From positions 21,678 through 85,677 of the IMG/VR virus record IMGVR_UViG_3300021376_000028: 64,000 nucleotides of DNA; one strand, given 5' to 3'. Below the pieces are notes generated by a model, which saw only the letters and a list, made by a program, of their open reading frames with translations, did not search any database and was not told the origin of the DNA. The stretch is from a virus. Each line of letters opens with the position of its first letter. Positions within the stretch are counted from its first letter, which is position 1. The position numbers were made by a program, and so were the translations under genes. Shown piece by piece: positions 1 through 64,000 of the stretch.

Positions 1-26
1 ATATACGGTTTCTCTCACTTCATCAG

Positions 27-60
27 CTGGCGTGCAGGTCGGCTTACTGACTTAAACGCC
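27..60. repeat. Diverged copy of the cassette-end hairpin
   Basis: Imperfect inverted repeat with outer arms TGGCGT (27-32) and ACGCCA (55-60) and an inner GTC/GAC pair. The right arm and the bases after it (cttaaacgccaactcatac) align with the right arm and downstream bases of the perfect hairpins at 668-703 and 1277-1312. It therefore occupies the same position, just before a cassette, and suggests another cassette lies or lay to the left of the window. Confidence 0.5.
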
Positions 61-113
61 AACTCATACAGACAGGCCAGACTCTTATATTTAATATACA
101 CTTTCTCCCTGTA

Positions 114-153
114 AGCTGGTGTGTACGAGCTTTAGCGAAGTTAAACACCAGCT
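114..153. repeat. Inverted repeat upstream of cassette 1
   Basis: Arms AGCTGGTGT (114-122) and ACACCAGCT (145-153) flank a 22-nt spacer. The equivalent element in cassette 2 (760-797) has longer, perfect 13-bp arms. It lies about 50 bp upstream of the -10 element. It could be a protein-binding site or the 3' hairpin of the preceding transcript. The layout recalls the paired inverted repeats upstream of start-associated sequences in cluster K mycobacteriophages, as an analogy only. Confidence 0.6.
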
Positions 154-170
154 TTGTTAGGTTCACCTAA
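152..170 (+). promoter_or_regulatory. Putative DtxR/IdeR-like operator, cassette 1
   Basis: The palindromic core TTAGGTTCACCTAA (157-170) is the left copy of a conserved element. Aligned with the 19-bp DtxR/IdeR consensus (TTAGGTTAGGCTAACCTAA), the 19-mer ending at 170 matches 14 positions. It sits about 34 bp upstream of the -10 hexamer. The repeat is directly visible. Assignment to an iron-dependent host repressor is inference, and a phage repressor with a similar half-site is equally possible. Confidence 0.4.
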
Positions 171-180
171 TAAAAAAAAG

Positions 181-209
181 AGTGCGTTTTTGTGACGGTG
201 TGCTATTGT
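181..209 (+). promoter_or_regulatory. Leaderless extended -10 promoter, cassette 1
   Basis: TATTGT at 204-209 is preceded by TGC (extended -10, TGn). Six bases separate it from the ATG at 216, which is the spacing of actinobacterial leaderless promoters (TANNNT, 6-7 nt, ATG). The block GAGTGCGTTTT..GTG..CGGTGTGCTATTGTA is nearly identical in cassette 2, so it is under selection. No Shine-Dalgarno sequence with proper spacing precedes the ATG. Confidence 0.65.
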
Positions 210-215
210 AAGGGC

Positions 216-599
216 ATGGCAAACAAGCCGGAGCCGACCGCTAAGGCGGAGGACAACAACAACAACCACAGCAAGCCGAGGAAGATCAACCTCTCCGAAC
301 TGAAAGGCACGGTGTCCCCACGGGGGCGCAAGCCCTACACGGACGAGGCGTTGGTCCAGTACCTCACGGAGATGGTGCAGGACGGAGAGGGCTTCGGACT
401 GGACGCTCCCTACGAGGTCACCGACGACATGCGCAAGGGCACCCCACGGGGCGTGAAGGCGCAGAACCGCGAGCGTGCCAAGTGGCGCAACCGCATCGTG
501 TCGGTGTGGACCTCCACGCTCGGCAGGGACAAGGGCGAGATCACCGTCGGGTGGACCTCGGAGCACGAGGTCACCGTCTCCCTCAGGAACAAGGCGTAG
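216..599 (+). CDS. Moron-like cassette protein 1, unknown function
   Basis: A 127-residue basic, soluble protein with no family that I recognise. A charged N-terminal tail of about 30 residues, with an Asn run, precedes a conserved core. The core is shared with the protein at 862-1209: KINLSxLKG, RGRKxY, EYLxEMV, EGFG, a KWRNRIVS block and a final strand-like segment (ITVGWTSEHEV). ATG at 216 is preferred over an in-frame GTG at 192 because the -10 hexamer would otherwise fall inside the gene. Sampled lines are about two-thirds G+C, against roughly a third for the rest of the genome, and codons are host-like. With its own promoter and double terminator it fits a moron. A nucleic-acid-binding role is only a guess from its basic charge. 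Confidence 0.75.
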   Translation: MANKPEPTAKAEDNNNNHSKPRKINLSELKGTVSPRGRKPYTDEALVQYLTEMVQDGEGFGLDAPYEVTDDMRKGTPRGVKAQNRERAKWRNRIVSVWTSTLGRDKGEITVGWTSEHEVTVSLRNKA

Positions 600-609
600 A
601 AAGGCGCTG

Positions 610-656
610 AAAAACCGCAAGGTTTTTACCCTCCCCTTCGGGGGAGGTTTTTTTTT
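610..656 (+). terminator. Double intrinsic terminator, cassette 1
   Basis: Two consecutive stem-loops follow the stop codon: AAAAACC-GCAA-GGTTTTT (610-627), then CCTCCCC-TTCG-GGGGAGG (630-647) and nine T residues (648-656). A UUCG-capped GC stem followed by a U tract is a textbook rho-independent terminator. Cassette 2 has the same two-hairpin layout with different stem sequences, so structure rather than sequence is conserved. Confidence 0.9.
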
Positions 657-704
657 GTCCAAAATCGTTGGCGTTCAAGATGCTGAAGCATCTTGAACGC
701 CAAT
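648..704. repeat. 57-bp identical repeat with perfect 36-nt hairpin, copy 1
   Basis: From the T9 tract through GTCCAAAATCG to CAAT, this 57-bp block is identical to 1257-1313. It contains a perfect inverted repeat (668-703), two 17-nt arms around a central GA. The flanking genes are only moderately similar, so exact identity implies recent duplication, recombination or strong selection on the hairpin. It may be a recombination or attachment site, a protein-binding site or an RNA stabiliser. Confidence 0.9.
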
Positions 705-759
705 CCGTACAAGGCAACGCTCTCTTCCCTTGAATACATTTTCCTAACTTACTTGAGAA

Positions 760-797
760 GCTGGTGTTCAATAGCTTTAGCTAAATTGAACACCAGC
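760..797. repeat. Perfect inverted repeat upstream of cassette 2
   Basis: Arms GCTGGTGTTCAAT (760-772) and ATTGAACACCAGC (785-797) are perfectly complementary over 13 bp. The 12-nt spacer itself folds as TAGC/GCTA. It matches the element at 114-153 in position and in the GCTGGTGT/ACACCAGC core. It precedes the operator-like palindrome by 4 bp. Confidence 0.75.
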
Positions 798-815
798 GAT
801 GTTAGGCTGACCTAA
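797..815 (+). promoter_or_regulatory. Putative DtxR/IdeR-like operator, cassette 2
   Basis: TTAGGCTGACCTAA (802-815) matches 13 of 14 bases of the right part of the DtxR/IdeR box consensus, and the 19-mer 797-815 matches 15 of 19. The same element occurs in cassette 1 at an equivalent place. The box lies about 33 bp upstream of the -10, further than is usual for simple repression. Confidence 0.45.
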
Positions 816-824
816 TAAGAAAAT

Positions 825-854
825 GAGTGCGTTTTCGTGCCGGTGTGCTATTGT
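825..854 (+). promoter_or_regulatory. Leaderless extended -10 promoter, cassette 2
   Basis: TGC-TATTGT with the hexamer at 849-854 lies 7 bp before ATG 862. It matches the cassette 1 promoter across about 30 bp. AGGAG occurs at 856-860 but is only one base from the ATG, too close for normal ribosome binding, so leaderless initiation is the better reading. Confidence 0.6.
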
Positions 855-861
855 AGGAGTC

Positions 862-1209
862 ATGGCAACCAATGCCGGTGACCGCAATAGCGGAACCAAC
901 CCAAAGAAAATCAACCTGTCCGACCTGAAAGGTAAGACTTCCCAACGGGGGCGCAAGCGGTACGCAAACGCCACCCTCACGGAATACCTGAGGGAAATGG
1001 TGAGCACACGGGAAGGCTTCGGTGTTCCCGAACTCTTGACCGTGACTCCCAAGACAACGGAGAAGCAAATCCAGACCCAAAAAGCAAAGTGGCGCAACCG
1101 CATTGTGTCATTGTTTGAGGAACTGAACTTCCCGGGACACCGCATCAGTATTTCGTGGACGGACGCTCACGAAATGGTCGTGGAAATGGTTGAGACCACC
1201 GAAGGCTGA
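862..1209 (+). CDS. Moron-like cassette protein 2, paralogue of 216-599
   Basis: A 115-residue protein of unknown function. It aligns with the 216-599 product along its length: KINLSDLKG, QRGRKRY, EYLREMV, EGFG, KAKWRNRIVS, and ISISWTDAHEM near the end. It lacks most of the charged N-terminal tail. G+C is about 55-57% in sampled lines, between cassette 1 and the rest of the genome, as if it had been resident longer. ATG 862 is chosen from the promoter spacing; an upstream in-frame ATG at 823 would place the promoter inside the gene. It has its own promoter and double terminator. Confidence 0.75.
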   Translation: MATNAGDRNSGTNPKKINLSDLKGKTSQRGRKRYANATLTEYLREMVSTREGFGVPELLTVTPKTTEKQIQTQKAKWRNRIVSLFEELNFPGHRISISWTDAHEMVVEMVETTEG

Positions 1210-1220
1210 GGAACCTTCAT

Positions 1221-1265
1221 AAAAAACGAAAGTTTTTTGACTCCGCTTCGGCGGAGTTTTTTTTT
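1221..1265 (+). terminator. Double intrinsic terminator, cassette 2
   Basis: AAAAAAC-GAAA-GTTTTTT (1221-1238) is followed by ACTCCGC-TTCG-GCGGAGT (1240-1257) and a T9 tract. The layout matches cassette 1. Confidence 0.9.
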
Positions 1266-1313
1266 GTCCAAAATCGTTGGCGTTCAAGATGCTGAAGCAT
1301 CTTGAACGCCAAT
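1257..1313. repeat. 57-bp identical repeat with perfect 36-nt hairpin, copy 2
   Basis: Identical to 648-704. The perfect hairpin is at 1277-1312 (17-nt arms, GA centre). Similarity to copy 1 stops abruptly after CAAT, which marks the unit boundary. Confidence 0.9.
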
Positions 1314-1861
1314 ACTTTTATCCTTATATTCATACTAATTGAGTATACTTACTTGGCAAGGTTAGACCCTCCTTATATATTCTCTTTTTTTAATTGGTGG
1401 TCGTTTAAGAAATGCATTTCTTAAACACACCAATTAAATTAAATTTATTCTTTCCATTATGTTTAGTATTTTCTAATCGCATAGTCATCGCGTTGTCCTT
1501 TCAATTGCATTTCCTAATTGATTTGCGGGTGCCAATGGCTCACCAGTTCCCTTGGTAAATTCCCTCCTAATAGCCTGGGTGAATAGGTCACTCAAACCCC
1601 CCCTCAATTTACTCAACAAGAATAAAATTCATGGATCTGGATATAGATAGGGTTAGGAGCATAGGAATAGTCTCTTCATATAGCCGCCTTCCCCAAATTC
1701 ATATTAAAAATCGGGTTAAAAGCCCTCTATTCAACCTATATAAGAGGTATAAGAATAAACTTAATGGAAAATAGGCAAAATTTTTTTGTTTTTAATTAAA
1801 AGTTGACTATTTTAATCAACTTTTATTAAGTTTTAGAATAAAATTAACCGCTTTTTGGCAC
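1314..1861. other. Non-coding inter-operon region with palindromes
   Basis: No convincing gene. It holds a nested palindrome at 1390-1437 (arms TTAATTGGTG / CACCAATTAA around a perfect 24-bp palindrome, 1403-1426) and an AT-rich hairpin at 1798-1824 (AAAAGTTGA / TCAACTTTT). An ORF for 47 residues at 1631-1774 (+) has no ribosome site and atypical composition. The region separates the rightward cassettes from the end of the leftward operons, so it is a convergent intergenic spacer. Confidence 0.6.
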
Positions 1862-1906
1862 AAAAAAAAGCCTTAAAAATAAGATTTCTCTTACTTCTAA
1901 GGCTTT
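1862..1906 (-). terminator. Terminator of the leftmost leftward operon
   Basis: Read leftward, AAAGCCTTA (1898-1906) pairs with TAAGGCTTT (1867-1875). An inner stem is capped by GAAA, and the leftward transcript ends in a run of eight U residues (1862-1869). Stem plus U tract is a canonical rho-independent terminator, about 140 bp downstream of the last leftward gene. 1907-2044 holds a weak hairpin (AAGCA/TGCTT) and no gene. Confidence 0.85.
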
Positions 1907-2044
1907 CTTTGCTTAATTACAATGGATTCGGGGGTACACCATAGTAATTAATAAATATTGACGCAAATTGTCGTGCGTGTCGTCTCTTTATAATACTTTT
2001 GAAGCATATATCTTTTAAATATTTGCTTCTTGTTTTAGGGCTTC

Positions 2045-2206
2045 CTAAGACTCCTGGAGATCTTCCTCTATATCTCTAAAGAACTCTTCATTAGCCCAAT
2101 CCCATTTTTCTTTTTCCCGCTCATACCAAACAACATAACAACCCCAGCACATTGGGTTTGCCATATCTGATATATCACAGCATAAATCTTGCTTATTATC
2201 TATCAT
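2045..2206 (-). CDS. Small Cys-rich protein, unknown
   Basis: A 53-residue acidic protein with cysteines at CCDIS and MCWGC, then a Trp/Glu-rich C-terminal half (YVVWYEREKEKWDW). The cysteine pairs could bind zinc. ATG 2206 overlaps the upstream stop by four bases (ATGA), the typical coupling seen across this genome. It is the last gene of the leftward transcript before the terminator at 1862-1906. Confidence 0.6.
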   Translation of the reverse strand: MIDNKQDLCCDISDMANPMCWGCYVVWYEREKEKWDWANEEFFRDIEEDLQES

Positions 2207-2409
2207 TCCTTGTCTTCCTTTAAATAAGGGAATTCGTATTCAAAATTGTCAATCACTTGGCGGATTACATCCAATTCCATTTCCAGCCATGTAACATCAT
2301 TTTGATCCATATAGGGAATGTCCTGAGAGATCTTATTATAATAGTATTTTAAAGCGGCCACCGTATATTTGACCTCTTTGCCACTATAAAAAGTAACGCT
2401 CCCGCTCAT
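2203..2409 (-). CDS. Small conserved-type phage protein, unknown
   Basis: A 68-residue protein (MSGSVTFYSGKEVKYTVAAL...) with one N-terminal beta-like segment and a helical acidic C-terminus. ATG 2409 is chosen because GAGGAA lies just upstream; an in-frame ATG at 2442 lies inside the preceding gene. No recognisable domain. Confidence 0.65.
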   Translation of the reverse strand: MSGSVTFYSGKEVKYTVAALKYYYNKISQDIPYMDQNDVTWLEMELDVIRQVIDNFEYEFPYLKEDKE

Positions 2410-2428
2410 AATTTCCTCTTTTTTTCTA

Positions 2429-2539
2429 TTATTCACAGTCATGCCCGTATTGATATTCCTCTAAGGGAATATCCTTATTACACTCAGGGCAAGTAACAAG
2501 CCAACCAATATTCTCTAGAATTTCTTCTTCCTCATCCAT
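2429..2539 (-). CDS. 36-residue zinc-ribbon-like microprotein
   Basis: Short acidic protein with CPEC and a C-terminal HDC, a possible half zinc ribbon (residues about 19-35). Its ATG shares a base with the preceding stop (TGATG), supporting translational coupling. It overlaps the upstream extension of the next gene, another reason to start that gene at 2409. Confidence 0.5.
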   Translation of the reverse strand: MDEEEEILENIGWLVTCPECNKDIPLEEYQYGHDCE

Positions 2540-2913
2540 CACGTAAGCCTGTAACTTCTATCTTTTGAATAGTTTCCATCACCGTCAAATACCATCATAG
2601 CAAGATACTTTTCCCATTCCTCTGGAAAATAGGAATCATGAAGGAATTGCAAATCCCCAAGCATTTTAAAAGAAGTAGGACCCATGTCCCACTCAGGATT
2701 ACTCTTCTGGATAGCTTCTACAATGTAATCTCTATCATAAGGCTCCCCCTCAAAAAATGCCCTGTAATTATTATCGTGTATAAGAACACCTACGGCACAC
2801 TTTTTATTTTTGCTACCGCGATAACCGCACCCCCATTCATCATTCAGGCACTTTTCATTCTGCTGCAAGAGGTGATCTTTCACAATTTTAAAGATGTCTT
2901 GATCGTTCATCAT
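2539..2913 (-). CDS. Paralogue family A protein (CxYRG/KCAxG)
   Basis: A 124-residue protein of unknown function. Shared features with 5859-6449 and 18843-19241 are a DIFKIVKDHLL-like helix, C(G/A)YRG, KKCAVGxLIxD, an AIQKSNPEW segment and a LQFLHDS segment. Cysteine and glycine spacing suggests a small alpha/beta fold, perhaps metal-binding. ATG 2913 (or the adjacent ATG) is used rather than an upstream TTG. It is the first gene of its transcript, just downstream of a double GTGTACAC palindrome that may be its operator. Confidence 0.7.
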   Translation of the reverse strand: MMNDQDIFKIVKDHLLQQNEKCLNDEWGCGYRGSKNKKCAVGVLIHDNNYRAFFEGEPYDRDYIVEAIQKSNPEWDMGPTSFKMLGDLQFLHDSYFPEEWEKYLAMMVFDGDGNYSKDRSYRLT

Positions 2914-2924
2914 GTTTTCTTTCC

Positions 2925-2942
2925 GTGTACACAAGTGTACAC
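2925..2942. promoter_or_regulatory. Tandem GTGTACAC palindromes, putative operator
   Basis: Two perfect 8-bp palindromes (2925-2932 and 2935-2942) are separated by AA and so lie on the same helix face, 10 bp apart. They lie between a TACAAT-like -10 (about 2954-2959, leftward) and the start of the gene at 2913, a good position for a repressor. The cognate regulator is unknown. Confidence 0.5.
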
Positions 2943-2990
2943 ATTTGATATATTGTACTTAGGATAATTGGTATTAAATATTAGGTTTAT

Positions 2991-3014
2991 TTTACAAGCC
3001 ACCAAGCTTGTAAA
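2991..3014 (-). terminator. Hairpin between transcripts, probable weak terminator
   Basis: Perfect 9-bp stem TTTACAAGC (2991-2999) / GCTTGTAAA (3006-3014) with a 6-nt loop, 24 bp downstream of the gene ending at 3038. The downstream tract is AT-rich (ATAAACC) but not a clean U run, so termination may be partial. Confidence 0.55.
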
Positions 3015-3037
3015 TCTTAATTTCTTTTTTAAATAAC

Positions 3038-3298
3038 TTATAAAATTGGATAACCAGTGTTGTCATGGCAAGTATCAATATCGTTAAAGTTAATCTTTTT
3101 AACCAAGATTGCACCATCATCGTCCTTTATGTCAGAAATAAAAAGTTGTAAGGTATCAATAAAATCATCAAGATCACCCTCACGGAATGTACCGTTTGTT
3201 ATGGCAAAATCATGCAATTTTTGGTCATTTGCAAAACAAGCCAAACCGACAATGATAGTCCCAATATTTTGTTTACTTAAAAAAATGTTGTCAATCAT
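3038..3298 (-). CDS. Hypothetical acidic protein
   Basis: An 86-residue protein (MIDNIFLSKQNIG...) with a hydrophobic segment IGTIIVGLACFA near the start, then acidic residues including DDDGAIL. No family recognised. The ATG overlaps the preceding stop (AATGATTGA junction). Confidence 0.6.
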   Translation of the reverse strand: MIDNIFLSKQNIGTIIVGLACFANDQKLHDFAITNGTFREGDLDDFIDTLQLFISDIKDDDGAILVKKINFNDIDTCHDNTGYPIL

Positions 3299-3512
3299 TA
3301 ATTACTCCAAGTCTTGATGCTTTTTCGTATAAAAAATTGTATTTATTTCTAAAGTGTGTGATCTTTGCGCTAAAAAGATTGCGCTCTTCTTCGCTCAAAA
3401 GATTTATTGATTCCTCCAGGGTACTGTCTAGTTGTTTAAGACTAGCTTGAAAAAGCTTAAGTTGTTGTCTTGCCTCTGTTTTTAAATTTTCTTGAGCATC
3501 ACCCTTCTCCAT
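3291..3512 (-). CDS. Hypothetical helical protein
   Basis: A 73-residue, mostly helical protein beginning MEKGDAQENL, with heptad-like LKLFQASLKQLDSTL. The open frame extends further upstream, but those residues are the antisense-like reading of the overlapping gene at 3499-3768, so ATG 3512 is preferred. No known domain. Confidence 0.55.
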   Translation of the reverse strand: MEKGDAQENLKTEARQQLKLFQASLKQLDSTLEESINLLSEEERNLFSAKITHFRNKYNFLYEKASRLGVIND

Positions 3513-3768
3513 CAGCAAGCATTCCTTCCTCAAGAGGAGTAATACTGATAGCGTTTCCCGTTTTGGTAATTCCAAACAAAGAGCCTGGACCATTACCCTC
3601 AGGATCACAAGAAGCATAAACTTTGCTACCATCACTAAATTCTAATACTGCTGTATTATTCCAACGAATATCATCCCAGCCTTCGTTTAGTGCTTCTTCT
3701 TCTGAAAGCCATCTCACATTCGTACACTTAAGGCCAACTGGATGCGCTACCTTTTTACTTTTCATCAT
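3499..3768 (-). CDS. Hypothetical protein
   Basis: An 89-residue protein with a beta-rich pattern (AVLEFSDGSKVYASCDPEGNGPGSLFG), resembling a small beta-barrel or beta-sandwich. Two adjacent ATGs are possible starts. It overlaps the next gene by 14 bp. Function unknown. Confidence 0.6.
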   Translation of the reverse strand: MMKSKKVAHPVGLKCTNVRWLSEEEALNEGWDDIRWNNTAVLEFSDGSKVYASCDPEGNGPGSLFGITKTGNAISITPLEEGMLADGEG

Positions 3769-3775
3769 ATTTTAC

Positions 3776-3946
3776 TCAATTCTTAAATGTTTCTTCAAAT
3801 TTATTTATTAAAACTTCTATTGTATTTCTTGCATTATCATTCTTAGACAACCAATAATCTAACAATTGGTCGTCAAGTATAAGATTATGCAACCCAGACA
3901 ATAAAATCTTGACTTCTTCTTTGTTTAAATCAACAACACTTCTCAC
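3776..3946 (-). CDS. Small hypothetical protein, GTG start
   Basis: A 56-residue helical protein (MRSVVDLNKEEVKILLSGL...) initiated at GTG 3946, which overlaps the upstream TGA in a GTGA junction. It fills a gap otherwise lacking a gene, with good coding character and an in-frame stop 8 bp before the next gene start. Function unknown. Confidence 0.55.
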   Translation of the reverse strand: MRSVVDLNKEEVKILLSGLHNLILDDQLLDYWLSKNDNARNTIEVLINKFEETFKN

Positions 3947-4155
3947 AGAGATTCCTTTGGAATACAGCGCCTAGTGCAGTATCCCAAATTATTTTCTTCG
4001 TAAAAGATACCGCGAATAAAACTTTTGTTACACATTGCACAAACAAAAGGATTCGCCCCCTTAGACCCATAAAATAAAGCTGCCTTACCAAGCAACTTTG
4101 GTCCTTTATCCCTATTTTGTCCAGCAATGGGTTTTGCTGGCTTCTTACTAGCCAT
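3943..4155 (-). CDS. Small zinc-finger-like protein
   Basis: A 70-residue basic protein. The Lys-rich N-terminus (MASKKPAKPIAG) is followed by CAMC (residues about 40-43) and, 18 residues on, a CTRRC pair, a treble-clef or zinc-ribbon arrangement. It may bind nucleic acid. It overlaps the upstream gene by 8 bp. Confidence 0.65.
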   Translation of the reverse strand: MASKKPAKPIAGQNRDKGPKLLGKAALFYGSKGANPFVCAMCNKSFIRGIFYEENNLGYCTRRCIPKESL

Positions 4156-4636
4156 TTATTTCCTCTTTCTTTTTAATTGATAGCAATGACTCTTCAAATT
4201 CATTAGAAAACTGCTTATGAAATTTTCCAAGATTTGCTGGGGTCAAGTGCTTTAGGTCTTCTATATTTTTCCAACTACGGATCATTGAATTTATCCAGTC
4301 TGTCTTTTTACGCTCGGAAGCGTTTGTTGTAAGACCAAGATGTTGCATAACAACTTCAGGTGTCAAATACACATAAACCAAATCTGAATCTTTCACTTTG
4401 TAATAAAGATAAGTGTTTTCAAACTTTTCTAAAATCTTCCAACGAGCATAAAAATCTGCTGCAGTAGAAAACTTAATATTACCAATACAAACAGCCATAC
4501 TGCCGAATACTAAAGATTTAGTTATAGCATTTAAATCTGAGTATTCTTCGGGTGTATCTTGATTGTAGATTGTGAACAATTCGTTGGGGTTATCGTTAAA
4601 ATATTTAACCCTTTCGGCATTCCAAACTAGCGGCAT
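4148..4636 (-). CDS. Hypothetical protein, 162 residues
   Basis: Mixed alpha/beta protein (MPLVWNAERVKYF...) with an LGLTTNASERKKTDWINSM segment resembling an initiator-like helix pair and a Lys/Glu-rich C-terminus. No family recognised. Well-defined start with an AGGAAA-type ribosome site. Confidence 0.7.
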   Translation of the reverse strand: MPLVWNAERVKYFNDNPNELFTIYNQDTPEEYSDLNAITKSLVFGSMAVCIGNIKFSTAADFYARWKILEKFENTYLYYKVKDSDLVYVYLTPEVVMQHLGLTTNASERKKTDWINSMIRSWKNIEDLKHLTPANLGKFHKQFSNEFEESLLSIKKKEEING

Positions 4637-4658
4637 TGATTTTCCTTTCTATTTTTAA

Positions 4659-4862
4659 TTATTCCTTGGGTTCTTCATAAAGGATATTATCAGAACGATA
4701 CATTCTTTCAGCTGCGTCCATAACAGGCTTGTAATAATACCAAATTTCTTCGTCTCCATTTGCAACACTCGGAGGAATAAGACCTTCCTCGTACAAATCA
4801 TCATATGCCATTTGTAGATAAAGCATTTGTGTTGCCTCGTCAGCATCGTCAAAGCGATTCAT
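4659..4862 (-). CDS. Hypothetical acidic helical protein
   Basis: A 67-residue acidic protein (MNRFDDADEATQMLYLQ...). The first two thirds look helical with aromatic residues (IWYYYKPVMDAA). No recognisable family. Preceded by AGGAAAC at suitable spacing. Confidence 0.65.
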   Translation of the reverse strand: MNRFDDADEATQMLYLQMAYDDLYEEGLIPPSVANGDEEIWYYYKPVMDAAERMYRSDNILYEEPKE

Positions 4863-4871
4863 ATTGTTTCC

Positions 4872-5228
4872 TTACAGTTTTAATTTTTCTTTATATTGTA
4901 AAATAAGTTGTATCAAAGTATTTGGAACAGAAGTATCATAACCCTCTTCATCAACATCACCAATAAAAACCACATCACCGGCAATATAATCCCCAAGAAG
5001 AATTTTTTCCCCTGAGTCATACCACAAAGCTGTTGCAATTTTATTTTCTGGCAAATCGATTAATTTACCCTCATCATTTATATATGCAACAAATCGGAGA
5101 TTTCCAAAACGCACAACATCAAAGAATCCACCTACTGCTTCATTCATTTCCTGTGAAGTCCAAGTGCTTGTTATTTCTTCAATATCACCGCTTGCTGATA
5201 CAGTGATTGCTTTTTTATTTATTAACAT
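4872..5228 (-). CDS. Hypothetical beta-rich protein (DUF3846-like pattern possible)
   Basis: A 118-residue protein. The order FVAYINDEGKLIDLPENKIATALW, then LLGDYIAGDVVFIGDVDEEG, is reminiscent of DUF3846-type phage proteins (new value, domicile, "l-GdvvivG" strand). The likeness is weak and from memory. Cytoplasmic, function unknown. Confidence 0.6.
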   Translation of the reverse strand: MLINKKAITVSASGDIEEITSTWTSQEMNEAVGGFFDVVRFGNLRFVAYINDEGKLIDLPENKIATALWYDSGEKILLGDYIAGDVVFIGDVDEEGYDTSVPNTLIQLILQYKEKLKL

Positions 5229-5234
5229 AGTTAA

Positions 5235-5648
5235 TTAGTACAACCCGTACTCTTCTCTTTCTTCTTCTGTGACTATAGTAACAGTGCTATTGCTTCCCAT
5301 TGGAGCATCATGATGACTAAGAGAATAAGTGATTCTATCTTCTTCAATAAATCCCCGCATTATCCACTCGCTTTTGACACTCATTCCCCTGATCAAATCA
5401 ATAGGTTTGCGTGCATGAACAAAACCACTATGATTTCCATCCCATAAACGCAAATTAGAGATTTTCCAAAAACCTGTCTCGTTTTTGTCAAAAAGTTGAG
5501 AAGTAATATCAGTAAAAGCAAATATTGCTTCTTCCCAGCAACCAAAACAATCTTCTGAAGGAACAGATTCGTCTGTTTCTTCATCAAATGTAGTACATGT
5601 ACATACATTTGTAATCTCAAATGGAACTATTACGCTAAACATTGACAT
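5235..5648 (-). CDS. Hypothetical protein with CxxC
   Basis: A 137-residue protein. ATG 5648 (MSMFSVIVP) is chosen because an upstream ATG at 5699 lies inside the preceding gene. The N-terminus (FSVIVPFEIT) resembles that of the next protein upstream (FSIIVTATYFV), hinting at a shared small strand-helix fold. Cysteines CTC and CFGCW could bind metal. Confidence 0.6.
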   Translation of the reverse strand: MSMFSVIVPFEITNVCTCTTFDEETDESVPSEDCFGCWEEAIFAFTDITSQLFDKNETGFWKISNLRLWDGNHSGFVHARKPIDLIRGMSVKSEWIMRGFIEEDRITYSLSHHDAPMGSNSTVTIVTEEEREEYGLY

Positions 5649-5667
5649 ATCTAATAATCTTTCTTTT

Positions 5668-5853
5668 CTAATCGTCTTGAATTGTTCTATGATGCCCATT
5701 AATGGGAATTAAAGATGCAACTTCACCAGTACCAAGAATGTCTGAAAATTTCTTATTGCCGAGAGCTGCTTCGTAAACTTGATCTATAGCATCAGTTACA
5801 TCTTTTCCAATAACAAAATAAGTTGCTGTAACTATTATGCTAAACTTTGGCAT
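5668..5853 (-). CDS. Hypothetical small protein
   Basis: A 61-residue protein (MPKFSIIVTATYFVIGKDVTDAI). A strand followed by a helix starting DVTDAIDQVYEAAL suggests a small ferredoxin-like fold. Function unknown. Its 3' end overlaps only the discarded extension of the next gene. Confidence 0.6.
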   Translation of the reverse strand: MPKFSIIVTATYFVIGKDVTDAIDQVYEAALGNKKFSDILGTGEVASLIPINGHHRTIQDD

Positions 5854-5858
5854 ATATG

Positions 5859-6449
5859 TTACTCTTTCCTTTCTAAAGTTTCATCTATTAATTCATTCAA
5901 AGTTTCATCATGGGCTACGACGAATGAACCATTATCATCAAATCTATCTTGCAGTGCAGCAAATTTCATTGGCCAATCTTCAACCTGATAGGTATCGTGA
6001 ACAAGTTGCATTAACCTAAGAAACATTAAAGAGTTTCTACTAATTTTCCAATTAGGATTTGATTTCTGAATTACCTCAATAATTTCAACACTACCAACAC
6101 TTTCTCCTTCTATTTCCTGGGTATAGTGAGTAGAATCAATAAGATGACCAATTGCACATTTCAAATTATAAGGAACGCTAAGGCACAAATCTCTGTAAAT
6201 ATCAGAGATTACTGCGTATTTTTCTTCCTCATCTGAATAAAAATGATCTTTTTCACATTGTTTCTCAGCTTCGTTATAACAATTTTCAAACACAGAATTG
6301 TTTCCACCTCTGTATCTGCATTCGCCATTTTCATCTGTTGACCTTGCGGCTTGCTCAGTCAAAGATTTAACTATGTGTTGATACGCATCTTTATCTGTTT
6401 CGATATGGTAATCTTTCATGTTTTCCTTATAAGAATCTGTGCTTGACAT
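5859..6449 (-). CDS. Paralogue family A protein, long form
   Basis: A 196-residue member of the family also seen at 2539-2913 and 18843-19241: CRYRGGNN, LKCAIGHLIDS, VIQKSNPNW and MQLVHDTYQVEDW are conserved in order. It has an insertion after the CRYRG motif with two extra cysteines (NCYNEAEKQCEKD). Function unknown. It starts in a TAATG junction with the family B gene at 6449-7069, an arrangement partly repeated at 18.2-19.2 kb. Confidence 0.7.
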   Translation of the reverse strand: MSSTDSYKENMKDYHIETDKDAYQHIVKSLTEQAARSTDENGECRYRGGNNSVFENCYNEAEKQCEKDHFYSDEEEKYAVISDIYRDLCLSVPYNLKCAIGHLIDSTHYTQEIEGESVGSVEIIEVIQKSNPNWKISRNSLMFLRLMQLVHDTYQVEDWPMKFAALQDRFDDNGSFVVAHDETLNELIDETLERKE

Positions 6450-7069
6450 TATTCCTCGTCCGAAGCCTCATGTATTCTATTTAAAACAATTTCTCCGTTA
6501 ACAATTCTTCTCAATACATCTGCTACAACTTTGGGATGAATTGACCAAGTTGCGTTCAAAGTTGAATTAAAATTCAAACCATACTCAAGTTTAACCCGAT
6601 CCCAAACGGAACGATCTGTACAATAGAATAAATCCTGTGCTTCTGCTTCAGCCAAACCAAGATAATCTTTAGCCCAATTTCTCATCCAGCCAGAGTTAAT
6701 AATTGAATTAAGTTCTCCTAAATCATCAGCCAATGGTGCTTCTGCATAATAGTAACCATTCCATTTTGTGCGAGGCTCAACAATTTTATCTGTTGATTGT
6801 GAAAAATATGCATCAAGCACAGCCCAACCTGCAAGGCAAGCAGTTGTGCCACAATTCAATTTTTCTAAATTAGCGTCACAAATTTCGTCTAAAGTATCAG
6901 CCAATGATGCTTCTGCATAAATTTGATCAGCATTGATTGGAAATTCTTCTTGAAGTTCATATGTTTCGTCTTCTTCAAGAACTCTTCCAAACCAAGCACC
7001 CATGTGAAAATTTTCTGGGCTTGCGTTTTCAATTCTATTTGCTAATTGCAGCATTCTTTCTTTATTCAT
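6449..7069 (-). CDS. Paralogue family B protein (FHMGxWFG / CxTTACxAGWA)
   Basis: A 206-residue protein. Signatures shared with 18189-18764 are MNKExMLxxAxxI, ENFHMGAWFG, LNCGTTACLAGWAVL, a FYCTDRSVWD segment and VVADVLRRIVNGEI. The CGTTAC/GWA motif recurs in phage proteins of unknown function. It may be a metal- or thiol-dependent fold. ATG 7069 (or 7072) is preferred over 7090 because of GAGG upstream and overlap with the preceding gene. Confidence 0.7.
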   Translation of the reverse strand: MNKERMLQLANRIENASPENFHMGAWFGRVLEEDETYELQEEFPINADQIYAEASLADTLDEICDANLEKLNCGTTACLAGWAVLDAYFSQSTDKIVEPRTKWNGYYYAEAPLADDLGELNSIINSGWMRNWAKDYLGLAEAEAQDLFYCTDRSVWDRVKLEYGLNFNSTLNATWSIHPKVVADVLRRIVNGEIVLNRIHEASDEE

Positions 7070-7235
7070 CATTATCCTCAATTTCTTCAATATCTGTGCT
7101 TCTACCGGACCATTGAACTATTTTCATTATCAATGCCCAGTCTTCATTATCTATTTCTTCTTGTCTAAGAATTTGTGCTATCCAATCCATTGCTCCTTTG
7201 TCGTCTAAATTATCTGTACGATGAAACATTGCCAT
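7062..7235 (-). CDS. Small acidic hypothetical protein
   Basis: A 57-residue helical, acidic protein (MAMFHRTDNLDDKGAMDWI...IEEIEDNDE). The stop overlaps the start of the family B gene. Good coding periodicity and tight packing support it. Function unknown. Confidence 0.55.
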   Translation of the reverse strand: MAMFHRTDNLDDKGAMDWIAQILRQEEIDNEDWALIMKIVQWSGRSTDIEEIEDNDE

Positions 7236-7243
7236 ATGATTTC

Positions 7244-7651
7244 CTATATCTGTCTTGTATCAAAAGTATTTGATAAGGAAAAATTTAAGGTGAATGTATA
7301 TAAACTGTCATCAATTGGTTTTTGACATTGAGTTATATTCAACCACCAACCTTTGTCTTGAACAGTAATTTGCGTACTATCAGGAAGATCTGCAATCACC
7401 TTTTTTAATTCTCCAACAGTGATTGTTGGACTATATCTAGTTATTCCACATATCCATTTTTCATAAAGATTGTTTTTCCATGTTAAAAACTCTTCAAACC
7501 ATTCATCATAGCTTATACCAAAAGGATATTTTTCAGATGTATCTAAGTTAGAATCAAAATCTAATTCTTCATAAGTTTTTAAAAGTTGCGATAAAGGATT
7601 TGTTAAATCCTCAACACATTGATAAAACTTTTTTTGTTTCTCTGTTGTCAT
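7244..7651 (-). CDS. Hypothetical protein, 135 residues
   Basis: Soluble protein with an N-terminal helical half and a C-terminal segment TVGELKKVIADLPDSTQITVQDKGW. The latter resembles a motif common in small phage proteins (TVGELKxxLxxLPDDxxVxV), where it is a domain of unknown function. The AGAAAGAG-type ribosome site supports ATG 7651. Confidence 0.65.
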   Translation of the reverse strand: MTTEKQKKFYQCVEDLTNPLSQLLKTYEELDFDSNLDTSEKYPFGISYDEWFEEFLTWKNNLYEKWICGITRYSPTITVGELKKVIADLPDSTQITVQDKGWWLNITQCQKPIDDSLYTFTLNFSLSNTFDTRQI

Positions 7652-7669
7652 TTTTTCTCTTTCTGAAAT

Positions 7670-7957
7670 TTATTCAGTTGTGATTATTCCTGTCAGTTCG
7701 CTTAGCTTTTCAGTCCAATACCTACGAAATCCGTCAGGTACCGATTTGCTATAAAAACTTTGAGATGTAATATTGAAAAATGCGGTTAGCAATTTATTAT
7801 AATTTATTTCATTCCATTCATATTGCTGAATCATTTCTACTGTTTGTTTAACCTGCTTCTCTCCATTTAGAAAAACACGATAGTCGTCGCTTTGATGATA
7901 TTGCCAGTCTGTTTTGTTAATTATTATTGCTAACTCTATAATTTCTTCATTATTCAT
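7670..7957 (-). CDS. Hypothetical protein, 95 residues
   Basis: Small helical protein (MNNEEIIELAIIINKTDW...). ATG 7957 has an excellent AAGGAGAGCAA ribosome site. The in-frame upstream extension runs into the tRNA-like element and is rejected. It is the first gene after the tRNA-like and structured RNA stretch. Confidence 0.7.
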   Translation of the reverse strand: MNNEEIIELAIIINKTDWQYHQSDDYRVFLNGEKQVKQTVEMIQQYEWNEINYNKLLTAFFNITSQSFYSKSVPDGFRRYWTEKLSELTGIITTE

Positions 7958-7974
7958 TTGCTCTCCTTGTTTAG

Positions 7975-8088
7975 TGGGAATGGTGAGAGTCGAACTCACT
8001 ATACAGTCTTTAGACTAACAGTTATCAACTTACCCTAGACAACAAAAGAAGACTGATAGTCGTACTATATACTCCGGCATACATTCCC
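7975..8088 (-). tRNA. tRNA-like element interrupted in the anticodon loop (possible pseudo-tRNA)
   Basis: Read leftward, a perfect 7-bp acceptor (GGGAATG, 8082-8088; CATTCCC near 7976-7982) and a perfect T arm (GTGAG-TTCGACT-CTCAC) are visible. In between, CAGTCTT and AAGACTG can form a 7-bp anticodon-type stem. Its loop is far too long, about 35 nt beyond the normal seven. The D-arm region is also non-canonical. It could be a degenerate tRNA, a tRNA with an intervening sequence, or the tRNA-like 3' domain of a longer RNA that includes the hairpins at 8089-8190. No anticodon can be assigned. Confidence 0.45.
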
Positions 8089-8190
8089 GTGGTGCATATT
8101 AATTAGACTTTGCTCATACATATGCAAGATATGAGATAACCTCAACCGGTAAGGTTTATTAATTAACAGGCTCTAATCAAACCTGTATCA
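8089..8190 (-). ncRNA. Folded 3' region after the lysin gene
   Basis: No ORF. Three short stem-loops are stacked: CTCATA/TATGAG (about 8113-8135), AACCT/AGGTT (about 8140-8157) and CAGG/CCTG near 8168-8184. It joins the lysin stop codon to the tRNA-like element, so it is either a folded 3' UTR or part of a structured RNA with a tRNA-like end. Confidence 0.35.
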
Positions 8191-8892
8191 TTATGGCGTT
8201 TCAATAGAAGGTATTTGGAAAGGATTATACTTTCTATATTCAGCCATAATAACATGTCGATATTTAGTGAAAAACTTGTTATAGTATTTATCAGTGACCG
8301 GTCCAAAATAACCGTCAACACCTACGCCTATAATTTTCTGTATTTGATAAACGTATTTGTTTTTATCTCCAAGTTTATATTCTCTAAATAAGATCTTTGT
8401 AGGAAATTTCTTAAAAAGAACTGGGTTCCCTACATTCTTTTTACATCCCCAGCCACCAAAACCAACAGCATCTCTAAAGAAAGGTTTTTTAGTTAACTTG
8501 TCTTTAAGAGTTATAAATTCATTTTTAGTTTGATATCCCTGAGTTGATATCCTGTTTGCAACAGTAATTTGCTCTTCAACCGTTGCTAATTCTGGCTTTT
8601 TAGCGAACTCTAATCCGCCAAAGTTAATCCATGTCTGAGTATATATGCCCAATCCACCGGACCATTTTCCTTTGTCTTTCCAGTCACCACCTGTTTCGCA
8701 TTGGGCCATCCTATGCCAATACAAATTCAATGCTCTGGGTTTTCCCCGCTCACTAAAAGCAGGGACGTTATTATTAATTTTAATTTCCTGTGTATTTGTT
8801 TCAGCCTCAACAGGAACTGGCTGATAATAAAAATAGCCGTTCGTGAGAACGGTTAAAAGTAAAAATCTTAATATAAGATGTTTAGTTTTCAT
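8191..8892 (-). CDS. Secreted Rpf-type transglycosylase lysin with peptidoglycan-binding domain
   Basis: A 233-residue cell-wall hydrolase. Residues 1-32 are a signal peptide (KTK charge, LILRFLLLTVLT core, cleavage near VEAET). Residues about 58-120 match the resuscitation-promoting-factor/transglycosylase-like fold: MAQCETGGDW with catalytic-type Glu66, WSGGLGIYTQTW, NFGGLEFA, and EEQITVANRI. Cys65 and Cys150 (GGWGC) could form the typical disulfide. Residues about 175-212 (QIQKIIGVGVDGYFGPVT) form a PG_binding_1-like domain. It would cleave the beta-1,4 glycan strand of the host wall, as a Sec-exported endolysin or wall-remodelling enzyme. Start chosen at AAGGAGCG upstream. Confidence 0.85.
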   Translation of the reverse strand: MKTKHLILRFLLLTVLTNGYFYYQPVPVEAETNTQEIKINNNVPAFSERGKPRALNLYWHRMAQCETGGDWKDKGKWSGGLGIYTQTWINFGGLEFAKKPELATVEEQITVANRISTQGYQTKNEFITLKDKLTKKPFFRDAVGFGGWGCKKNVGNPVLFKKFPTKILFREYKLGDKNKYVYQIQKIIGVGVDGYFGPVTDKYYNKFFTKYRHVIMAEYRKYNPFQIPSIETP

Positions 8893-9058
8893 TTTTCGCT
8901 CCTTAAAACTATTGGTTTTACGGAACATTAATATAGCCTACAAACTACATAACATTTCCGTATTAGCATACTGCTAAGGTTGCGAAACAAGATCACTGCA
9001 CATTAATAATGCTACTTGTTCCACAAGATTACTCTTATAGGCATCACCTCCAAATACA
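8893..9058 (-). promoter_or_regulatory. Structured leader of the lysin gene
   Basis: About 160 nt between a tandem TATAAT promoter and the lysin start form several stems: TTAGCA-TAC-TGCTAA (8963-8977), CTTGT-TCC-ACAAG (9015-9027), and an outer GCCTA/TAGGC pair (8936-8940 with 9038-9042). Read leftward it also has a GGAGG directly abutting ATG, opening a 10-codon frame. A regulatory 5' UTR (attenuator or RNA switch) timing lysin synthesis is plausible. Confidence 0.4.
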
Positions 9059-9060
9059 TA

Positions 9061-9072
9061 ATTATAATTATA
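9061..9072 (-). promoter_or_regulatory. Tandem TATAAT -10 elements for the lysin transcript
   Basis: Two perfect TATAAT hexamers back to back (9061-9066 and 9067-9072, read leftward) lie between tRNA-Ile and the lysin leader. No good -35 is seen; the region upstream is the tRNA 3' end. Confidence 0.45.
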
Positions 9073-9084
9073 TCAGATCTTAAC

Positions 9085-9161
9085 TGGTACCGCATATGGG
9101 AATTGAACCCATCAATGGATGTTTATAAGACATCTGTGTTCAACCAGCTCACCCATGCGGC
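9085..9161 (-). tRNA. tRNA-Ile (anticodon TAT) with encoded CCA
   Basis: Clover-leaf read leftward: acceptor GCCGCAT/ATGCGGT, anticodon stem GATGT/ACATC with loop CTTATAA (anticodon TAT, codon AUA), T arm ATGGG-TTCAATT-CCCAT, discriminator A followed by an encoded CCA. It supplies AUA decoding, which is rare in most actinobacteria and frequent in this AT-rich genome. Confidence 0.93.
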
Positions 9162-9168
9162 TAGTTTA

Positions 9169-9531
9169 TTAGAACTCTAAATCTTCCTCTGGAAGACTAG
9201 CAATCAGATCACTAGCATATTCAGGTCTATTGCCAAGCATCTTCGCCAAGTTGATTCTTTTTTCGCTGTACTTTGAAACATACTCATCTATTGCTTCTCC
9301 CATCGGAACACCTTTTTCTTGTGCAATTTCTTGCATCATTAAAAACATATGAATCATACTTCCATAAACCAAACCTGGCAGGAAAACCGGATTTTTAGCG
9401 TCATCTTCTAGGGATGAGATAAGGAAAGTTATCATCTCTTGACTGTTTTCGGAACAGTGAGCATTGAAAAGTTGCATTATATAATCTGTAAAAAGAACAT
9501 CTTGATACTCTTTGAATGGCCGGATTTCCAT
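9169..9531 (-). CDS. Hypothetical helical protein
   Basis: A 120-residue, largely helical protein (MEIRPFKEYQDVLFTDY...) with hydrophobic helices at residues about 52-70 (PGLVYGSMIHMFLMMQE). An acidic C-terminus ends EEDLEF. No known family. It sits between the two micro membrane ORFs and tRNA-Ile. Confidence 0.65.
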   Translation of the reverse strand: MEIRPFKEYQDVLFTDYIMQLFNAHCSENSQEMITFLISSLEDDAKNPVFLPGLVYGSMIHMFLMMQEIAQEKGVPMGEAIDEYVSKYSEKRINLAKMLGNRPEYASDLIASLPEEDLEF

Positions 9532-9543
9532 GATCCAATTATA

Positions 9544-9612
9544 TCACCCGTTCAGGTATAATAAAAGTAAACCTATCGCAGATAATACAGTTATCAAGAA
9601 TAATTCTCTCAT
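9544..9612 (-). CDS. 22-residue single-span membrane peptide
   Basis: MRELFLITVLSAIGLLLLYLNG: a charged start followed by one hydrophobic helix. Its AGAGGTGAG ribosome site lies inside the end of the preceding micro-ORF (9615-9698). It lies upstream of the Rpf lysin, so a holin-accessory or lysis-related role is possible, but nothing proves translation. Confidence 0.4.
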   Translation of the reverse strand: MRELFLITVLSAIGLLLLYLNG

Positions 9613-9614
9613 TT

Positions 9615-9698
9615 TCACTCACCTCTTTGGGCAAGCAAGTGAGAGGCGATAATCGTTATTATTGTAATTGCTCCATAACCCATTATAAATTTGATCAT
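9615..9698 (-). CDS. 27-residue single-span membrane peptide
   Basis: MIKFIMGYGAITIITIIASHLLAQRGE: one hydrophobic segment and a polar tail, with GTGAGG about 9 bp upstream of the ATG. It is followed at once by a second membrane micro-ORF whose ribosome site overlaps its end. The two look like a coupled pair. Function unknown. Confidence 0.4.
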   Translation of the reverse strand: MIKFIMGYGAITIITIIASHLLAQRGE

Positions 9699-9760
9699 TA
9701 TGATTAACCTCACGCCCGTTGATTTATTTTTATTCTTAGCGCATTTTGAATACGCAATAG

Positions 9761-9832
9761 TAGGCCTATAGGGAATCGAACCCTACTCCACAGATTAAAA
9801 GTCTGTTGCTTCACCATCAAAGCTTTAGGCCT
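9761..9832 (-). tRNA. tRNA-Lys (anticodon TTT)
   Basis: Perfect acceptor AGGCCTA/TAGGCCT, D stem GCT/AGC with GG in the loop, anticodon stem ACAGA/TCTGT and loop CTTTTAA (anticodon TTT, codons AAA/AAG), T arm TAGGG-TTCGATT-CCCTA, discriminator A. CCA is not encoded. It matches the heavy use of AAA lysine codons in this genome. Confidence 0.93.
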
Positions 9833-10123
9833 TTAGACACGCATTCCCCTACAAAAAGATCTAACTGGACAATATATACTACTTGTAAGAACCGTCGTAT
9901 ATATTGTCGGATTAATATAATTTCTTATATTACGGGTTCACAGTCATCTACCGTATAAGCCAAAATCTTATACACAAGTCAAAGCTACAGGCTATTAGCT
10001 AGTTGTGTATTGCAGTTAGTTTTTACAAATAGTGTTTCTATGGACTGAAAGCAGTCCGTTCTGGGATCTCCCCAGACACTCATGCTATTTGTGAGATAAC
10101 TAACAACTTAGACTTTCCCCTAA
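9833..10123 (-). ncRNA. Unidentified highly structured non-coding region
   Basis: About 290 nt without an ORF, between a small gene and tRNA-Lys. Directly visible stems are GACAATATATAC/GTATATATTGTC (9868-9879 with 9897-9908), AATATAA-TTTC-TTATATT (9914-9931; GAAA loop on the transcribed strand), TACGG/CCGTA (9931-9955), ATACACAA/TTGTGTAT (9970-10010), and a multi-branch domain closed by ACAAATAG/CTATTTGT (10026-10092). That domain encloses GGACTG/CAGTCC and TCTGGG/CCCAGA. Density of perfect stems and lack of coding suggest a phage structured RNA. The tRNA-adjacent context is like GOLLD or ROOL RNAs, though it is shorter than either. Confidence 0.6.
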
Positions 10124-10321
10124 CTACTCTTCTCGCCAGATTGGATTTTGCAAGATAATAGGTTTATTTTGAACAGGTACAGGTTCAGAATTATTGGAAA
10201 ATAAACAAGGTTCAGACTCCATCATTAGTTTAATTAAAAGAGCTGGTTGAATATTTGTACCTTTAAGTTCTTCAGCCAGTTCTTTCTCATAAGCCTCTAT
10301 ATCGTGAGTGTCTCTATTCAT
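10124..10321 (-). CDS. Small hypothetical protein
   Basis: A 65-residue protein (MNRDTHDIEAYEKELAEEL...) with an acidic helical start and a Pro/Asn-rich end. No family recognised. It is the last ORF before the structured RNA region. Confidence 0.6.
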   Translation of the reverse strand: MNRDTHDIEAYEKELAEELKGTNIQPALLIKLMMESEPCLFSNNSEPVPVQNKPIILQNPIWREE

Positions 10322-10355
10322 TTAGTGTTCCTCATAATTGTGAAAATTTGCATAA

Positions 10356-10733
10356 CTAATCATGAATAATTTTCCATCTGTCAACGCCTGGAATGAGACC
10401 TAATTTAGATCCATCATCCCAGGTGACAAATACTGTACCAGTATCATCTATATAATCTATTGTACCAAGATCACCATACTGAAGTTTGGTATATTCATCA
10501 TTGGTGCTAATAAGTTGAATTCTTTTACTAAGACAATGAAAAGATTGTTTTTCAATTTCAAATGGGTCCATTGTTACTCTTGCATCATTAAGAATCATTT
10601 GATCAGTTAATTCAGAGTATTTAAGAATCTGCAGACCACCATAGTTCTCATCCATGAATTGCTTGCAATTTTCAAGCGATCCAGAATAAAGAACAAACTG
10701 ATCTCCTATGTCAACTACGTAATAAATGCTCAT
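10356..10733 (-). CDS. DUF4314-type protein
   Basis: A 125-residue protein. Residues about 85-123 (YGDLGTIDYIDDTGTVF, VTWDDGSKLGLIPGVDRW) match the small KOW/SH3-like DUF4314 pattern (GTV..VDD.GTI.V.WDNG..L.LIPGVD) found in many phages and mobile elements. The N-terminal part may be an added beta/alpha segment (YYVVDIGDQFVLYSG). Biochemical role unknown. Confidence 0.7.
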   Translation of the reverse strand: MSIYYVVDIGDQFVLYSGSLENCKQFMDENYGGLQILKYSELTDQMILNDARVTMDPFEIEKQSFHCLSKRIQLISTNDEYTKLQYGDLGTIDYIDDTGTVFVTWDDGSKLGLIPGVDRWKIIHD

Positions 10734-10927
10734 TTCGTGCTAGCTTTATCTGAATTTGTAATCATTCCATTTAAAGAAACTTGCCAAGCCTTTTTGGTTT
10801 GTGGTTTTGTTTGCTTTAAATATTCCTGTTCAGTAGCGGACATTCCATATAAGATTGCTCCTGTGAACGCAATAAGAAAAATTACCGCTCCAAGGCAAAA
10901 CAAAGTTGTTTCAGACACAATCACCAA
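10730..10927 (-). CDS. Small membrane protein
   Basis: A 65-residue protein with one N-terminal membrane span (residues about 8-28, TLFCLGAVIFLIAFTGAILY) and a basic/polar C-terminal tail. It overlaps its neighbours by a few bases, in tandem with another small membrane protein (10921-11112). It may be a lysis or envelope protein. Confidence 0.6.
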   Translation of the reverse strand: MVIVSETTLFCLGAVIFLIAFTGAILYGMSATEQEYLKQTKPQTKKAWQVSLNGMITNSDKASTK

Positions 10928-11112
10928 TCTCTATCTTTAAGCGCTATCATAAAAGAGCCAAGAGCAAGAATAGAAGGTACCCAAATACCAACATATATTC
11001 CATTGAGCTTGTCTAATTCAGTATCACCGCCAAAGAAAAGCGAGATGCTAAGAACAAGACCAATAAAGGCTGATAGGATTGTTGTTGATTTAAGAATTTT
11101 TAATGGTTTCAT
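10921..11112 (-). CDS. Small two-span membrane protein
   Basis: A 63-residue protein with hydrophobic segments at residues about 10-28 and 40-57 separated by a charged loop (GGDTELDKLNG). The C-terminus is LKDRDW. Its size and topology fit a class II holin, but no lysis cassette marker is adjacent, so this is a suggestion only. Confidence 0.6.
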   Translation of the reverse strand: MKPLKILKSTTILSAFIGLVLSISLFFGGDTELDKLNGIYVGIWVPSILALGSFMIALKDRDW

Positions 11113-11160
11113 AGTTGTATCTTTTCTGTTATTGATTTTATAGGACAGGACACGGAAATA

Positions 11161-11724
11161 TTACTCAGCAGTTTCGTCAATTTCCCCCTCTAAATAGATT
11201 TTTAAATTTTCAATTTCTTGTTGAAGAAGTGTATCAACCGGAGATGGTTTTCCAAACTCATGAGTGTACTCATCAACAAAATTAACTTCAACATAACCGT
11301 TCTGATAAACCATATCTTTGTCAGTAAAGACATATCTCCAGTAAGTGCCATCTTCACCTTGGTAAGTAATGTAAGAGCCAGGTTCAATGTACCCCGAAAA
11401 ACAAGTCAAAAAATAATCTTCGTTACCGATTTTGTCAGAATATATAAGATCAACAAGATTGCCATCTATATCAAGACGATACTCAAATCCAAGCGCAGTA
11501 AGGATTGCAAACATATCGCTACAAGTTTCTGGGTAGTTATAATCCATCCAAGAGAACCAAACATTTGGATTATAGCGAGTAGTATACTCTTCAGTTTTAG
11601 GATGCCTACCACCTCGCTTTAAATCATCATGATCGTTCAGTTCACACATTCTTTCGTAGACAGAATTAAAATGCTTTTTATCCAAAAAGATTTTAGTTTC
11701 AGCTGTGTTGACATAGTAACCCAT
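11161..11724 (-). CDS. Hypothetical protein, 187 residues
   Basis: Soluble alpha/beta protein. The order is strand, helix, RYNPNVWFSWMDYNYPE, GFEYRLDIDGNLVDL, and a beta-rich SGYIEPGSYITYQGEDGTYW. The mid-part resembles small phage proteins of unknown function with a WMxWN/Y motif. No catalytic residues can be named. Confidence 0.65.
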   Translation of the reverse strand: MGYYVNTAETKIFLDKKHFNSVYERMCELNDHDDLKRGGRHPKTEEYTTRYNPNVWFSWMDYNYPETCSDMFAILTALGFEYRLDIDGNLVDLIYSDKIGNEDYFLTCFSGYIEPGSYITYQGEDGTYWRYVFTDKDMVYQNGYVEVNFVDEYTHEFGKPSPVDTLLQQEIENLKIYLEGEIDETAE

Positions 11725-11754
11725 ATTTTTACCTTTCTGTTGTTACTTATGTTG

Positions 11755-11827
11755 TGGGTATAATGGGATTCGAACCCATACTTTAAAGATTTTAAGTCTT
11801 TTGCCTCTGCCGTTGGGCTACATACCC
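11755..11827 (-). tRNA. tRNA with anticodon TAA (Leu, UUA), short variable loop
   Basis: Acceptor GGGTATG/TATACCC, D arm GCC/GGC, anticodon stem AAAGA/TCTTT with loop CTTAAAA (anticodon TAA reading UUA), variable loop of five bases (AAAGT), T arm ATGGG-TTCGAAT-CCCAT, discriminator A, no encoded CCA. Leu tRNAs normally have a long variable arm, so this class I shape with a Leu anticodon is odd. Confidence 0.88.
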
Positions 11828-11841
11828 GTTTTAACTTTTAC

Positions 11842-12309
11842 TTACAAGATTGTATCCCGGCCAGTATAGTTAAAAAATTGTTCTGTGTAGTTTTCCCATC
11901 CAGTTTGATGGACTTTGTTATGACAATTCATACAAAGCAAAATTAGGTTTGAATCATCATCATCGCCACCATTTGCAACAGGTATTATGTGATGAACTTG
12001 AAACCTAGAATAACCAGATTTAGTCAAGCAACTTTGACAAACATTATTGTCACGAACCTTGATTCTTTCTCTGGTTATTGGATCAACACCATGTCTAAAA
12101 GTACCCTTTTTGATTTTCTTTTGTGCTTTTTTATAATTGGAATGTTTAACTTTATTATCAATTGTAATTTTGCACAAGTCATTACCACACCATCTTTTAT
12201 TTCTATAAAAAACTGTTTTGTTAGCAAAAAACTTGTTATTACAACCAGCACAAATTACTTTACGCTGAATCTCCATGTTCATTCTTGTTGATGTCAATTT
12301 TGTACTCAT
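11842..12309 (-). CDS. HNH endonuclease
   Basis: A 155-residue homing-type nuclease. An N-terminal treble-clef-like cysteine region (CAGC, then CGNDLC) precedes the HNH domain: CQSC, VHHIIPVANGG, N at SNLILLCMNCHNKVH. The HH pair, Asn and final His form the catalytic ββα-metal site, with CxxC pairs as the structural zinc site. It would cut DNA and promote its own spread, and lies next to the tRNA-UUA gene. Several in-frame ATGs (12309, 12282, 12276) are possible starts. Confidence 0.85.
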   Translation of the reverse strand: MSTKLTSTRMNMEIQRKVICAGCNNKFFANKTVFYRNKRWCGNDLCKITIDNKVKHSNYKKAQKKIKKGTFRHGVDPITRERIKVRDNNVCQSCLTKSGYSRFQVHHIIPVANGGDDDDSNLILLCMNCHNKVHQTGWENYTEQFFNYTGRDTIL

Positions 12310-12643
12310 CGCCTATGCTGACTTTACTAATCAAAGTTTCATAATCATGAAGATCCTCAATAGATAAATTGTGATGATTTAATTCATTAAATAAATTAAT
12401 ATTCTTTACAATTTCTCTATAGGTAGAAGAGTTTGGATTATAAAAATATTCTTTTGATAACCCTGGTGATTTGCTTCTTGTTGAATATTCAAAAATTCTT
12501 GCAAACCAGTTTGTTGGCTTAAAACCGTGAACTCTTTCACATATTCTATTAGCTTTAGAAACTGCCTCTGCTACAGATGAAACATCTTCTATTATTACTG
12601 GAAAACGAAACTCCACTACAAAATAATTTTCATATTTTGGCAT
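12260..12643 (-). CDS. Hypothetical protein, 127 residues
   Basis: Alpha/beta protein with an N-terminal strand-helix pattern (YFVVEFRFPVIIEDVSSVAEAVSKA), reminiscent of small ferredoxin-like domains. Its 3' end overlaps the HNH gene start by 50 bp in another frame, consistent with later insertion of the HNH gene. Function unknown. Confidence 0.65.
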   Translation of the reverse strand: MPKYENYFVVEFRFPVIIEDVSSVAEAVSKANRICERVHGFKPTNWFARIFEYSTRSKSPGLSKEYFYNPNSSTYREIVKNINLFNELNHHNLSIEDLHDYETLISKVSIGDEYKIDINKNEHGDSA

Positions 12644-12759
12644 TATTTACCGCTTATCGCAAACATAAATAAAGCAAGGAATACAATAATTGCTATTGGG
12701 AACAATATTATTATTGCACAAACAGTAAAAATTTTGCTTAGCGTTGATACTTGTAGCAT
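12643..12759 (-). CDS. 38-residue membrane microprotein
   Basis: MLQVSTLSKIF followed by a long hydrophobic helix (TVCAIIILFPIAIIVFLALF) and a short basic end. The perfect AAGGAGG ribosome site and the TAATG junction with the next gene support translation. The ribosome site lies inside a small AACCT/AGGTT hairpin. Function unknown; an inner-membrane effector is possible. Confidence 0.6.
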   Translation of the reverse strand: MLQVSTLSKIFTVCAIIILFPIAIIVFLALFMFAISGK

Positions 12760-12763
12760 TTTC

Positions 12764-12779
12764 AACCTCCTTATAGGTT
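12764..12779 (-). promoter_or_regulatory. Hairpin overlapping a strong ribosome site
   Basis: AACCT (12764-12768) and AGGTT (12775-12779) pair, and the AGGAGG of the 38-residue membrane gene is half within this stem. It could limit initiation until unfolded. Confidence 0.3.
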
Positions 12780-12833
12780 GTGAAATGCTACCATAGTTGA
12801 GTCTTATTAACTTTGATTCCTGAGTAAAATTTG

Positions 12834-14318
12834 TCAGTTTCCTTCCTTGTTAGAGAGCCAAAGTCTGTAGATCAATTCACCAATTCTATCGTCTGCTAAA
12901 TTTCTAAACATCCTGCCCTCGTAATTTCCATCACCAATGCTGGATGTAAAATGATCCCATTCGTGGACAATAACTGCAATAATTTCTTGGATAGAAGAAT
13001 TCTCAACATCTGTGTTGAGAAAAATTAACTTCTCTTTCTTTCCAGTTTCATCATTTTGAATACAGGTTGTCATACCTAGAGCCATAGACTCTTGTTCTTC
13101 ATCTACAAAGGTGCAAATAGAAGGAAGAATTGTTTCAAACTGCTCTCCGTAAATTTCTTGTAAAATATTTGCAGCCTGTGCAATTTGTGGATAAGAAGCA
13201 AAACCTTTTGACCACTTATAAATAAAGCTTTCGTCAAAAAGATTTTTTGCTGTTGGAATGCCAGTCTTTTCCAAGAAGTTATATGCAGATTCTGTATAAA
13301 CAACCGCTGGGGAGTAGCCTTTTGACCTAATAAACTCACAATGGTTAATTGTAGCCAACTCTTCTGAGGTTATGACAGATTTGCCATGAGTGCTTTCAAA
13401 ACAACTATTCCAAATATTGCTTTTGGAGTCATTAAAACCATTCCAAACTGCACTACCCGCAACAACAACATAGTTTGGAATATTGACTAATTCGTAATAA
13501 GTCTCCACATCATCTGGATTCTCAACAAACAAATCAAGGACTCTCTGAATATGCTCAGAATCTTTAAGATTGGCGAGAGTTCTCATAATTGAAACATTCA
13601 TGTCATACTCAGAGTTGACTTTGCGCTCTTCATTAAGTTTAAGATTATCTAATTCGTAATCAAAAATACCTTGTAATGGAGCACCTGACCAAGCAGCAGC
13701 TGTATTTGCAGAAGAATAAACCAACATGCCCTTACAATAAACTCTTATTGAATCATCCAATGGTTCATAGAGTTTAATTTTATGACCTTGCCAGTAATCT
13801 TCGTAAATAGGCGTTCTATTCACCGAAAAATAACGGTCAAAATTATGGTGGATTTCCAGCATTTCAAGTGTTGCTCCAATAAAAACAGAAAACTCACCAG
13901 GAATTGAATTAATTTGATCATCATTAACCAAACAAACTGTCCAATCAGTATTGGACAATTTGGATTCGTCTATTGCATTGGCGATAACTTCTCGGTAAAT
14001 CTGATATTCAGTTTCCCAAGAAAGAGAACCCGCTTCCACAGTAAAAGAAGAAGGCTTTTCATAATTTTCATATTCATAGTAAATAGACGGGATACCATCC
14101 TCGTCTTTTACTGTATAGCGCAAAATATACGGCCCCTTATCATCAGAGCCAGTAAAGACAAAAGGAATGCCTTTCCTAAGTGCTGAAATTGGAGCAAACT
14201 TAATACCTGAACCAAATTGACCAATTGTTGAGGCATCATCTCTTTTAGTAGAAAAACCAAGTTTCTCCAACTTCAAACGATTAACATTTTGACATTGATT
14301 TGTAATTTTAATATACAT
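12834..14318 (-). CDS. GHKL-ATPase-like protein with C-terminal HExxH zincin motif
   Basis: A 494-residue cytoplasmic protein. Residues 33-40 (GQFGSGIK, in STIGQFGSGIKFAPISAL) look like the glycine-rich ATP-lid segment of GHKL ATPases (HSP90/MutL/gyrase B type). REVIANAIDE (about residues 109-118) resembles the E..xNA.D helix, although it comes after the Gly motif rather than before it. HEWDH at 452-456 fits HExxH, with acidic residues 20-30 further on (NLADDRIGEL) as a possible third ligand. Phages do carry large GHKL-like proteins of unknown role. An ATPase-coupled protease or a chaperone is conceivable. It begins just downstream of a strong GC hairpin, with GAAAGG as ribosome site. Confidence 0.6.
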   Translation of the reverse strand: MYIKITNQCQNVNRLKLEKLGFSTKRDDASTIGQFGSGIKFAPISALRKGIPFVFTGSDDKGPYILRYTVKDEDGIPSIYYEYENYEKPSSFTVEAGSLSWETEYQIYREVIANAIDESKLSNTDWTVCLVNDDQINSIPGEFSVFIGATLEMLEIHHNFDRYFSVNRTPIYEDYWQGHKIKLYEPLDDSIRVYCKGMLVYSSANTAAAWSGAPLQGIFDYELDNLKLNEERKVNSEYDMNVSIMRTLANLKDSEHIQRVLDLFVENPDDVETYYELVNIPNYVVVAGSAVWNGFNDSKSNIWNSCFESTHGKSVITSEELATINHCEFIRSKGYSPAVVYTESAYNFLEKTGIPTAKNLFDESFIYKWSKGFASYPQIAQAANILQEIYGEQFETILPSICTFVDEEQESMALGMTTCIQNDETGKKEKLIFLNTDVENSSIQEIIAVIVHEWDHFTSSIGDGNYEGRMFRNLADDRIGELIYRLWLSNKEGN

Positions 14319-14341
14319 ATGATATTACCTTTCATTACGAC

Positions 14342-14369
14342 GCGGGGAGGCAGTTTCCTGCCTCCCCGC
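14342..14369 (-). terminator. Perfect GC-rich hairpin without U tract
   Basis: A 12-bp perfect stem GCGGGGAGGCAG/CTGCCTCCCCGC with a GAAA loop on the transcribed strand. It lies 21 bp past the stop at 14391 and 23 bp before the start at 14318. No U run follows, so it may be a processing site, mRNA stabiliser or partial terminator rather than a classical terminator. Confidence 0.6.
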
Positions 14370-14390
14370 ATCATTGTTATTGTTTGTAAA

Positions 14391-14912
14391 TTAAATTATT
14401 GCTTCTGGATTATTGCCAAGAGCAGGATTATTTGCAGGAACAGCGAGACCAAAAGACTCCGCGATCATCTCTTGTAAAATTGGCTTGATCTTATCCTTCA
14501 AGTTTTTGAACTCTTGATCAAGAACAAGTTTAACCGAATCACTGATTTCTGTTTTGACAAGATAAGACAACTCCGCCTTAGTAAGCGAGGTCAAGTTTAT
14601 CCTTGATTCATCAACGAGATATTTGAAACCCGACTCAATAGCCTCAGTAAAAGCTTCGCCAGTACGACAAGCATTTCCTGGGCTATACATTTCCAACAGC
14701 CTCCGTGCTTCGTAAAGATAATCAACATCAAGATCGTTTGAATAATCTGATATATCAAAATTATTACGGAACCAAGACTCAATGTAACTGTCAAGGTTTG
14801 ATTCAACCCAGTTTTCAATTTCGCTGTGGTTGCTATCTGTTTCAAAGATCTTGGTAGCAAGATCATCAATGTCAACATCAATAGTTAACTTTGCGTTGGT
14901 TGTAATTTCCAT
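14391..14912 (-). CDS. Hypothetical acidic helical protein
   Basis: A 173-residue protein (MEITTNAKLTIDVDIDDLATKIF...), acidic and mostly helical, with SNLDSYIESWFRNNFDISDY and a C-terminal LKDKIKPILQEMIAESFG segment. It looks like a scaffold-like or oligomeric helical protein. Followed by a strong hairpin, so it may be highly expressed. Function unknown. Confidence 0.65.
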   Translation of the reverse strand: MEITTNAKLTIDVDIDDLATKIFETDSNHSEIENWVESNLDSYIESWFRNNFDISDYSNDLDVDYLYEARRLLEMYSPGNACRTGEAFTEAIESGFKYLVDESRINLTSLTKAELSYLVKTEISDSVKLVLDQEFKNLKDKIKPILQEMIAESFGLAVPANNPALGNNPEAII

Positions 14913-15262
14913 TACAGGTATCCTTGTTCTAATAATGATTCACACCAGTTATAGAGAGGTGATGTTTCTGATATTTTTCTTTTAGCATGATCAAACCAAT
15001 CTGAAAAATGATAGTACATTTCTAAAATTTCTGAATCATCACACCAAACTTCTACCCAATCTGCTGGGCCACCAGTTGACAATAGAATTGTAATTACTTT
15101 TTTTGAATTAATATCTAGTGGCAAACTGTTAAGTTCATCCAAAGCATCTTCATCATCTTTTTTTAGCCAGCGCTCAGATAACTCTTCAATTTGAGTTTCT
15201 CTTTCAGCAAGCTCATCGTAAATACGAGCAGCACAACTTGCTTTTTCTTCAGTCACGATCAT
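14912..15262 (-). CDS. Hypothetical phage protein (LSTGGPADW motif)
   Basis: A 116-residue protein with LSTGGPADWVEVWCDD, then MYYHFSDWFDHA. This combination is common in small phage proteins of unknown function. The first half is helical (ARIYDELAERETQIEELSERW). It overlaps both neighbours slightly. Confidence 0.7.
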   Translation of the reverse strand: MIVTEEKASCAARIYDELAERETQIEELSERWLKKDDEDALDELNSLPLDINSKKVITILLSTGGPADWVEVWCDDSEILEMYYHFSDWFDHAKRKISETSPLYNWCESLLEQGYL

Positions 15263-15626
15263 CTATCCAATCTTGATATTCTTCACCACATTGATCACAC
15301 TGCCACCAGATTTCTCCACGATAAGATTGTTTTTCTGCACCAATGTTATTGCAAGTATATGAAATAATAGTTGGCTCTCCTTTGGTTGCATTAATAATCT
15401 CATTTCTTAATCTAGCTAAATGAGAAGCGAGATTTTTAGATATAATTTCATATCTAACTTCATCTGTATATGATGATAGAAAGTATTCAATCTTTTTAAA
15501 AACATCCAATGGCAATTGTACTTCCTGAATTTGATTTTTACAAATCCAACTGTCGTCATACCATTCTGCATCGGGTCCAGCAATCTCATATTCATTGCCA
15601 GTAACACCTGGCGGATAGTTACTCAT
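15249..15626 (-). CDS. Hypothetical protein with C-terminal zinc ribbon
   Basis: A 125-residue protein. The N-terminus SNYPPGVTGNEYEIAGPD is a recurrent phage sequence motif. Near the C-terminus CDQCGEEY and an upstream CNN may bind zinc. ATG 15626 starts right after the ParB-like stop. Function unknown. Confidence 0.7.
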   Translation of the reverse strand: MSNYPPGVTGNEYEIAGPDAEWYDDSWICKNQIQEVQLPLDVFKKIEYFLSSYTDEVRYEIISKNLASHLARLRNEIINATKGEPTIISYTCNNIGAEKQSYRGEIWWQCDQCGEEYQDWIDDRD

Positions 15627-15628
15627 AT

Positions 15629-16546
15629 TCACCACAAAATCTTTTCATCAAGGCGATTGGTCTTTAACTTCTTGTTGTAATCACGAATTGCAACGATTGC
15701 CATTCCAATAGAACGATCTTTCACCTTAAGCTGATTTGAAACAATAGAGCCACTGTTTGACCAATGACTAATGCTTCCAAACAACTTCAAAGCATTAATC
15801 AGTCTATTCCTATCCATATTGGGATAAATGCTAACCATATTGGAAACAGAAACAAGAGCAAAATCAGTAAACGATGAGGAATGATTGCCAAAAGCAAGTT
15901 TTAGAATTTCAATTGTCTTATCAACATTTGTAGAGCCGTTTTTCTTATACAAATTACTGACAGTGCCAACTGCTCTAATAAGGTTAGCACCTGCCTGATT
16001 TGAAGTAGAAAGATTGTGCTTTTTGAAAATCTTATCAATTTCAACTGCGCTTGAATCATGTGCAACAACTTTTGCCTTAAACAAATCTTGTGTCTTTGGC
16101 TTGGTCCGATTGTCATTGATCAAGTTAAAAAGATTTGCTTCCTCAGGGATAGTGAGTCCGAAATAAACTAGGCAATCAACAAATTGGTCGTCAAGCTTCA
16201 TCATTCTCATTGCAGCAATGCGATGGCCACCGTCAAGAATAACGATAGTGCCATCTTCTCTAGCTGAGCAAATGATAACACCAAGGGCACCCTTATCAAA
16301 ATTCTTGACAATCTTGTTAACTTTTGTTTCATTGGGATATCTCTGGTATGAAAGATCCAAAACAAGATCTTTCACCAAAATCTCTGAAGAGAGAGTGGAC
16401 TCATTTCCAATAGATTTGCTCCGGTTAATGACAGTATTGGTTTTTTGTCTGATAACCGGAACAATGAGGTTTGCATTCACTTCTTTCGGTGTTGTTGTGT
16501 TGTCAAAGGACAACTCTTGGTTTTTATTTGCCTTTTTGGTAGCCAT
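15629..16546 (-). CDS. ParB/DGQHR-like nuclease-domain protein
   Basis: A 305-residue protein. Residues about 60-125 contain the ParB N-terminal fold: LVLDLSYQRYPNE, KGALGVIICS, and the signature VILDGGHRIAAMRMM. The fold binds nucleotide and in different families drives DNA binding or nicking. The C-terminal half is helical (ALKLFGSISHWSN). No ParA partner or clear HTH is visible. A regulatory or DNA-handling role is more likely than partition. Confidence 0.75.
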   Translation of the reverse strand: MATKKANKNQELSFDNTTTPKEVNANLIVPVIRQKTNTVINRSKSIGNESTLSSEILVKDLVLDLSYQRYPNETKVNKIVKNFDKGALGVIICSAREDGTIVILDGGHRIAAMRMMKLDDQFVDCLVYFGLTIPEEANLFNLINDNRTKPKTQDLFKAKVVAHDSSAVEIDKIFKKHNLSTSNQAGANLIRAVGTVSNLYKKNGSTNVDKTIEILKLAFGNHSSSFTDFALVSVSNMVSIYPNMDRNRLINALKLFGSISHWSNSGSIVSNQLKVKDRSIGMAIVAIRDYNKKLKTNRLDEKILW

Positions 16547-16547
16547 A

Positions 16548-16892
16548 TTAGCCTCCGTGATTTTTGATTAGGATTTGTGCTTTGATTGATTTGATTTCTT
16601 TATTCACCAGCATTTTGCAGAGATCAATGCTGAACTCTTCTACTGGATAAAGATTTGTTAATGCGTAGCGTTCTTTAGTAGAGAATGAACCCCAAATACC
16701 GAATGCCTCATCGTTCTCAATTGCATAATGCAAACACTCTGCAGCAACTTGACACTTACTACAAAACATTTTTGCCATTGCTTCATTCTTTCGGTTCAGT
16801 TTGCTGTCGCCAGTTTCTGAATAGAAAAAAAGAATATTAGTGCTTTTACATTCTGCTCTATCTTGCCATTGGTCAGTCAATATTGTCTCCAA
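16548..16892 (-). CDS. WhiB-family iron-sulfur transcription factor 1
   Basis: A 114-residue protein with the four WhiB cysteines (C15, C44, C47, C53; FCSKCQVAAEC) and the G[VI]WGG-type turn (GIWGS, 65-69). The family binds a [4Fe-4S] cluster and the host sigma factor region 4. Phage WhiB proteins (such as TM4 WhiBTM4) can alter host transcription and septation. A long C-terminal helix with basic residues (KEIKSIKAQILIKNHGG) replaces the short basic tail. It ends one base before the ParB-like start. Confidence 0.9.
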   Translation of the reverse strand: METILTDQWQDRAECKSTNILFFYSETGDSKLNRKNEAMAKMFCSKCQVAAECLHYAIENDEAFGIWGSFSTKERYALTNLYPVEEFSIDLCKMLVNKEIKSIKAQILIKNHGG

Positions 16893-17220
16893 TCATTGGT
16901 CTAATTATTACATTGTCAAAATAATTAAAATACGATTCTTTGTTATCACAGGTCATAAGCAAAGCAAAAACATGTGAAACAAGACCCATAATGATATTCA
17001 ATGCCTCCTCGTTTGAATCGTTAAACTCAAGACCAGTCATGTTGAAAATTTTCATCATCAGATGATGACCACCTTTTAGAGTGGAATCATAATCAATATT
17101 TTTCAACGCATTAGTGATCATCATAAGCGATGAGGGAAAATTACCCATATCCACTTTTTCGTCAAAGAACCTGTTTTGATAAAATAAACCGTCTTCCTCA
17201 AAATCTTCAAAATTAAACAT
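16873..17220 (-). CDS. Hypothetical helical protein
   Basis: A 115-residue protein (MFNFEDFEEDGLFYQN...) with a hydrophobic C-terminal helix (ALNIIMGLVSHVFALLM). ATG 17220 directly follows the upstream TAA; an extended start would overlap the coding region of 17222-17656. Function unknown. Confidence 0.6.
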   Translation of the reverse strand: MFNFEDFEEDGLFYQNRFFDEKVDMGNFPSSLMMITNALKNIDYDSTLKGGHHLMMKIFNMTGLEFNDSNEEALNIIMGLVSHVFALLMTCDNKESYFNYFDNVIIRPMIGDNID

Positions 17221-17221
17221 T

Positions 17222-17656
17222 TTATAAAAGCAAATTTCTAATAGCATCCTTAAGAGGACCAGTTGCATTATCATGATCAAAAAGAAGATTGTCGGGGTCG
17301 TCAGAAAACTCAATAACACTCGCAATATCTTTATCATTCACATCAACAGTTATAATCAATCTGACCCTTCGTCTTTGAGGGTCAACAGATGGTCTATTTT
17401 TAACCTCACCATTTTCATCTAAAGGTGCTGCCCAACCAGTTGTGATAACTGCATAATAATCATAATTACTGATATTCATAATTCGATCTTGTTGGAGGTT
17501 ATCAATCATTGAATAAATGTCAGGATGTTGAGCCAATTTTTTAAATGTAAGTCCATCATCAAGATACGTAATGCCGTAAAATTCAGCTGCTTCCATTTTT
17601 TCTTTACTTGGCAAAACGCCATGGATTTCTGTAAGAATTTTTTCATTAATAGTCAT
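17222..17656 (-). CDS. Conserved phage protein with TTGWAAPL / RRRVRL motif
   Basis: A 144-residue protein. The segment VITTGWAAPLDENGEVKN, followed by PSVDPQRRRVRLIITV, is a pattern I associate with widespread actinophage proteins of unknown function. Beta-rich, single domain, cytoplasmic. The AGGAAAT ribosome site supports the start. Confidence 0.7.
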   Translation of the reverse strand: MTINEKILTEIHGVLPSKEKMEAAEFYGITYLDDGLTFKKLAQHPDIYSMIDNLQQDRIMNISNYDYYAVITTGWAAPLDENGEVKNRPSVDPQRRRVRLIITVDVNDKDIASVIEFSDDPDNLLFDHDNATGPLKDAIRNLLL

Positions 17657-17668
17657 TGTTTTATTTCC

Positions 17669-18205
17669 TTAGTTGTTTCCAATGTACTCTTCATATAGAT
17701 GTTGTTCATCAAAATACTTGCTTATTAGATCTCCCGACTCTGATTGTTGCTTTTCTCCTTTTGCCCAAACATCTGAACCACAAAACCCCATACCTGGCTC
17801 TTCGTAATAAAGGCAAAACAATAAATTTGGATAGTCTTGGCTAATTTTATCAAATGCTTCAATAGGCGGTGCCCAAGGAGTATCAAAATTAAAAGCAATT
17901 ACTGATGTTCCATCACCATTGTTGGTATAATCTTGACCTACAGATAAATCAGATTCTGGCCACTTACAGCCCCATTTAGCAATTCTCCAGTCATACCAGC
18001 TTTTGTATCCATAATTTGTTAGATTGTCAAGTTGTTTTTCGTCTGGAATTATTGAGGCATCACCTATCATCAATTCTATAGGGGTCGGATAAAGGGATTC
18101 TAAAAGCATATAGTCATCTTCCCCAATCCTAATGACATCCAAAATATTTTGCATATCATCATCTGGTCCATAAATGGACAAGTGATTTTCACACCAATTC
18201 GGCAT
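17669..18205 (-). CDS. YubB/Api92-like ferredoxin-fold protein
   Basis: A 178-residue protein starting MPNWCENHLSIYG, the hallmark of the Api92-like/YubB (DUF1281) family seen in phages and plasmids. The C-terminal part (FDKISQDYPNLLFCLYYEEPGMGFCG) completes the known ferredoxin-like pattern. Function unknown in all members. ATG 18205 (or 18211) overlaps the end of the family B gene. Confidence 0.75.
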   Translation of the reverse strand: MPNWCENHLSIYGPDDDMQNILDVIRIGEDDYMLLESLYPTPIELMIGDASIIPDEKQLDNLTNYGYKSWYDWRIAKWGCKWPESDLSVGQDYTNNGDGTSVIAFNFDTPWAPPIEAFDKISQDYPNLLFCLYYEEPGMGFCGSDVWAKGEKQQSESGDLISKYFDEQHLYEEYIGNN

Positions 18206-18764
18206 CGTCATCCTCACACTCTTCGTCATCCACATACTCTTCATGAAGTTTTAGGTCACCATTTGCAATTCTTCTCAGAACGCTAGCCACCATAATATTA
18301 GGCAAATCCCAAGTTTCTGGATGATCTCTGTCATAATCAAATTCATATTCATGTGCAACTTCATCCCAAATTGAACCCTCTTCGCAAAAGAAAAGTCTTT
18401 TTGATTCAAGCCAGGATAGATCAAGAATTTCTGATGCTTCAGTCTGAACCTGACCAAATTTCCTATCCTTGTCTTGCAGCCAAGCATTAAACACAGCCCA
18501 ACCAGCAATACATGCCGTAGTATCACACTTCAAGCTATTCTGGAAATCTTGATCAACAATATCCTCCATGTTTAGCCAAGAAGAATAAGTGGAGACATTT
18601 ACTTTATCACCTGGACCGAAACCTAAACCTTCCATTTCATATTGAGCATCATCGTCAAGATCGTCAAATTCAGTATTTCTACCAAACCAACTTCCCATAT
18701 GAAAACTCTTTGCATCTGATCTTTGAATCAGATCTGCAATTTCAAGCATTGCTTTTTTGTTCAT
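18189..18764 (-). CDS. Paralogue family B protein, second copy
   Basis: A 191-residue paralogue of 6449-7069. Matching segments are MNKKAMLEIADLI, SFHMGSWFGR, LKCDTTACIAGWAVFNAW, FFCEEGSIWD and MVASVLRRIANGDL. The acidic tail (EEYVDDEECEDDDAEL) differs. Two copies of such a protein within 12 kb suggest duplication and specialisation. Function unknown. Confidence 0.7.
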   Translation of the reverse strand: MNKKAMLEIADLIQRSDAKSFHMGSWFGRNTEFDDLDDDAQYEMEGLGFGPGDKVNVSTYSSWLNMEDIVDQDFQNSLKCDTTACIAGWAVFNAWLQDKDRKFGQVQTEASEILDLSWLESKRLFFCEEGSIWDEVAHEYEFDYDRDHPETWDLPNIMVASVLRRIANGDLKLHEEYVDDEECEDDDAELV

Positions 18765-18842
18765 TGTTTTTTCTTTCTTTGATAATTATTTTTATAAGTT
18801 AAATTATTTTTTAATTGTAAGTATGTTTATTTATTTTTGATC

Positions 18843-19241
18843 TTAATATCTCCAGATGTTATTTAAAAAATGGCCTTCTGCAGAAAATTTAAATCTGCCA
18901 AGAAAATATTCCCAAGAAAAAGGAAGTTCTGAATCATGCAGATTTTGAAGTTCAGATAAAAGACGGTGTGATGAATTACTCACTTCCCAGTCTGGATTGC
19001 TCAACAATATTGCATTAAAAATATCCGCATCATCACAACCTTTGCGCTCAAAAGATGAATCATAAAATTGATCAGATATGATAGCACCTATAGCACATTT
19101 TGTATTTTCTTTACCGCGATAGGCACAACTTAATGCTTTTTTCCCGTCAAGATAAAAGTATTCCTGCATTGATCTACACCTTTGTCTCAACAAATGATTT
19201 GCGACAACTTCAAAGATGTCTCTGTCTGTTTTAATTATCAT
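18843..19241 (-). CDS. Paralogue family A protein, third copy
   Basis: A 132-residue member related to 2539-2913 and 5859-6449: DRDIFEVVANHLL, CAYRGKENTKCAIGAIISD, AILLSNPDW and LQNLHDSELPFSWEYFL. ATG 19241 has GAGGAAAG upstream and overlaps the preceding stop. Function unknown. Confidence 0.7.
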   Translation of the reverse strand: MIIKTDRDIFEVVANHLLRQRCRSMQEYFYLDGKKALSCAYRGKENTKCAIGAIISDQFYDSSFERKGCDDADIFNAILLSNPDWEVSNSSHRLLSELQNLHDSELPFSWEYFLGRFKFSAEGHFLNNIWRY

Positions 19242-19938
19242 TGCTTTCCTCAAATAGTTTAAGTTGGTTTAGATTGTTATTGATTTTTTTAAATTTGATT
19301 GTTGCCCAATTTCTATCATTGCACCACTTATCCCACTCCTCTGTTTTTTCTTCATTAAACAGGTTTGCATGATAAACGGCTTCTAAGATTTCTCCATCTT
19401 TTGGCCACAAATCTGCGTCTGGTACAATTTCAACATTCATATAATTAACAAGTTCACTATAAACTTTGAACACCCACTCTGGGTCAGAAGTATCAATCAT
19501 TTCCAATAAATACGCTGGTAATTGATTAAAACTTTCTTGAATTGCTTCAAATTCTATATCATAATAATGCGACTCATCTGCAATTGGATACATTAATAGA
19601 TTATTATGCCAATCTATTACAGCCTTAAAAGCTTCGGTAATGTTTTCATTAACAAAACCATTTCGTTCACTATGTAGAATATGACAAACTAAACGATTAA
19701 CATGACCAACAGCCCAATGACGATAGCACTCTATTCTAAAATCATCAGGAAAACGATCCATTAAATCTTTGCTGATGACTTCAAAATTAGAAAGGTCAAC
19801 TAAACTAGAATTTCCGTAACGATCAATTCCGGTAAAACCCCAAGTGACAAACATATCGTCAGAACCCCAATAAGAAAAATAGTCAGGCTTTTGTAAAGCA
19901 TGACGAGCGTAATCTGGGATTTTCTCTATTTCAATCAT
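19231..19938 (-). CDS. Hypothetical protein, 235 residues
   Basis: Alpha/beta protein (MIEIEKIPDYARHAL...) with YWGSDDMFVTWGFTGIDRYGNSSLVD, a helical middle with His/Arg pairs (CYRHWAVGHVNRLVCHIL) and a C-terminal EWDKWCNDRNW. Similar to large hypothetical proteins of phages in layout. No function assigned. ATG 19938 is used because upstream codons overlap the preceding gene. Confidence 0.65.
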   Translation of the reverse strand: MIEIEKIPDYARHALQKPDYFSYWGSDDMFVTWGFTGIDRYGNSSLVDLSNFEVISKDLMDRFPDDFRIECYRHWAVGHVNRLVCHILHSERNGFVNENITEAFKAVIDWHNNLLMYPIADESHYYDIEFEAIQESFNQLPAYLLEMIDTSDPEWVFKVYSELVNYMNVEIVPDADLWPKDGEILEAVYHANLFNEEKTEEWDKWCNDRNWATIKFKKINNNLNQLKLFEESNDN

Positions 19939-20167
19939 TATCTTTTTCCCAATCCAAGAAGTATTGCGGATCTCCAAGCCAAAACGCACCGGTTCCGTTT
20001 GCGTTGTCCAACCACTCATCCAAAGCAGCATGCAAAAACTCTCTGTAATTGCTGCTCATCTCCTTATTCGGATCTGATTTCGGATTGCAATTGTGACAGA
20101 TATCGGAATGCACCAAGTCTTCGTTATCCAATCCCTTATTGTAGAGGATTTCTCCACAGAATCTCAT
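19931..20167 (-). CDS. Small protein with Cys pair
   Basis: A 78-residue protein, MRFCGEILYNKG, then ICHNCNP: a possible zinc site of C4 and CxxC. The second half is helical (NYREFLHAALDEWLDN). Overlaps both neighbours. Function unknown. Confidence 0.6.
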   Translation of the reverse strand: MRFCGEILYNKGLDNEDLVHSDICHNCNPKSDPNKEMSSNYREFLHAALDEWLDNANGTGAFWLGDPQYFLDWEKDND

Positions 20168-20490
20168 TGATTTTCCTTTCCTATTTCTTTTAGAGCTTCA
20201 TCATCCCATTTTTCAGGGAGTCGCCATTCAATGTCTAAAGCTTTTCTTGTTGATTCTTGATCTGCAGCATCATAAACAGCAATCACTTCTCCATAGGTTC
20301 CAAAATCATGGGTTTCCCATTTAATTTTAAAACTAACATTGAATTGATCAACATCAGCAAATGTCCGATACAGTTGAGCAATATAAGCATTCATTTCTTT
20401 TATTGCTAATGATCTATAACCATCTTGTCCAACTTGAGCACAAGTTTCATCACAAGGCGTTGGACCAAGATACATATAATCTATTTCCAT
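20164..20490 (-). CDS. Hypothetical protein, 108 residues
   Basis: Starts MEIDYMYLGPTPCDETCAQVG; the middle has INPUT-like strand-helix alternation (FNVSFKIKWETHDFG, EVIAVYDAADQESTRKAL). ATG 20490 with GGAAAG upstream is preferred over GTG 20496. Cys pair CDETC may be structural. Function unknown. Confidence 0.65.
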   Translation of the reverse strand: MEIDYMYLGPTPCDETCAQVGQDGYRSLAIKEMNAYIAQLYRTFADVDQFNVSFKIKWETHDFGTYGEVIAVYDAADQESTRKALDIEWRLPEKWDDEALKEIGKENQ

Positions 20491-20623
20491 TGTCACTTTC
20501 CCATTTTGCAGTTAGAAAATTTACATTTACCCATTTGTCTTCCGGCATAGTTCTAAAACAATCATCACAAAATGAAATGTCATCTTCTAAAACAGCACAG
20601 CACATTTCACAAAGAAATGTCAT
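20450..20623 (-). CDS. 57-residue double-CxxC microprotein
   Basis: MTFLCEMCCAVLEDDISFCDDCF shows two CxxC knuckles 10-15 residues apart, a complete zinc ribbon in the first 23 residues. The rest is a short Trp-containing tail. The start overlaps the preceding stop (TAATG). Its end overlaps the next gene by 41 bp. Confidence 0.55.
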   Translation of the reverse strand: MTFLCEMCCAVLEDDISFCDDCFRTMPEDKWVNVNFLTAKWESDNGNRLYVSWSNAL

Positions 20624-20739
20624 TAGTTAACCCTTTCATCTCTTTCTTTTACAACACTTTGCTCATAGCAAATTGTACAGATTCTTTCTTCCGGTTCTTC
20701 ATCATAAACCGCTTCACAATTTATACACTTATACGCCAC
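20623..20739 (-). CDS. 38-residue zinc-ribbon microprotein, GTG start
   Basis: Starts at GTG 20739, reading AYKCINCEAVYDEEPEERIC then TICYEQ: CxxC-x12-CxxC, a minimal zinc ribbon. GTG overlaps the end of the upstream gene. With 20450-20623 it forms a pair of coupled zinc microproteins. Confidence 0.55.
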   Translation of the reverse strand: MAYKCINCEAVYDEEPEERICTICYEQSVVKERDERVN

Positions 20740-21046
20740 GATCAAGCATATCCGTCCAGAAAAGAAGAAAATTAATTTCATTCAGATTTGCGTTCATTTC
20801 ATCAACTCTTTCGTGACTAATAAGTCCTTTATTCATAAGAGATTTCAAGTATTTTTGGATATCTCTAACTGAACGCCTTGCTTTGACACAAAGCATTTCA
20901 GTTTCATCCCGAAATCTTTCTCCGTTCTCATCTACGACAGAATTCATTAACCATTCAAATTCTGATTTGAATTCATCAAAACAAAAATCACAGATGAACT
21001 TTTCTTTGTGATCTCTTTCACAAGTGCATTCTTCAGTTGCGTACAT
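20729..21046 (-). CDS. Hypothetical helical protein with N-terminal Cys cluster
   Basis: A 105-residue protein. CTCERDHKEKFICDFC (residues about 7-22) forms a zinc-ribbon-like start. It is followed by helices (KARRSVRDIQKYLKSLMNKGLI) that could be coiled-coil or DNA-binding. ATG 21046 with AAAGGA is preferred. Confidence 0.6.
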   Translation of the reverse strand: MYATEECTCERDHKEKFICDFCFDEFKSEFEWLMNSVVDENGERFRDETEMLCVKARRSVRDIQKYLKSLMNKGLISHERVDEMNANLNEINFLLFWTDMLDRGV

Positions 21047-21058
21047 TGTCATTCCTTT

Positions 21059-21232
21059 CTAAAGTTTTCCTAAATATTCCAATTCCCAAATGGCAAAATC
21101 TTGGTTATGCTCTATATCTAAAGCCCAATCATAAACCACTATATTTTCTCTTTTTGGATAATCCAAGAGAAAATGAACTTGTTTTATGCACAATTCTTTA
21201 ATTGTGTCATTGATCAAATTATTAAGATTCAT
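21059..21232 (-). CDS. Small hypothetical protein
   Basis: A 57-residue protein (MNLNNLINDTIKELC...) with DIEHNQDFAIWELEYLGKL at the end. An upstream start at 21277 is possible but would overlap the neighbour by over 50 bp. Function unknown. Confidence 0.5.
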   Translation of the reverse strand: MNLNNLINDTIKELCIKQVHFLLDYPKRENIVVYDWALDIEHNQDFAIWELEYLGKL

Positions 21233-21425
21233 CTGATCTTCTGGCGCGATCATTGAAGACTGCCCAGCCCAATTCATAAGTCAGCTTCTTGCTGAGTTGA
21301 ACAATTTGATCAATTTCATCTTTTTTAAGCAACTCGGAACTTCCATTTTCACGGATTTGATCAATCAATCTTTCAAGTGTTAATGAAAGAACGGCTGCTT
21401 CTTGTAAGGTTGGTTTTTTACTCAT
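21222..21425 (-). CDS. Small helical protein
   Basis: A 67-residue helical protein (MSKKPTLQEAAVLSLTLERLID...), Glu/Lys-rich, ending RARRSDES. ATG 21425 follows a GGAAAACAACAACA leader that includes GGAAAA. Function unknown; possibly a small regulatory or scaffold helix bundle. Confidence 0.55.
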   Translation of the reverse strand: MSKKPTLQEAAVLSLTLERLIDQIRENGSSELLKKDEIDQIVQLSKKLTYELGWAVFNDRARRSDES

Positions 21426-21702
21426 TGTTGTTGTTTTCCTTTTTGCAAGGGTCTTTTCTAATATCATTTATATCACCATGCCCAGCCAATAAATCAGACC
21501 GAACATTAAGTAATTGCAATTGATCTCGTCTAGTCCAAAAGTAATTACACTTATGAAGTAAAGCTGGAATGTAGATTTTTCTGAACTCTGCTGTCTTTTC
21601 AGCAAGTCCTTTGTTAGCACAATCTCCAACCATACAATAATCGTAACCAGCTTCTAAACGCTCATCTGAAAATTCAGAGTTACAATATTTGCAAATTGCC
21701 AT
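21418..21702 (-). CDS. Small zinc-finger protein
   Basis: A 94-residue protein starting MAICKYCNSEFSDERLEAGYDYC: CxxC plus CMVGDC make a plausible zinc-ribbon like those of DksA/TraR or C4-type fingers. The C-terminal half is basic and helical. AGGAAAA upstream of ATG 21702. Confidence 0.65.
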   Translation of the reverse strand: MAICKYCNSEFSDERLEAGYDYCMVGDCANKGLAEKTAEFRKIYIPALLHKCNYFWTRRDQLQLLNVRSDLLAGHGDINDIRKDPCKKENNNNE

Positions 21703-21713
21703 TGTTTTTCCTT

Positions 21714-21908
21714 TCAGAAACAAGTATCGCAAGTGCAATGATTTCTACCACCCGGATAAGACCTACAAAAAGAAAAAGCTTCGTGCGACGGAAATACTAT
21801 GTTTCCTTTTGCCCTTTCTCGGTCGCAATAAATACATTCTCCAACCGGAGCAATTTGTCCACGCTTTTCCATTTCGTAGTAAATTTCTTCTATTGTCTTC
21901 GCTGTCAT
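21714..21908 (-). CDS. Small Cys-rich protein
   Basis: A 64-residue protein with CIYCDRERAKG, then CRSYPGGRNHCTCDTC at the C-terminus. Seven cysteines and one His suggest one or two zinc sites. It is one of at least nine Cys-rich small proteins in the window. Confidence 0.6.
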   Translation of the reverse strand: MTAKTIEEIYYEMEKRGQIAPVGECIYCDRERAKGNIVFPSHEAFSFCRSYPGGRNHCTCDTCF

Positions 21909-21924
21909 TGTTATTTCCTTATAA

Positions 21925-22164
21925 TTAGTAATCTATTTTAACTTTAATTTTTGTTTTGTCGTCTAACTTTGTTACTTTTGCATCATTAATGCAATTATAA
22001 AAAAGAGATTTTTTAATTGCTTTTAAAATTTCTTTGATATCAGTATCGACATCAATGATAATTTCTTCACCATATTTTATTGTAGATATGATACGGTGAA
22101 TCTTTTTTTCTAATTCCGTATTAAAACGGAGGTTTGCTTTTTTTGAATTAATCATAATATCCAT
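21925..22164 (-). CDS. Hypothetical Lys/Ile-rich protein
   Basis: A 79-residue protein (MDIMINSKKANLRFN...) with a helix-strand pattern and a strand-rich end (VTKLDDKTKIKVKIDY). AAGGTAAC lies upstream. First gene after the terminator at 22195-22219, so it may begin a new transcript, though no clear promoter is seen. Confidence 0.6.
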   Translation of the reverse strand: MDIMINSKKANLRFNTELEKKIHRIISTIKYGEEIIIDVDTDIKEILKAIKKSLFYNCINDAKVTKLDDKTKIKVKIDY

Positions 22165-22194
22165 ATAGTTACCTTACTTTTTTAGTTAACAAAA

Positions 22195-22219
22195 AAGGTC
22201 AAGGCATTGCCTTGACCTT
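22195..22219 (-). terminator. Strong intrinsic terminator
   Basis: Perfect 11-bp stem AAGGTCAAGGC/GCCTTGACCTT with an AAT loop, followed leftward by six U residues. It closes the transcript carrying 22249-23087. Confidence 0.9.
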
Positions 22220-22248
22220 ATTCATTGTTTTGTTTTGTCTTGCTCTAA

Positions 22249-22653
22249 TCAGATTAGAGTAAAAGTATATTTGGCTGCTGTTTCGTCAAAATCTACGACC
22301 ATAAAATGCTCAGTATCAGGAGTCATAAATTCTTTGATTCCATCTGTTGCGAATAAGATAGTCATATAATGGAACTCATACTCACGGAGATTATCACGGT
22401 CTGCCTTTGACAATTTTGAAACTCTATCGTCAGATAGAAAATCATACATATGGCCAAGGTTCAGAGAAAATCTAATGTCTGGTCTAACTTGACCCTTAAT
22501 GATTTCACTACCTGGATCATTACCCCAATAGGTTTTTTCAACAGATGGCGCATCATAAAGAGATGGAGTCATCTTTCTTTTTGTATTACGCCGCGAAACT
22601 AATCTTGTCTTAGCTTTATTGTATTCCGCAGCACTTAGTTTTCTAATTTCCAT
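22249..22653 (-). CDS. Hypothetical protein, 134 residues
   Basis: Basic N-terminal third (KAKTRLVSRRNTKRKM), then an alpha/beta domain ending HFMVVDFDETAAKYTFTLI. No recognised family. Coupled (1-bp overlap) to the 22653-23087 gene, and followed by a strong terminator, so this two-gene unit may be abundant or tightly bounded. Confidence 0.65.
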   Translation of the reverse strand: MEIRKLSAAEYNKAKTRLVSRRNTKRKMTPSLYDAPSVEKTYWGNDPGSEIIKGQVRPDIRFSLNLGHMYDFLSDDRVSKLSKADRDNLREYEFHYMTILFATDGIKEFMTPDTEHFMVVDFDETAAKYTFTLI

Positions 22654-23087
22654 TACTGAATCCTTTCCGGGAAACTATCATTGCTAGTTACAGTTGTTGT
22701 AATATTAATTGATTCGTTATTGATTCTGGCAATCGTATCAATACGGCCAGTCATTTGTGCTGACTTACTGTGAGCTTTTGGTCTAGCACGAACCTGAGTA
22801 TTTGAGAAATTGTTTTCGGGATCCAAAATCTCAATGTTTGGATCATTGTTGCTATTACGCTGATCTTGAGCTTTAGTCATACGATTTACCGCAGCTACAA
22901 GATTAAGAAGAAGACCAGCATTAAACTGAAAGCCTTTGGTTGTGTAACAGATAAAGTTAGAATCAACTTGCTCAATACGGCAAACCACGCCATAATCGTT
23001 ATCTTCATCCTCAATCTCCAAGCCCATCAATTTATCATCAATAAGCTCTGCCTTTGACTTGTTGTCAGGTATGAACATACTAATCAC
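22653..23087 (-). CDS. Hypothetical protein, 144 residues
   Basis: Acidic beta-like N-terminal half (LEIEDEDNDYGVVCRIEQVDS) and a Ser/Asn/Thr-rich, probably disordered C-terminal tail. Preceded by AGGTGATT and a 348-bp region without a convincing gene. Function unknown. Confidence 0.6.
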   Translation of the reverse strand: MISMFIPDNKSKAELIDDKLMGLEIEDEDNDYGVVCRIEQVDSNFICYTTKGFQFNAGLLLNLVAAVNRMTKAQDQRNSNNDPNIEILDPENNFSNTQVRARPKAHSKSAQMTGRIDTIARINNESINITTTVTSNDSFPERIQ

Positions 23088-23435
23088 CTATCGCTTTCAT
23101 TAAACTTATCATTAGACTTATTCGCTGACTCATGGGGTCACCCATTGGGACAGCCTATCAGACAGAAAATTCATACACTACACATAGAACACATTTTTTT
23201 TTGGCTGACGGAATCGGCCGCTAAACAGCGAATTCTTTATGAAAGCCTAAAAAGAAGAGATCGCACAAAGCTGCCGCAAAGCCTGCCGCGAAGCTTGCAC
23301 AAAGACTGCGATCAAGCCGGGAATAAATCATCAATTAAATAATTAACGCCCCGTGATTTTATTTAAAATTATCCTAAAATTGAGTATGCGTTTCTTGGGG
23401 TATCGCAGCGTTTTGCTTTTTTCCCGATTTCCAAA
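23088..23435. other. Intergenic region with repetitive GCxxAAAGC patch
   Basis: No convincing gene. At about 23250-23315 a short imperfect repeat (gcacaaag, gccgcaaagc, gccgcgaagc, gcacaaag), flanked by GATCGCA/TGCGATC, stands out as locally GC-rich. Read rightward in one frame it would encode a Lys/Ala-rich stretch, as in actinobacterial histone-like tails, but no start or full gene exists. Confidence 0.4.
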
Positions 23436-24254
23436 CTAATCTGGCTTAACGATATTGCGCTCTAGCCAGTTAGCCATTACGCCTTCATATCTCATACGAC
23501 CCCAATGAGTCATTTCAATAGATGGATCTGTCCAAACTTTACCGCCAATTTCTTGCCAGTATCTACAGAATCCATAATCCTCTGATAAGAATCTGTGCTT
23601 GACATCATCAACATAAGAATTAAAGAAAGCGTATGTCCATTCACCTTCTTCTTTTGTAAGACCGCCTGTATCATCAACATATTTCAAATGGGGGTATGCT
23701 TCTATAAGTTTGAAAATAGTTTCTCTTTTTATGAGCATAAAACCAGTACCGGCATCATAAACAGAAATAGCACCCTTATCAACCTCAACACGGTTATTGA
23801 CAGGATCTGCAATAGCATTAACAACATATCTCAAACCGTGCTCTAATAACTTATCTGGCTCCACGCCATTTTTTGCAGCCAAAGCAACAGCTTCCCAGTT
23901 TACATTTTTAATTGGATAAGACCCGGTAACAACATCTTTATCATGCCATAAAAGTTTTATAATGTCATCAGGAATAAAAGCAAGGTCACAGTCAATAAAC
24001 ATGATATGAGTGAACTCTTCATTGGCCATAAACTTGGCAACCATCTGGTTTCTTGATCTAGAAATTAAAGAGTCAGAAAGCGTGCAAACTGAAAATTTTA
24101 AGCCGACTTCTTTAAAAGCCATGGCTGTTCTAATTAAAGACATAACAGTAGGCTCAGATATTAATTGGTCATAACATGGTAAAGCTAACATTGGATACCA
24201 CTCAGCAATTTGCTCAGCGTTAATCTCAATGGTTTCTTCTTGGAAAATTGTCAT
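23436..24254 (-). CDS. GT-A type glycosyltransferase
   Basis: A 272-residue protein. LALPCYDQLISEPTVMSLI near residue 23, SLISRSRNQMVAKF, and the metal-binding DxD in HIMFIDCDLAF (about 83-93) mark an Anp1/GT2-like GT-A fold. The later segment (DDTGGLTKEEGEWTYAFF) with RFLSEDYGFCRYWQEIGGKVW is typical of the acceptor half of phage and cyanophage members. It probably transfers a sugar to modified DNA bases or to virion protein; the acceptor is unknown. TATAAT 7 bp before the ATG suggests a leaderless promoter. Confidence 0.8.
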   Translation of the reverse strand: MTIFQEETIEINAEQIAEWYPMLALPCYDQLISEPTVMSLIRTAMAFKEVGLKFSVCTLSDSLISRSRNQMVAKFMANEEFTHIMFIDCDLAFIPDDIIKLLWHDKDVVTGSYPIKNVNWEAVALAAKNGVEPDKLLEHGLRYVVNAIADPVNNRVEVDKGAISVYDAGTGFMLIKRETIFKLIEAYPHLKYVDDTGGLTKEEGEWTYAFFNSYVDDVKHRFLSEDYGFCRYWQEIGGKVWTDPSIEMTHWGRMRYEGVMANWLERNIVKPD

Positions 24255-24261
24255 ATAGAAA

Positions 24262-24267
24262 ATTATA
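24262..24267 (-). promoter_or_regulatory. Leaderless promoter for the GT-A gene
   Basis: A perfect TATAAT lies 7 bp upstream of ATG 24254, directly after the terminator at 24277-24303. There is no room for a normal ribosome site, matching the leaderless pattern at 216 and 862. Confidence 0.5.
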
Positions 24268-24269
24268 CA

Positions 24270-24311
24270 AAAAAAAATGGGCCTGGGAGTTACCCAAGCC
24301 CATTTTTTTTA
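24270..24311 (-). terminator. Intrinsic terminator after the 24330-24680 gene
   Basis: Stem ATGGGC/GCCCAT (24277-24282 with 24298-24303), extended by TGGG/CCCA, followed leftward by a run of nine U. It separates this gene from the glycosyltransferase transcript. Confidence 0.88.
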
Positions 24312-24329
24312 ATTTTGTTTACAAATTAA

Positions 24330-24680
24330 TTAGGCATTATTCCTGGAAGAAGTCTTGACAGACTTAACATCCTTAGCCGTAACACTGCTCTTTGCATTCT
24401 CTGAGTTATTTTCAGCAACAGTTGGGCAGCGGTAGAACAGTTTGTTTTCGTTCCGATCAAAGTGAATCGTAACTTTCATGTCAAGTTTCTTGGCTTGAGC
24501 ACGAATTCTCTGCTGTAAAGAATTAAACTTCTTACCAGGCTCAACATTTGCGATCATCTTAACCGCTCCCGTCTTGCTGGAATCAATCAAAGAATCAATG
24601 ATTGACTGAAGTTCTGCCGATGTTCTACCCGACCGAGTGATCTGGGGAAAACTATCAACATTCTGGATACTGATGTTCAT
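24330..24680 (-). CDS. Hypothetical protein, possibly DNA-binding
   Basis: A 116-residue protein (MNISIQNVDSFPQITRSGR...). ELQSIIDSLIDS, KMIANVEPGKKFNSLQQRIRAQAKKLDMKVTIHFDRNENKLFYRCP has the feel of a small strand-helix-strand nucleoid-like fold. The Ser/Lys-rich tail is probably disordered. It has its own probable promoter (TATAAT 24773-24778) and terminator, so it is a monocistronic and perhaps abundant product. Confidence 0.6.
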   Translation of the reverse strand: MNISIQNVDSFPQITRSGRTSAELQSIIDSLIDSSKTGAVKMIANVEPGKKFNSLQQRIRAQAKKLDMKVTIHFDRNENKLFYRCPTVAENNSENAKSSVTAKDVKSVKTSSRNNA

Positions 24681-24700
24681 TGTCATTTCCTTATTTTTGC

Positions 24701-24717
24701 GAGAGCACCTTGCTCTC
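24701..24717 (-). promoter_or_regulatory. Leader hairpin in the 24680 transcript
   Basis: GAGAGCA-CCT-TGCTCTC, a 7-bp stem 21 bp upstream of the ATG, lies between the TATAAT at 24773-24778 and the ribosome site (AAGGA). It may stabilise the mRNA 5' region. Confidence 0.35.
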
Positions 24718-24830
24718 TGTTGAACGTCATCGTAGCAGTCACCCAACTGAATTGTCGGTTGTTTCTCAATGAATTATAAAATTCTTTGTTTGCCCAAAAG
24801 ACTGGTGCCGGTTGGTTTCGGAAAAGACCG

Positions 24831-26576
24831 TTAGATAATCTCTAACCATTTTTTATTTTCTTCACTATTTAATTCATGCTTGCTATACCCATCAACAAAG
24901 GTTTTAATATCAGAGTTATAAACTGTCACAGTTCCATAATCTTCCATGTCTTCTAAATCCTCAACCGCTCTTGGATCTTCAACACCATATATTTCAACTT
25001 CAAGTTCTAACTCTACGGCCATGTTGTCAATAGAATTAAAAACAGAACCGGCCAAAGCATCAGCCAAATCCTTACTTCCAGAATTGGGATGGTCAATTTT
25101 ATTATTGGAAAAAAGTCTTAATTTCAACAATTCTTCCTCAACAAGAAGTTCATTCCAATACCCCCTCAGTCTTGTGTCATAAATTGAAGTCATCAAGGTG
25201 TCATAGTCTGTCTTCTTAACGCTATGGAAATCTGCATTAATGCCTTGAGCCCTTAAGCTTTGGATCATTTCAATTGATTGCCAACGGTCAAAAGTCACCT
25301 TAGCAACATCAAATTTTCTACACAAATCTATAATCATTTGTCGCACAGAAGCAAAGTTAATTTCGGCACCGGGGCTTGCTTCCCAAGCATGAACAAAATC
25401 AACATTAATGATCGGCAACTTTTCAATCCCCATTGAAGTTTTGACTTCTTTAAAGCCAGAACAGTGAGTCATACATAAAGCCGATCTGTCTCGTTTTAAT
25501 CCAAGGTCAACATGGATAAATCTCCTGTGTCCATCTTTATTGTTGAACCAGGGCTTATAAACTCCGTCTTCATCAACAGGGTTATCGCTGTGCATAAAAG
25601 CTTTTCTTACAAGATCTGCATCTCTAAAGTAAGCATCTTCCATGTTAGGTGGCTCACACTCAAAGCGAGCCTTTGCCTCAATTGGATTTCTGATGTATTC
25701 GGACTCAAGTTGCTCTCTTTGGATAGTAGGGTTAACTTCCCAAGTTGCAGCTTTAATTGACCAAGTTTTAGGTTCTCCTTTCTCAATTGAGCCGAAGTAC
25801 CTTTGCTGAATAAAGTCTCCTTTATATCTTGGGAACGAAAGTAGAATAACTTTGCCGACTTCGGGGAAACGAGACATAACGGATAACTTACTCATGTTAT
25901 AAATCGCTGAGGCTGAGCCTTTTGCTCGGATTTCACCTTTAACTTCTGCGTCCGTCTTAAAAGCTGATATTTCATCCAACACAACGGTTAAAACTTCATA
26001 ACCTTCCCAACCTTCACTTTCAGAGTGACCAGAGAAACATCTTACAGGTCTGCTAAAGAAAAAAATCTCAGAGACTCTGGGTTCAAAACCAACTTGATTA
26101 AAAAACGGAGAACTCAACAAAAGGTTTTTGAGAGGTTCAAAGAAAACACGCTGAGCTTGTTGCGCATTAACGGCCAGGTTGAGCAAATCTATATACACAC
26201 CGTTGGCTTTACCGTAATAACCAAGCGGGTCCTTTAAGCAATGTAATAAATAAGAAGTATATGCAATTGAGATCCTTGAGCAGTGGTCTTTTCCGCTACC
26301 CTTACCCAACATGCAAATCACTTCATTATCTGTATATTTCTTATAATAATCACTACCAGCTTTTGTACCCATTATCTTTTGTAATGTTTTTTCTTTAAAA
26401 ATTTGCGTACTATGACGGACAATTTCTGATTGAATTGGCGACAAATTAGGGAGACCAAGATATTTTTTATCAGTAACAAAAACGTCAATAGAAACTGGTT
26501 CTTCAACCAGTTCATCTTGATTCAACAATTTATCAAAATCTTCATAATTAAGATTGACACCAATAAAGTCAGACAT
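24831..26576 (-). CDS. terL: Terminase large subunit
   Basis: A 581-residue packaging motor. Walker A GKGSGKDH (about residues 91-98), coupling and Walker B segment LTVVLDEIS (about 205), and the RNase H-like nuclease with HVDLGLKRDRSALCMTH and later aspartates (TFDRWQSIEMIQSL, SGSKDLADALAG). It binds the small subunit and portal, translocates DNA into the prohead and cuts it. Usual family length. ATG 26576 with AGGTG is chosen over GTG 26582. The small subunit gene lies immediately upstream. Confidence 0.93.
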   Translation of the reverse strand: MSDFIGVNLNYEDFDKLLNQDELVEEPVSIDVFVTDKKYLGLPNLSPIQSEIVRHSTQIFKEKTLQKIMGTKAGSDYYKKYTDNEVICMLGKGSGKDHCSRISIAYTSYLLHCLKDPLGYYGKANGVYIDLLNLAVNAQQAQRVFFEPLKNLLLSSPFFNQVGFEPRVSEIFFFSRPVRCFSGHSESEGWEGYEVLTVVLDEISAFKTDAEVKGEIRAKGSASAIYNMSKLSVMSRFPEVGKVILLSFPRYKGDFIQQRYFGSIEKGEPKTWSIKAATWEVNPTIQREQLESEYIRNPIEAKARFECEPPNMEDAYFRDADLVRKAFMHSDNPVDEDGVYKPWFNNKDGHRRFIHVDLGLKRDRSALCMTHCSGFKEVKTSMGIEKLPIINVDFVHAWEASPGAEINFASVRQMIIDLCRKFDVAKVTFDRWQSIEMIQSLRAQGINADFHSVKKTDYDTLMTSIYDTRLRGYWNELLVEEELLKLRLFSNNKIDHPNSGSKDLADALAGSVFNSIDNMAVELELEVEIYGVEDPRAVEDLEDMEDYGTVTVYNSDIKTFVDGYSKHELNSEENKKWLEII

Positions 26577-26653
26577 AAACACCTGGGTTGGGGCAGTTTG
26601 AAGGGTCTCTTTGTATAAGCGTAATGTCTAAAATTACAGTCTCTTGGTATAAA

Positions 26654-27244
26654 TTATTTTTCAATTTCAGCCTCTTCAATTTCTTCTGTATCAATAACAT
26701 CTTCTTTGTCCATAATCTCAAATGCTATTGCAAGTTCCTTCCTAACAGCGTCTGCAATCTCTGGATATTTTGAAATAACATCTCTGAGAACTCTTGATAA
26801 GATTTGGTTCACACTTTCTGCCTTCTGCATTCTTGAAATATAATCACTATCAGAAGTGTTCATGCCCAATAGTTTATGCAACTGTGCTTTTTTGGTAGCT
26901 AACTCACCCGCTAATTTGATTGCCTGAATTCTCGCTGGCACCATGCCATGATCTGTAGCAATATTGATTGTTTCCCATGCTTCTTTGCTTAACTGGTCAA
27001 ACTCTTGTAAAGCTTTGATTGTATTAAACTGAACTCTTTCAAGAAAGTAAGGGTCTTCGTCCACCTGTTTAGAAAGTATTTTTTTATACTCTTCTATGTA
27101 GTCTTTGACTTCGCCGGGTTTTAATGACATTAAAGATGATATTTCATGTATAGAATAACCTTTTACATGAAGTTGGCCTACATCTTCAACATCTTTTAAT
27201 TTTTCAATTAAAGTTTGACTTTTTGCTCTTTCAATATCTGGCAT
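26654..27244 (-). CDS. terS: Probable terminase small subunit / HTH protein
   Basis: A 196-residue helical, acidic protein. Residues about 20-55 (VGQLHVKGYSIHEISSLMSLKPGEVKDYIEEYK) form a helix-turn-helix of the kind found in TerS proteins, followed by long helices (IQAIKLAGELATKKAQLHKLLG) that would build the oligomer. It directly precedes terL. Assigned by context and fold pattern. Confidence 0.7.
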   Translation of the reverse strand: MPDIERAKSQTLIEKLKDVEDVGQLHVKGYSIHEISSLMSLKPGEVKDYIEEYKKILSKQVDEDPYFLERVQFNTIKALQEFDQLSKEAWETINIATDHGMVPARIQAIKLAGELATKKAQLHKLLGMNTSDSDYISRMQKAESVNQILSRVLRDVISKYPEIADAVRKELAIAFEIMDKEDVIDTEEIEEAEIEK

Positions 27245-28287
27245 ATTCTATTACCGTAATCTTTCACTGCAGACTCCCAAATCATTTCATCATATACTTT
27301 TACAACATTTTGGTATGTCTTGGCAGAAACTTCTTCATAAGAAGAAATTACATATAACATTTTATCACATAAATCTTGGAAATTTGGCTCTGCCCATTGC
27401 CCATGCCCTTCATATATACCATTCATGTTGGCTGTTCCCATTTTATAATCCAAAGCAACTGACAGCTCTGCATACTCCGTACATGCCGTAGCGTTAGTGC
27501 ATATTGTTGGAATTGCTTTTGCCAAAGATTGATAAGGCAATAAACCCCAACCCTCCCCGCTTGTTGGATATATTAAGCAGTCAACTTGATCGTAAATTAA
27601 ACTTAATTCGTTTGCTGGCAAATCTACATCAACAACTGTTATGTTAGGCTGATTGTATACACTCTTCATTTCTCCATTTTTAAAAATTCTTGCATCTGGA
27701 GAATCAACGCTTTTATAAAGAAGATGAACATCGTCTCTCTCGCCAAACAATTTTAAAAAAGCATTGACAGCAATCTGACTGTTTTTTCTTATTGAAGGAG
27801 AACCTATGCTTAAAAATGTAAAAGGTCGGTGTGGATACTTTTTCAAACTTGGGCTGTACAGGTTTTTATCTACCCCCAGTTTAAAATTGAATACAGGCAC
27901 TTCTACGCCCGAATCAATAAACACATTCTTTGCCCACCGCGAAGTCGTCCAAATCTCATCCATTTTGTTCATGTGCTCAACCCATTCTTTAGGCAAAGCA
28001 TTTGTTTCCCAATACGAAAATCCGATATTGTACCCATTGCAATAAGAATAATCATTTGGAAGACGATTATTAATTAAAATATCACAATCAACATTTATAC
28101 CTTGTGATTGATATTGAATACCAATACCAGATGTAGTTAAAATTTGGACATCACTTGGTATTAAACATGTTTTTTCTATTTCAAACTCAAAAGAAGCAAG
28201 ATGGTTGAAAATATTATCTTCGGCGTTCTTATATCCTTCATTTCTTTCTTGAGCTAAACTTGTTCCATTCCAAACAATTTTTGTCAT
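27208..28287 (-). CDS. GT4-family (GT-B) glycosyltransferase
   Basis: A 359-residue protein with the C-terminal GT-B signatures: FTFLSIGSPSIRKNSQIAVNAFLKLF, then CLIYPTSGEGWGLLPYQSLAKAIPTI (nucleotide-sugar binding E-x7-E). The N-terminal half has NIGFSYWETNALPKEWVEHMNKMDEIWTTS, typical of phage GT4 proteins. It likely modifies DNA or a capsid/tail protein. Related to 35263-36315. Starts at ATG 28287, just after the previous stop. Confidence 0.85.
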   Translation of the reverse strand: MTKIVWNGTSLAQERNEGYKNAEDNIFNHLASFEFEIEKTCLIPSDVQILTTSGIGIQYQSQGINVDCDILINNRLPNDYSYCNGYNIGFSYWETNALPKEWVEHMNKMDEIWTTSRWAKNVFIDSGVEVPVFNFKLGVDKNLYSPSLKKYPHRPFTFLSIGSPSIRKNSQIAVNAFLKLFGERDDVHLLYKSVDSPDARIFKNGEMKSVYNQPNITVVDVDLPANELSLIYDQVDCLIYPTSGEGWGLLPYQSLAKAIPTICTNATACTEYAELSVALDYKMGTANMNGIYEGHGQWAEPNFQDLCDKMLYVISSYEEVSAKTYQNVVKVYDEMIWESAVKDYGNRICQILKEQKVKL

Positions 28288-28288
28288 A

Positions 28289-29044
28289 TTATTCTTCTGG
28301 GTCAAATGCAAGTTCTCTACCAGAATTGTTAGCGGCTTTCTTTAATTCTACAAGCGAATAACCGTGTAGTTTTGTATATTGCACCCTGTAGTTGTACCAG
28401 CCAGATGTTCCTACCCAAAACTTTGGGTCTGTATCTTTTGCTAATTTTTCTAGTTCCTCTGCTTCAAGTAAGAAACTTAAAACACCCAAAGGCATATACA
28501 CTGTCATGTCGTAATTTTCATGTTTTTCTTTTGCATATTCAGCCAAAAGGTCTTGGTACATTTTAATAATTCGCTTTACCGGCTCACCAGTAAAATGATC
28601 AATCTCTCCATTGGCATTTCTAATTCTGGGGCAGTAACTGTCTACAGTTGTAATGGTTCCAAAAGTTCTACACACCATCGGGCGGTATTTATAAATAGTG
28701 CATCCGTTTTTGTAGAAAGCACAAAGCCTTTTGGATTCACCACCTGGTTGCCAACTTTCATCATACATGGCATCAATCAGGGCATTTTTAATACCATCAA
28801 ACCATTCATCAGCAGCTTCTTGTCCCTTATCCTCTAATACCAAATAATAATTTTGATTTAAATTATAAGCTATATTGGCACACTCAGTCATTGGAATAAC
28901 AAGACCAATGTGACAGCACTTACCAGAGCCTAAGCACTTGTATTCGGTTGTGTTCTGCTTTGCCTCAATTACTCTAATTTGGTTATACACCATATCTAAT
29001 TTTGCAAAAGTTGTAATATCTCTTGCTGTTACACTTCTTTTCAT
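28289..29044 (-). CDS. YkgJ-type CxxCxxCC iron-sulfur/zinc cluster protein
   Basis: A 251-residue protein. The cysteine cluster is KCLGSGKCCHIG at about residue 36, with later CAFYKNGCTIYKYRPMVCRTFG (C-x6-C-x3-YRP-x2-CR), the YkgJ family (pfam03692) pattern. Members bind metal and some act as oxygenase-like or modification enzymes; the substrate here is unknown. It lies between glycosyltransferase and nuclease genes, suggesting a role in macromolecule modification. Confidence 0.8.
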   Translation of the reverse strand: MKRSVTARDITTFAKLDMVYNQIRVIEAKQNTTEYKCLGSGKCCHIGLVIPMTECANIAYNLNQNYYLVLEDKGQEAADEWFDGIKNALIDAMYDESWQPGGESKRLCAFYKNGCTIYKYRPMVCRTFGTITTVDSYCPRIRNANGEIDHFTGEPVKRIIKMYQDLLAEYAKEKHENYDMTVYMPLGVLSFLLEAEELEKLAKDTDPKFWVGTSGWYNYRVQYTKLHGYSLVELKKAANNSGRELAFDPEE

Positions 29045-29337
29045 TTTCCTAATCCCTTTCTTCTTTTTCTATTCTCTTTTGCTCTTTGTCTTCTTCTTCT
29101 TTCAACCTCTAACTGCATTGCTGATTTTGGTTTTCTTAAAGAAGTGGCGGCCAGGTTTCTTCCTTTGCCTCTAAATTTAAGCAAATCATATTTTTTTACC
29201 CAGTTATATAAGGCCTGGGGAGTTATAGTTATACCATAACTTTGCTTTAAAATTTTGCAAATATCCGTCAAGTTCATTCTTTTTTTGACATAATGTTCGT
29301 AAAGCCAAGTTTGATCTTTGTAGGGTTCGTTTGCCAT
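29041..29337 (-). CDS. HTH DNA-binding protein
   Basis: A 98-residue protein. Residues about 20-52 (MNLTDICKILKQSYGITITPQALYNWVKKYDLLKF) are a clear helix-turn-helix of the Mor/transposase-like type, followed by a very basic C-terminal tail (ERRRRQRAKENRKRRKGLGK). It likely binds DNA as a small regulator or nucleoid protein. ATG 29337 overlaps the upstream stop (TAATG). Confidence 0.75.
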   Translation of the reverse strand: MANEPYKDQTWLYEHYVKKRMNLTDICKILKQSYGITITPQALYNWVKKYDLLKFRGKGRNLAATSLRKPKSAMQLEVERRRRQRAKENRKRRKGLGK

Positions 29338-29903
29338 TATTTGACTTTCCAATACCAAAGGGAAATTCCCATTGCATCAACAATGTCATCGTCTTCTAAA
29401 TTTGGAGTTTGTAAACCAAAACTTACACCGACAATTTCACGAACTCTTTGCTTTCTTTCATTTTTCATTTTAACCTGCAGAGATCCTTTTTGACCATTCT
29501 TTGCTAAATTTGCAGAGTCTTGCTTTGACAAATTTTTATAGCCGATGGCTGGCTTCCAAACAAGAGGGCTTACATCCTCTATCGTGGAACATTTGTCTGA
29601 CAGCACCCCCCAAACAAACCCAATGATATACGAAAGAATCCTGCTGGTCTGAAAATTTTGAATATAGACAGACTGTTCTATAACAGCACAATCTGGCTTG
29701 TATTCTTCAACAACCAACAGGAGTTCTTTTTTAATTTTTCTGAATTTATCTGACTGATCTTTATCTTTTACTAGATCAATTTTTCCATTTGCGATAAAGT
29801 TTTTTTCTCTGTCAACTATAGCCCAAGCAAGAGAATGAGAAGCTGGGTCAAGGGCAATAACCCTTGACCACTCATGTTTGCCAACTATATTTTTTAAACT
29901 CAC
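29337..29903 (-). CDS. RuvC-like Holliday junction resolvase
   Basis: A 188-residue RNase H-fold nuclease. RVIALDPASHSLAWAIVD gives the first catalytic Asp, DCAVIEQSVY the Glu, and LEDDDIVDAMGISLWYW the C-terminal Asp pair. It would resolve branched DNA made during recombination-dependent replication before packaging. GTG 29903 is preferred (ribosome-like AAAGAG upstream); the further ATG at 29957 overlaps the preceding gene. Confidence 0.85.
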   Translation of the reverse strand: MSLKNIVGKHEWSRVIALDPASHSLAWAIVDREKNFIANGKIDLVKDKDQSDKFRKIKKELLLVVEEYKPDCAVIEQSVYIQNFQTSRILSYIIGFVWGVLSDKCSTIEDVSPLVWKPAIGYKNLSKQDSANLAKNGQKGSLQVKMKNERKQRVREIVGVSFGLQTPNLEDDDIVDAMGISLWYWKVK

Positions 29904-29910
29904 ACAAATA

Positions 29911-30219
29911 TTATAACTCTTTTCTGAGCTTTTCTTCGTCCCAACCCCAAGAAACAAGTCGTTGTATAAATCTTTCTATTTTGCATTGTTCACAAAGATT
30001 TTCTTTATTATATTTTGACAATACAGTTGTACAAGTTTTTGTTTTACAAATTCTTTTGTTGTTTTTATTTTTTTTATTTTCGTGATATTTTGCTAAAGTT
30101 TTTTGATTAGTTACAATTTTTCTACACTCACTGGAACAATAAGTTGCATTGTATACTTTAGCAATAAAAATTTTTAAACAATCTTGGTTTGTGCATACCC
30201 GCTCTTCTTCTCCGAACAT
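29911..30219 (-). CDS. Small multi-Cys zinc-binding protein
   Basis: A 102-residue basic protein. CTNQDCLKIF, ATYCSSECRK, RICKTKTC and LCEQCKIE supply four C-pair sites (two zinc ribbons or a treble clef pair). The C-terminus (RFIQRLVSWGWDEEKLRKEL) is helical. It is likely nucleic-acid binding. ATG 30219 is inferred from the MFGEEER start downstream of CGGAGGAC. Confidence 0.65.
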   Translation of the reverse strand: MFGEEERVCTNQDCLKIFIAKVYNATYCSSECRKIVTNQKTLAKYHENKKNKNNKRICKTKTCTTVLSKYNKENLCEQCKIERFIQRLVSWGWDEEKLRKEL

Positions 30220-30229
30220 CGTCCTCCGG

Positions 30230-30970
30230 TTAAAAGGGGTCTTCAACCCCCGGCGCATCCTCTGACCAGCACATCTTGGCTAAATCGCAGTTTTGACAAT
30301 TTGCCGAGGTTCTCTTGTAAGGGTGCTTTGGCTTATTACCATCAACAAAATCTTGGTAGATCTTGTTGTATTTTTTAAATAACTTGTCAATAAAATCATC
30401 ATCTTTTTCTATAAATATTGGCAAGATCTCTTGGTTATTTTTATTTTCGTAAATTACATATCCACTATTTAAATTCAAACATTTCATATATATTTGAGCT
30501 TGCCTGTAGTGTTCATCTTTTGGCTTGTTGTAGAGTTGTCTGTAGTGGAAGCCTTCTGAACTTATTGACTTTAGCTCAATTAATTTATGACCGTACCAGT
30601 CAATTATACCATCGGCAGTGCCTTCAATCGAAGGATTAGAATAACTTACAGGAATCTCCTCTGCAACTAAGATCCCAATATTATTAAAATATTTATAAAG
30701 ACGATCATGCACAGCATGCCCATTGTCAAATATCCTATGCGTTTGTGCGCTGAAGGATGTCTCCAAAACAACGCCCTCAAATAAATAATACCAATATCTA
30801 GCGCACTGGTTGGTATAACTGGGGTGGAAGCCACCTACTTTTTTAAATTCAGGTTTGTTCCTCTCATTTAAACTGCTGTCTATCTTTAATAACAACTCTT
30901 CGGTTATTTCAGCATCAGTCCTTGGAGCCTTTACCTCTTTGGGTGCCTTTAATACTTTTAAAGATTTCAA
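30230..30970 (-). CDS. Cas4/RecB-like PD-(D/E)XK exonuclease
   Basis: A 246-residue nuclease. The PD-(D/E)XK core is GTADGIIDWYGHKLIELKS (about residues 119-137), followed by a Q-containing helix HYRQAQIYMKCL. Cys at CARYWYY near residue 56 and CQNCDLAKMC at the C-terminus fit the four-Cys iron-sulfur cluster of Cas4/AddB-type nucleases. It probably processes DNA ends in recombination with the RecA-like and RuvC-like proteins. No CRISPR array is present. Confidence 0.85.
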   Translation of the reverse strand: MKSLKVLKAPKEVKAPRTDAEITEELLLKIDSSLNERNKPEFKKVGGFHPSYTNQCARYWYYLFEGVVLETSFSAQTHRIFDNGHAVHDRLYKYFNNIGILVAEEIPVSYSNPSIEGTADGIIDWYGHKLIELKSISSEGFHYRQLYNKPKDEHYRQAQIYMKCLNLNSGYVIYENKNNQEILPIFIEKDDDFIDKLFKKYNKIYQDFVDGNKPKHPYKRTSANCQNCDLAKMCWSEDAPGVEDPF

Positions 30971-31287
30971 TTATTCGCTCCTTTTGCAGCAATTTTTAGT
31001 ACATTTATATTTTCAGATAAAGCTTCATACATTGTTTTCCAAATGTCATTTACAAGTTTGTCTTGTTCACTCATCATAGTAGACTTTCTTTTAAAAGCCT
31101 GCGACTTAATAATCATTTGAGTTCTATAGGCAGCCAAAACATTGGCATATTTAATTGCTTGGACACCATGATAATCACTAGGATTATCAACAATATCTTG
31201 CACTACCCTCATACACTCTAAAAACTCACGAGCTCTATCTCCCATAAGTTTTCCAATTAATTCTACATCGACAACAATGTCCGTCAC
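30967..31287 (-). CDS. Hypothetical helical protein
   Basis: A 106-residue protein with long helices (ARE FLECMRVVQDIVDNPSDY; ALSENINVLKIAAKG). ATGA overlap with both neighbours. Its place between the deoxyribosyltransferase and the nuclease hints at DNA metabolism. No motif identified. Confidence 0.65.
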   Translation of the reverse strand: MTDIVVDVELIGKLMGDRAREFLECMRVVQDIVDNPSDYHGVQAIKYANVLAAYRTQMIIKSQAFKRKSTMMSEQDKLVNDIWKTMYEALSENINVLKIAAKGANN

Positions 31288-31817
31288 AGCAATTTGTCTC
31301 TTTCAGTTTTGTCAGCCCAGCCAGACGCTCGGGAGATTGCACCCAGTATATCGGGTAAAATTTCTGTGCAACTGTTTATTATCATGAGATTATCCATTAT
31401 GTTGAAATCTTCAATTTTGGGATACAGTTCAGATCTAAGCCATTCTGGTCTATCATGGTAAACCTTCTGTAGATACTCGTTCACTCGGTCAATATATTCA
31501 CCTGGTAAATAACCGTTGTAATGCCCGTACACTTTTTTATTTAAGGCTCTAGCGTACCCAACCTCAACACAAACACCAGGGTCGGCAGAAGGTCCACGGA
31601 AAGGTTGTAAGTTTGCCACAATGCAATCTGCCATATTAATTTTTGCAAGATTGATTTCATATATCTCTTCGTGTTTTACAACTTTTTCGCCCTGGTATCC
31701 GTTGTCTATGGGTAAAATTGGTTCAACATTATAGTTTTCACAAATAGATGCTATGAAATCAAACCAGCCCTGATCGTATTTTCTTAACACATCAGGTCCA
31801 GCAAAATAAATTTTCAT
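31284..31817 (-). CDS. Nucleoside 2-deoxyribosyltransferase-like enzyme
   Basis: A 177-residue protein. MKIYFAGPDV, INMADCIVANLQPFRGPSADPG and VCVEVGYARAL match the N-deoxyribosyltransferase (pfam05014) pattern, with the Glu of EVGYA as nucleophile. It would exchange bases on deoxynucleosides or hydrolyse deoxynucleotides for the phage pool, possibly supporting base modification alongside the neighbouring DNA methyltransferases. Confidence 0.85.
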   Translation of the reverse strand: MKIYFAGPDVLRKYDQGWFDFIASICENYNVEPILPIDNGYQGEKVVKHEEIYEINLAKINMADCIVANLQPFRGPSADPGVCVEVGYARALNKKVYGHYNGYLPGEYIDRVNEYLQKVYHDRPEWLRSELYPKIEDFNIMDNLMIINSCTEILPDILGAISRASGWADKTERDKLL

Positions 31818-31818
31818 T

Positions 31819-33141
31819 TTAACTCCTAATTAATTTATGAAGTTCGTTGCCAATCCATTCGGCAACTGGTGAGGCTATTGCATTGCCACACATTTTATAC
31901 CGATTGGTATCGGCAATTTTTTTACCATTAGAATCAAGTTGAGTGTGGTTATCAGGAAAGCCCATTAATCTTTCACATTCTAAAGGTGTTAATCTTCTTA
32001 AGACAAGCTCTGGTGTGCATACAGCATGTTGAGATGTTGTATCAATAGTATAACTAGGATCACCAACATCACCAAATCCTTTTCCAGCTGGCCCTGCCGT
32101 GTCTGAGCGACCAATCAACGTGCCCTGTATTGGAATAGCAATTTGTTCACCAACCAAGGGTACTTGCCCTCCGCCTGTGCCCATCCTATGTTTCAAGGTT
32201 GGGAAGATTTCATCTTCATATATGCGCACATCGTTGACTCTAGTACCGTCAACAATTAAAACAGTAGCCCTGCTCTCACCACTATTATCAAAAGAATTTA
32301 AAGTAGGACTGGTTTCCTCGCTACGCCACACTTCGGCTGGCAGGTTACCTTCATCATCTCTAGCGCCCGACCTAACCACCTTGACATACGGTTCAGGAAC
32401 GGAATTCATATCAGGTCGTTCATGATTGTAGAAAGATGTGCTCACCCCTCCTTGACCGTATTTACTATATCCTGTTTTTCTACACCAGATAGGTTCACTA
32501 ATGCCTGCCTCAAGGGCTCGGGCAGCCTGTTTCCTTTTCTTTCTGCCCTTTTTAATATCCCCATCGCTGTCTTTGGGGACAGATAATATTTGACCTCCAC
32601 TTCGCTCAATGGCTGTAGGATCCCAACAAGCGACGAGAAAAACCCTTCTTCTTCTCTGGGCGACTCCGAACCACTGTGCATCCAACACATGCCATTCAAT
32701 TGCCAATGCCCCGATGTTTGCCATTTGGTTGATGACTTCACCGAAATCTTCTCCTTTATTGCTTGTGAGGGCACCAGCGACATTTTCCCAGATTGCCCAT
32801 TTTGGATATTCTCCGTTTGTTGCATCTCGCATCTCCTTTATTATTCTTACACCTTCAAAAAATAAACCAGATCTTTCTCCTCCTAGACCTGATCTTTTAC
32901 CAGCAACCGATAAATCCTGGCATGGCGACCCAAAAGAAATTAGATCAACAGCAGGAAGCATCTTTGCGCTTACAGTTCTCACATCTTCGTATTTGATTAC
33001 ACCAGGCCAATGTCTTTTTAAAATTTCTTGACAATTTTTATCCCATTCAACTTGGAATTTACAATCCCAACCTGCTGCATCAAAACCTAAGTCAAATCCA
33101 CCGACACCGGCAAATAAACTTCCATAAGTTAATTGTTTCAT
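31819..33141 (-). CDS. C5-cytosine DNA methyltransferase
   Basis: A 440-residue Dcm-type enzyme with SAM motif I (SLFAGVGGFDLGF), catalytic motif IV GSPCQDLS (Cys74), ENV in WENVAGAL, QRRRRVFLV (motif VIII) and C-terminal motif IX/X (RLTPLECERLMGFPDNHT, CGNAIASPVAEWI). It methylates cytosine C5 to guard phage DNA against host restriction. No cognate restriction enzyme is adjacent, so it is an orphan. Target sequence unknown. Confidence 0.95.
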   Translation of the reverse strand: MKQLTYGSLFAGVGGFDLGFDAAGWDCKFQVEWDKNCQEILKRHWPGVIKYEDVRTVSAKMLPAVDLISFGSPCQDLSVAGKRSGLGGERSGLFFEGVRIIKEMRDATNGEYPKWAIWENVAGALTSNKGEDFGEVINQMANIGALAIEWHVLDAQWFGVAQRRRRVFLVACWDPTAIERSGGQILSVPKDSDGDIKKGRKKRKQAARALEAGISEPIWCRKTGYSKYGQGGVSTSFYNHERPDMNSVPEPYVKVVRSGARDDEGNLPAEVWRSEETSPTLNSFDNSGESRATVLIVDGTRVNDVRIYEDEIFPTLKHRMGTGGGQVPLVGEQIAIPIQGTLIGRSDTAGPAGKGFGDVGDPSYTIDTTSQHAVCTPELVLRRLTPLECERLMGFPDNHTQLDSNGKKIADTNRYKMCGNAIASPVAEWIGNELHKLIRS

Positions 33142-33142
33142 T

Positions 33143-33538
33143 TTATTTTCCTTTAAATATAATTAGAGCAGAAGGGAATGGTGCGGGGTTCTTCTGGTCG
33201 TCAAACTTTAGTCTACCCTTGATAAAACGAATTTCATCAGAATTCATGACAAAGTTATGCCACCACCGAGTATCGGTACGACTAGGAATAAGAAAAACTG
33301 AAGTCTTCCCTTTTGCCTGTTCCTCAACAGCTTTTTCTAACCACTTGGCAATAACATTGCCATAAGGAGGGTTAACGAAATTACAGTTACCCCATTCAAC
33401 TTCCAAACCATCAAACTGAGGATTAGGAGGACAAGGATCAAAATCAAAATTAAATTCTTCATTAAGTTTCTCATAAAATGCCTTTGGTGTTTTCCAGTTA
33501 TCTCTTGCAGCAGTAAAATGTACTTTACTCTTATTCAT
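33143..33538 (-). CDS. Phage N6-adenine DNA methyltransferase
   Basis: A 131-residue protein of the phage N6A-methyltransferase family (pfam05869). NWKTPKAFYEKLNEEF, FDFDPCPPN, FVNPPYGNVIAKW (NPPY catalytic motif) and VFLIPSRTDTRWWHNF appear in the usual order. It would methylate adenine N6 and, with the adjacent Dcm, give double epigenetic protection. Length is typical. Confidence 0.92.
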   Translation of the reverse strand: MNKSKVHFTAARDNWKTPKAFYEKLNEEFNFDFDPCPPNPQFDGLEVEWGNCNFVNPPYGNVIAKWLEKAVEEQAKGKTSVFLIPSRTDTRWWHNFVMNSDEIRFIKGRLKFDDQKNPAPFPSALIIFKGK

Positions 33539-33692
33539 CCCATTTTTTCCCTATAATAATTTTTGGTGTTTCATGGCATATTCCACATCTACCCCAACTA
33601 CCATTGCCCCAGTGAGTTTTCCACTCACGACAGCATTTAATTACTATTTCAGGACCGTACCGCTGCACTAATTTTTTTCTACCTTCATTCAT
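33531..33692 (-). CDS. 53-residue Cys-containing microprotein
   Basis: Basic N-terminus (MNEGRKKLVQRYG), then KCCREW and WGRCGICHE: three to four zinc-type cysteines with a His. It overlaps the N6A-methyltransferase start by 8 bp. Well-coded but unrecognised. Confidence 0.55.
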   Translation of the reverse strand: MNEGRKKLVQRYGPEIVIKCCREWKTHWGNGSWGRCGICHETPKIIIGKKWDE

Positions 33693-33984
33693 AATCACTG
33701 TCTCGTATTAATTCTTTAAAGACATGCCATTCAACTATTGCAACTTTTACATCTGAATCTTCTCCAAATACAACCGAGATACAAGGATGTTTATGATTTT
33801 GCTTCCAAGCATCTCGACGCATTTTAATCCAGGCTGTTCTGGATAAAGTGAATGACGCGCCATTATGTTTATAGTCAACGAGGAATTCATGAAATTCAGC
33901 ATCCCCTTTTTTAAAACCCCTGCCAGAGTTTTTAACTGGTTTTGCACCATCTCTTTTCGCTTCTTGTTTTTCATTTCTTTTCAT
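33685..33984 (-). CDS. Putative PD-(D/E)XK-type nuclease (Hjc/Mrr-like)
   Basis: A 99-residue protein. KGDAEFHEFLVDYKHNGASFTLSRTAWIKMRRDAW, then PCISVVFG and VAIVEWHVFKEL follow the order of small phage holliday-resolvase-like nucleases, with E/D in HEFLVDYK as the catalytic core (D..., DxK). Basic N-terminus. The role may be DNA resolution or repair; assignment is by pattern only. Confidence 0.6.
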   Translation of the reverse strand: MKRNEKQEAKRDGAKPVKNSGRGFKKGDAEFHEFLVDYKHNGASFTLSRTAWIKMRRDAWKQNHKHPCISVVFGEDSDVKVAIVEWHVFKELIRDSDYE

Positions 33985-34135
33985 CTAAAGCCTCCTTACA
34001 TAAACGACATGTAAATTTTTCTTTATTTTTTGTTACATAATACTTTCCACCAGTTAAACCGCAAGGAGTTTCGTAAAAATCCTGACCGTATTTACCGATT
34101 GAGTAATGAATTGTTATGTCGTCTTCAATTTTCAT
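33971..34135 (-). CDS. Small zinc-binding-like protein
   Basis: A 54-residue protein (MKIEDDITIHYSIG...) with C26-type ETPCGLTGG and a C-terminal CRLCKEA, likely a zinc ribbon. Its stop overlaps the next gene start. Function unknown. Confidence 0.55.
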   Translation of the reverse strand: MKIEDDITIHYSIGKYGQDFYETPCGLTGGKYYVTKNKEKFTCRLCKEALDEKK

Positions 34136-34214
34136 ATTACTATTCTACTGGTTTGGAAGGCACAGCATAGTCGTCACCACGGCATGCACACGGGCATTTG
34201 GATTGATTTTAAAA

Positions 34215-34340
34215 TTACTCCCAAGGTCTTGATTTGTCATGTTTGTCTTCCATCCTTTGCACAGCAGCCATAAAGAAAACAATACACAATCCCAAAGCAA
34301 AACCAACAGGATCACAAATAAAAGTTTTAATCTTGTTCAT
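34215..34340 (-). CDS. 41-residue small membrane protein
   Basis: MNKIKTFICDPVGFALGLCIVFFMAAVQRMED, one hydrophobic span then a charged tail. The ATG overlaps the end of the RecA-like gene by 14 bp. 34136-34214 is short and holds no gene. Confidence 0.5.
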   Translation of the reverse strand: MNKIKTFICDPVGFALGLCIVFFMAAVQRMEDKHDKSRPWE

Positions 34341-35253
34341 TAGATATAATCCTAGCAGATATATCGGCTATCTGCTTTTCATCTAGTTCAATCTTACTAA
34401 TTCCGTTCCACTTTTCTTCTTTATAAAAGAACCAAGCTCCCCTCCTTTCAATAATGTTCATCTCAACAGCAATATCAAGGAGTTCACGATACTTGTCCAA
34501 GATACCTTCTTGGGGAAGGACATAGTAATGACCACTTGTCCCGATGCTTGGAATTTGCTTTGTCTTTTCAATTGTCCAAGTGACTCGCTGTGAAGTAATC
34601 ATGTTTGTGTCATCCCTTTCCATTTCCTTAGAAGACATTGACAAAAACAGTTTAACAATATTGTGCATGTTGTGATGAACAGTGTTGCCCATTTTTGCTT
34701 TTGTAACTGCATACATACCAGAAAGATCAATAGTTTGATGAGCAATAAACATCATCATATTTCTTTCTTTATGTAGATAGTTGACTAATTTTTGAAGCAG
34801 GAAACCTTGAGATCTAGACTGCAGACCCATTGCTTTGCCACCTTCAGGCTTGTCGTAAAACTCTTCCTTAATAATATTTGAGAGAGAGTCAAATAAAAAA
34901 ATATGTTTTTCTTCTTCATGAGTCAAATACGGATAGACATTCTTAAGAATATCTTCTGCAACTGTTGATTGAATGACAACAATGTCATCAATATCAATAC
35001 CACACTTGGCAGCATACCCTTCGTTAAAAGAATATTCAGAATCAACAATAACTGGTCGGAATCCTCTTGCTTGTGCCTCGGATAAAATCCTAAAGGCCAT
35101 CGTGGACTTGCCCACTGATGGCGTACCCCAAAATAAATGTGTTGCACCTGTGTTCAAACCTCCACCCAATGCTCTATTTAATCCAACGCTGGGCGTAGGA
35201 ATAACCTCATGAACTGGCATGGTGTCACCCTTGCGCTTATCAACTATTAACAT
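34327..35253 (-). CDS. RecA/UvsX-like recombinase
   Basis: A 308-residue P-loop ATPase. Walker A GTPSVGKST (about residues 43-51), VDSEYSF (62-type), and Walker B IFLFDSL; AHQTIDLSGMYA resembles the L2-adjacent segment. It would form filaments on ssDNA for strand exchange and repair and pairs with the SSB-like protein and resolvase nearby. ATG 35253 used; a second ATG at 35220 is possible. Confidence 0.85.
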   Translation of the reverse strand: MLIVDKRKGDTMPVHEVIPTPSVGLNRALGGGLNTGATHLFWGTPSVGKSTMAFRILSEAQARGFRPVIVDSEYSFNEGYAAKCGIDIDDIVVIQSTVAEDILKNVYPYLTHEEEKHIFLFDSLSNIIKEEFYDKPEGGKAMGLQSRSQGFLLQKLVNYLHKERNMMMFIAHQTIDLSGMYAVTKAKMGNTVHHNMHNIVKLFLSMSSKEMERDDTNMITSQRVTWTIEKTKQIPSIGTSGHYYVLPQEGILDKYRELLDIAVEMNIIERRGAWFFYKEEKWNGISKIELDEKQIADISARIISNEQD

Positions 35254-35262
35254 TTTTTATTC

Positions 35263-36315
35263 CTATCTAAAAAAATCTGTTCCGAGTCTTTTTACAACTG
35301 ATTTCAAGAACTCATCACAGCGAGTTTTCCAATTATAGTTGGCGTAAACAGCCGGTGCCTGACCAAAATAGTATTTTATTTCGGTATCAAAGTTGTCTAC
35401 AACTTTTCGCATAAGATACACTAATGAATCAACATTTGGCAGAACAACTTCTCCCTGGGTGTATCCTGTGTGTTGTGTCGGCCCAATTGTTGATTCAACA
35501 ACATTTGACCCCAAATAATTTTCATAAGAACACCATACACCTGTTGATATCACAGGCATCCCTGTCGCAAGAGCTTGAAGCGGTATAAAACCAAATCCTT
35601 CACCTTCACTTGGGTATACCAAAACATCATGATCATAGTAAAGTTGCACCATTTTTTCTTTGGTATACGTTTCATAAATATATTTAATACCTTCGTGTGG
35701 CGACACCAAGAATGATGAGTGACCAAAGCCCTTTGCTTCTTCATGACCGTGATATTTCAATGTCAAAGAAACATCCGCTCTATGACGAAAAGCCTTTAAA
35801 AAAGCCTCCTGAGCCAGATCAGCACGCTTACGGGGGCTTCCAGAATCAATATGCAGGAATTTTATTTGACGATTGTTGCCTCTTTTTTTAGGTTTCCACA
35901 CATCATCAATACCCATCTCAAAAACATATGTTGGAGTTTTAATATTAGAATTTAATACAGATTGTTGAGCAAAAAAGTTGCCAACCCAAATTTCATTAAC
36001 AGAATTCATAGCATCAATCCAATGATCCCAAACTTTAGTTGCTTCTAAATGCACCCCTTGTATTTTGTATTGATGATCGTAAAATTTTTTAAAATCTGGA
36101 GAGCGCAAATTTTGCATGTTATGCAAGTTATACCACTCTGGTTCCATATAGAATAATTGAGTATTTGCATCTGGTGAATTTTCCAAAACTTGCATTTTTT
36201 TGTTTCTATATGAAAATTTTGGAAAATGTTCCAAAAATTTATAATAACTGTATGAGTAACCCGAAGCGCCATTTGCATCTTTAATATGCTGGTCTGTATG
36301 CAGAGATATTTTCAT
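35263..36315 (-). CDS. GT4-family (GT-B) glycosyltransferase 2
   Basis: A 350-residue protein. LHIDSGSPRKRADLAQEAFLKAF and VLVYPSEGEGFGFIPLQALATGMPVI are the GT4 nucleotide-sugar site. It is homologous to 27208-28287, which shares the (S/V)NEIWVGNFFAQ-type segment. It starts one coupled operon with two predicted methyltransferases, so it may build a decorated glycan on DNA or virion. Confidence 0.85.
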   Translation of the reverse strand: MKISLHTDQHIKDANGASGYSYSYYKFLEHFPKFSYRNKKMQVLENSPDANTQLFYMEPEWYNLHNMQNLRSPDFKKFYDHQYKIQGVHLEATKVWDHWIDAMNSVNEIWVGNFFAQQSVLNSNIKTPTYVFEMGIDDVWKPKKRGNNRQIKFLHIDSGSPRKRADLAQEAFLKAFRHRADVSLTLKYHGHEEAKGFGHSSFLVSPHEGIKYIYETYTKEKMVQLYYDHDVLVYPSEGEGFGFIPLQALATGMPVISTGVWCSYENYLGSNVVESTIGPTQHTGYTQGEVVLPNVDSLVYLMRKVVDNFDTEIKYYFGQAPAVYANYNWKTRCDEFLKSVVKRLGTDFFR

Positions 36316-36839
36316 TGTAAAACAACAAGTCTTCTTGTTGAATGAGGAATGAACCCGGGGGTATCAACATGACAAAACTTCATATCTATTGATGCAACAA
36401 GAGTCTTTTTTGTATTTTTCATTATTAATTCAAATTGATCAACACTCGGTTGATGTTCTATTGAGTGTTCAATTATGGTAATTTTTGATTCCTCAACAAT
36501 CTTAAAAAATGAATCCCATTCATCTTTCTCGCCTTCAATTTCCAGACCGAGCGCCATGACACCAAAATTATCATCCAACAAATCACCATGTTCGTTAACC
36601 CATGCTGAAACTGTTCCATGATAGGAATCAACCATTGTTTTTAAAGGATCAATTGGTATTACATTATATGGGTACGCGCCCCCAATTGTTCTTTTATAAG
36701 CACCAACATCAATAATAAAACTTACATCAGATAAAAAATATTCTGCAATGTGATGTCTCAAAAGATACTCTTTTGATATTAAATATTCCCATCTGTCCAC
36801 TACTTGCCAACTCTCGGCATTATTAAAGCAGTTCCACAC
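36312..36839 (-). CDS. Putative SAM-dependent methyltransferase or related protein
   Basis: A 175-residue protein. VSFIIDVGAYKRTIGGAYPYNVIPIDPL resembles a class I SAM motif I followed by an acidic strand; EEYLLRHHI and KITIIEHSIEHQP follow. The fold is plausible but the motif is imperfect. The start overlaps the end of 36800-37405. Confidence 0.5.
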   Translation of the reverse strand: MWNCFNNAESWQVVDRWEYLISKEYLLRHHIAEYFLSDVSFIIDVGAYKRTIGGAYPYNVIPIDPLKTMVDSYHGTVSAWVNEHGDLLDDNFGVMALGLEIEGEKDEWDSFFKIVEESKITIIEHSIEHQPSVDQFELIMKNTKKTLVASIDMKFCHVDTPGFIPHSTRRLVVLQ

Positions 36840-37405
36840 CCAACCGCAAAATTCACCATATCATGACCGTTTTCTTTTGCCCAATCAACAGCGGCGTAGT
36901 AAGAGCCAATGGTCGGATGATCCCCATCAGAGCTATTGTTTGTATCATGAACAGTTATAGCCCAAACCTTATGTTTGTTCATATTTCCACCATAATTATT
37001 TAAATCTTTATATACCTGTTCGTATGAATGGTCTGCATCAACATGTAAATAATCAATTGAAGGGAATAAACCGTAACACTCATCTGTTGTATTGACAATC
37101 AGATTTATTTCTGGATAGCCCTCTATGCCTGTCTCTGTGTACACGGGCAACCCCCAGGGACCAATATTTGCATCAATTAAATTAATATTAAACTGGCCGA
37201 GAAGACCTTCTTCAATTAATGTTCTTTGCGCCTCTACCATTAACTTTGGAACAAAGCCAGCCCCCGAACCCAAGCACACAACACTACTGGCTCTTAACGA
37301 GTAGGGTAATGTGTAATAAAAAGATCCCATGCCTAAATGATTACCAACAGAACCGTGTGATTCTGACCATTTAGATGTTTTGATTATCTCCTCAAACCTT
37401 GACAT
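36800..37405 (-). CDS. SAM-dependent methyltransferase
   Basis: A 201-residue class I enzyme. Motif I VVCLGSGAGFVPKLMVEA, later YLHVDADHSYEQVYKDL and WAITVHDTNNSSDGDH fit the Methyltransf_24 / sugar-methylase type. It is coupled to the glycosyltransferase operon; the substrate is likely a carbohydrate or amino sugar, by context. Confidence 0.75.
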   Translation of the reverse strand: MSRFEEIIKTSKWSESHGSVGNHLGMGSFYYTLPYSLRASSVVCLGSGAGFVPKLMVEAQRTLIEEGLLGQFNINLIDANIGPWGLPVYTETGIEGYPEINLIVNTTDECYGLFPSIDYLHVDADHSYEQVYKDLNNYGGNMNKHKVWAITVHDTNNSSDGDHPTIGSYYAAVDWAKENGHDMVNFAVGCGTALIMPRVGK

Positions 37406-40400
37406 AATCTTCCTTTTTAAGAGATTTTCTTTCTATGTAATTGTCAATAGAAATTATACCATTCTCGTTTTCAATTTTGTATGAATCTAAGCGAGTTAAT
37501 GTTTTTTGGTCCTCAATTTTATTGAGTCTAACAGCATACCAATTTCCAACCGAGACAACATGTCTAAGTTTTTTAAAAATTACAGGGAAAATAACAACCT
37601 TGAAGATTGAGTCTCCGTCCCAGCAGTAAAGGTTGGACATGTCTGTGCCTTTTGATGTGGTAAATGTCCTCTGATGGAATACATACATCAATGTCTTTTC
37701 ATCATTTACCAAACCCAAACCAGTGTTATACAACCACTCTTGTTCATGTTGCTTGCCTTTTGATATTTTCATCATTAGGTTGTATAAAGGAGTGCCGTGG
37801 TATTCATATGCATCACAAAAAGCATGCAGTGTCCTGTCACCTATTAATGCATAAACAAAATCTCTTGTTGCAAGTTCAGTATTTCTTTCTGCAAAAACTG
37901 TTGTTGAGCCTGAATGATCTTCAAATTCAATCCGCAAATACTGAGGTGTCTTTTTTGTAGACCGGACCACCGCTTTTACAAGAGTGAGAGGAGAATTTGT
38001 TTCATGGAAATCAACAATCTCTCCCACAAGAGTGTCAATTTCGTTTGCCCCTCCAGTTTGCTTGAGAGAGAAACCCAAGATGGGCAAGTAATACTTTTCA
38101 TGGTCATACTGAGAAGCATGACCGATTTCAGAAAACGCACCAACCTTGTCAAAGTTTTCTCTCAGTGTGCTCTTAACAGCTGTCTTGCGACATTTATTTG
38201 TGAACTCTTCATAAGAATTAAAAGGTCTCTTTGCAAAAATTTCTTCAATAGCAGCTTTACCACAAGAAGCAACATTTGAAAGACCAAAACGAATTGCGTC
38301 ACGATCAATTGTGAACAACTCACCTGAGATATTAATATCTGGAGGTAATATCGTGATACCCATTCTCTGCGCTTCCATCAAGTATGCAGTAATCTTGTCA
38401 GTCGCAGTTTCGTTATACAGCAAAGCCCAAACAAACTCAACAGGGTAATGTATTTTTAACCACATCGTTTGGTATGAAAGCATTGAATAAGAAACCGCAT
38501 GAGATTTATTAAACATGTACAAGGCTGCCAGTTCAAACTCAGACCAAATTTTCTTTGCTGCAGTCTTTGTAATATAAGGATTGTTAATAAACTTCTCCTT
38601 AAACTCATCAAAACCGGCAACATCCCTTTTCTTACCAATGATCTTCCTCAACTTGTCTGCTTCGGCCCATGTAAAACCAGCAATAAGCACCGCCATCTGC
38701 ATCAGTTGCTCTTGGAAAATAACTGTTCCATAAGTTTCTGCAAGGACTTCTTTCACAACCTCATGAGGGTATGAAGGTTTAGCGTTGCCCTTCTTGCAGT
38801 CAATGTATTTCTGCCCCTGCGAAAGAAGAGCGCCTGGCCTAACAAGGGCGTTGGAAACAACTAGGTCATTGAAATTGTCAATGCCCATTCTTTCAATTAA
38901 ATTTCTATAAGCAGCGGCATCTGCTTGGAATACACCTACAGTATTACCAGAATTAAAATTCTCAAAAATTAAAGGGTCGTCTAGGGTTAGCGATGCCTTT
39001 CGTGTATCAATTCCCCTTGTTTCCTTAATCTTGTTTATGCAATCTTTAATCACAGAAACAGTCTTGAGACCAAGAATATCAATTTTAATTAGACCGACAG
39101 CCTCGGCATCTTCCATATCAAAAGCCGTAACAACCGATCTTTCACCGGTTGCCGAATCTTTACGGGTTTCAACAGGGCAAACTTCACTTAACGGTAACGA
39201 GGAAACCACCATGCCAGCAGCGTGGACTCCAGCATTTCTAATCCGACCTTCAAGCATCCTTGCAGTTGTCGGAATATCTGGATATTTCCGACAGAAGATT
39301 TTACCCTTCTCTGTTGCAACCAGTTCATCAATGGTTTCAAAGTATGGGGTAATAGCATTGATTTCTTGATACGGAACCTGAAAGACTCTAGCAACATCCT
39401 TAACTGCTGACTTTGGTTTGAACTCTCCATATGTCGTGATAGCTGCAACATTATCTGCACCCCAACGCTCTCTTAAATAATTACGGACCTCACCACGGCG
39501 CTTGTCCTCAAAATCAAGGTCAATATCTGGGTAGTCGTTTCTTTCCGGATTGATGAATCTAGAGAACAGAAGCCCATACTTAATGGGGTCTACAAGAGTA
39601 ATATCCAAAAGGAATGCCAAAACAGAACCACCGACAGAACCACGACCAGGGCCGCGACCAATACCGTTATTGTCTGCCCATTTAACAAGATCCCAAACAA
39701 TCAAGAAATAATCAGAGAACCCAAGATTGTTGATAATTGACAATTCTTCTTCAAGCCGAACCTTGTATTGTTCACCAAGACTCCTGTTCTTGATTGCAAA
39801 CTCTGCAATTTCACGCAGATAATTGTTTGATTCAAGAACCTTGGAATATTTGGGAAGAAGATTGCGTTTTGTGACAACCTCGGCTGAACACTTCTCAGCA
39901 ATCTCCATTGTATTTTCAAGGTATAGCACATTATCATAGCCAACCTCTCTAAACCAAGAATGAACCGTTTGGGCATCTGCAATATAAGGATTAATCTCAT
40001 CAAATCTTAAAAACCTCTGAGGATACATTGCATTTATCTTGTCCACAAGGTCATGCTTGTGGTCGCTTACTGAGGTAATATTGGCTTGGGCAATTCTAAT
40101 ATCTGCAGCACTTAATGAAGGGTACTGAGACACCATTAGAAGAACCTCTTCGGCTCCACGGTGGCTGTGCGTTGGAAAATGGCAGTCAGCCGTAGCAACA
40201 ACCTTTTTGTTATAGGTGTTGGCCAGTTTGATTAGATTGTCATTGAGGTTTTTTGAGTTCCATGCTTGGATTTCGTAATAAAAGTCATCTCCAAAGATTT
40301 TGATAAATCTCTCGGACAATTCTTCAGCCCTGGCATAATTACCAGCCTCAATTGCCTTTGAAATTGCACTGGCCATACAACCAGAAAGGGCAACAATATC

Positions 40401-40787
40401 GCCCCTGACCATCTGCTCTAGAAGAGCAAAATCAATGCGTGGTTTATAATAAAAGTTTTTGGTCCAACCCAATTGAGACATTTTGAAAAGTTTGTTTAAG
40501 CCCTCATTATTCTTTGCAAGAAGGATGAGATGAAAACGCTCGTACTTTGTTTGTTCGTCTTGACCAATTGAGGGGACAAAATAAGCTTCAATGCCAAAAA
40601 GGGGTTTTACATTATTCTTACGACACGCATCCTGAAATTTAAGAACTCCACCCATCGTGCCGTGGTCTGTAATTGCCGAAGCAAATTGACCGTTTGTACT
40701 TGTAATCTGTGCAATTTCATTTGGCGTAGACATACCATCTAGCAATGAATATTCGCTGTGACAGTGCAAATGCACAAAGTCAATCAT
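37392..40787 (-). CDS. dnaE: DNA polymerase III alpha subunit (DnaE type)
   Basis: A 1,131-residue replicative polymerase. The PHP domain begins VHLHCHSEYSLLDG (residues 4-17); the palm holds GRGPGRGSVGGSVLAFLL and PDIDLDFEDKRR (catalytic Asp), then ARVFQVPYQEI; fingers and thumb follow (FNKSHAVSYSMLSYQTMWLKI). The C-terminal region carries an OB-like fold (PLTLVKAVVRST). It is the phage's own chromosomal replicase, independent of host polymerase but probably borrowing the host clamp. Usual length. Confidence 0.95.
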   Translation of the reverse strand: MIDFVHLHCHSEYSLLDGMSTPNEIAQITSTNGQFASAITDHGTMGGVLKFQDACRKNNVKPLFGIEAYFVPSIGQDEQTKYERFHLILLAKNNEGLNKLFKMSQLGWTKNFYYKPRIDFALLEQMVRGDIVALSGCMASAISKAIEAGNYARAEELSERFIKIFGDDFYYEIQAWNSKNLNDNLIKLANTYNKKVVATADCHFPTHSHRGAEEVLLMVSQYPSLSAADIRIAQANITSVSDHKHDLVDKINAMYPQRFLRFDEINPYIADAQTVHSWFREVGYDNVLYLENTMEIAEKCSAEVVTKRNLLPKYSKVLESNNYLREIAEFAIKNRSLGEQYKVRLEEELSIINNLGFSDYFLIVWDLVKWADNNGIGRGPGRGSVGGSVLAFLLDITLVDPIKYGLLFSRFINPERNDYPDIDLDFEDKRRGEVRNYLRERWGADNVAAITTYGEFKPKSAVKDVARVFQVPYQEINAITPYFETIDELVATEKGKIFCRKYPDIPTTARMLEGRIRNAGVHAAGMVVSSLPLSEVCPVETRKDSATGERSVVTAFDMEDAEAVGLIKIDILGLKTVSVIKDCINKIKETRGIDTRKASLTLDDPLIFENFNSGNTVGVFQADAAAYRNLIERMGIDNFNDLVVSNALVRPGALLSQGQKYIDCKKGNAKPSYPHEVVKEVLAETYGTVIFQEQLMQMAVLIAGFTWAEADKLRKIIGKKRDVAGFDEFKEKFINNPYITKTAAKKIWSEFELAALYMFNKSHAVSYSMLSYQTMWLKIHYPVEFVWALLYNETATDKITAYLMEAQRMGITILPPDINISGELFTIDRDAIRFGLSNVASCGKAAIEEIFAKRPFNSYEEFTNKCRKTAVKSTLRENFDKVGAFSEIGHASQYDHEKYYLPILGFSLKQTGGANEIDTLVGEIVDFHETNSPLTLVKAVVRSTKKTPQYLRIEFEDHSGSTTVFAERNTELATRDFVYALIGDRTLHAFCDAYEYHGTPLYNLMMKISKGKQHEQEWLYNTGLGLVNDEKTLMYVFHQRTFTTSKGTDMSNLYCWDGDSIFKVVIFPVIFKKLRHVVSVGNWYAVRLNKIEDQKTLTRLDSYKIENENGIISIDNYIERKSLKKEDYVKV

Positions 40788-41312
40788 TTAGTTCCAATCT
40801 AAATCGTAAAGTGTTTCTATTGTTGGAAATTCGTTCCAGTGCGGCTCATTGTACCACTGCTTTCTCAGGTAAGCATTTACACCTTCATTCAAAAGAATTC
40901 TTACTTCGTTCGGATTATCTTCAACAACAAAAGCCGGATTCAATTTTTCAATCACGCCGTGCTTCTCATGTATGTTTGTAAAAGAAACACTGGATGCTCC
41001 AACTCTCCATGTGTCCAGCCATTCATGAGTCGTCTTCATTGCAGCACTACAGCGCCTTGCTGTCACAATATGTATATCAATATTTTGGCTAAACCAGTAG
41101 TTGATCTGGTGCCATGCGTCCGCGTATGGCTTTAAATTTTTCCAAAATATTGTGTTGTTGAATACGTTCATTGCCTCTGGATCATTTGAATCACTAATCA
41201 ACCAATGTGAATAGTCATAATCGGCCACGCCTTTTGCCATGAATATCTGGGATATGGGCGTATCAATGTCGGCAATAACGCCATCTAAATCTAAAACAAT
41301 ATTTTTCTTCAT
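40788..41312 (-). CDS. HAD-family 5'(3')-deoxyribonucleotidase
   Basis: A 174-residue HAD phosphatase. DLDGVIAD (8-15) gives the nucleophile Asp8 and acid Asp10; IVTARR is motif II; EKHGVIEKLNPAFVVEDN is motif III/IV. It would dephosphorylate deoxynucleoside monophosphates and shape the dNTP pool for an AT-rich phage genome. ATG 41312 chosen; upstream codons overlap a UUCG hairpin. Confidence 0.8.
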   Translation of the reverse strand: MKKNIVLDLDGVIADIDTPISQIFMAKGVADYDYSHWLISDSNDPEAMNVFNNTIFWKNLKPYADAWHQINYWFSQNIDIHIVTARRCSAAMKTTHEWLDTWRVGASSVSFTNIHEKHGVIEKLNPAFVVEDNPNEVRILLNEGVNAYLRKQWYNEPHWNEFPTIETLYDLDWN

Positions 41313-41331
41313 AATTTTGGACAAGCAAATA

Positions 41332-41351
41332 GGGAGCCCCGAAGGGCTCCC
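41332..41351 (-). terminator. UUCG-capped hairpin after the SSB-like gene
   Basis: Perfect GGGAGCCC-TTCG-GGGCTCCC stem on the transcribed strand, 15 bp past the gene at 41366. It is followed by TATTTG, so a weak terminator or mRNA-stabilising element for an abundant protein is likely. Confidence 0.65.
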
Positions 41352-41365
41352 CATCGCCATTCACC

Positions 41366-42010
41366 TCACCAAGTGTCTTTTTCAATTTCTCCGGTTGTAT
41401 AAAACTTCTCCTGCTTCTCATAAGGAAGAGTTAAATACATATTTGTAAGATCATGATATGGCAAATTCTTAATTGAATCTGGCATTTCAGAAACCTCAAG
41501 AGGGATCAGGCTGTAGTTTGTATCTGATGCACCTGAGCCAGTTCTAGAAATCTTATAGAACCGGTCTGTGATCGTACCAAACTCCTTGGCATACTCAATC
41601 AGAGTAAGACCAACATGGCGCTGATTAAAAGTCGTGTCAAGAACTCTCGGCTCCCAAACACCCGGCTCTGTCTCAACAGCAATGTTGATCAGAAGATGAG
41701 GCTTTGGTCTCCAAGCTTTATCAACAGTAGACTTCTCAGCAGCCCAGCAACGATAGTTGTACTTTTCTAAACCGGCAGTAGAGGCAGCCCTCCACTTCCA
41801 ATTAATTGGCGATGTAACAACCGGCACATTAATTGCAGTACCAGACTCATCGTCATAATTCTTAGCGTCCTCCGTCATTTCCTGACGGAATCTGATCCGG
41901 TACGACTCTCCTGCCGACACCGTGAAATATTTCTTAACAGATGATTTTCCACCTTGTGGTGTGACCACCTGCTTTTCTAATTCATTTAAAGTTTTCATTG
42001 ATTTAAACAT
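41366..42010 (-). CDS. Probable single-stranded DNA-binding protein
   Basis: A 214-residue protein. YFTVSAGESYRIRFRQEM, NWKWRAASTAGLEKYNYRCW and HLLINIAVETEPGVWEPRVL give an OB-like run of strands with aromatic residues; the C-terminus is acidic (GEIEKDTW), the usual protein-interaction tip. It has a GGAGAAC ribosome site, is followed by a hairpin, and lies between primase and polymerase. It could be gp32-like rather than a host-type SSB. Confidence 0.6.
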   Translation of the reverse strand: MFKSMKTLNELEKQVVTPQGGKSSVKKYFTVSAGESYRIRFRQEMTEDAKNYDDESGTAINVPVVTSPINWKWRAASTAGLEKYNYRCWAAEKSTVDKAWRPKPHLLINIAVETEPGVWEPRVLDTTFNQRHVGLTLIEYAKEFGTITDRFYKISRTGSGASDTNYSLIPLEVSEMPDSIKNLPYHDLTNMYLTLPYEKQEKFYTTGEIEKDTW

Positions 42011-42019
42011 GTTGTTCTC

Positions 42020-42952
42020 CTATATTGTAAGTTTTTTGTTTTCAATTATGTTTTGTATTTGTTGTTTGTTCATCTCACCTGGGTCTTTAAGCCCAGTTGA
42101 GTTTTCCACCGTGTAAATCTCTTTACCACGGCAGAGATCTATTATAGCACATTTCATTGCCTCCCCTGCCTCGTCGTTATCAGAAAAAATTATGATTGAA
42201 TCAAAATACCTTTTCATCATCTTGACTTGGCTGGATGTTACTTGTGCTCCAAGAGTTGACACAACATTTGGATAACCGGATTGATGAATTGCCATAGCAT
42301 CAACACTGCCTTCTGTAATTATACAACTGTTAAAGGATTTGGCGTTCTGGAGATTGAAAAGGTAATCAGCCCTACGAAAACCACGGTTATAAAGATATCT
42401 AGGTTCTTGATCCTCACGAATTGCCCTGCCGATGTAACCGACCAGTTTATAAGACTGATCCCTTACTGGTATTACGATTCTTTCTTTAACTCTGGAAAAG
42501 CCGACCTCAAAGTATTCAAGGGTTTCAAGAGTAATGCCTCGATTTGTGATCCCCTGCAATAACACAACATCTTCTTCTTTTGAAAAATCAATTTCAATAT
42601 CAACAATGTCCAAGTCTTCTGTATGCTCTTTTTTGAAAAAACCTTTTTCTATCTCTTTCTTAAGAGCAATCGGATCTAACTTGATATCTTTACCGTATGG
42701 CTTGCCAGTTAATGCTTTGTAAAGTTGTCGGAAATTTCCTTTCTTGCCACAAGATGGGTTGAAGCATTGCCAAAGCCCAGTTTTCCTATTGATATAGAAC
42801 GCAGGACTATTTCTGTTTTTGTGAAAAGGACAAAACAAATTAAACTCTTGTGATGTTTGAGATTCAATGCTAATAGAAAGTTTCTCTAACAACTCAAGAA
42901 TCTGTGATTCCATATCAAATATTGAAAATGATTTGAAATTTGAAGATTTCAT
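42020..42952 (-). CDS. DnaG-like primase (zinc plus Toprim)
   Basis: A 310-residue protein. The zinc-binding domain CPFHKNRNSPAF, then CFNPSCGKKG (residues about 38-75), precedes the Toprim domain: SCIITEGSVDAMAIHQ (catalytic Glu) and SIIIFSDNDEAGEAM (DxD). It makes RNA primers for leading and lagging strands and works with the adjacent DnaB-like helicase. Shorter than bacterial DnaG, normal for phages. Confidence 0.92.
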   Translation of the reverse strand: MKSSNFKSFSIFDMESQILELLEKLSISIESQTSQEFNLFCPFHKNRNSPAFYINRKTGLWQCFNPSCGKKGNFRQLYKALTGKPYGKDIKLDPIALKKEIEKGFFKKEHTEDLDIVDIEIDFSKEEDVVLLQGITNRGITLETLEYFEVGFSRVKERIVIPVRDQSYKLVGYIGRAIREDQEPRYLYNRGFRRADYLFNLQNAKSFNSCIITEGSVDAMAIHQSGYPNVVSTLGAQVTSSQVKMMKRYFDSIIIFSDNDEAGEAMKCAIIDLCRGKEIYTVENSTGLKDPGEMNKQQIQNIIENKKLTI

Positions 42953-43115
42953 TTTTTCTGTCGTAGTCTGTTTTCAGCACAGTGTTTTTAAATTCTCCGT
43001 GCTGAGAGCGCCATTCATCCTCAATCCAAGGTCTAAGCCTTATAATAGTTTCAATATCTTCGGCTTCACCTGAAATTGCTTTCTTAGGTATTAAATATCC
43101 CATTCTTCCTGCCAT
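42915..43115 (-). CDS. Small basic protein between primase and helicase
   Basis: A 66-residue protein (MAGRMGYLIPKKAISGEAEDIETIIRLRPW...), overlapping the 5' end of the primase gene and the 3' end of the helicase gene. Trp-rich centre (PWIEDEWRSQHGEF). Unknown, perhaps a helicase/primase accessory. Confidence 0.55.
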   Translation of the reverse strand: MAGRMGYLIPKKAISGEAEDIETIIRLRPWIEDEWRSQHGEFKNTVLKTDYDRKNEIFKFQIIFNI

Positions 43116-44308
43116 TTCCCTGTTTCAAGGTTCCATCTTAAAAAGAAACCAAATTGTGTTGATCTTCTGACTTTTCTAGATACGATCTGGAACAGGTCGG
43201 AATTATATTCACGGTGGATAGCAAGCACTAAGTCAGCGTCGTAAGCTAACTGCTTGCTCCAAGCAACCTCTTCTAATTCCGGTGGTCTTTCGGAGTGACC
43301 ATCGCTCATTGTTACAGCAGCAACATCAACAATTGGCACACCATTCTTGACTGCCATTCTTTTAAAAGCTTTAGATAAATTTTTGGCTTTCTCTGTCTCA
43401 TTGCGAGCACCAGAAGCGTCATCAAATAGACCGTGATAATCAAGAATAACAATGTCTGGTTTATACTGATCTATTTTTGCCTGCACCATATTCTGGTCTG
43501 CTGTTTCAAGACCCTCAGATGTGACAAGATGAATAGCGTGCTTACCATCAAAAGTCTCCTCAGCCCATTTCTCATAAGGCTCAACAACAGTTGGATTGGC
43601 CCTTACAAGATCTGTATTAGTAAATACACCACTGCCGTTTGTAAGTAAAGTGTCTAGCCTGTGGCCTTCCTGCTGTTTATTCATTTCTAATGAAATAATT
43701 AAAGGCCTGTAGCCTGCGCGCCATGCGTTTACTGCGAACAGTCTTGCAATAAAAGACTTACCAACTCCAGTCCATCCCAGCAGGACAATAAAATCACCCG
43801 GTTGCCAACCGCCAAATTGCTTATCAATAACATTGATACCACTAGGGATACCCTGCAATTCGTTATTGCCCCTCTTGGCTCGCTCTCTTAAATCAACAAC
43901 CCTGTCCTTCCACTCACCAGCAAGATCAGTATCTTTGAGGTTGCTGGAGAATTTATAAAGTTGTAATGTGTTCTCCATAAGATACGCCAGCGCCTCTTTG
44001 GGACCAAGATCACCAAGAAGCGCATTTGCTCTAGAGACAATAACCCTAGTTTGATAAGACAAAGACTCTTTCTTTGCCTCATCTATATAATATTTTAGTG
44101 GTTCTGGAGTTGCATAAAACTCAAACTCAGGATGGTGCTGTTTTACAGTTTCTTTTGACGGAACTTTTTTGTGCTCATCATAATGATTGGTAATAAAATT
44201 CCAAACATCTCTATACTCTATAAAGACATTTTCAATGCCTTCGTTTACTGCCGTAACATAATCATTTGTTTGCATTAAAGAATTCAACAAACGTACTTCG
44301 TAATTCAT
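43091..44308 (-). CDS. DnaB-like replicative helicase
   Basis: A 405-residue protein. The RecA-fold ATPase has Walker A GWTGVGKSF (about residues 185-193), SLEMNKQQ, and Walker B IVILDYHGLFDD; SKQLAYDADLVLAIHRE and FQIVSRKVRR match DnaB motifs H3/H4. The N-terminal region (about 1-150) is helical, like DnaB-N. It unwinds the replication fork and recruits the primase. Confidence 0.93.
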   Translation of the reverse strand: MNYEVRLLNSLMQTNDYVTAVNEGIENVFIEYRDVWNFITNHYDEHKKVPSKETVKQHHPEFEFYATPEPLKYYIDEAKKESLSYQTRVIVSRANALLGDLGPKEALAYLMENTLQLYKFSSNLKDTDLAGEWKDRVVDLRERAKRGNNELQGIPSGINVIDKQFGGWQPGDFIVLLGWTGVGKSFIARLFAVNAWRAGYRPLIISLEMNKQQEGHRLDTLLTNGSGVFTNTDLVRANPTVVEPYEKWAEETFDGKHAIHLVTSEGLETADQNMVQAKIDQYKPDIVILDYHGLFDDASGARNETEKAKNLSKAFKRMAVKNGVPIVDVAAVTMSDGHSERPPELEEVAWSKQLAYDADLVLAIHREYNSDLFQIVSRKVRRSTQFGFFLRWNLETGKWQEEWDI

Positions 44309-44616
44309 TCTTTCATCATTCTGTCGTGAGTGTCCTTAACAATTTGCATAAACATGTTCTTAGACTCTCGTTCTTGCTTTACCTTGTCTGTAATTTTTTT
44401 AGACTCAACCGCAAAATCAAAAATAAGAAACGGTCCTGGTCTTGATTTTACGAAATGGGTTATGGAATCAAACAACAACCCTGAGTCGTAGTGTTCGGCT
44501 AATGCTTGAGCAACAGCCTCTTGCCTCGGTGAATCTGGAATAAATAATTTATTTGATTCTCTGCAGGATTTTTCTAAGAACAGAAGAAGATCTTGTCCTG
44601 TTGTTCTGTCGCTCAT
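44305..44616 (-). CDS. Hypothetical protein upstream of DnaB
   Basis: A 103-residue protein (MSDRTTGQDLLLFLEKSCR...). GPFLIFDFAVESKKITDKVKQERES may be a small alpha/beta or helical unit. It overlaps the helicase start by four bases (ATGA), so a replication-accessory role, for example helicase-loading, is possible from context. Confidence 0.6.
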   Translation of the reverse strand: MSDRTTGQDLLLFLEKSCRESNKLFIPDSPRQEAVAQALAEHYDSGLLFDSITHFVKSRPGPFLIFDFAVESKKITDKVKQERESKNMFMQIVKDTHDRMMKE

Positions 44617-44854
44617 TTTCAACCTCCTTCCAAGTGTAGTTTAGATATTCAAATTCAGAAATACCACCGTAAGTTCCATAAATGTCTCCAGAATTCCATG
44701 CATATGTAAAGCACTCTTTTCTTACTGAACATTCATTGCACACTTGAACGGCTTGTTCTATTTCTGATTTTTTGTATGAAAACCAAATACTTCTATCTTT
44801 GTGTTCAAAACACAAAGCTTTAGATTTCCAATCTTGCGTATTACTGCTTTTCAC
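44549..44854 (-). CDS. WhiB-family iron-sulfur transcription factor 2
   Basis: A 101-residue protein. Cysteines C15, C39, C42 and C48 (VCNECSVRKECFTYAW) match WhiB spacing; the turn reads GTYGG (60-64), with Tyr in place of the usual Trp. A basic C-terminus (RTRSSSVLRKILQRIK) may bind DNA. Together with 16548-16892 it gives two phage WhiB proteins, likely controlling distinct transcription phases. Confidence 0.85.
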   Translation of the reverse strand: MKSSNTQDWKSKALCFEHKDRSIWFSYKKSEIEQAVQVCNECSVRKECFTYAWNSGDIYGTYGGISEFEYLNYTWKEVENERQNNRTRSSSVLRKILQRIK

Positions 44855-45047
44855 TGTCTAACTCTTGGAGTTTGGCTTCAATTTGGCTGTCAATTGAATC
44901 CCAAAGTCTCTTCCAAGCGTCTTCATCTTCAAGCGAAGTCGCCTTGCATTTAGCACCAGCATCAAGCCTTAGCGATTCGTAATTGCCAAGATTTTTGGTA
45001 ATACCAATGGATGCCCAAATCTCCACTTCATTTGTATTCTCTGCCAT
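44841..45047 (-). CDS. Small hypothetical protein
   Basis: A 68-residue protein (MAENTNEVEIWASIGITKNLGNYESLRLDAG...). The strand IWASIGITKNLGNYESLRLDAGAK recurs in phage proteins of unknown role. C-terminal helix acidic. Coupled to the WhiB gene. Confidence 0.65.
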   Translation of the reverse strand: MAENTNEVEIWASIGITKNLGNYESLRLDAGAKCKATSLEDEDAWKRLWDSIDSQIEAKLQELDSEKQ

Positions 45048-45048
45048 G

Positions 45049-45480
45049 TCATTCCCTTGTTTTTGCTTGGACCTTCCGAGAAAGGTTTTGTATTGTGTAT
45101 TTTTTTGTATTTACAACTGGTCTACCAGGTGTTCTGGTGTTGAAAAATTCAACCATGATGTAAACATCCTCCTCAGTATAGTAGCGCCAATTGCTATAAC
45201 CGGGGCATCCGCCCCCAAACTTTTTTGCTTCAGGGATAAGAAATTTTTTTTCATATTTTCTAAGAGTATCAGGTCTTTTTTCCACAATCTTAGCAACTTC
45301 ACCAACAGTATAAATTCTATATAGAATTATTTCGTGACCAACAAAAGGAATTTCAATAATTTCTTTGTTATCAAGTCTTTGTACATAAATTTTATTTATC
45401 CTCTTGGATATTTTTTTTAATTTAACGATATAATTTGAATATGTATAAAATTTATTAGTAACAAGAGCATTATTAATCAT
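45049..45480 (-). CDS. MerR-like helix-turn-helix regulator
   Basis: A 143-residue protein. Residues about 58-113 (YTVGEVAKIVEKRPDTLRKYEK, then WRYYTEEDVYIMVEFF) make a winged helix of the MerR/Xis type. The N-terminal half is basic and beta-rich. It may act as phage repressor or activator. No C-terminal effector domain is present. Confidence 0.75.
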   Translation of the reverse strand: MINNALVTNKFYTYSNYIVKLKKISKRINKIYVQRLDNKEIIEIPFVGHEIILYRIYTVGEVAKIVEKRPDTLRKYEKKFLIPEAKKFGGGCPGYSNWRYYTEEDVYIMVEFFNTRTPGRPVVNTKKYTIQNLSRKVQAKTRE

Positions 45481-45677
45481 TTCTGCCTCTTATAACCACT
45501 ATTCATCTTAGAGACAAAATCTTTCAAAAAGGATAATTTTACATCTCTAGTATCTGCACATATGGCACATGTGATATCAATGTAATACTCACCAGCAAAC
45601 CAATACTCTTCTCCTGCAAACTTTGGTCCACCGCATTTGGAACACTTAAACCTTAGACCTTTGATGTTCATAATCAA
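45477..45677 (-). CDS. Zinc-ribbon protein
   Basis: A 66-residue protein with CSKCGGPKF and CAICADTR (C-x2-C 24 residues apart), a full zinc ribbon, ending in a basic helix (SKMNSGYKRQK). Likely nucleic-acid or protein binding. ATGA overlaps on both sides. Confidence 0.7.
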   Translation of the reverse strand: MIMNIKGLRFKCSKCGGPKFAGEEYWFAGEYYIDITCAICADTRDVKLSFLKDFVSKMNSGYKRQK

Positions 45678-46846
45678 TCCAGCCAGCAGTTGTATTCAGC
45701 AGTAACAATTCCCCTCTCTGGGTGAACAAACATCAAAGGCTGAGAGGCTCTGCCAACAGCAGCCAAACTCTCCATTGCATAAGTATTTGTTGACTCTGGG
45801 CTACCCGAAATACGGCACTGAACTGTGTTAAATGTCATTTTAGTAGGAGTATGGAAATGTCCAAAATACACATCATCAAAATGTTCCGGTATAGCACCAA
45901 CCTTCCAACCGTACACTTTTTTCTGGAAAGAGTAGAATGTTGAAAGACTACCGAACTGGTCCCCGTGAATTAATAAAGATGTATAGTTTCCAATCCTGTC
46001 TATTCCGTACCAGTTTCTTTCACCCCGGCCGTCTGGGATAACAAACTTAATACGCTTTTCACTTTCAAACATTAACTGCACTATTCTATACAACATTCTG
46101 TCCCCATTTGTCTCTGGGTCGTGATCTCTTCTACCTCTGCCACCAATGGCACCGTGATTTCCGATCACACCAACAAAGGTTATGTTTTCAAAATTTTCCA
46201 ACATCTTAGTAATGAACTTTTTCATTATTCTTGGACCATCGACGGTAATTTGTCTATACAAACCACCGTCAACGAGAAACGACTGGCCAGGGAAGATCAA
46301 TTCCCCTTCAATAATGTCACCCAAACACCAAATGTGTAAATCCTTAACCGGATGGTCCTGCCTTTGGATTTCAGTAAGGTGTATAACCTTTTCTGCAAAC
46401 TGGTCAATCCGACCTTCGCAAACCGTTGAGTTGTAATCAGGAGTAACTTTACACAACTGCCAGTCAGCGAGAACGGCAACAGCAACCTCTTCATTTTTCT
46501 TAGTAGAAAGTTTGGCAAGTTTTGGTTTGGGAACAGGAGCAATTTTGTTAGACTCAATGTCTTCCTTAACTGCACGGTAAACAGCATCAGCTAAATGGTC
46601 TTCTTTGCTCTTTAATTTTTCAAACTCCTGCAGCAGTTTTGTATAACTTATTTTTAATTCTGATTCCGACAATATCGGGGTGTCGCTCAAAGCATCTTTT
46701 GGCATTTCAATAATTCCATTTTCTTTTCTATATTTACAAAGCCCCATAGAGTCAATAGACTTACGGCACGATGAGTCTGCATAGCGCTGATTGGCGGTAT
46801 TTGGAGTGAACTCCACGCCACAGCCCTCTGCTCCACAAATTTTCAT
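45674..46846 (-). CDS. Calcineurin-like metallophosphoesterase
   Basis: A 390-residue protein. The metallophosphatase motifs run AVLADWQLCK (D-x-H variant), CLGDIIEGE (GD), VGVIGNHGAIGG (GNH), LLIHGDQFG and VYFGHFHTPT (GHxH). An N-terminal CGAEGCGVEF suggests a small zinc or HTH prefix. It is a phosphoesterase or nuclease, perhaps like Mre11/SbcD or a phage phosphatase; substrate unknown. It lies between tail and replication genes. Confidence 0.82.
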   Translation of the reverse strand: MKICGAEGCGVEFTPNTANQRYADSSCRKSIDSMGLCKYRKENGIIEMPKDALSDTPILSESELKISYTKLLQEFEKLKSKEDHLADAVYRAVKEDIESNKIAPVPKPKLAKLSTKKNEEVAVAVLADWQLCKVTPDYNSTVCEGRIDQFAEKVIHLTEIQRQDHPVKDLHIWCLGDIIEGELIFPGQSFLVDGGLYRQITVDGPRIMKKFITKMLENFENITFVGVIGNHGAIGGRGRRDHDPETNGDRMLYRIVQLMFESEKRIKFVIPDGRGERNWYGIDRIGNYTSLLIHGDQFGSLSTFYSFQKKVYGWKVGAIPEHFDDVYFGHFHTPTKMTFNTVQCRISGSPESTNTYAMESLAAVGRASQPLMFVHPERGIVTAEYNCWLD

Positions 46847-46881
46847 AAGGTCAATTATATCAGATTTGGCAGGGGGCGGGT

Positions 46882-47322
46882 TTAATCATTTGGGAATTTT
46901 TTTCTCGGTGAAGGAAGCCGATTTGTAACCTTTTTTTTACCAACCCGATTTCTATCATTCATGTTCTTGCGCAACTTTTCACGGTGCTGTTCGCTTGGCC
47001 TTTTACCTTCTCTATGAATTGCGCTGTGTTCTTTCTGTGAACATAAAAATAAATTTTCTAAACGATTATCTGTTTTTATCTCATTAATGTGGTGAATGCT
47101 TTCCCAAGCATGCAAATATCTTTCTAAATATTCCTCAAAAATAGCTCTATGTTCATAAATATAGCCCTTAATATTTGCGGGGTGATCTGGGTTGAGTATT
47201 CTTACATAGCCTTTATCGTCTATGTATTTACCACCATTATAGTTTGGGTTGGATTCTCCGAAACCAACTTTATCAGACCACTCAACATCTTTTCTTTTGG
47301 ATGCGAGTTCTCGTCTTTGCAT
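46882..47322 (-). CDS. HNH homing-type endonuclease
   Basis: A 146-residue protein. GYIYEHRAIFEEYLERYLHAWESIHHINEIKTDNRLENL is the HNH_3 signature (HH, N, downstream LCSQKEHSAIHREG). A NUMOD-like stretch (NYNGGKYIDDKGYVRI) precedes it and the C-terminus is strongly basic. It is a free-standing mobile nuclease inserted between tail genes. ATG 47322 directly follows the upstream stop. Confidence 0.88.
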   Translation of the reverse strand: MQRRELASKRKDVEWSDKVGFGESNPNYNGGKYIDDKGYVRILNPDHPANIKGYIYEHRAIFEEYLERYLHAWESIHHINEIKTDNRLENLFLCSQKEHSAIHREGKRPSEQHREKLRKNMNDRNRVGKKKVTNRLPSPRKKFPND

Positions 47323-47323
47323 T

Positions 47324-47983
47324 TTATCCCTGACCGCCAATGTCCTCTACATAAAATTGCATTCTATTTTCATTGCAAGGAATTGTGAAAGTTGACGGGA
47401 AGGCATTGCTTGAACCGCTGTCTCGGTAAATTTCAACATTAAAAACTCCACTACCATTAGAACCAGCAATTCCTGCTGAAGTGGTAGTAACAAATGTGTA
47501 TGTGCCAGCTCCAAAAATAATAGGAGCTGATCTTATGGTTGTATTTGCGGTAGTCGGAGCACCAGCAGCGGCATTTAAGTATGTGTGAATTGGCTGGTGG
47601 ATTTTCCAATTATATATAACAGTTCCAGAAGCAGGAACATTACCAGATGTTAATCTTAAAACATATGTTGCATCTTCTTGCCCAGGGTTGGAAACTTGAA
47701 TGCCGGGGAATACAAGGTTTAACCTAATATATCTGCTACCTGGTAGTGTAACTGAATTATCAACACCGCCACCTTCATTTTTAAGATTTATTATCTCATG
47801 GTATGTGTCCATGGTTGCATGAGATATTGAAGATGTAACTTGTTTAATTTTTATTAAACCTCGCGGGTTGTCGTCAGTTGCCTCCTTTACCTGCTGTATG
47901 TTTTCAGACATCTGCTGAAGGCGCTCGGATGTGATGGGGGTACCCGCTGTCCAAGCAACCTGAGTATAATTTTCATAAGCCAT
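47324..47983 (-). CDS. Tail or baseplate-associated virion protein
   Basis: A 219-residue beta-rich protein. It begins YTQVAWTAGTPITSERLQQMSENIQQV, a phage tail-fibre N-terminal pattern, followed by beta strands with Asn/Thr (FVTTTSAGIAGSNGSGVFNVEIY). It likely makes part of the distal tail or a fibre head. Directly downstream of the S74 fibre gene in the same operon. Confidence 0.7.
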   Translation of the reverse strand: MAYENYTQVAWTAGTPITSERLQQMSENIQQVKEATDDNPRGLIKIKQVTSSISHATMDTYHEIINLKNEGGGVDNSVTLPGSRYIRLNLVFPGIQVSNPGQEDATYVLRLTSGNVPASGTVIYNWKIHQPIHTYLNAAAGAPTTANTTIRSAPIIFGAGTYTFVTTTSAGIAGSNGSGVFNVEIYRDSGSSNAFPSTFTIPCNENRMQFYVEDIGGQG

Positions 47984-47992
47984 ATTATTCCA

Positions 47993-49468
47993 TTATACTC
48001 CGATTATCTCATTTAATCTAGCCTCTAGATTTTCTACTCTTTCTATTAATTCTTTTATGGCAGAGGTTAATATGGGGACTAGCCCAGCATAATCAACCAT
48101 CCATGGACTATTTTTAACATCGTCACCGCCAACTGTGACAGGATGGGGATACGCTTTGTATAAATCTTGGGCTATAAAACCATGTGCTTCTTTATTGGGA
48201 TCTTCAATCCATTTAAATGAAACTGGATTAATTTCTTTGATTATTGATAAACCGTTAGACAATATTTTAATATTTGATTTTAATCTACTGTCTGACGAGG
48301 TGACGTACTTAACTGCCGAACTTCCATTAAATTCAATAGCACCAACAGCGTTGTTAGTATTGTAATTTACAAATCTTATGAAGTTCATGCCGTTGTCGTA
48401 ACCCCTACTCATATCAAACATCTCACCAGTAGTGCTTGTCATTGTAAAATCGCAACGCCCTGTTGACCTAATACGTGCCTCAGCGCCTGATCCATTGGAG
48501 GTAAGGAAATAATCTTCAGCACTAAAACGATCAGTTCTTATGAAATCCTTAAATAACTGCGTGTTCCCTGTGCTGTTATCTGAGTTCATTATTCTTATAC
48601 CGGAACCACCCGTCCCTCTCAAAAACCCGCTTGTAGTGATTTCAATACCGTTTGTCCCATCCGAGACCATCATTGAACCGCTAAAAACACCATCTGCACC
48701 CGTTATTGTTGCACCCGATAATGAACCTTGAAATAATCCTTCTTGTGCATATAGATATCCATTAGAATATAGAACAGCACTTCCGTTGTTGCTGGCAATA
48801 TAAGTTGAAGCAATGTCCCATCCGCCAACATAACCATCATTTGCGATAACTGTTCCACGAACCAACACGTCGCTAAATTCAGCAATACCATTTGCATTGA
48901 TTGCCCAACCTACACTGCCTGATATATAATTATTGCTTTTAATTATAGCATTTGTTGTAACGAAATCTGACTGCAGATCAATGATTGACATTACATTTTC
49001 AATTTGCGTGTTGCCAATTGCATTGGCTGCTATTTTAATACCAGTAATTGTCCCAGTCGCGATTTCATTGGCCGTAATAGTGTTAGCAGCTATTTGACCA
49101 GCAGTTATGGTGTTGGCAGCTATTTGACCAGCAGTTATGGTGTTAGCAGCTATTTGATTAGCAGTTATGGTGTTGGCAACAATTCTGTCTCCTTGAATTG
49201 TATTGGCGGTTATTGCTTTACCATTGAAAGTATTTGCTTCAAGCCGAATACCAGCCGGTTGTAAAACTTTAGACTGTATAGTTCTGACAATAAAGTCTTC
49301 AAAATTAATTCTATTTTGCTCCTGACGAGTGATTCTAGTGGGGGAACCAACAGTGCTGGTTGTAAAATCAAAAACAGAATATTGGCCAACATCAATCAAT
49401 GTAGAATTAATACCATTATGGCTGTGACCGCCGGTTGCTTGAAAATAAATTGAATTTTCTGATGCCAT
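47993..49468 (-). CDS. Tail fibre with C-terminal S74 intramolecular chaperone
   Basis: A 491-residue fibre. Residues about 85-135 hold tandem AANTITAxQI ten-residue repeats that would form a trimeric beta or collagen-like shaft. The C-terminal 100 residues are the Peptidase_S74 chaperone: SDSRLKSNIKIL with the Ser nucleophile near 392, HGFIAQDLY and a terminal helix RVENLEARLNE. The chaperone trimerises the fibre then cleaves itself. It is the probable host-receptor-binding fibre. Confidence 0.88.
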   Translation of the reverse strand: MASENSIYFQATGGHSHNGINSTLIDVGQYSVFDFTTSTVGSPTRITRQEQNRINFEDFIVRTIQSKVLQPAGIRLEANTFNGKAITANTIQGDRIVANTITANQIAANTITAGQIAANTITAGQIAANTITANEIATGTITGIKIAANAIGNTQIENVMSIIDLQSDFVTTNAIIKSNNYISGSVGWAINANGIAEFSDVLVRGTVIANDGYVGGWDIASTYIASNNGSAVLYSNGYLYAQEGLFQGSLSGATITGADGVFSGSMMVSDGTNGIEITTSGFLRGTGGSGIRIMNSDNSTGNTQLFKDFIRTDRFSAEDYFLTSNGSGAEARIRSTGRCDFTMTSTTGEMFDMSRGYDNGMNFIRFVNYNTNNAVGAIEFNGSSAVKYVTSSDSRLKSNIKILSNGLSIIKEINPVSFKWIEDPNKEAHGFIAQDLYKAYPHPVTVGGDDVKNSPWMVDYAGLVPILTSAIKELIERVENLEARLNEIIGV

Positions 49469-52400
49469 TACTCCGCCTTTCTTAATAAAATTTTATGTTC
49501 AATTGTGTCGCCAAAAGAAATGCTATGAGAAATAACCCAATAACTAACATTTGTAATATCCAAACTTAACAATTCAGTTATTTCAATTCTATCACCAATT
49601 TGAATTTGCGGGATGGCAATGCTCGTAACATCCACGACAGGCATTGGTGTTGTAAATTTTGATATTAAAAAATCTGCTATGGTTTGTGCTTTTACAGGGT
49701 CCATAATATATGGATTATTAATTACGACTTCTTTTAAACCATATCTTCTTATAGATTCAGACAAAGATGCCACTTGTTTTTTAACTTGGTTAGAACCAGA
49801 TTGACCAATCACTGGGACACCAGAGATAGATGTTGCCTCTTGCTCCCCCGTTAAAGGGTTTGTGCCCTGAATGTACGCTAGATTACCGCTAGGAAGCGCC
49901 GAGGTCGCTGATAAAACGAGTTCGGCAAAATACGGCGTTGTGTTGAATTTAGAAATTTCCAGAAGCGGTGGCGATCTAAAAGCAGCGTTTGCTGCCGTAA
50001 CGAAAGGGAACAGGATATTAAAAACTGGGGCTCCTTCATATTTAATTTCATAATACCTAGATTCTCTGACAGGATCGTTTGCATAATGAGCAGATGGTGT
50101 TGTGTCAAACATCCCTCTTTCAACATTTAAAAAATTTTGTGAATCTAAATCATTATATTTAATAATTTCGTTACTTATTTTAATATAACCGCTTTGACTA
50201 AAAGGAGGAGTATTTGTTGTATTTACAGGTATGCTATTAGATGATGAAGATATATTATTTCTTAAAGTAACAGCACCAAGTGTAGAGCCCTCTGTTGCGT
50301 TCCACACAGGTCTCCTGGATGTCAAAGCAGGAATTTCGTCTGTAACCTCAACAGTTACTTTATTAACTTGTAATTGTACATTATATTCTGCTGAAACGAT
50401 GTGAGAGTTGCCTGATATTTGTTTTTGCACAGAGTAGTGTTGGTCAATTGATGGTTCATAAAATCTATAAAAATGGTAATAAGTAAATTTATTATTTTCA
50501 TCAACAAAGAATCTGCCAAAATCACCAAGTGCAATATCATCAATAATTGCCTTCACACTCTTTTCGTTTCCGTATAAATGTGGAAATTTTGTTAGTGGTT
50601 TAATTTGTGTTGCAATATATCTATTGCGAATTTCGTCTCCATCTAAACACTTGTTATATATAATCAACTCATCAATTAAAAAATCTTTACCAGCATTAGC
50701 AATTGTGATGTCTCCCAAACCAAATGTAGAAACTATGGAGTTGCTTTCTGTGGCTTTATGTTGGCCGTTTAAATAATATTTTATAACTTTATTTTTTTTT
50801 GTTACACAAATGTGTTGCCATTTATCAGGATCTAAGGCCGTATTTGTAGATACTATTTTATTTCCATTGCTACCATTTAATGTAAAACCATTTCCAGAGT
50901 TATTATAAAAAAATGTATAACCATAATTAACGGAATTTGCTGTAGTTACATTTGTTATATATGTTCCGCTATTGCTAAAAGTTCCATTAGGAAATTTTAC
51001 ATATAATTCAATAGTAAATTCTCCATCGTTATATTTAGAAGAATTTGTATTTTCTAAATCTAGAGATTCGTCATAAGGAATTACTATGGAAGAAGACGTT
51101 ACAACTTTTACAGATTTGCTTCCTGGCTCTGAAACAAGTCCGGTTGTTTGATTAATTTCAACAGGACCAATATACTTTCCGTCATTTCTGTAATGATTTC
51201 TGTTTTTAGAATTTTTTACAGATGTCACATTTCTTGAGCCAACAGCATCCTCTGCGACAGTTGTGTACGCAGAACTGACGGGGATCTGCACTTGACCTGA
51301 CCCAGAAAGTTGGCTATATAGTTTCAATTGGAAACTGCTCCCGCTACCTTGAGCGCCAGCTCCATGGTAGAATTCAATTCTTAATTTATAAGGCACACCG
51401 GCATCTAAATTTAAATAGAATCCCAAATATTCATAAGATGTCAAATTTCTTGTTGCAGTTGCCGTTGCATTTAAATTCCAATAATCAAGAATTATTGTAT
51501 TATCTAAGTACGCCCTAATCCCCGCATTTCTTGTTGAAATATTAATAGAGTAGTCTCCACTTTGAGTAGGAACAAAATATCCGTCAACAACCCCATTAAA
51601 ATATTCACTTTGAGCTGTTGAGTTTACGCTTTGCAAAACTCCATTAATACTTGGAATAAAAGCAAAATCTGAAATGTCTAGGCACAACTGAGTGTTTGAG
51701 TTGAATCCGTAAACGCCCGACGCAGAGGTGCTGTATGAAACATAAGAAGCAGGAATGTAAGGTTTAATTCTTAAAGCCCTGTCGTATGCTGAAAGCTCTC
51801 GGTCAAGAGCGTCAGCGACAATATCTTTAAGAGTGTTTTCTTTACCTACTTCAATTTTCCAAGCACGCAGTCTCAACCCCTGTCCTGGGGTGATTGCCAC
51901 ACCCGTTTTATCTGGAGAAAATTCTGAAAACGAATACAGCGCAATTGCGTTTTTTCTTCCATAATCGTTGAATGGATAGATTTGATTTGATTCTTTTTTT
52001 GAAATATTTGTCAACATCATTAAGTTTTCAATGGCTTCTCCAACAGTTGCGTTTTGAATATGGAAACCTTTAGTAATTTGTTTTTCAGTTAAAAATTTTG
52101 TTTTATCAATGCACTTAACAGAAACCTCCATTGAACTTCCGCCAGTCCACTCATCAATATAGAATTCTCCAAAGTCAATGTATTCAAAAGGATCAAAAGA
52201 CACAACTTCTCCAGAAGTGTGAGAAGAAGCTGTTGTCGTACCAAACCCGCGTTCTAAAATTGTCACGGTTTTATCTGTTCTTGTGGAGCACAAAACCATT
52301 TCTTCATTTAGTTTGTTTGGAGAAATTGTCAAAATAAAGTTGTTTGTTGCATTTCCATTCAAAAATCCTGCCGCGTCCAAAACTGTGAGGCTGTTTGAGG

Positions 52401-53388
52401 TCGTATTCATGTTTGCTGTCAAAACAGTGTTAACGAGTAAAGAGTTGCTTTTTACAATTTGCCAACCGTTATATATGTTAACTTTAAGATCTTTTTTCAT
52501 ATACTTGCCGTATAGTGAATTATCATTAAAAGGACTGAAATGTTTTGTTGTATTATCAAGAGTAATAGAGGCCGTGCTTGAGCCACCTCCTCCGATAGGA
52601 ATGGAATTTTCATACAATTCCCCCACCCTATCCACTGAGTGACTAATTACATAGTCTGTAACATCAACCTCATAAATTGGAACAACTTCCATTATCCGAG
52701 CATTGTCTAGTTTATTTCTAGTACTTAAAATTGTAAGTTTAATTTGATAAATATCGTATGTTCCAGCAGTATCTGGAATATTATGAATTTTATAATATTC
52801 GTCTTTGCCCATTTCACCGTACTGATCATAAATTTTTGACAGTGTGTTATTGTAAGCTTCTATTCTATACCATTGAACCTTGCCGAAATATTCAGATGTT
52901 ACAATTTTTATCTTATTTATTTTTCTTTGTGTAAAAGTATACTCAACATAAGGGGATGTAGTAAACGCAAAACCGCCATCGGCATATGTTGATGATGTTG
53001 ATTTAGCATTTGATCTCCAACCAAATTTAAAATTATCTTCTGTGTCTGATGGCATTGCGTACCAGTTGCCATTTGCTCTAATAACTTGACCGTGCTCATC
53101 TTTATCATTACAGACAGCCCAAGCAAAAGTTTGGCGTTCAGAACCGCTCATTGATTGTTCCGGTTTAAAGTAAAACCCAGATTGGAGAGTGGTCCCCGCC
53201 ATTTGAGTACTCCTAGTACCCCGAGATGTGTTGGAATATGTATCATTTGTTGCTATCGTAAGATTTTCTACATGTCTATTATCTAAAAATGTAATTAAAA
53301 TTTTAGGTTTGACCCTTTGTGCATATGCATTCGTAGCACTAGAAAATGAGTTGGACAGCGTTTTGCCGTGCATATCTTGCGTTAGCAT
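49468..53388 (-). CDS. Large distal tail protein with PA14 and LamG-like domains
   Basis: A 1,306-residue tail protein. The N-terminus (KTLSNSFSSATNAYAQRVKPKI, VTDYVISHSVDRVGELYENS) resembles Dit/Tal-type tail proteins. A PA14-like carbohydrate domain sits at about 600-690 (GYFVPTQSGDYSINISTR, RAYLDNTIILDYW), and a LamG/concanavalin domain at about 785-900 (FTIELYVKFPNGTF, WQHICVTKKNKVIKYYLNG). The rest is beta-rich. It likely anchors the fibres and binds surface polysaccharide. ATG 53388 overlaps the previous stop (TAATG). Confidence 0.85.
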   Translation of the reverse strand: MLTQDMHGKTLSNSFSSATNAYAQRVKPKILITFLDNRHVENLTIATNDTYSNTSRGTRSTQMAGTTLQSGFYFKPEQSMSGSERQTFAWAVCNDKDEHGQVIRANGNWYAMPSDTEDNFKFGWRSNAKSTSSTYADGGFAFTTSPYVEYTFTQRKINKIKIVTSEYFGKVQWYRIEAYNNTLSKIYDQYGEMGKDEYYKIHNIPDTAGTYDIYQIKLTILSTRNKLDNARIMEVVPIYEVDVTDYVISHSVDRVGELYENSIPIGGGGSSTASITLDNTTKHFSPFNDNSLYGKYMKKDLKVNIYNGWQIVKSNSLLVNTVLTANMNTTSNSLTVLDAAGFLNGNATNNFILTISPNKLNEEMVLCSTRTDKTVTILERGFGTTTASSHTSGEVVSFDPFEYIDFGEFYIDEWTGGSSMEVSVKCIDKTKFLTEKQITKGFHIQNATVGEAIENLMMLTNISKKESNQIYPFNDYGRKNAIALYSFSEFSPDKTGVAITPGQGLRLRAWKIEVGKENTLKDIVADALDRELSAYDRALRIKPYIPASYVSYSTSASGVYGFNSNTQLCLDISDFAFIPSINGVLQSVNSTAQSEYFNGVVDGYFVPTQSGDYSINISTRNAGIRAYLDNTIILDYWNLNATATATRNLTSYEYLGFYLNLDAGVPYKLRIEFYHGAGAQGSGSSFQLKLYSQLSGSGQVQIPVSSAYTTVAEDAVGSRNVTSVKNSKNRNHYRNDGKYIGPVEINQTTGLVSEPGSKSVKVVTSSSIVIPYDESLDLENTNSSKYNDGEFTIELYVKFPNGTFSNSGTYITNVTTANSVNYGYTFFYNNSGNGFTLNGSNGNKIVSTNTALDPDKWQHICVTKKNKVIKYYLNGQHKATESNSIVSTFGLGDITIANAGKDFLIDELIIYNKCLDGDEIRNRYIATQIKPLTKFPHLYGNEKSVKAIIDDIALGDFGRFFVDENNKFTYYHFYRFYEPSIDQHYSVQKQISGNSHIVSAEYNVQLQVNKVTVEVTDEIPALTSRRPVWNATEGSTLGAVTLRNNISSSSNSIPVNTTNTPPFSQSGYIKISNEIIKYNDLDSQNFLNVERGMFDTTPSAHYANDPVRESRYYEIKYEGAPVFNILFPFVTAANAAFRSPPLLEISKFNTTPYFAELVLSATSALPSGNLAYIQGTNPLTGEQEATSISGVPVIGQSGSNQVKKQVASLSESIRRYGLKEVVINNPYIMDPVKAQTIADFLISKFTTPMPVVDVTSIAIPQIQIGDRIEITELLSLDITNVSYWVISHSISFGDTIEHKILLRKAE

Positions 53389-54389
53389 TAAACTTCCTCC
53401 AACTCTAAATCGCATTTATAAAAATAAACATTCTGAGTTAAATCTCTTCTCACAATGTCTTCTGTGTAGGACTTTACAAATACATTATAACTCGTCTCAA
53501 CCGGCAAATCTTGAGGATTCGTACCGTAACTTATAATTTTCAAAATATGAGAATTCATGTCGCTTGCAATTTCTCTTATATAATCCCTGGCTTCTCTTTT
53601 ATCAAAAGTTTCATATTTTTTAGATGGCAACCATTCCCAGCCAATTTTTACAACCATTTTATTTGGAGTACTTGATTTATAATATCTAGATTTTTTAGAA
53701 TTCCAATTTATTTTTTCAACTTTTACTTGACCAACATCATAACTAATATTTCTATTTTGAGCGGTGAGAGGCTTGTCGTCTAAAACGATTAAAGAAACAA
53801 TTGAACCTGGGAAGCGGCTTGTTGAGGTTATTCTGAGTATGTCAGCAACAACCAGACCTGTGACTATTGACAAATTTGCTTTTAATAAAAGAATTTCGCC
53901 AGCCAGCAACACAAACAACGAAGAACCAGACAGGTTTGCACTTAAGAGTTTGATAATTTTTGCATTTATGGTTGTGTTTAAATTTGAATCAAGATTAACA
54001 GCAGCCTTTATTATTTTTAAAGATGTAATGTTTGTAGAAAGATTGCCTGTTTGCGTCGCTGGTATGGCATACCTAATGGCAAGAGAAGTTGCGCTTAGGT
54101 CCACACTCGCATCGGCAATTACCAAAGCTTTTAAAATGTAAATTCCAACAACGACCGTTGCGCCATCAATACTGAGTATTGAACTAACTGTTTGAATTAG
54201 ACCAGCCAAAGCGGTTAGATTTGATTCAAACGACAGAGCAGAGTCTGCTTTTACAATTTTTCCTGCAACTGCTGTTTGTTCTGACTCAATAGAAAGGACG
54301 GCAGCAATTCCGATAATTGGGCCTCCGTTGTAGAACTTTTCACCAGAAGCATTTGCTGTAATCTCATATGTAAATTCTTCGTTAGACAT
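53388..54389 (-). CDS. Tail protein with repeat N-terminus and paralogous C-terminus
   Basis: A 333-residue protein. Residues about 25-205 comprise hydrophobic/Ala-Ser repeats of about 25 residues (ADSALSFESNLTALAGLI; SSILSIDGATVVVGIYIL), like a beta-solenoid or transmembrane-like shaft. The last 125 residues (SRYYKSSTPNKMVVKIGWEW, ARDYIREI, KSYTEDIVRRDLTQN, CDLELEEV) are clearly homologous to 54389-54784. It belongs to the distal tail/baseplate. Confidence 0.7.
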   Translation of the reverse strand: MSNEEFTYEITANASGEKFYNGGPIIGIAAVLSIESEQTAVAGKIVKADSALSFESNLTALAGLIQTVSSILSIDGATVVVGIYILKALVIADASVDLSATSLAIRYAIPATQTGNLSTNITSLKIIKAAVNLDSNLNTTINAKIIKLLSANLSGSSLFVLLAGEILLLKANLSIVTGLVVADILRITSTSRFPGSIVSLIVLDDKPLTAQNRNISYDVGQVKVEKINWNSKKSRYYKSSTPNKMVVKIGWEWLPSKKYETFDKREARDYIREIASDMNSHILKIISYGTNPQDLPVETSYNVFVKSYTEDIVRRDLTQNVYFYKCDLELEEV

Positions 54390-54784
54390 TACACTTCCTC
54401 AAAAACCATGTTAACTCTATAATAATCACAACCTTGAGAAATTTCTCTTCTTATAAGAGATTCCGAATAAGATTGGAGATATACATCTATTGTTTCAGCA
54501 TTCTCATCTGCTGTAATTTTTATTTTCATTGGTATTTTATTTGCAATTGCTGTAAGCGACTTTAAATAATCCCGCCCTTTTCTATTGTCTATTGTTTTTG
54601 AAGAAAGAGATGGCAAATAATCCCATTGAAAAGAAAATGTTCTTTTAATAGACCTGTAATATCTTCTTTTGGAGCCAGAGTCCAGTTCAACTTCTGAGGC
54701 ATTAATGTTTATCACATCATTTATTTGTCGGCCCTGCTCGGTAATTTCTTGATTATTTAAAGACAAAAAACTTACAATTGTCAT
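54389..54784 (-). CDS. Distal tail / baseplate protein
   Basis: A 131-residue protein. RRYYRSIKRTFSFQWDYLPS, GRDYLKSL and QSYSESLIRREISQG match the C-terminal half of the neighbouring 53388-54389 protein, so they are paralogues. Small alpha/beta protein immediately downstream of the tape measure, the usual place for a Dit-like component. Confidence 0.7.
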   Translation of the reverse strand: MTIVSFLSLNNQEITEQGRQINDVININASEVELDSGSKRRYYRSIKRTFSFQWDYLPSLSSKTIDNRKGRDYLKSLTAIANKIPMKIKITADENAETIDVYLQSYSESLIRREISQGCDYYRVNMVFEEV

Positions 54785-57700
54785 TACATTCCTCTATTCA
54801 AGCCATTATATGTTGTTATAACCCTTGATTCAAGACCGGCTTGTTTTTGGTTGGCTGGGACAACCTTTACATTGTATTCCCTCATCATTGAATTAAACCA
54901 TTCTTTTTCACCAATAAAGTTATCAACATAGAAGTTATAATTATGAGTACTTTCAGAATTTAGACTTTGTACTCCAACTCCTCCGTTTACAATTTTTGCA
55001 TATGTTGACATTGGTGGAACATACTTTGGTATTTCCGGGACAGAGATGTTGCTGACATAGCCACCGACTTTGTATTGTTTAGCCCCACTAAATATCCCTT
55101 TATTTATTCTTGAAAGGAGATCAATACCGTATTTATCAACTGATGCTTTGTTAATAACATATTCTCCGCCATGAAGAATTGCTGGCACTCCAAGGTCCGA
55201 CAGACCTGTGATCCGCCCCCCTTGGAAGCGTCCTTTTGCTCGGTACCCGTCTAAGTAAAGCTGTCTTTTTCTATAAACATCTTCTCCGCCGGGGAAAAAT
55301 TCTTTTCTTGATTTTGCATCCCAATCAAGCGGGTTACGAAGTGCCTTTTCCGATCTTGGCTTCCACCCCTCAAGTCTTAATTTTTTTGATTCATTTGGTT
55401 TTGCTATAGTAGTCCAGCCCCCAAGACCTACCGAATCTTTCTTAGTGTCAGCAGTTTTCTTGGTCCAGTTTTCGTCCATAAAATTAGAGTCCCAACCAAG
55501 AGCAGCCATTCTATTAGCAACCAGCATTTGTTGCAAAGGGGACGCTTGACCTGCTGTTTGTGGATTGCCGTATAGCAATGTACCGCCAAAGTCTTTCCAA
55601 GCTTTATTATTTATACTTAAGCCACCAGTTTTTTTCTTAGAAGTATAGCCAACTTTATCCGCGTCCTCTGCCCAGCCGTGCGCTGATTCTTTTGGCTGTA
55701 CCAAATTCCACCATTTTTCGGATAAACCACCGTTTTTCTTTTGTTTTTCAAATTCAGCTCTTTCTTGTGCAACTTGTTTGTTTTCCCCTATTTGTTTTCC
55801 AAATTCTTTTACAATTCCACCCTTAAAGAATCTTGGGATTAAACCACCAGTAAAACTTCCGTCAGGATCGGGCGGGAGACCTCTCTCGATCCGCAGCTGG
55901 TCTAGGAGTTCTTGTATCTCATCTTCTCTTGAACTTTGAATATATGCTATCTCTTCTGAACTCAAGACAAGGCGAATGTTGTTTAAGGTTCTGTTAACGT
56001 TTTCTCTCATCTCGTCCACGATCGCGGCCGTCTCTTCAATGGCTCTTCTTTCTGCTTCTCTATATGCCATTTCTGCATTTTCTAATTCAATGTCTCTCAT
56101 GGAGTCTGCATGCTGCTGAGTTTCAGATGTTTCAGCTCTTCTTGTGGAATTAGTTGCTATTCTTCTTGGCAGTGGTTGTGCCCATGGAGAAGAAGCACCA
56201 TCAGCGGCATCTGGATGTACTCTTGTATTTGTTGGAATCTTTTCTTGCAATGGTTTTAAGATTCCTCTAGCTTGGTTGCGATACTGCGCTAAGTGAGCAA
56301 CAACCGTTTCCACTCTTAATCTTTCATACATATCAGATAATGGATTCTTCTGTAGGGCAATATGACTGCCCCTCCAAAGGTCCAACATCTTTACTTTCCA
56401 GGGTATATTTAACCACGTTTGCGCAATATCGTTTTGGGTACCAGCGAGATCGCCCCCAGTTATTCGCCAGTCAACACCAGGCAACATCTCACGAACAGAC
56501 CGACCAAAATTCTCAGAAAAAGGATTTGTGCTACCTGATCTGGCCATAGTTATATTCCTAGGAACAATAACCCTATCAAAAAGAAATGCCATACTTTTGA
56601 GCATTGCTTTTAATGTAGAGCGGTTCGCCATCGGGTTCCTTGGGTCGTTTGCCGAATAGAGACCTGAAATTCCTATCTCATTCCCTCCAGTGTGATAACT
56701 CATAGAAATAAGTCTCCTAAACACTGCTTCAGACTGAGGGTCCGAAAGTAAGTTCATATCGCCCCTCGGGGCAAAGGCGGGATCCATATTCCTCAGGAAA
56801 TCTAGTATGTCTGTTCGTCTTTTTTCATCTAATAATTGAAAAACATTAAAGCCGTCAGGATCGGGGCCAAGACCAAAAACATATTCATTTCCTTTTTCTG
56901 CTTGTTTTATTATTCTTTTAATTTCATCTAAAGTCAATTCATTTGAGAACGGTATTGATCTACGAACAAATTCAGAAATTTTTTTTACAAGAACTGCGAC
57001 AGGATCTGTTTGATTTAACACATCTCTTATTCTTGTAGTAGAGTATAATTCATCAATTAATGCTCGACCTTCTTGATCTATCCGAAGACTTTCCCCGTAT
57101 TCTTGCCAAGTAAGAGGAATTCTTCTAGGTATACCTGGAATATCAGCCGCAGAAAGCGTCTGATTCGCTCCAGGCAAATTAGCCGAATACATCCGGTCAA
57201 GGGTTTGTCTAATTTCAGCAAGCCTATCTGAAGTAGTCAATGGACCATGAGAGCCAATCATTATTCCTCTTTCAACTTGGGTTGCAATCCTCATGGCTTC
57301 TTCTTGTTGTCTTAGCAACAACTCTCGCTGCTCCTCTAGCGCTCGTCTTTGTGGGCTTGTTGGTCTTGCTATGGGGTTCTTTAGTGTTGGTCTCAATTCA
57401 ACGGGCGTGAGGTCTCTCATCCTCCCTGGAGACAGTGGTCTATAGCCGAATGCTGGGAAACCCATCAGAGGATCTGAGCGTTGGCTGGGTGATTGCGGAC
57501 GTTGATAAATCCACCGATCAATTCCCAGATAGTCGTCCACGACGCGCCTATAATTGGAAGTTATATTTGTGTCTAATATTGGATTATTGAGACCAAAATA
57601 AGACCTAAAATTATTTGGTATATTTTTTATATAATTAGTAAAATTAGAATATTTTTGTATTAAAAGACTGCCAAGAGTTCGGCTTACAAACCTTTCAGCA

Positions 57701-60700
57701 AAAAACTTTTGAAGAAATGACTCATATTGTGGCGGTTCATCTGGTAAAAAAGCGTCACGAAATGATGGGGGTCTTGGGATTCGGGCGGGACCTCGGAAAA
57801 ATCGATCAATTGAGTAATTCCGATTGGCCGGTTGTGATCTCAAAAAATCAAGAAGCTCTTCCCTTCGCTCACTTGCCACTAAAGCATTGAAAATTGGGCT
57901 AGGGGGATCTCCTTGCATCTGTCCCCAAGGAGGGCGGGGAATATCAGATCCAGGTCTCAATATATCAAAGGCCGCACTTCGCCACCGAGGGGGGGAAGTT
58001 CCATAAGAAACATTTATAAAAGTATCTTCCAACTCACGAACACTGCCAAAGTGTTCTTTGGCCATTTTCCTATAAGCCAATTGATCTTTAATAGCTTTTA
58101 AGTTCAATTTTGCTGGTTTAATAAATTTATTAATTAAAGGTTCTTTTATTTGCATTTTTGGCATTACCTGCCCTTGCATAAAAGATCCAAGCTTGCTTAA
58201 TTCTGGAGTTGCATAAAGCCCCAGAGCTCCCGCAACCGATGAGGGTGTCTTTGAAAGAGAATTGCCAAGATTCATTCTTGCGTACAATTCATCGCCCCGT
58301 CCCGCAAGGGATTTAGAAATCCTAGAAACTAGATTTGGTGCAACCTTTGTGCCAACTGTTTTTGCAATTGGTTTTAATAGTTTTGCACCCGTTAGAAGAG
58401 CAACAACAGCACCGGCAAGAATACCAACCTCTTTCAGCCTTCCCTTTCCAGATACTTTTTCACCAGTTTCAATATCTTTGCCAAAAACGACTCTTGATGC
58501 AATTGGCAATAATTCAATTGGGTTTATCAAACGAGCTCCAAAACCGAAAGCTTTCCAAGCTTTACCAAAAGTTGAGTTTTGAAAGTCTTCTCTTATTTTT
58601 GCAAGTTTTTGGTCTTTTAATGGATCTGTGTAAGAAACGCTTGGCGTTTTCGCACTCGCAGCAAATTGTGCAGGGTTGTTAACTGCATATCTGATTCTGT
58701 CTCCAATATCTTCTTTGTCTGTTTTTTTCTTTGCTTTTGTTATTGGAGTTAAACCAACTTTGCCTTTTGATTCATCAAGAATCCCGCCCTTTGCTGAACC
58801 GACTCTTCCACCCGTAAAATAACCTTTTGTTTTATCGAATACGCCTTGATTGATATTTTGAAGCATTCCGCTACCATATTTATCAACAGCACTCTTTCTT
58901 ACAACATATTCTCCACCATGTAGAACTGCGGGAATTCCCTGATGCATTGGACCGGTCGTTGGACCGCCTCCTGAATAATTAATTGGACCTCCGTGGAAGG
59001 CTATCGGAGTTTTACCTCTTGAACCACCAGCATTTTGTTTGAGACCACCAGCATTCTGTTTGAATTGGTTTGGGTTGATGTTTGTTGGGTATAGAGAAAC
59101 CTCAACAAGTGATGGGTTAAGATATGCCTTATTTATAAAACCACTCAACTCATCTGTAGCAACCTTTGTCCAGTCTCGCCAAGGGTCTGTTGACTTTGAA
59201 CGAGTTCTTGACCAGTACAAACCCACAGCAGCATGGTGACCAGTATCGGACAATGCTCCCCGTGCGCCTGAACCTGCTCCTGGTGCGCCCGTTGTTGTTG
59301 TCGTTGTTGTTGATTCACCAGCGGCTTCAAGTTCAGCCATTGTATCTTTAATTGCTTTTTTAACCGCTTCTTTGATTGCCAGTTTTTCAAGAGATTTGTT
59401 CATTTTTTGAACAACGCCGTCCATTGCAGAGCCTATTCCTGTTTGCGCCTTCAAAAGTTCTTGTTTTACAGATTCATTGGCATCAGCAATTGCTTTTGTG
59501 AAAAGACTCTTCAAACTCTTTGGATCGTCTCCTTGGTATTTTGATTCAAGATATGTATTTAAAGCATCAAGACCTGTCCCATAAGCGGTCTGGATAGAAC
59601 CACCAGGGGCGAATGCCGCTGTAATTGCGGTTCCTTGACCGGTGAGCATTTGTCCTGTAATACCCAAAAGCGATTGAGCATTTCCACCAGTTCCGGTATC
59701 AAGACCAAATTTATTTCTGGCTACAGTAATGAGGCTATCAAAACCTGCGGAGAAGAAACCAACGGCTCCGGTTGTGGAATCCATACCGGCTTGTATTTGT
59801 GCTGGAAGGGCTGTAAAGAAATTCTGAAATGCCGTAGATATATCTGAAGATGTTGTTTTTGCTCGCTCCGCAATTGTTTTAAATCTTGTTTCAAAGTCTT
59901 GTTGCGAGATCGCCCCCAGCGATGTTTGTGTTGAAATAAATGTTTCAAGTTCCTTGATTGATTCATCAAACAGTTTTGAAGCTTCTTCCCTTTGATTTCT
60001 TATTATTGTTATTGCATTTGATCTGTTATATGACTGCAATTCTTTTGTGCGCTCTTTTTCAAGATTATTCATTTCATCAGTGAAATCTTGCTGGGTCTTC
60101 ATTTCCTCTAAATCAAGATTTCTTGCATCGTCAATACGACCTTCATAAATAGCAAGCGCCCTGTTCTTTTGGTAGTTTTGACTTTGTAATTCTCTTTCTC
60201 TTCTTCTCTTTCTCCTATCAGCTTCATATTCTTCTGTTTTTGTAAGTCTTTCTTCTGCTTCCGCGAGGGCTTCAATACCAGCAATTTGATCATCAAAAAC
60301 CTTAAGAGCAGCGTCTTTTTGTTGATTAAGAGCATCAACCAGCTCATTACCCAATTGAGATAATGTATTGCTGAGGTTAGAAACAACAGCATCATAGAAA
60401 CTCTTTCTTACTTCTTCTTTGGCTTGTGCTGTGGCCTGAGACACCGCTTCTGCAATTTTTTTACCAGCAGCATTGGCGGCTGCTGGATCTTTGAAAGAGT
60501 TCAAAAATGCTTTTAAGAGACCCTTGCCAACTCCTGGCATTAGCGTCTCAATCTTCTCTCCTAACTTTTTTATGCCGACCTTTGCCTGATCGCCTAAGTT
60601 TCTAATGACATTAGAAGTTTTACCAATTAATCCATTAATTTTATCTCCAACAAAATCAATTGCTCCAGAAATACCGTTTTGCATTGCTTGTAAAGCACCA

Positions 60701-63700
60701 CGGATCTTGCCCCCCAACCCTGGGATCCAGCCAAGTCCTTTGGCAAGAAATTTAAGAGCTTCAAAGAAAAGGTTGTTAATGGCTTTTAATGACCATCTAG
60801 CCGCATTAACAACACCAATAGGAATTTGTTCAAGCAGGTTAACTGCCGATATAGCCAAGAGGGTGATAATTTCAATTACCAGTGGCGCGAAGTACTGTGT
60901 TAGGAAATTCAAAAGCATCTTAAAAAGTTTTTTCAACCCTTCTCCAATCTGGCTAAATGCTTTTTCAATCATTTCACCACCCTTGGTTGAGTCACCTTTG
61001 AATTTTTCAAACAAGCCCCTAACCAAAAGAATAAATCCACCGATCACTTTCCAGACAGCTGATGCAATAGTTTTGAAAACGTTTAATGCAACGCTTACAA
61101 ATGGAACAACATATTTTTCAACAAACTCTTTAATGTTTTCGGCGGCCTTTTTAACATTTTGGCTGAACCTTTCAAGCCCTTTACCCATATCGTCCATTGA
61201 TTCTCCGCCCTCTTTTCCTGCTCCGAGGAAACCTGCAAAAAGATCAAAAAATGGGGCAAGGAGCGCAATTGCAGTATCTTTAACCACAAGAAGTGTTTTT
61301 TTGAAATTTTCCATTGCTCTTTTACCAGCTTCACCAAAATTACCAATAGTTTTTTTAATTGTGAAGAAGCCAGTAATGATTAATCCAATAACAAACAAAA
61401 TTGGCAAGCCAACTTTGGGAATTCTTAATAAACCTTGGACAAGAGATGTGAGCGCTTGGTCTGCAACCATACCGAACTGACCCATGTTGTATGTAAGTTG
61501 GTTTATCAAACCAGAAGACAAGAAGCCTGCCTGTCTTTGCAAACCGGCACTTGCTTTTTGAGCCCCACTCCTGAATCTATCTCTAAAAGTAGGTCCGGTT
61601 CCATCCCCCCTAAGCCCAGAACCTGCTGCTCTTAAACCAGCAAGCGCTGCTGCTCCTCGGGACGCGCCAGATGCTTTTGCATCTTCCATTGCTTGTTTAG
61701 CAGCTTCTCTTAATTTTCCTAAGCCAGTAGTGGCCGTAACAAAAACATTGGTTATTGTTTTACCAAAAGGTATAAAGCCAAGAGCAAAACTTGCTATTCT
61801 TCCATGAGCAAAAATAATGTGTTTTGCAAATTGGGCACTTCCAAGACCAAACATTTTAACAGCAATACGAGCCGCTTCCAAACCTTTTATTAAACCTGTA
61901 GTATCAAGTCCAAAATTTTGTCTAATTCCTGAAAGGGCAGGATTCGTTACAAGATTTCCTTGTGCATTGCGGACATTCAGAGGTGTAGAATGAACAGTTA
62001 ATGCTCCGTAAATGTTTCCAATACTTGCAATATTTTTTGTAAGCCTATCAAAGAGTTTACGAGCTGCTTCACCGGCTTTCTTTTGTCCTTCTGTTGCTGT
62101 TAGCTGTTGTCCTTCAATTATCGTTCTTTCAAGATTTGCAATGAAATCTATTGCTGATTTTCTTAAAAGACCGCGAACTGCCAAGATTGGCGCAAGGGCT
62201 GGCCCAACAGTTACGCCTACGCCAAGTCTCGCAGGGGTAAGACCTGCAAAGAATCTTCGCACTCGCCCAGGAGTTCTACCGGGAGGCGTTGGACCGCTTG
62301 GAGGCGTTGGACCGCTTGGAGGCGTTGGGGGTGGACCGCTTGGAGGCGTTGGACCGCTTGGAGGCGTTGGACCGCTTGGAGGCGTTGGGGGTGTTGGGGG
62401 AGTGCTCCCTCCACCGGCTCCTCCTCTTGCTGATCTGGCGGCCCTTACTGCCGCAACTGTTTCTTTTATGTCAGAAATTTCATCACGAATTAGTATTTCA
62501 GCTTCATCAAGTTCATCATCAATTATTGTTCCAAAAAACTCAATAGCTTCTGAAGTGTCTCGTATCCCATCTGAAATGTCATGTACCTCGGTGCTGACTC
62601 TGTGTCTAAGGTCTTCCATTTCTTCACCAACTCTTTTGACCCATTGTTCAATATCAACACCCTCAATTTGAGTAACCGGCAGCGCCCCCAGTGCTGTAAT
62701 TAAATCACTTAATTCATCAATTGTTGCTGTTTTAATTTTTGACAAACGATCTTTAATGTTGTCAATTGAATCTTTAAAGATTCTTGCTGGTTTACCAAGT
62801 TCTTCTGTTGCCACAGCAATCATTGAATCAATGTCCATACCCGAGTATGAACGACCAGTGAATTTTTGCAACTGGGCGATAAGATCAATAATTTGCTCAG
62901 ATGTTCTGCTTTCTATTCTATAAAATTCTTCAATTAATTCATGAATCACATAATCAAATTCATCAGCAAAATCTGGAATGGGAGTGGAGGCAACATCGTC
63001 AGCAACATCTGTGATGGTCTCTTTAGCAACCTCTATCTTTCTTTCAACCTCAACCGCAACTTCTTTCAAAGCTTCGGCTGGTGTTTTTGCAACATCGGCT
63101 GGTACGGGCACCGGCTTGATTTCTGCTGTTGCTGTTTCAATTGGTTCTATAGCAACAGTTGTTATTGATGCATCAACAACAATACCCATCTCTTTAAGTT
63201 TTGCGACAAGCGCTTGAATCTTTTGTGCAGAGTTTCCACCAGCAGCCTTACCTCTTACATCAAAAGCACGAAGAATATATCTTAATGTGTCGCTTTGGAA
63301 CTCAGCAAAGTTTTGAGAAGCAACTCCTGTTTCAATAATTTGCTGTTTAATTCTTTCAGCCAAAATAAGTCTTTCATCTCTGCTTATACCAAACCCTAAA
63401 CTAGCTGTTTTTGATGGAGCGCCAGCAACTGTCTTTTCTGGAGTTGTCGGCGTGGAGACTGCAGTTTCCTTTGGTTGGAATCTTGATATGGTTCTTGCCT
63501 TTGCCTTTGCAAGATCCATTTCTTCATTAAGAGTTTTTTGGAACAGAACGAGGCGCTTAAATAATTCTTCTATACCTCCACCTTTTTCAAATATTTTAAT
63601 GTTTTTAAGTTTTGCAAACGCCTCAATTGGATTTCTAAGGGCATCTTGAATTGTTAAACCAATCTTTGCTAATTCATCTTTTAATTTTGAAACTTCATCT

Positions 63701-64000
63701 ATTGCCAAAGAGCCAGCAGTTGTCGCTATTACATCAAGCCCTTTACCTTGGGCTTTAAGCGTCTCTAAGAACGCAATAAGCACATCTTGTGCAACTTGCA
63801 AAGATTCTTCAATTTCGGCATTAATTTGACCCAATACCGTTGGACCGTCTGGAACGGCGGCACTTAAAGATTTTGGTCGTGCAGATCTTGGCAGGTCAGT
63901 AGGTTGTTTCTTAAATTCCTCAAGAGGTCTGAATGGAATATCCATTAAAGGCTGCATTGCCGCAAACAGGTCAGGGTATGAGAGGCTCTTGTATTCAGCT
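54784..64000 (-). CDS. Tape-measure protein with lytic-transglycosylase-like segment (partial at right edge)
   Basis: At least 3,057 residues counted from ATG 63957. The frame stays open to the window edge (AEYKSLSYPDLFAAM upstream), so the true start probably lies outside and the gene is partial here. It has coiled-coil and helical regions, a TPPSGP-type proline repeat at about 515-560, hydrophobic spans near 850 and 1020, and two copies of IPAVLHGGEYV (about 1680 and 2930), typical of tape measures. Near 2745-2820 a segment resembles an Rpf-type transglycosylase (QPKESAHGW with Glu at about 2757, GGLSINNKAWKDFGG, MLVANRMAALGW). It sets tail length (about 0.15 nm per residue gives roughly 460 nm) and may help pierce the wall. 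Confidence 0.88.
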   Translation of the reverse strand, partial: AEYKSLSYPDLFAAMQPLMDIPFRPLEEFKKQPTDLPRSARPKSLSAAVPDGPTVLGQINAEIEESLQVAQDVLIAFLETLKAQGKGLDVIATTAGSLAIDEVSKLKDELAKIGLTIQDALRNPIEAFAKLKNIKIFEKGGGIEELFKRLVLFQKTLNEEMDLAKAKARTISRFQPKETAVSTPTTPEKTVAGAPSKTASLGFGISRDERLILAERIKQQIIETGVASQNFAEFQSDTLRYILRAFDVRGKAAGGNSAQKIQALVAKLKEMGIVVDASITTVAIEPIETATAEIKPVPVPADVAKTPAEALKEVAVEVERKIEVAKETITDVADDVASTPIPDFADEFDYVIHELIEEFYRIESRTSEQIIDLIAQLQKFTGRSYSGMDIDSMIAVATEELGKPARIFKDSIDNIKDRLSKIKTATIDELSDLITALGALPVTQIEGVDIEQWVKRVGEEMEDLRHRVSTEVHDISDGIRDTSEAIEFFGTIIDDELDEAEILIRDEISDIKETVAAVRAARSARGGAGGGSTPPTPPTPPSGPTPPSGPTPPSGPPPTPPSGPTPPSGPTPPGRTPGRVRRFFAGLTPARLGVGVTVGPALAPILAVRGLLRKSAIDFIANLERTIIEGQQLTATEGQKKAGEAARKLFDRLTKNIASIGNIYGALTVHSTPLNVRNAQGNLVTNPALSGIRQNFGLDTTGLIKGLEAARIAVKMFGLGSAQFAKHIIFAHGRIASFALGFIPFGKTITNVFVTATTGLGKLREAAKQAMEDAKASGASRGAAALAGLRAAGSGLRGDGTGPTFRDRFRSGAQKASAGLQRQAGFLSSGLINQLTYNMGQFGMVADQALTSLVQGLLRIPKVGLPILFVIGLIITGFFTIKKTIGNFGEAGKRAMENFKKTLLVVKDTAIALLAPFFDLFAGFLGAGKEGGESMDDMGKGLERFSQNVKKAAENIKEFVEKYVVPFVSVALNVFKTIASAVWKVIGGFILLVRGLFEKFKGDSTKGGEMIEKAFSQIGEGLKKLFKMLLNFLTQYFAPLVIEIITLLAISAVNLLEQIPIGVVNAARWSLKAINNLFFEALKFLAKGLGWIPGLGGKIRGALQAMQNGISGAIDFVGDKINGLIGKTSNVIRNLGDQAKVGIKKLGEKIETLMPGVGKGLLKAFLNSFKDPAAANAAGKKIAEAVSQATAQAKEEVRKSFYDAVVSNLSNTLSQLGNELVDALNQQKDAALKVFDDQIAGIEALAEAEERLTKTEEYEADRRKRRRERELQSQNYQKNRALAIYEGRIDDARNLDLEEMKTQQDFTDEMNNLEKERTKELQSYNRSNAITIIRNQREEASKLFDESIKELETFISTQTSLGAISQQDFETRFKTIAERAKTTSSDISTAFQNFFTALPAQIQAGMDSTTGAVGFFSAGFDSLITVARNKFGLDTGTGGNAQSLLGITGQMLTGQGTAITAAFAPGGSIQTAYGTGLDALNTYLESKYQGDDPKSLKSLFTKAIADANESVKQELLKAQTGIGSAMDGVVQKMNKSLEKLAIKEAVKKAIKDTMAELEAAGESTTTTTTTGAPGAGSGARGALSDTGHHAAVGLYWSRTRSKSTDPWRDWTKVATDELSGFINKAYLNPSLVEVSLYPTNINPNQFKQNAGGLKQNAGGSRGKTPIAFHGGPINYSGGGPTTGPMHQGIPAVLHGGEYVVRKSAVDKYGSGMLQNINQGVFDKTKGYFTGGRVGSAKGGILDESKGKVGLTPITKAKKKTDKEDIGDRIRYAVNNPAQFAASAKTPSVSYTDPLKDQKLAKIREDFQNSTFGKAWKAFGFGARLINPIELLPIASRVVFGKDIETGEKVSGKGRLKEVGILAGAVVALLTGAKLLKPIAKTVGTKVAPNLVSRISKSLAGRGDELYARMNLGNSLSKTPSSVAGALGLYATPELSKLGSFMQGQVMPKMQIKEPLINKFIKPAKLNLKAIKDQLAYRKMAKEHFGSVRELEDTFINVSYGTSPPRWRSAAFDILRPGSDIPRPPWGQMQGDPPSPIFNALVASERREELLDFLRSQPANRNYSIDRFFRGPARIPRPPSFRDAFLPDEPPQYESFLQKFFAERFVSRTLGSLLIQKYSNFTNYIKNIPNNFRSYFGLNNPILDTNITSNYRRVVDDYLGIDRWIYQRPQSPSQRSDPLMGFPAFGYRPLSPGRMRDLTPVELRPTLKNPIARPTSPQRRALEEQRELLLRQQEEAMRIATQVERGIMIGSHGPLTTSDRLAEIRQTLDRMYSANLPGANQTLSAADIPGIPRRIPLTWQEYGESLRIDQEGRALIDELYSTTRIRDVLNQTDPVAVLVKKISEFVRRSIPFSNELTLDEIKRIIKQAEKGNEYVFGLGPDPDGFNVFQLLDEKRRTDILDFLRNMDPAFAPRGDMNLLSDPQSEAVFRRLISMSYHTGGNEIGISGLYSANDPRNPMANRSTLKAMLKSMAFLFDRVIVPRNITMARSGSTNPFSENFGRSVREMLPGVDWRITGGDLAGTQNDIAQTWLNIPWKVKMLDLWRGSHIALQKNPLSDMYERLRVETVVAHLAQYRNQARGILKPLQEKIPTNTRVHPDAADGASSPWAQPLPRRIATNSTRRAETSETQQHADSMRDIELENAEMAYREAERRAIEETAAIVDEMRENVNRTLNNIRLVLSSEEIAYIQSSREDEIQELLDQLRIERGLPPDPDGSFTGGLIPRFFKGGIVKEFGKQIGENKQVAQERAEFEKQKKNGGLSEKWWNLVQPKESAHGWAEDADKVGYTSKKKTGGLSINNKAWKDFGGTLLYGNPQTAGQASPLQQMLVANRMAALGWDSNFMDENWTKKTADTKKDSVGLGGWTTIAKPNESKKLRLEGWKPRSEKALRNPLDWDAKSRKEFFPGGEDVYRKRQLYLDGYRAKGRFQGGRITGLSDLGVPAILHGGEYVINKASVDKYGIDLLSRINKGIFSGAKQYKVGGYVSNISVPEIPKYVPPMSTYAKIVNGGVGVQSLNSESTHNYNFYVDNFIGEKEWFNSMMREYNVKVVPANQKQAGLESRVITTYNGLNRGM

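Follow-up and report, generated by a model that had tools for sequence, protein, structure and literature searches.

The window analysed here comprises 64,000 nt, corresponding to positions 21,678-85,677 of the 85.7-kb virus record IMGVR_UViG_3300021376_000028 in IMG/VR. Around 9-12 kb of the window, all genes and three tRNAs are carried by the minus strand. A gene for a 65-residue protein of unknown function (10124-10321, minus strand) is directly followed by a folded RNA region (9833-10123, minus strand), which in turn directly precedes tRNA-Lys (UUU) (9760-9832, minus strand). A preliminary description had presented this region as about 290 nt of folded non-coding RNA without an ORF, including a three-way domain and a GNRA-capped hairpin. 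The stems are present where it had placed them, and the fold is better than that of shuffled sequences. We found no plausible gene within 9833-10123, where the sole overlap is a spurious 50-residue ORF on the plus strand. Since the ORFs are only spurious, a coding sequence was dismissed, as was a degraded tRNA, because no tRNA score was obtained anywhere in the region. The described setting of a structured RNA near tRNA-Lys also stands, with the correction that the RNA functions as the minus strand, on which the genes also lie.

Architecture of the 290-nt module

The window junction is the 5' domain of a module of approximately 290 nt ending at tRNA-Lys. The 68-nt core of the three-way junction (10025-10092; this and all following features are on the minus strand) is defined by covariation and by a covariance model built without the window copy. 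Helix P1 (10092-10085/10032-10025) begins 32 nt behind the stop codon of the 65-residue gene. P2 (10079-10071/10065-10058) contains a bulged G (10077) and is capped by the loop GAGAU (10070-10066), and P3 (10057-10052/10047-10042) completes the junction together with the conserved strands CAUGA (10084-10080) and GAAACA (10038-10033). An outer 7-bp helix (GUUAGUU, 10104-10098/AACUAAC, 10021-10015) surrounds the junction. The remainder contains a second hairpin (9970-10010; AUACACAA/UUGUGUAU and an inner stem), a GAAA-tetraloop hairpin (9913-9932) and a long hairpin (9868-9908; GACAAUAUAUAC/GUAUAUAUUGUC). Judging from the sequence, the module may be closed by a helix spanning 9853-10113, formed by GUCUAA (10113-10108) and UUAGAU (9864-9859) and followed by a U-run (9857-9853).

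Compared with dinucleotide shuffles, the folding energy of the whole region has z-scores of -2.7 for the minus and -4.6 for the plus strand; those of the three-way domain are -4.1 and -6.9, respectively, with none of 200 shuffles equally good. As the plus strand folds slightly better, energies cannot pick the strand, whereas covariation can.

Similar short direct repeats (UAGGGGAA..GUCUAA) flank the module at both ends (10107-10123 and 9833-9855, minus strand), the 3' repeat being different in the phage contig L024. The words GGGGAAAGUC (10111-10120) and GGCUUAU (9952-9965), both on the minus strand, could pair mutually and resemble the conserved regions I and V of RNase P RNA. This likeness is probably due to chance, as there is no Rfam RNase P match.

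A removable module shared by two phage lineages

The near-identical contigs L002 and L003 retain the RNA region. The more distant relatives L004-L006 retain the 65-residue gene, and in L005 this gene is directly followed by a tRNA-Met with the RNA absent, indicating that the RNA is a removable module. The whole module occurs at 93% identity in two phage contigs with a different gene context, L024 (202 kb) and L033 (62 kb). Approximately 95 consecutive bases are identical between the window and these two copies, yet P3 is rewritten. The approximately 190 nt beyond the junction are shared, as the 290-nt module, with only this one other, unrelated phage lineage. We found no homology to the whole region in cultured phages or plasmids; weak matches to Pseudomonas phage HU1 and to Streptomyces helicases were attributed to chance.

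Between the two lineages, the pair closing the GAAA loop changes from A-U in the window to G-C in L024, a compensatory change, and the long hairpin shows one C-G to U-G change. The long hairpin and the outer helix have each lost one pair in L024 (the final pair of the latter), while the second hairpin is invariant and the possible closing helix is identical. These changes lend modest support to the putative structure of the 190 nt outside the junction. For the individual hairpins of this remainder, which rest on two lineages, a chance origin is less improbable than for the three-way domain.

The transfer of the whole module between two unrelated phages, with about 95 consecutive identical bases and a diverged P3, would also fit a free-standing ornate phage RNA, acting in trans or as an oligomer like GOLLD or ROOL, in which the junction is one domain. 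The tRNA setting, the possible closing helix and the U-run agree with this reading, but a shared promoter or flank is absent and the junction occurs elsewhere without the module hairpins. The Rfam models of GOLLD and ROOL give no match even at E ≤ 10, bearing out the preliminary statement that the RNA matches neither. We regard a free-standing RNA of this kind as improbable.

The junction defines a widespread RNA family

The first lead was a 16-base pattern derived from the P2 hairpin, which matched relatives of the module as well as unrelated contigs that have this junction with different stems. Wider patterns, in which P2, the loop or the J3/1 strand was left free in turn, each gave many more matches. 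Matches with a pairable P2 almost always showed parts that the pattern had not specified, namely GAGAN, GAAC, P3, GAAACA and then a strand complementary to the 5' flank. From 16 phage copies, leaving out the window copy, we built a covariance model of 72 positions (R1). The model scores the window junction with 63.3 bits (E = 4.9e-13) and has no further match in the 64-kb window. The window copy contains the three helices together with AUGGUR, GAGAN, AC and GAAACA, as do the members of the family.

In total, 117 matches form 70 sequence clusters originating from unrelated phages. The junction is also present in a few bacterial genomes and in Nitrososphaerales archaea. Whole virus records carry one or two copies. 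Tandem pairs are found in L044, L048, L065 and L090, and also in L091, where the pair is cut by the contig end. The consensus reads P1 - (C/U)AUG - GU R [6 bp] GAGAN [6 bp] AC - P3 (variable) - NN(U)GAAACA - P1', in which P2 directly adjoins P3; in the window copy, one additional A follows CAUG (J1/2). Among the 68 parsed clusters, GAGAN is found in all and GAAACA in 64, while AUGGUR is present in nearly all, with two AUGAGUG and two GUGGUG as exceptions; the search patterns favour these consensus letters. The stems are diverse, with 66 different sequences of P1 and 29 of the inner P2 among the 68 clusters.

Covariation identifies the functional strand

In the seed alignment, 97.7% of the cells are paired, and two-sided changes occur in 15 of 16 pairs (105 such cells versus 31 ± 5 in shuffled alignments). 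When the partner strand is slid by 1-3 columns, pairing falls to 38-50%. P1 and P3 of the seeds were outside all search patterns used to find them, whereas P2 pairing had been filtered for. A larger set of 50 distinct rows, fitted to the covariance model, is 95.2% paired with 323 two-sided changes against 100 ± 8 shuffled, and 35-47% paired in the slid versions. Covariation is heavy in all three stems. The compensatory changes that the preliminary description had proposed to look for in related phages are thus massive for the three-way domain, while the 190-nt remainder is backed by the two phage lineages only. The UC/GA beside P2, invariant in phages, changes to GG/UC, CC/GG, CG/CG, AG/CU and UA/UA in archaeal copies and in a second Geminisphaera copy, so it belongs to P2; these letters had also been considered as hairpin-ribozyme-like, a likeness rejected because they are covarying base pairs. 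An AT-rich spacer with fortuitous stems, for which only the low G+C content speaks, is refuted for the three-way domain by covariation, the model match and the energy z-scores; overall, its probability is vanishingly small.

With the registers of P1 and P3 set by Watson-Crick pairs alone, we counted 57 G-U pairs versus 11 A-C mismatches over the 68 clusters. On the opposite strand, G-U pairs would turn into A-C mismatches; the functional molecule in the window is therefore a minus-strand RNA. The junction acts at the RNA level, from the same strand as the window's genes. The few copies per phage and the occurrence of both orientations to genes in some phages might have suggested a DNA-level signal, such as an origin, recombination or packaging site folding as single-stranded DNA. 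Such a signal is very unlikely in view of the G-U over A-C bias and the same-strand stop-codon bias described below, both of which point to RNA from one strand. Integron attC and other DNA folding sites were ruled out by the G-U bias.

From the fixed 6-bp distance between the bulge and GAGAN, the zero-length junction between P2 and P3 and the approximately 20 letters, unpaired or in the junction, that hardly vary, we infer a compact tertiary fold with an activity of its own. A nearly invariant core combined with fully covarying stems is rare among RNA families, and such families first met in phages have several times turned out to be new ribozymes.

Copies in bacteria and archaea

An exact pattern search over 85k genomes yielded about a dozen true copies. 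The model matched 1 of 248 genomes in the order of Xylanimicrobium, 5 of 250 in the order of the Nitrososphaerales genome, and 1 of 251 and 2 of 289 elsewhere, each sample including the genome on which it was centred. The class is rare in the sampled cellular groups. One Nitrososphaerales genome carries 14 copies, where the motif follows genes for PQQ beta-propeller proteins at 72-130 nt; three tandem PQQ paralogues each have their own copy 72-80 nt behind. MAG binning calls for caution where copies are single, and less so for this 14-copy series. Tandem PQQ beta-propeller genes of about 750 residues in a Nitrososphaerales archaeon (G310 contig 7, 15928-23649; L269) have the motif in each 3' region. 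The repeated genes of about 470-750 residues before the archaeal copies had raised a transposon-borne guide RNA (TnpB/IscB), which we rejected because they encode PQQ beta-propellers and not nucleases. Isolates with natural copies, Geminisphaera colitermitum TAV2 and Xylanimicrobium pachnodae, make the function directly testable.

Genomic placement of the copies

A same-strand ORF ends at most 45 nt before P1 in 26 of 67 clusters, compared with 5 of 67 in a mirror control (opposite-strand stop behind the motif), the ORF calls being mechanical; in about 60% of the clusters, the motif does not closely follow a stop codon. Downstream of the motif, T-runs or terminator-like hairpins are frequent. 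Some copies are located between convergent genes, others are antisense to both neighbours or ahead of start codons.

A detected tRNA lies on the same strand within 200 nt, on either side, in five of about 67 clusters, namely the window, L054 (5 nt), L060, L150 (12 nt) and L174 (5 nt). The L174 copy, from the isolate X. pachnodae, resides between tRNA-Ala and tRNA-Lys in an array of 26 tRNA genes within 6.3 kb (1437-7742). Copies in L061 and L045 are found beside odd tRNA-like sequences.

These tRNA-like sequences (L061, 1580-1496, minus strand; L045, 7168-7278) and a further one in L005 (9150-9230) combine good acceptor and T arms with an anticodon region that is abnormal or missing, and ARAGORN made no calls. 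Those of L061 and L045 show a Leu-type D arm (GGUAGACGC), and L045 has an apparent pseudoknot. All three are possibly tRNA mimics of large phages. Between the tRNAs of L060 (4580-5430), we also observed about five copies of a repeated RNA-like unit (GACUGAAUNNNNNUUGGUUAUC ... CACAUGUUUG), partly around tRNA-half-like pieces, and a similar unit in L061 near 1260-1190. Short tandem repeats (acgacgaaacugcagagguag) immediately follow the motif copy in L077 (1650-1720).

In at least four clusters, the motif is in frame within genes that either are homologues of terminase large subunits or closely resemble such genes. It occupies a linker, apparently inserted relative to a Streptomyces phage terminase. 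A comparison of L020 with L046 shows paired substitutions in P2 that come at the expense of amino acids, indicating that the RNA is under selection inside the coding sequence.

A possible self-cleaving RNA as the best explanation

The position of the junction indicates that it is co-transcribed with the upstream gene, as part of the transcript of that gene. Cutting by the window junction would then separate the mRNA from the tRNA-Lys portion of this transcript; other copies would cut at gene ends, within 3' UTRs and within tRNA arrays. Sporadic spread with few copies per phage is the pattern of known small ribozymes. Self-cleavage is favoured by the sporadic distribution across domains of life, the positions at tRNAs and 3' ends and the tandem copies. 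Overall, our best explanation, whose chance we put somewhat below even, is that the junction of an undescribed family forms the co-transcribed 5' domain of the module and most likely cuts its own chain. That the junction is a self-cleaving RNA is by itself quite possible, though somewhat doubtful. Slightly more doubtful is the wider proposal of a new class of small self-cleaving ribozymes, present in tailed phages as well as in the genomes of bacteria and archaea, that would cut transcripts behind stop codons and beside tRNAs. Free cutting by the in-frame terminase copies would break an essential mRNA, and with a P1 that is often long (8-15 bp) the cut ends would remain paired. The many clusters that are not close behind a stop codon also speak against cleavage. 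No circularly permuted forms were seen in limited searches.

A long P1 and a harmless presence in ORFs such as terminase, where ribosomes unwind the junction, would be readily understood if it served in cis as a non-cutting 3'-end element. Such a compact structure would block or direct host nucleases, thereby saving the upstream mRNA or tRNA part. The sites right behind stop codons, ahead of terminators and between convergent genes agree with such an element, as do the copies behind the archaeal PQQ genes, including one for each of the three tandem paralogues. Blocking an exonuclease, however, needs stable stems only and not about 20 fixed letters with a fixed distance between bulge and loop, and copies that are antisense to both adjacent genes or precede start codons do not fit; we consider a non-cutting element unlikely, if a serious alternative.

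The P2 hairpin, in which a bulged purine lies a constant 6 bp from a GNRA-like GAGAN loop, resembles known protein-binding hairpins, so that the junction might instead bind a widely conserved host protein, or RNA polymerase or the ribosome, for example as an antitermination or translation signal. The occurrence in bacteria and archaea could be accommodated by a partner that would have to be universal. Strong conservation extends beyond P2 to three junction segments, and a role in antitermination or translation control is unlikely for elements in 3'-terminal positions; we see only a small chance for a binding site, but a slightly larger one than for the free-standing RNA considered above. Self-cleavage remains our preferred reading.

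Comparison with known RNA families

At curated cut-offs, Rfam 15 reports only tRNAs in the window; the Rfam/Infernal search proposed in the preliminary description accordingly returned no family for the region. Over the window and the phage and archaeal copies, there was no family match in Rfam 15, including twister, twister-sister, pistol, hatchet and hairpin. No description of the motif was found in open PMC papers, to which the literature search was confined, and the motif may have been described earlier under another name.

GOLLD and ROOL, to which the region had been likened, are also folded non-coding RNAs of unknown function beside phage tRNAs, and the tRNA-Lys setting fits this comparison. 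It does not extend to size or range: the RNA here is 290 nt at most, and its conserved unit is a 68-nt junction that lies mostly away from tRNAs and occurs in archaea as well. Phi29 packaging RNA is likewise a phage RNA with a three-way junction. It differs in that there is no Rfam match and most copies lie outside packaging genes, some being within terminase genes; its core differs from that of our junction, too.

Theta (HDV-like) ribozymes are similar as small conserved phage RNAs with a fixed core and variable stems, some copies of which lie about 5-15 nt from tRNAs (PMC10879173). However, HDV-like ribozymes form nested double pseudoknots with a catalytic C in J4/2 (PMC10879173), whereas here P2 and P3 lie between the two strands of P1 with full covariation, both ends of the un-knotted junction being closed by P1 outside the double-pseudoknot order. 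Copies reside on either side of the tRNA, and there is no Rfam match. With the hammerhead in all its permutations (PMC10085705), the junction shares the three-way architecture, a conserved GAAA(C) and the occurrence in phages. Its core, by contrast, is AUGGUR/AC/GAAACA, with P2 abutting P3 without GAAA between them in J2/3, and CUGANGA is absent from the core of the 68 clusters. The likeness to the hairpin ribozyme concerns words only, with GUC and GAA flanking one helix and GAAACA in a loop strand; the second internal-loop domain with the separate helices 2 and 3 is absent from the junction.

The junction fails the defining features of GOLLD/ROOL, HDV-like ribozymes, the hammerhead and every other Rfam 15 family tested. 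The RNA family spans phages, bacteria and archaea, yet is missing from Rfam 15, and the 72-position covariance model and the consensus are at hand for finding many more copies. We are nearly certain that this class of RNA is real and absent from Rfam 15.
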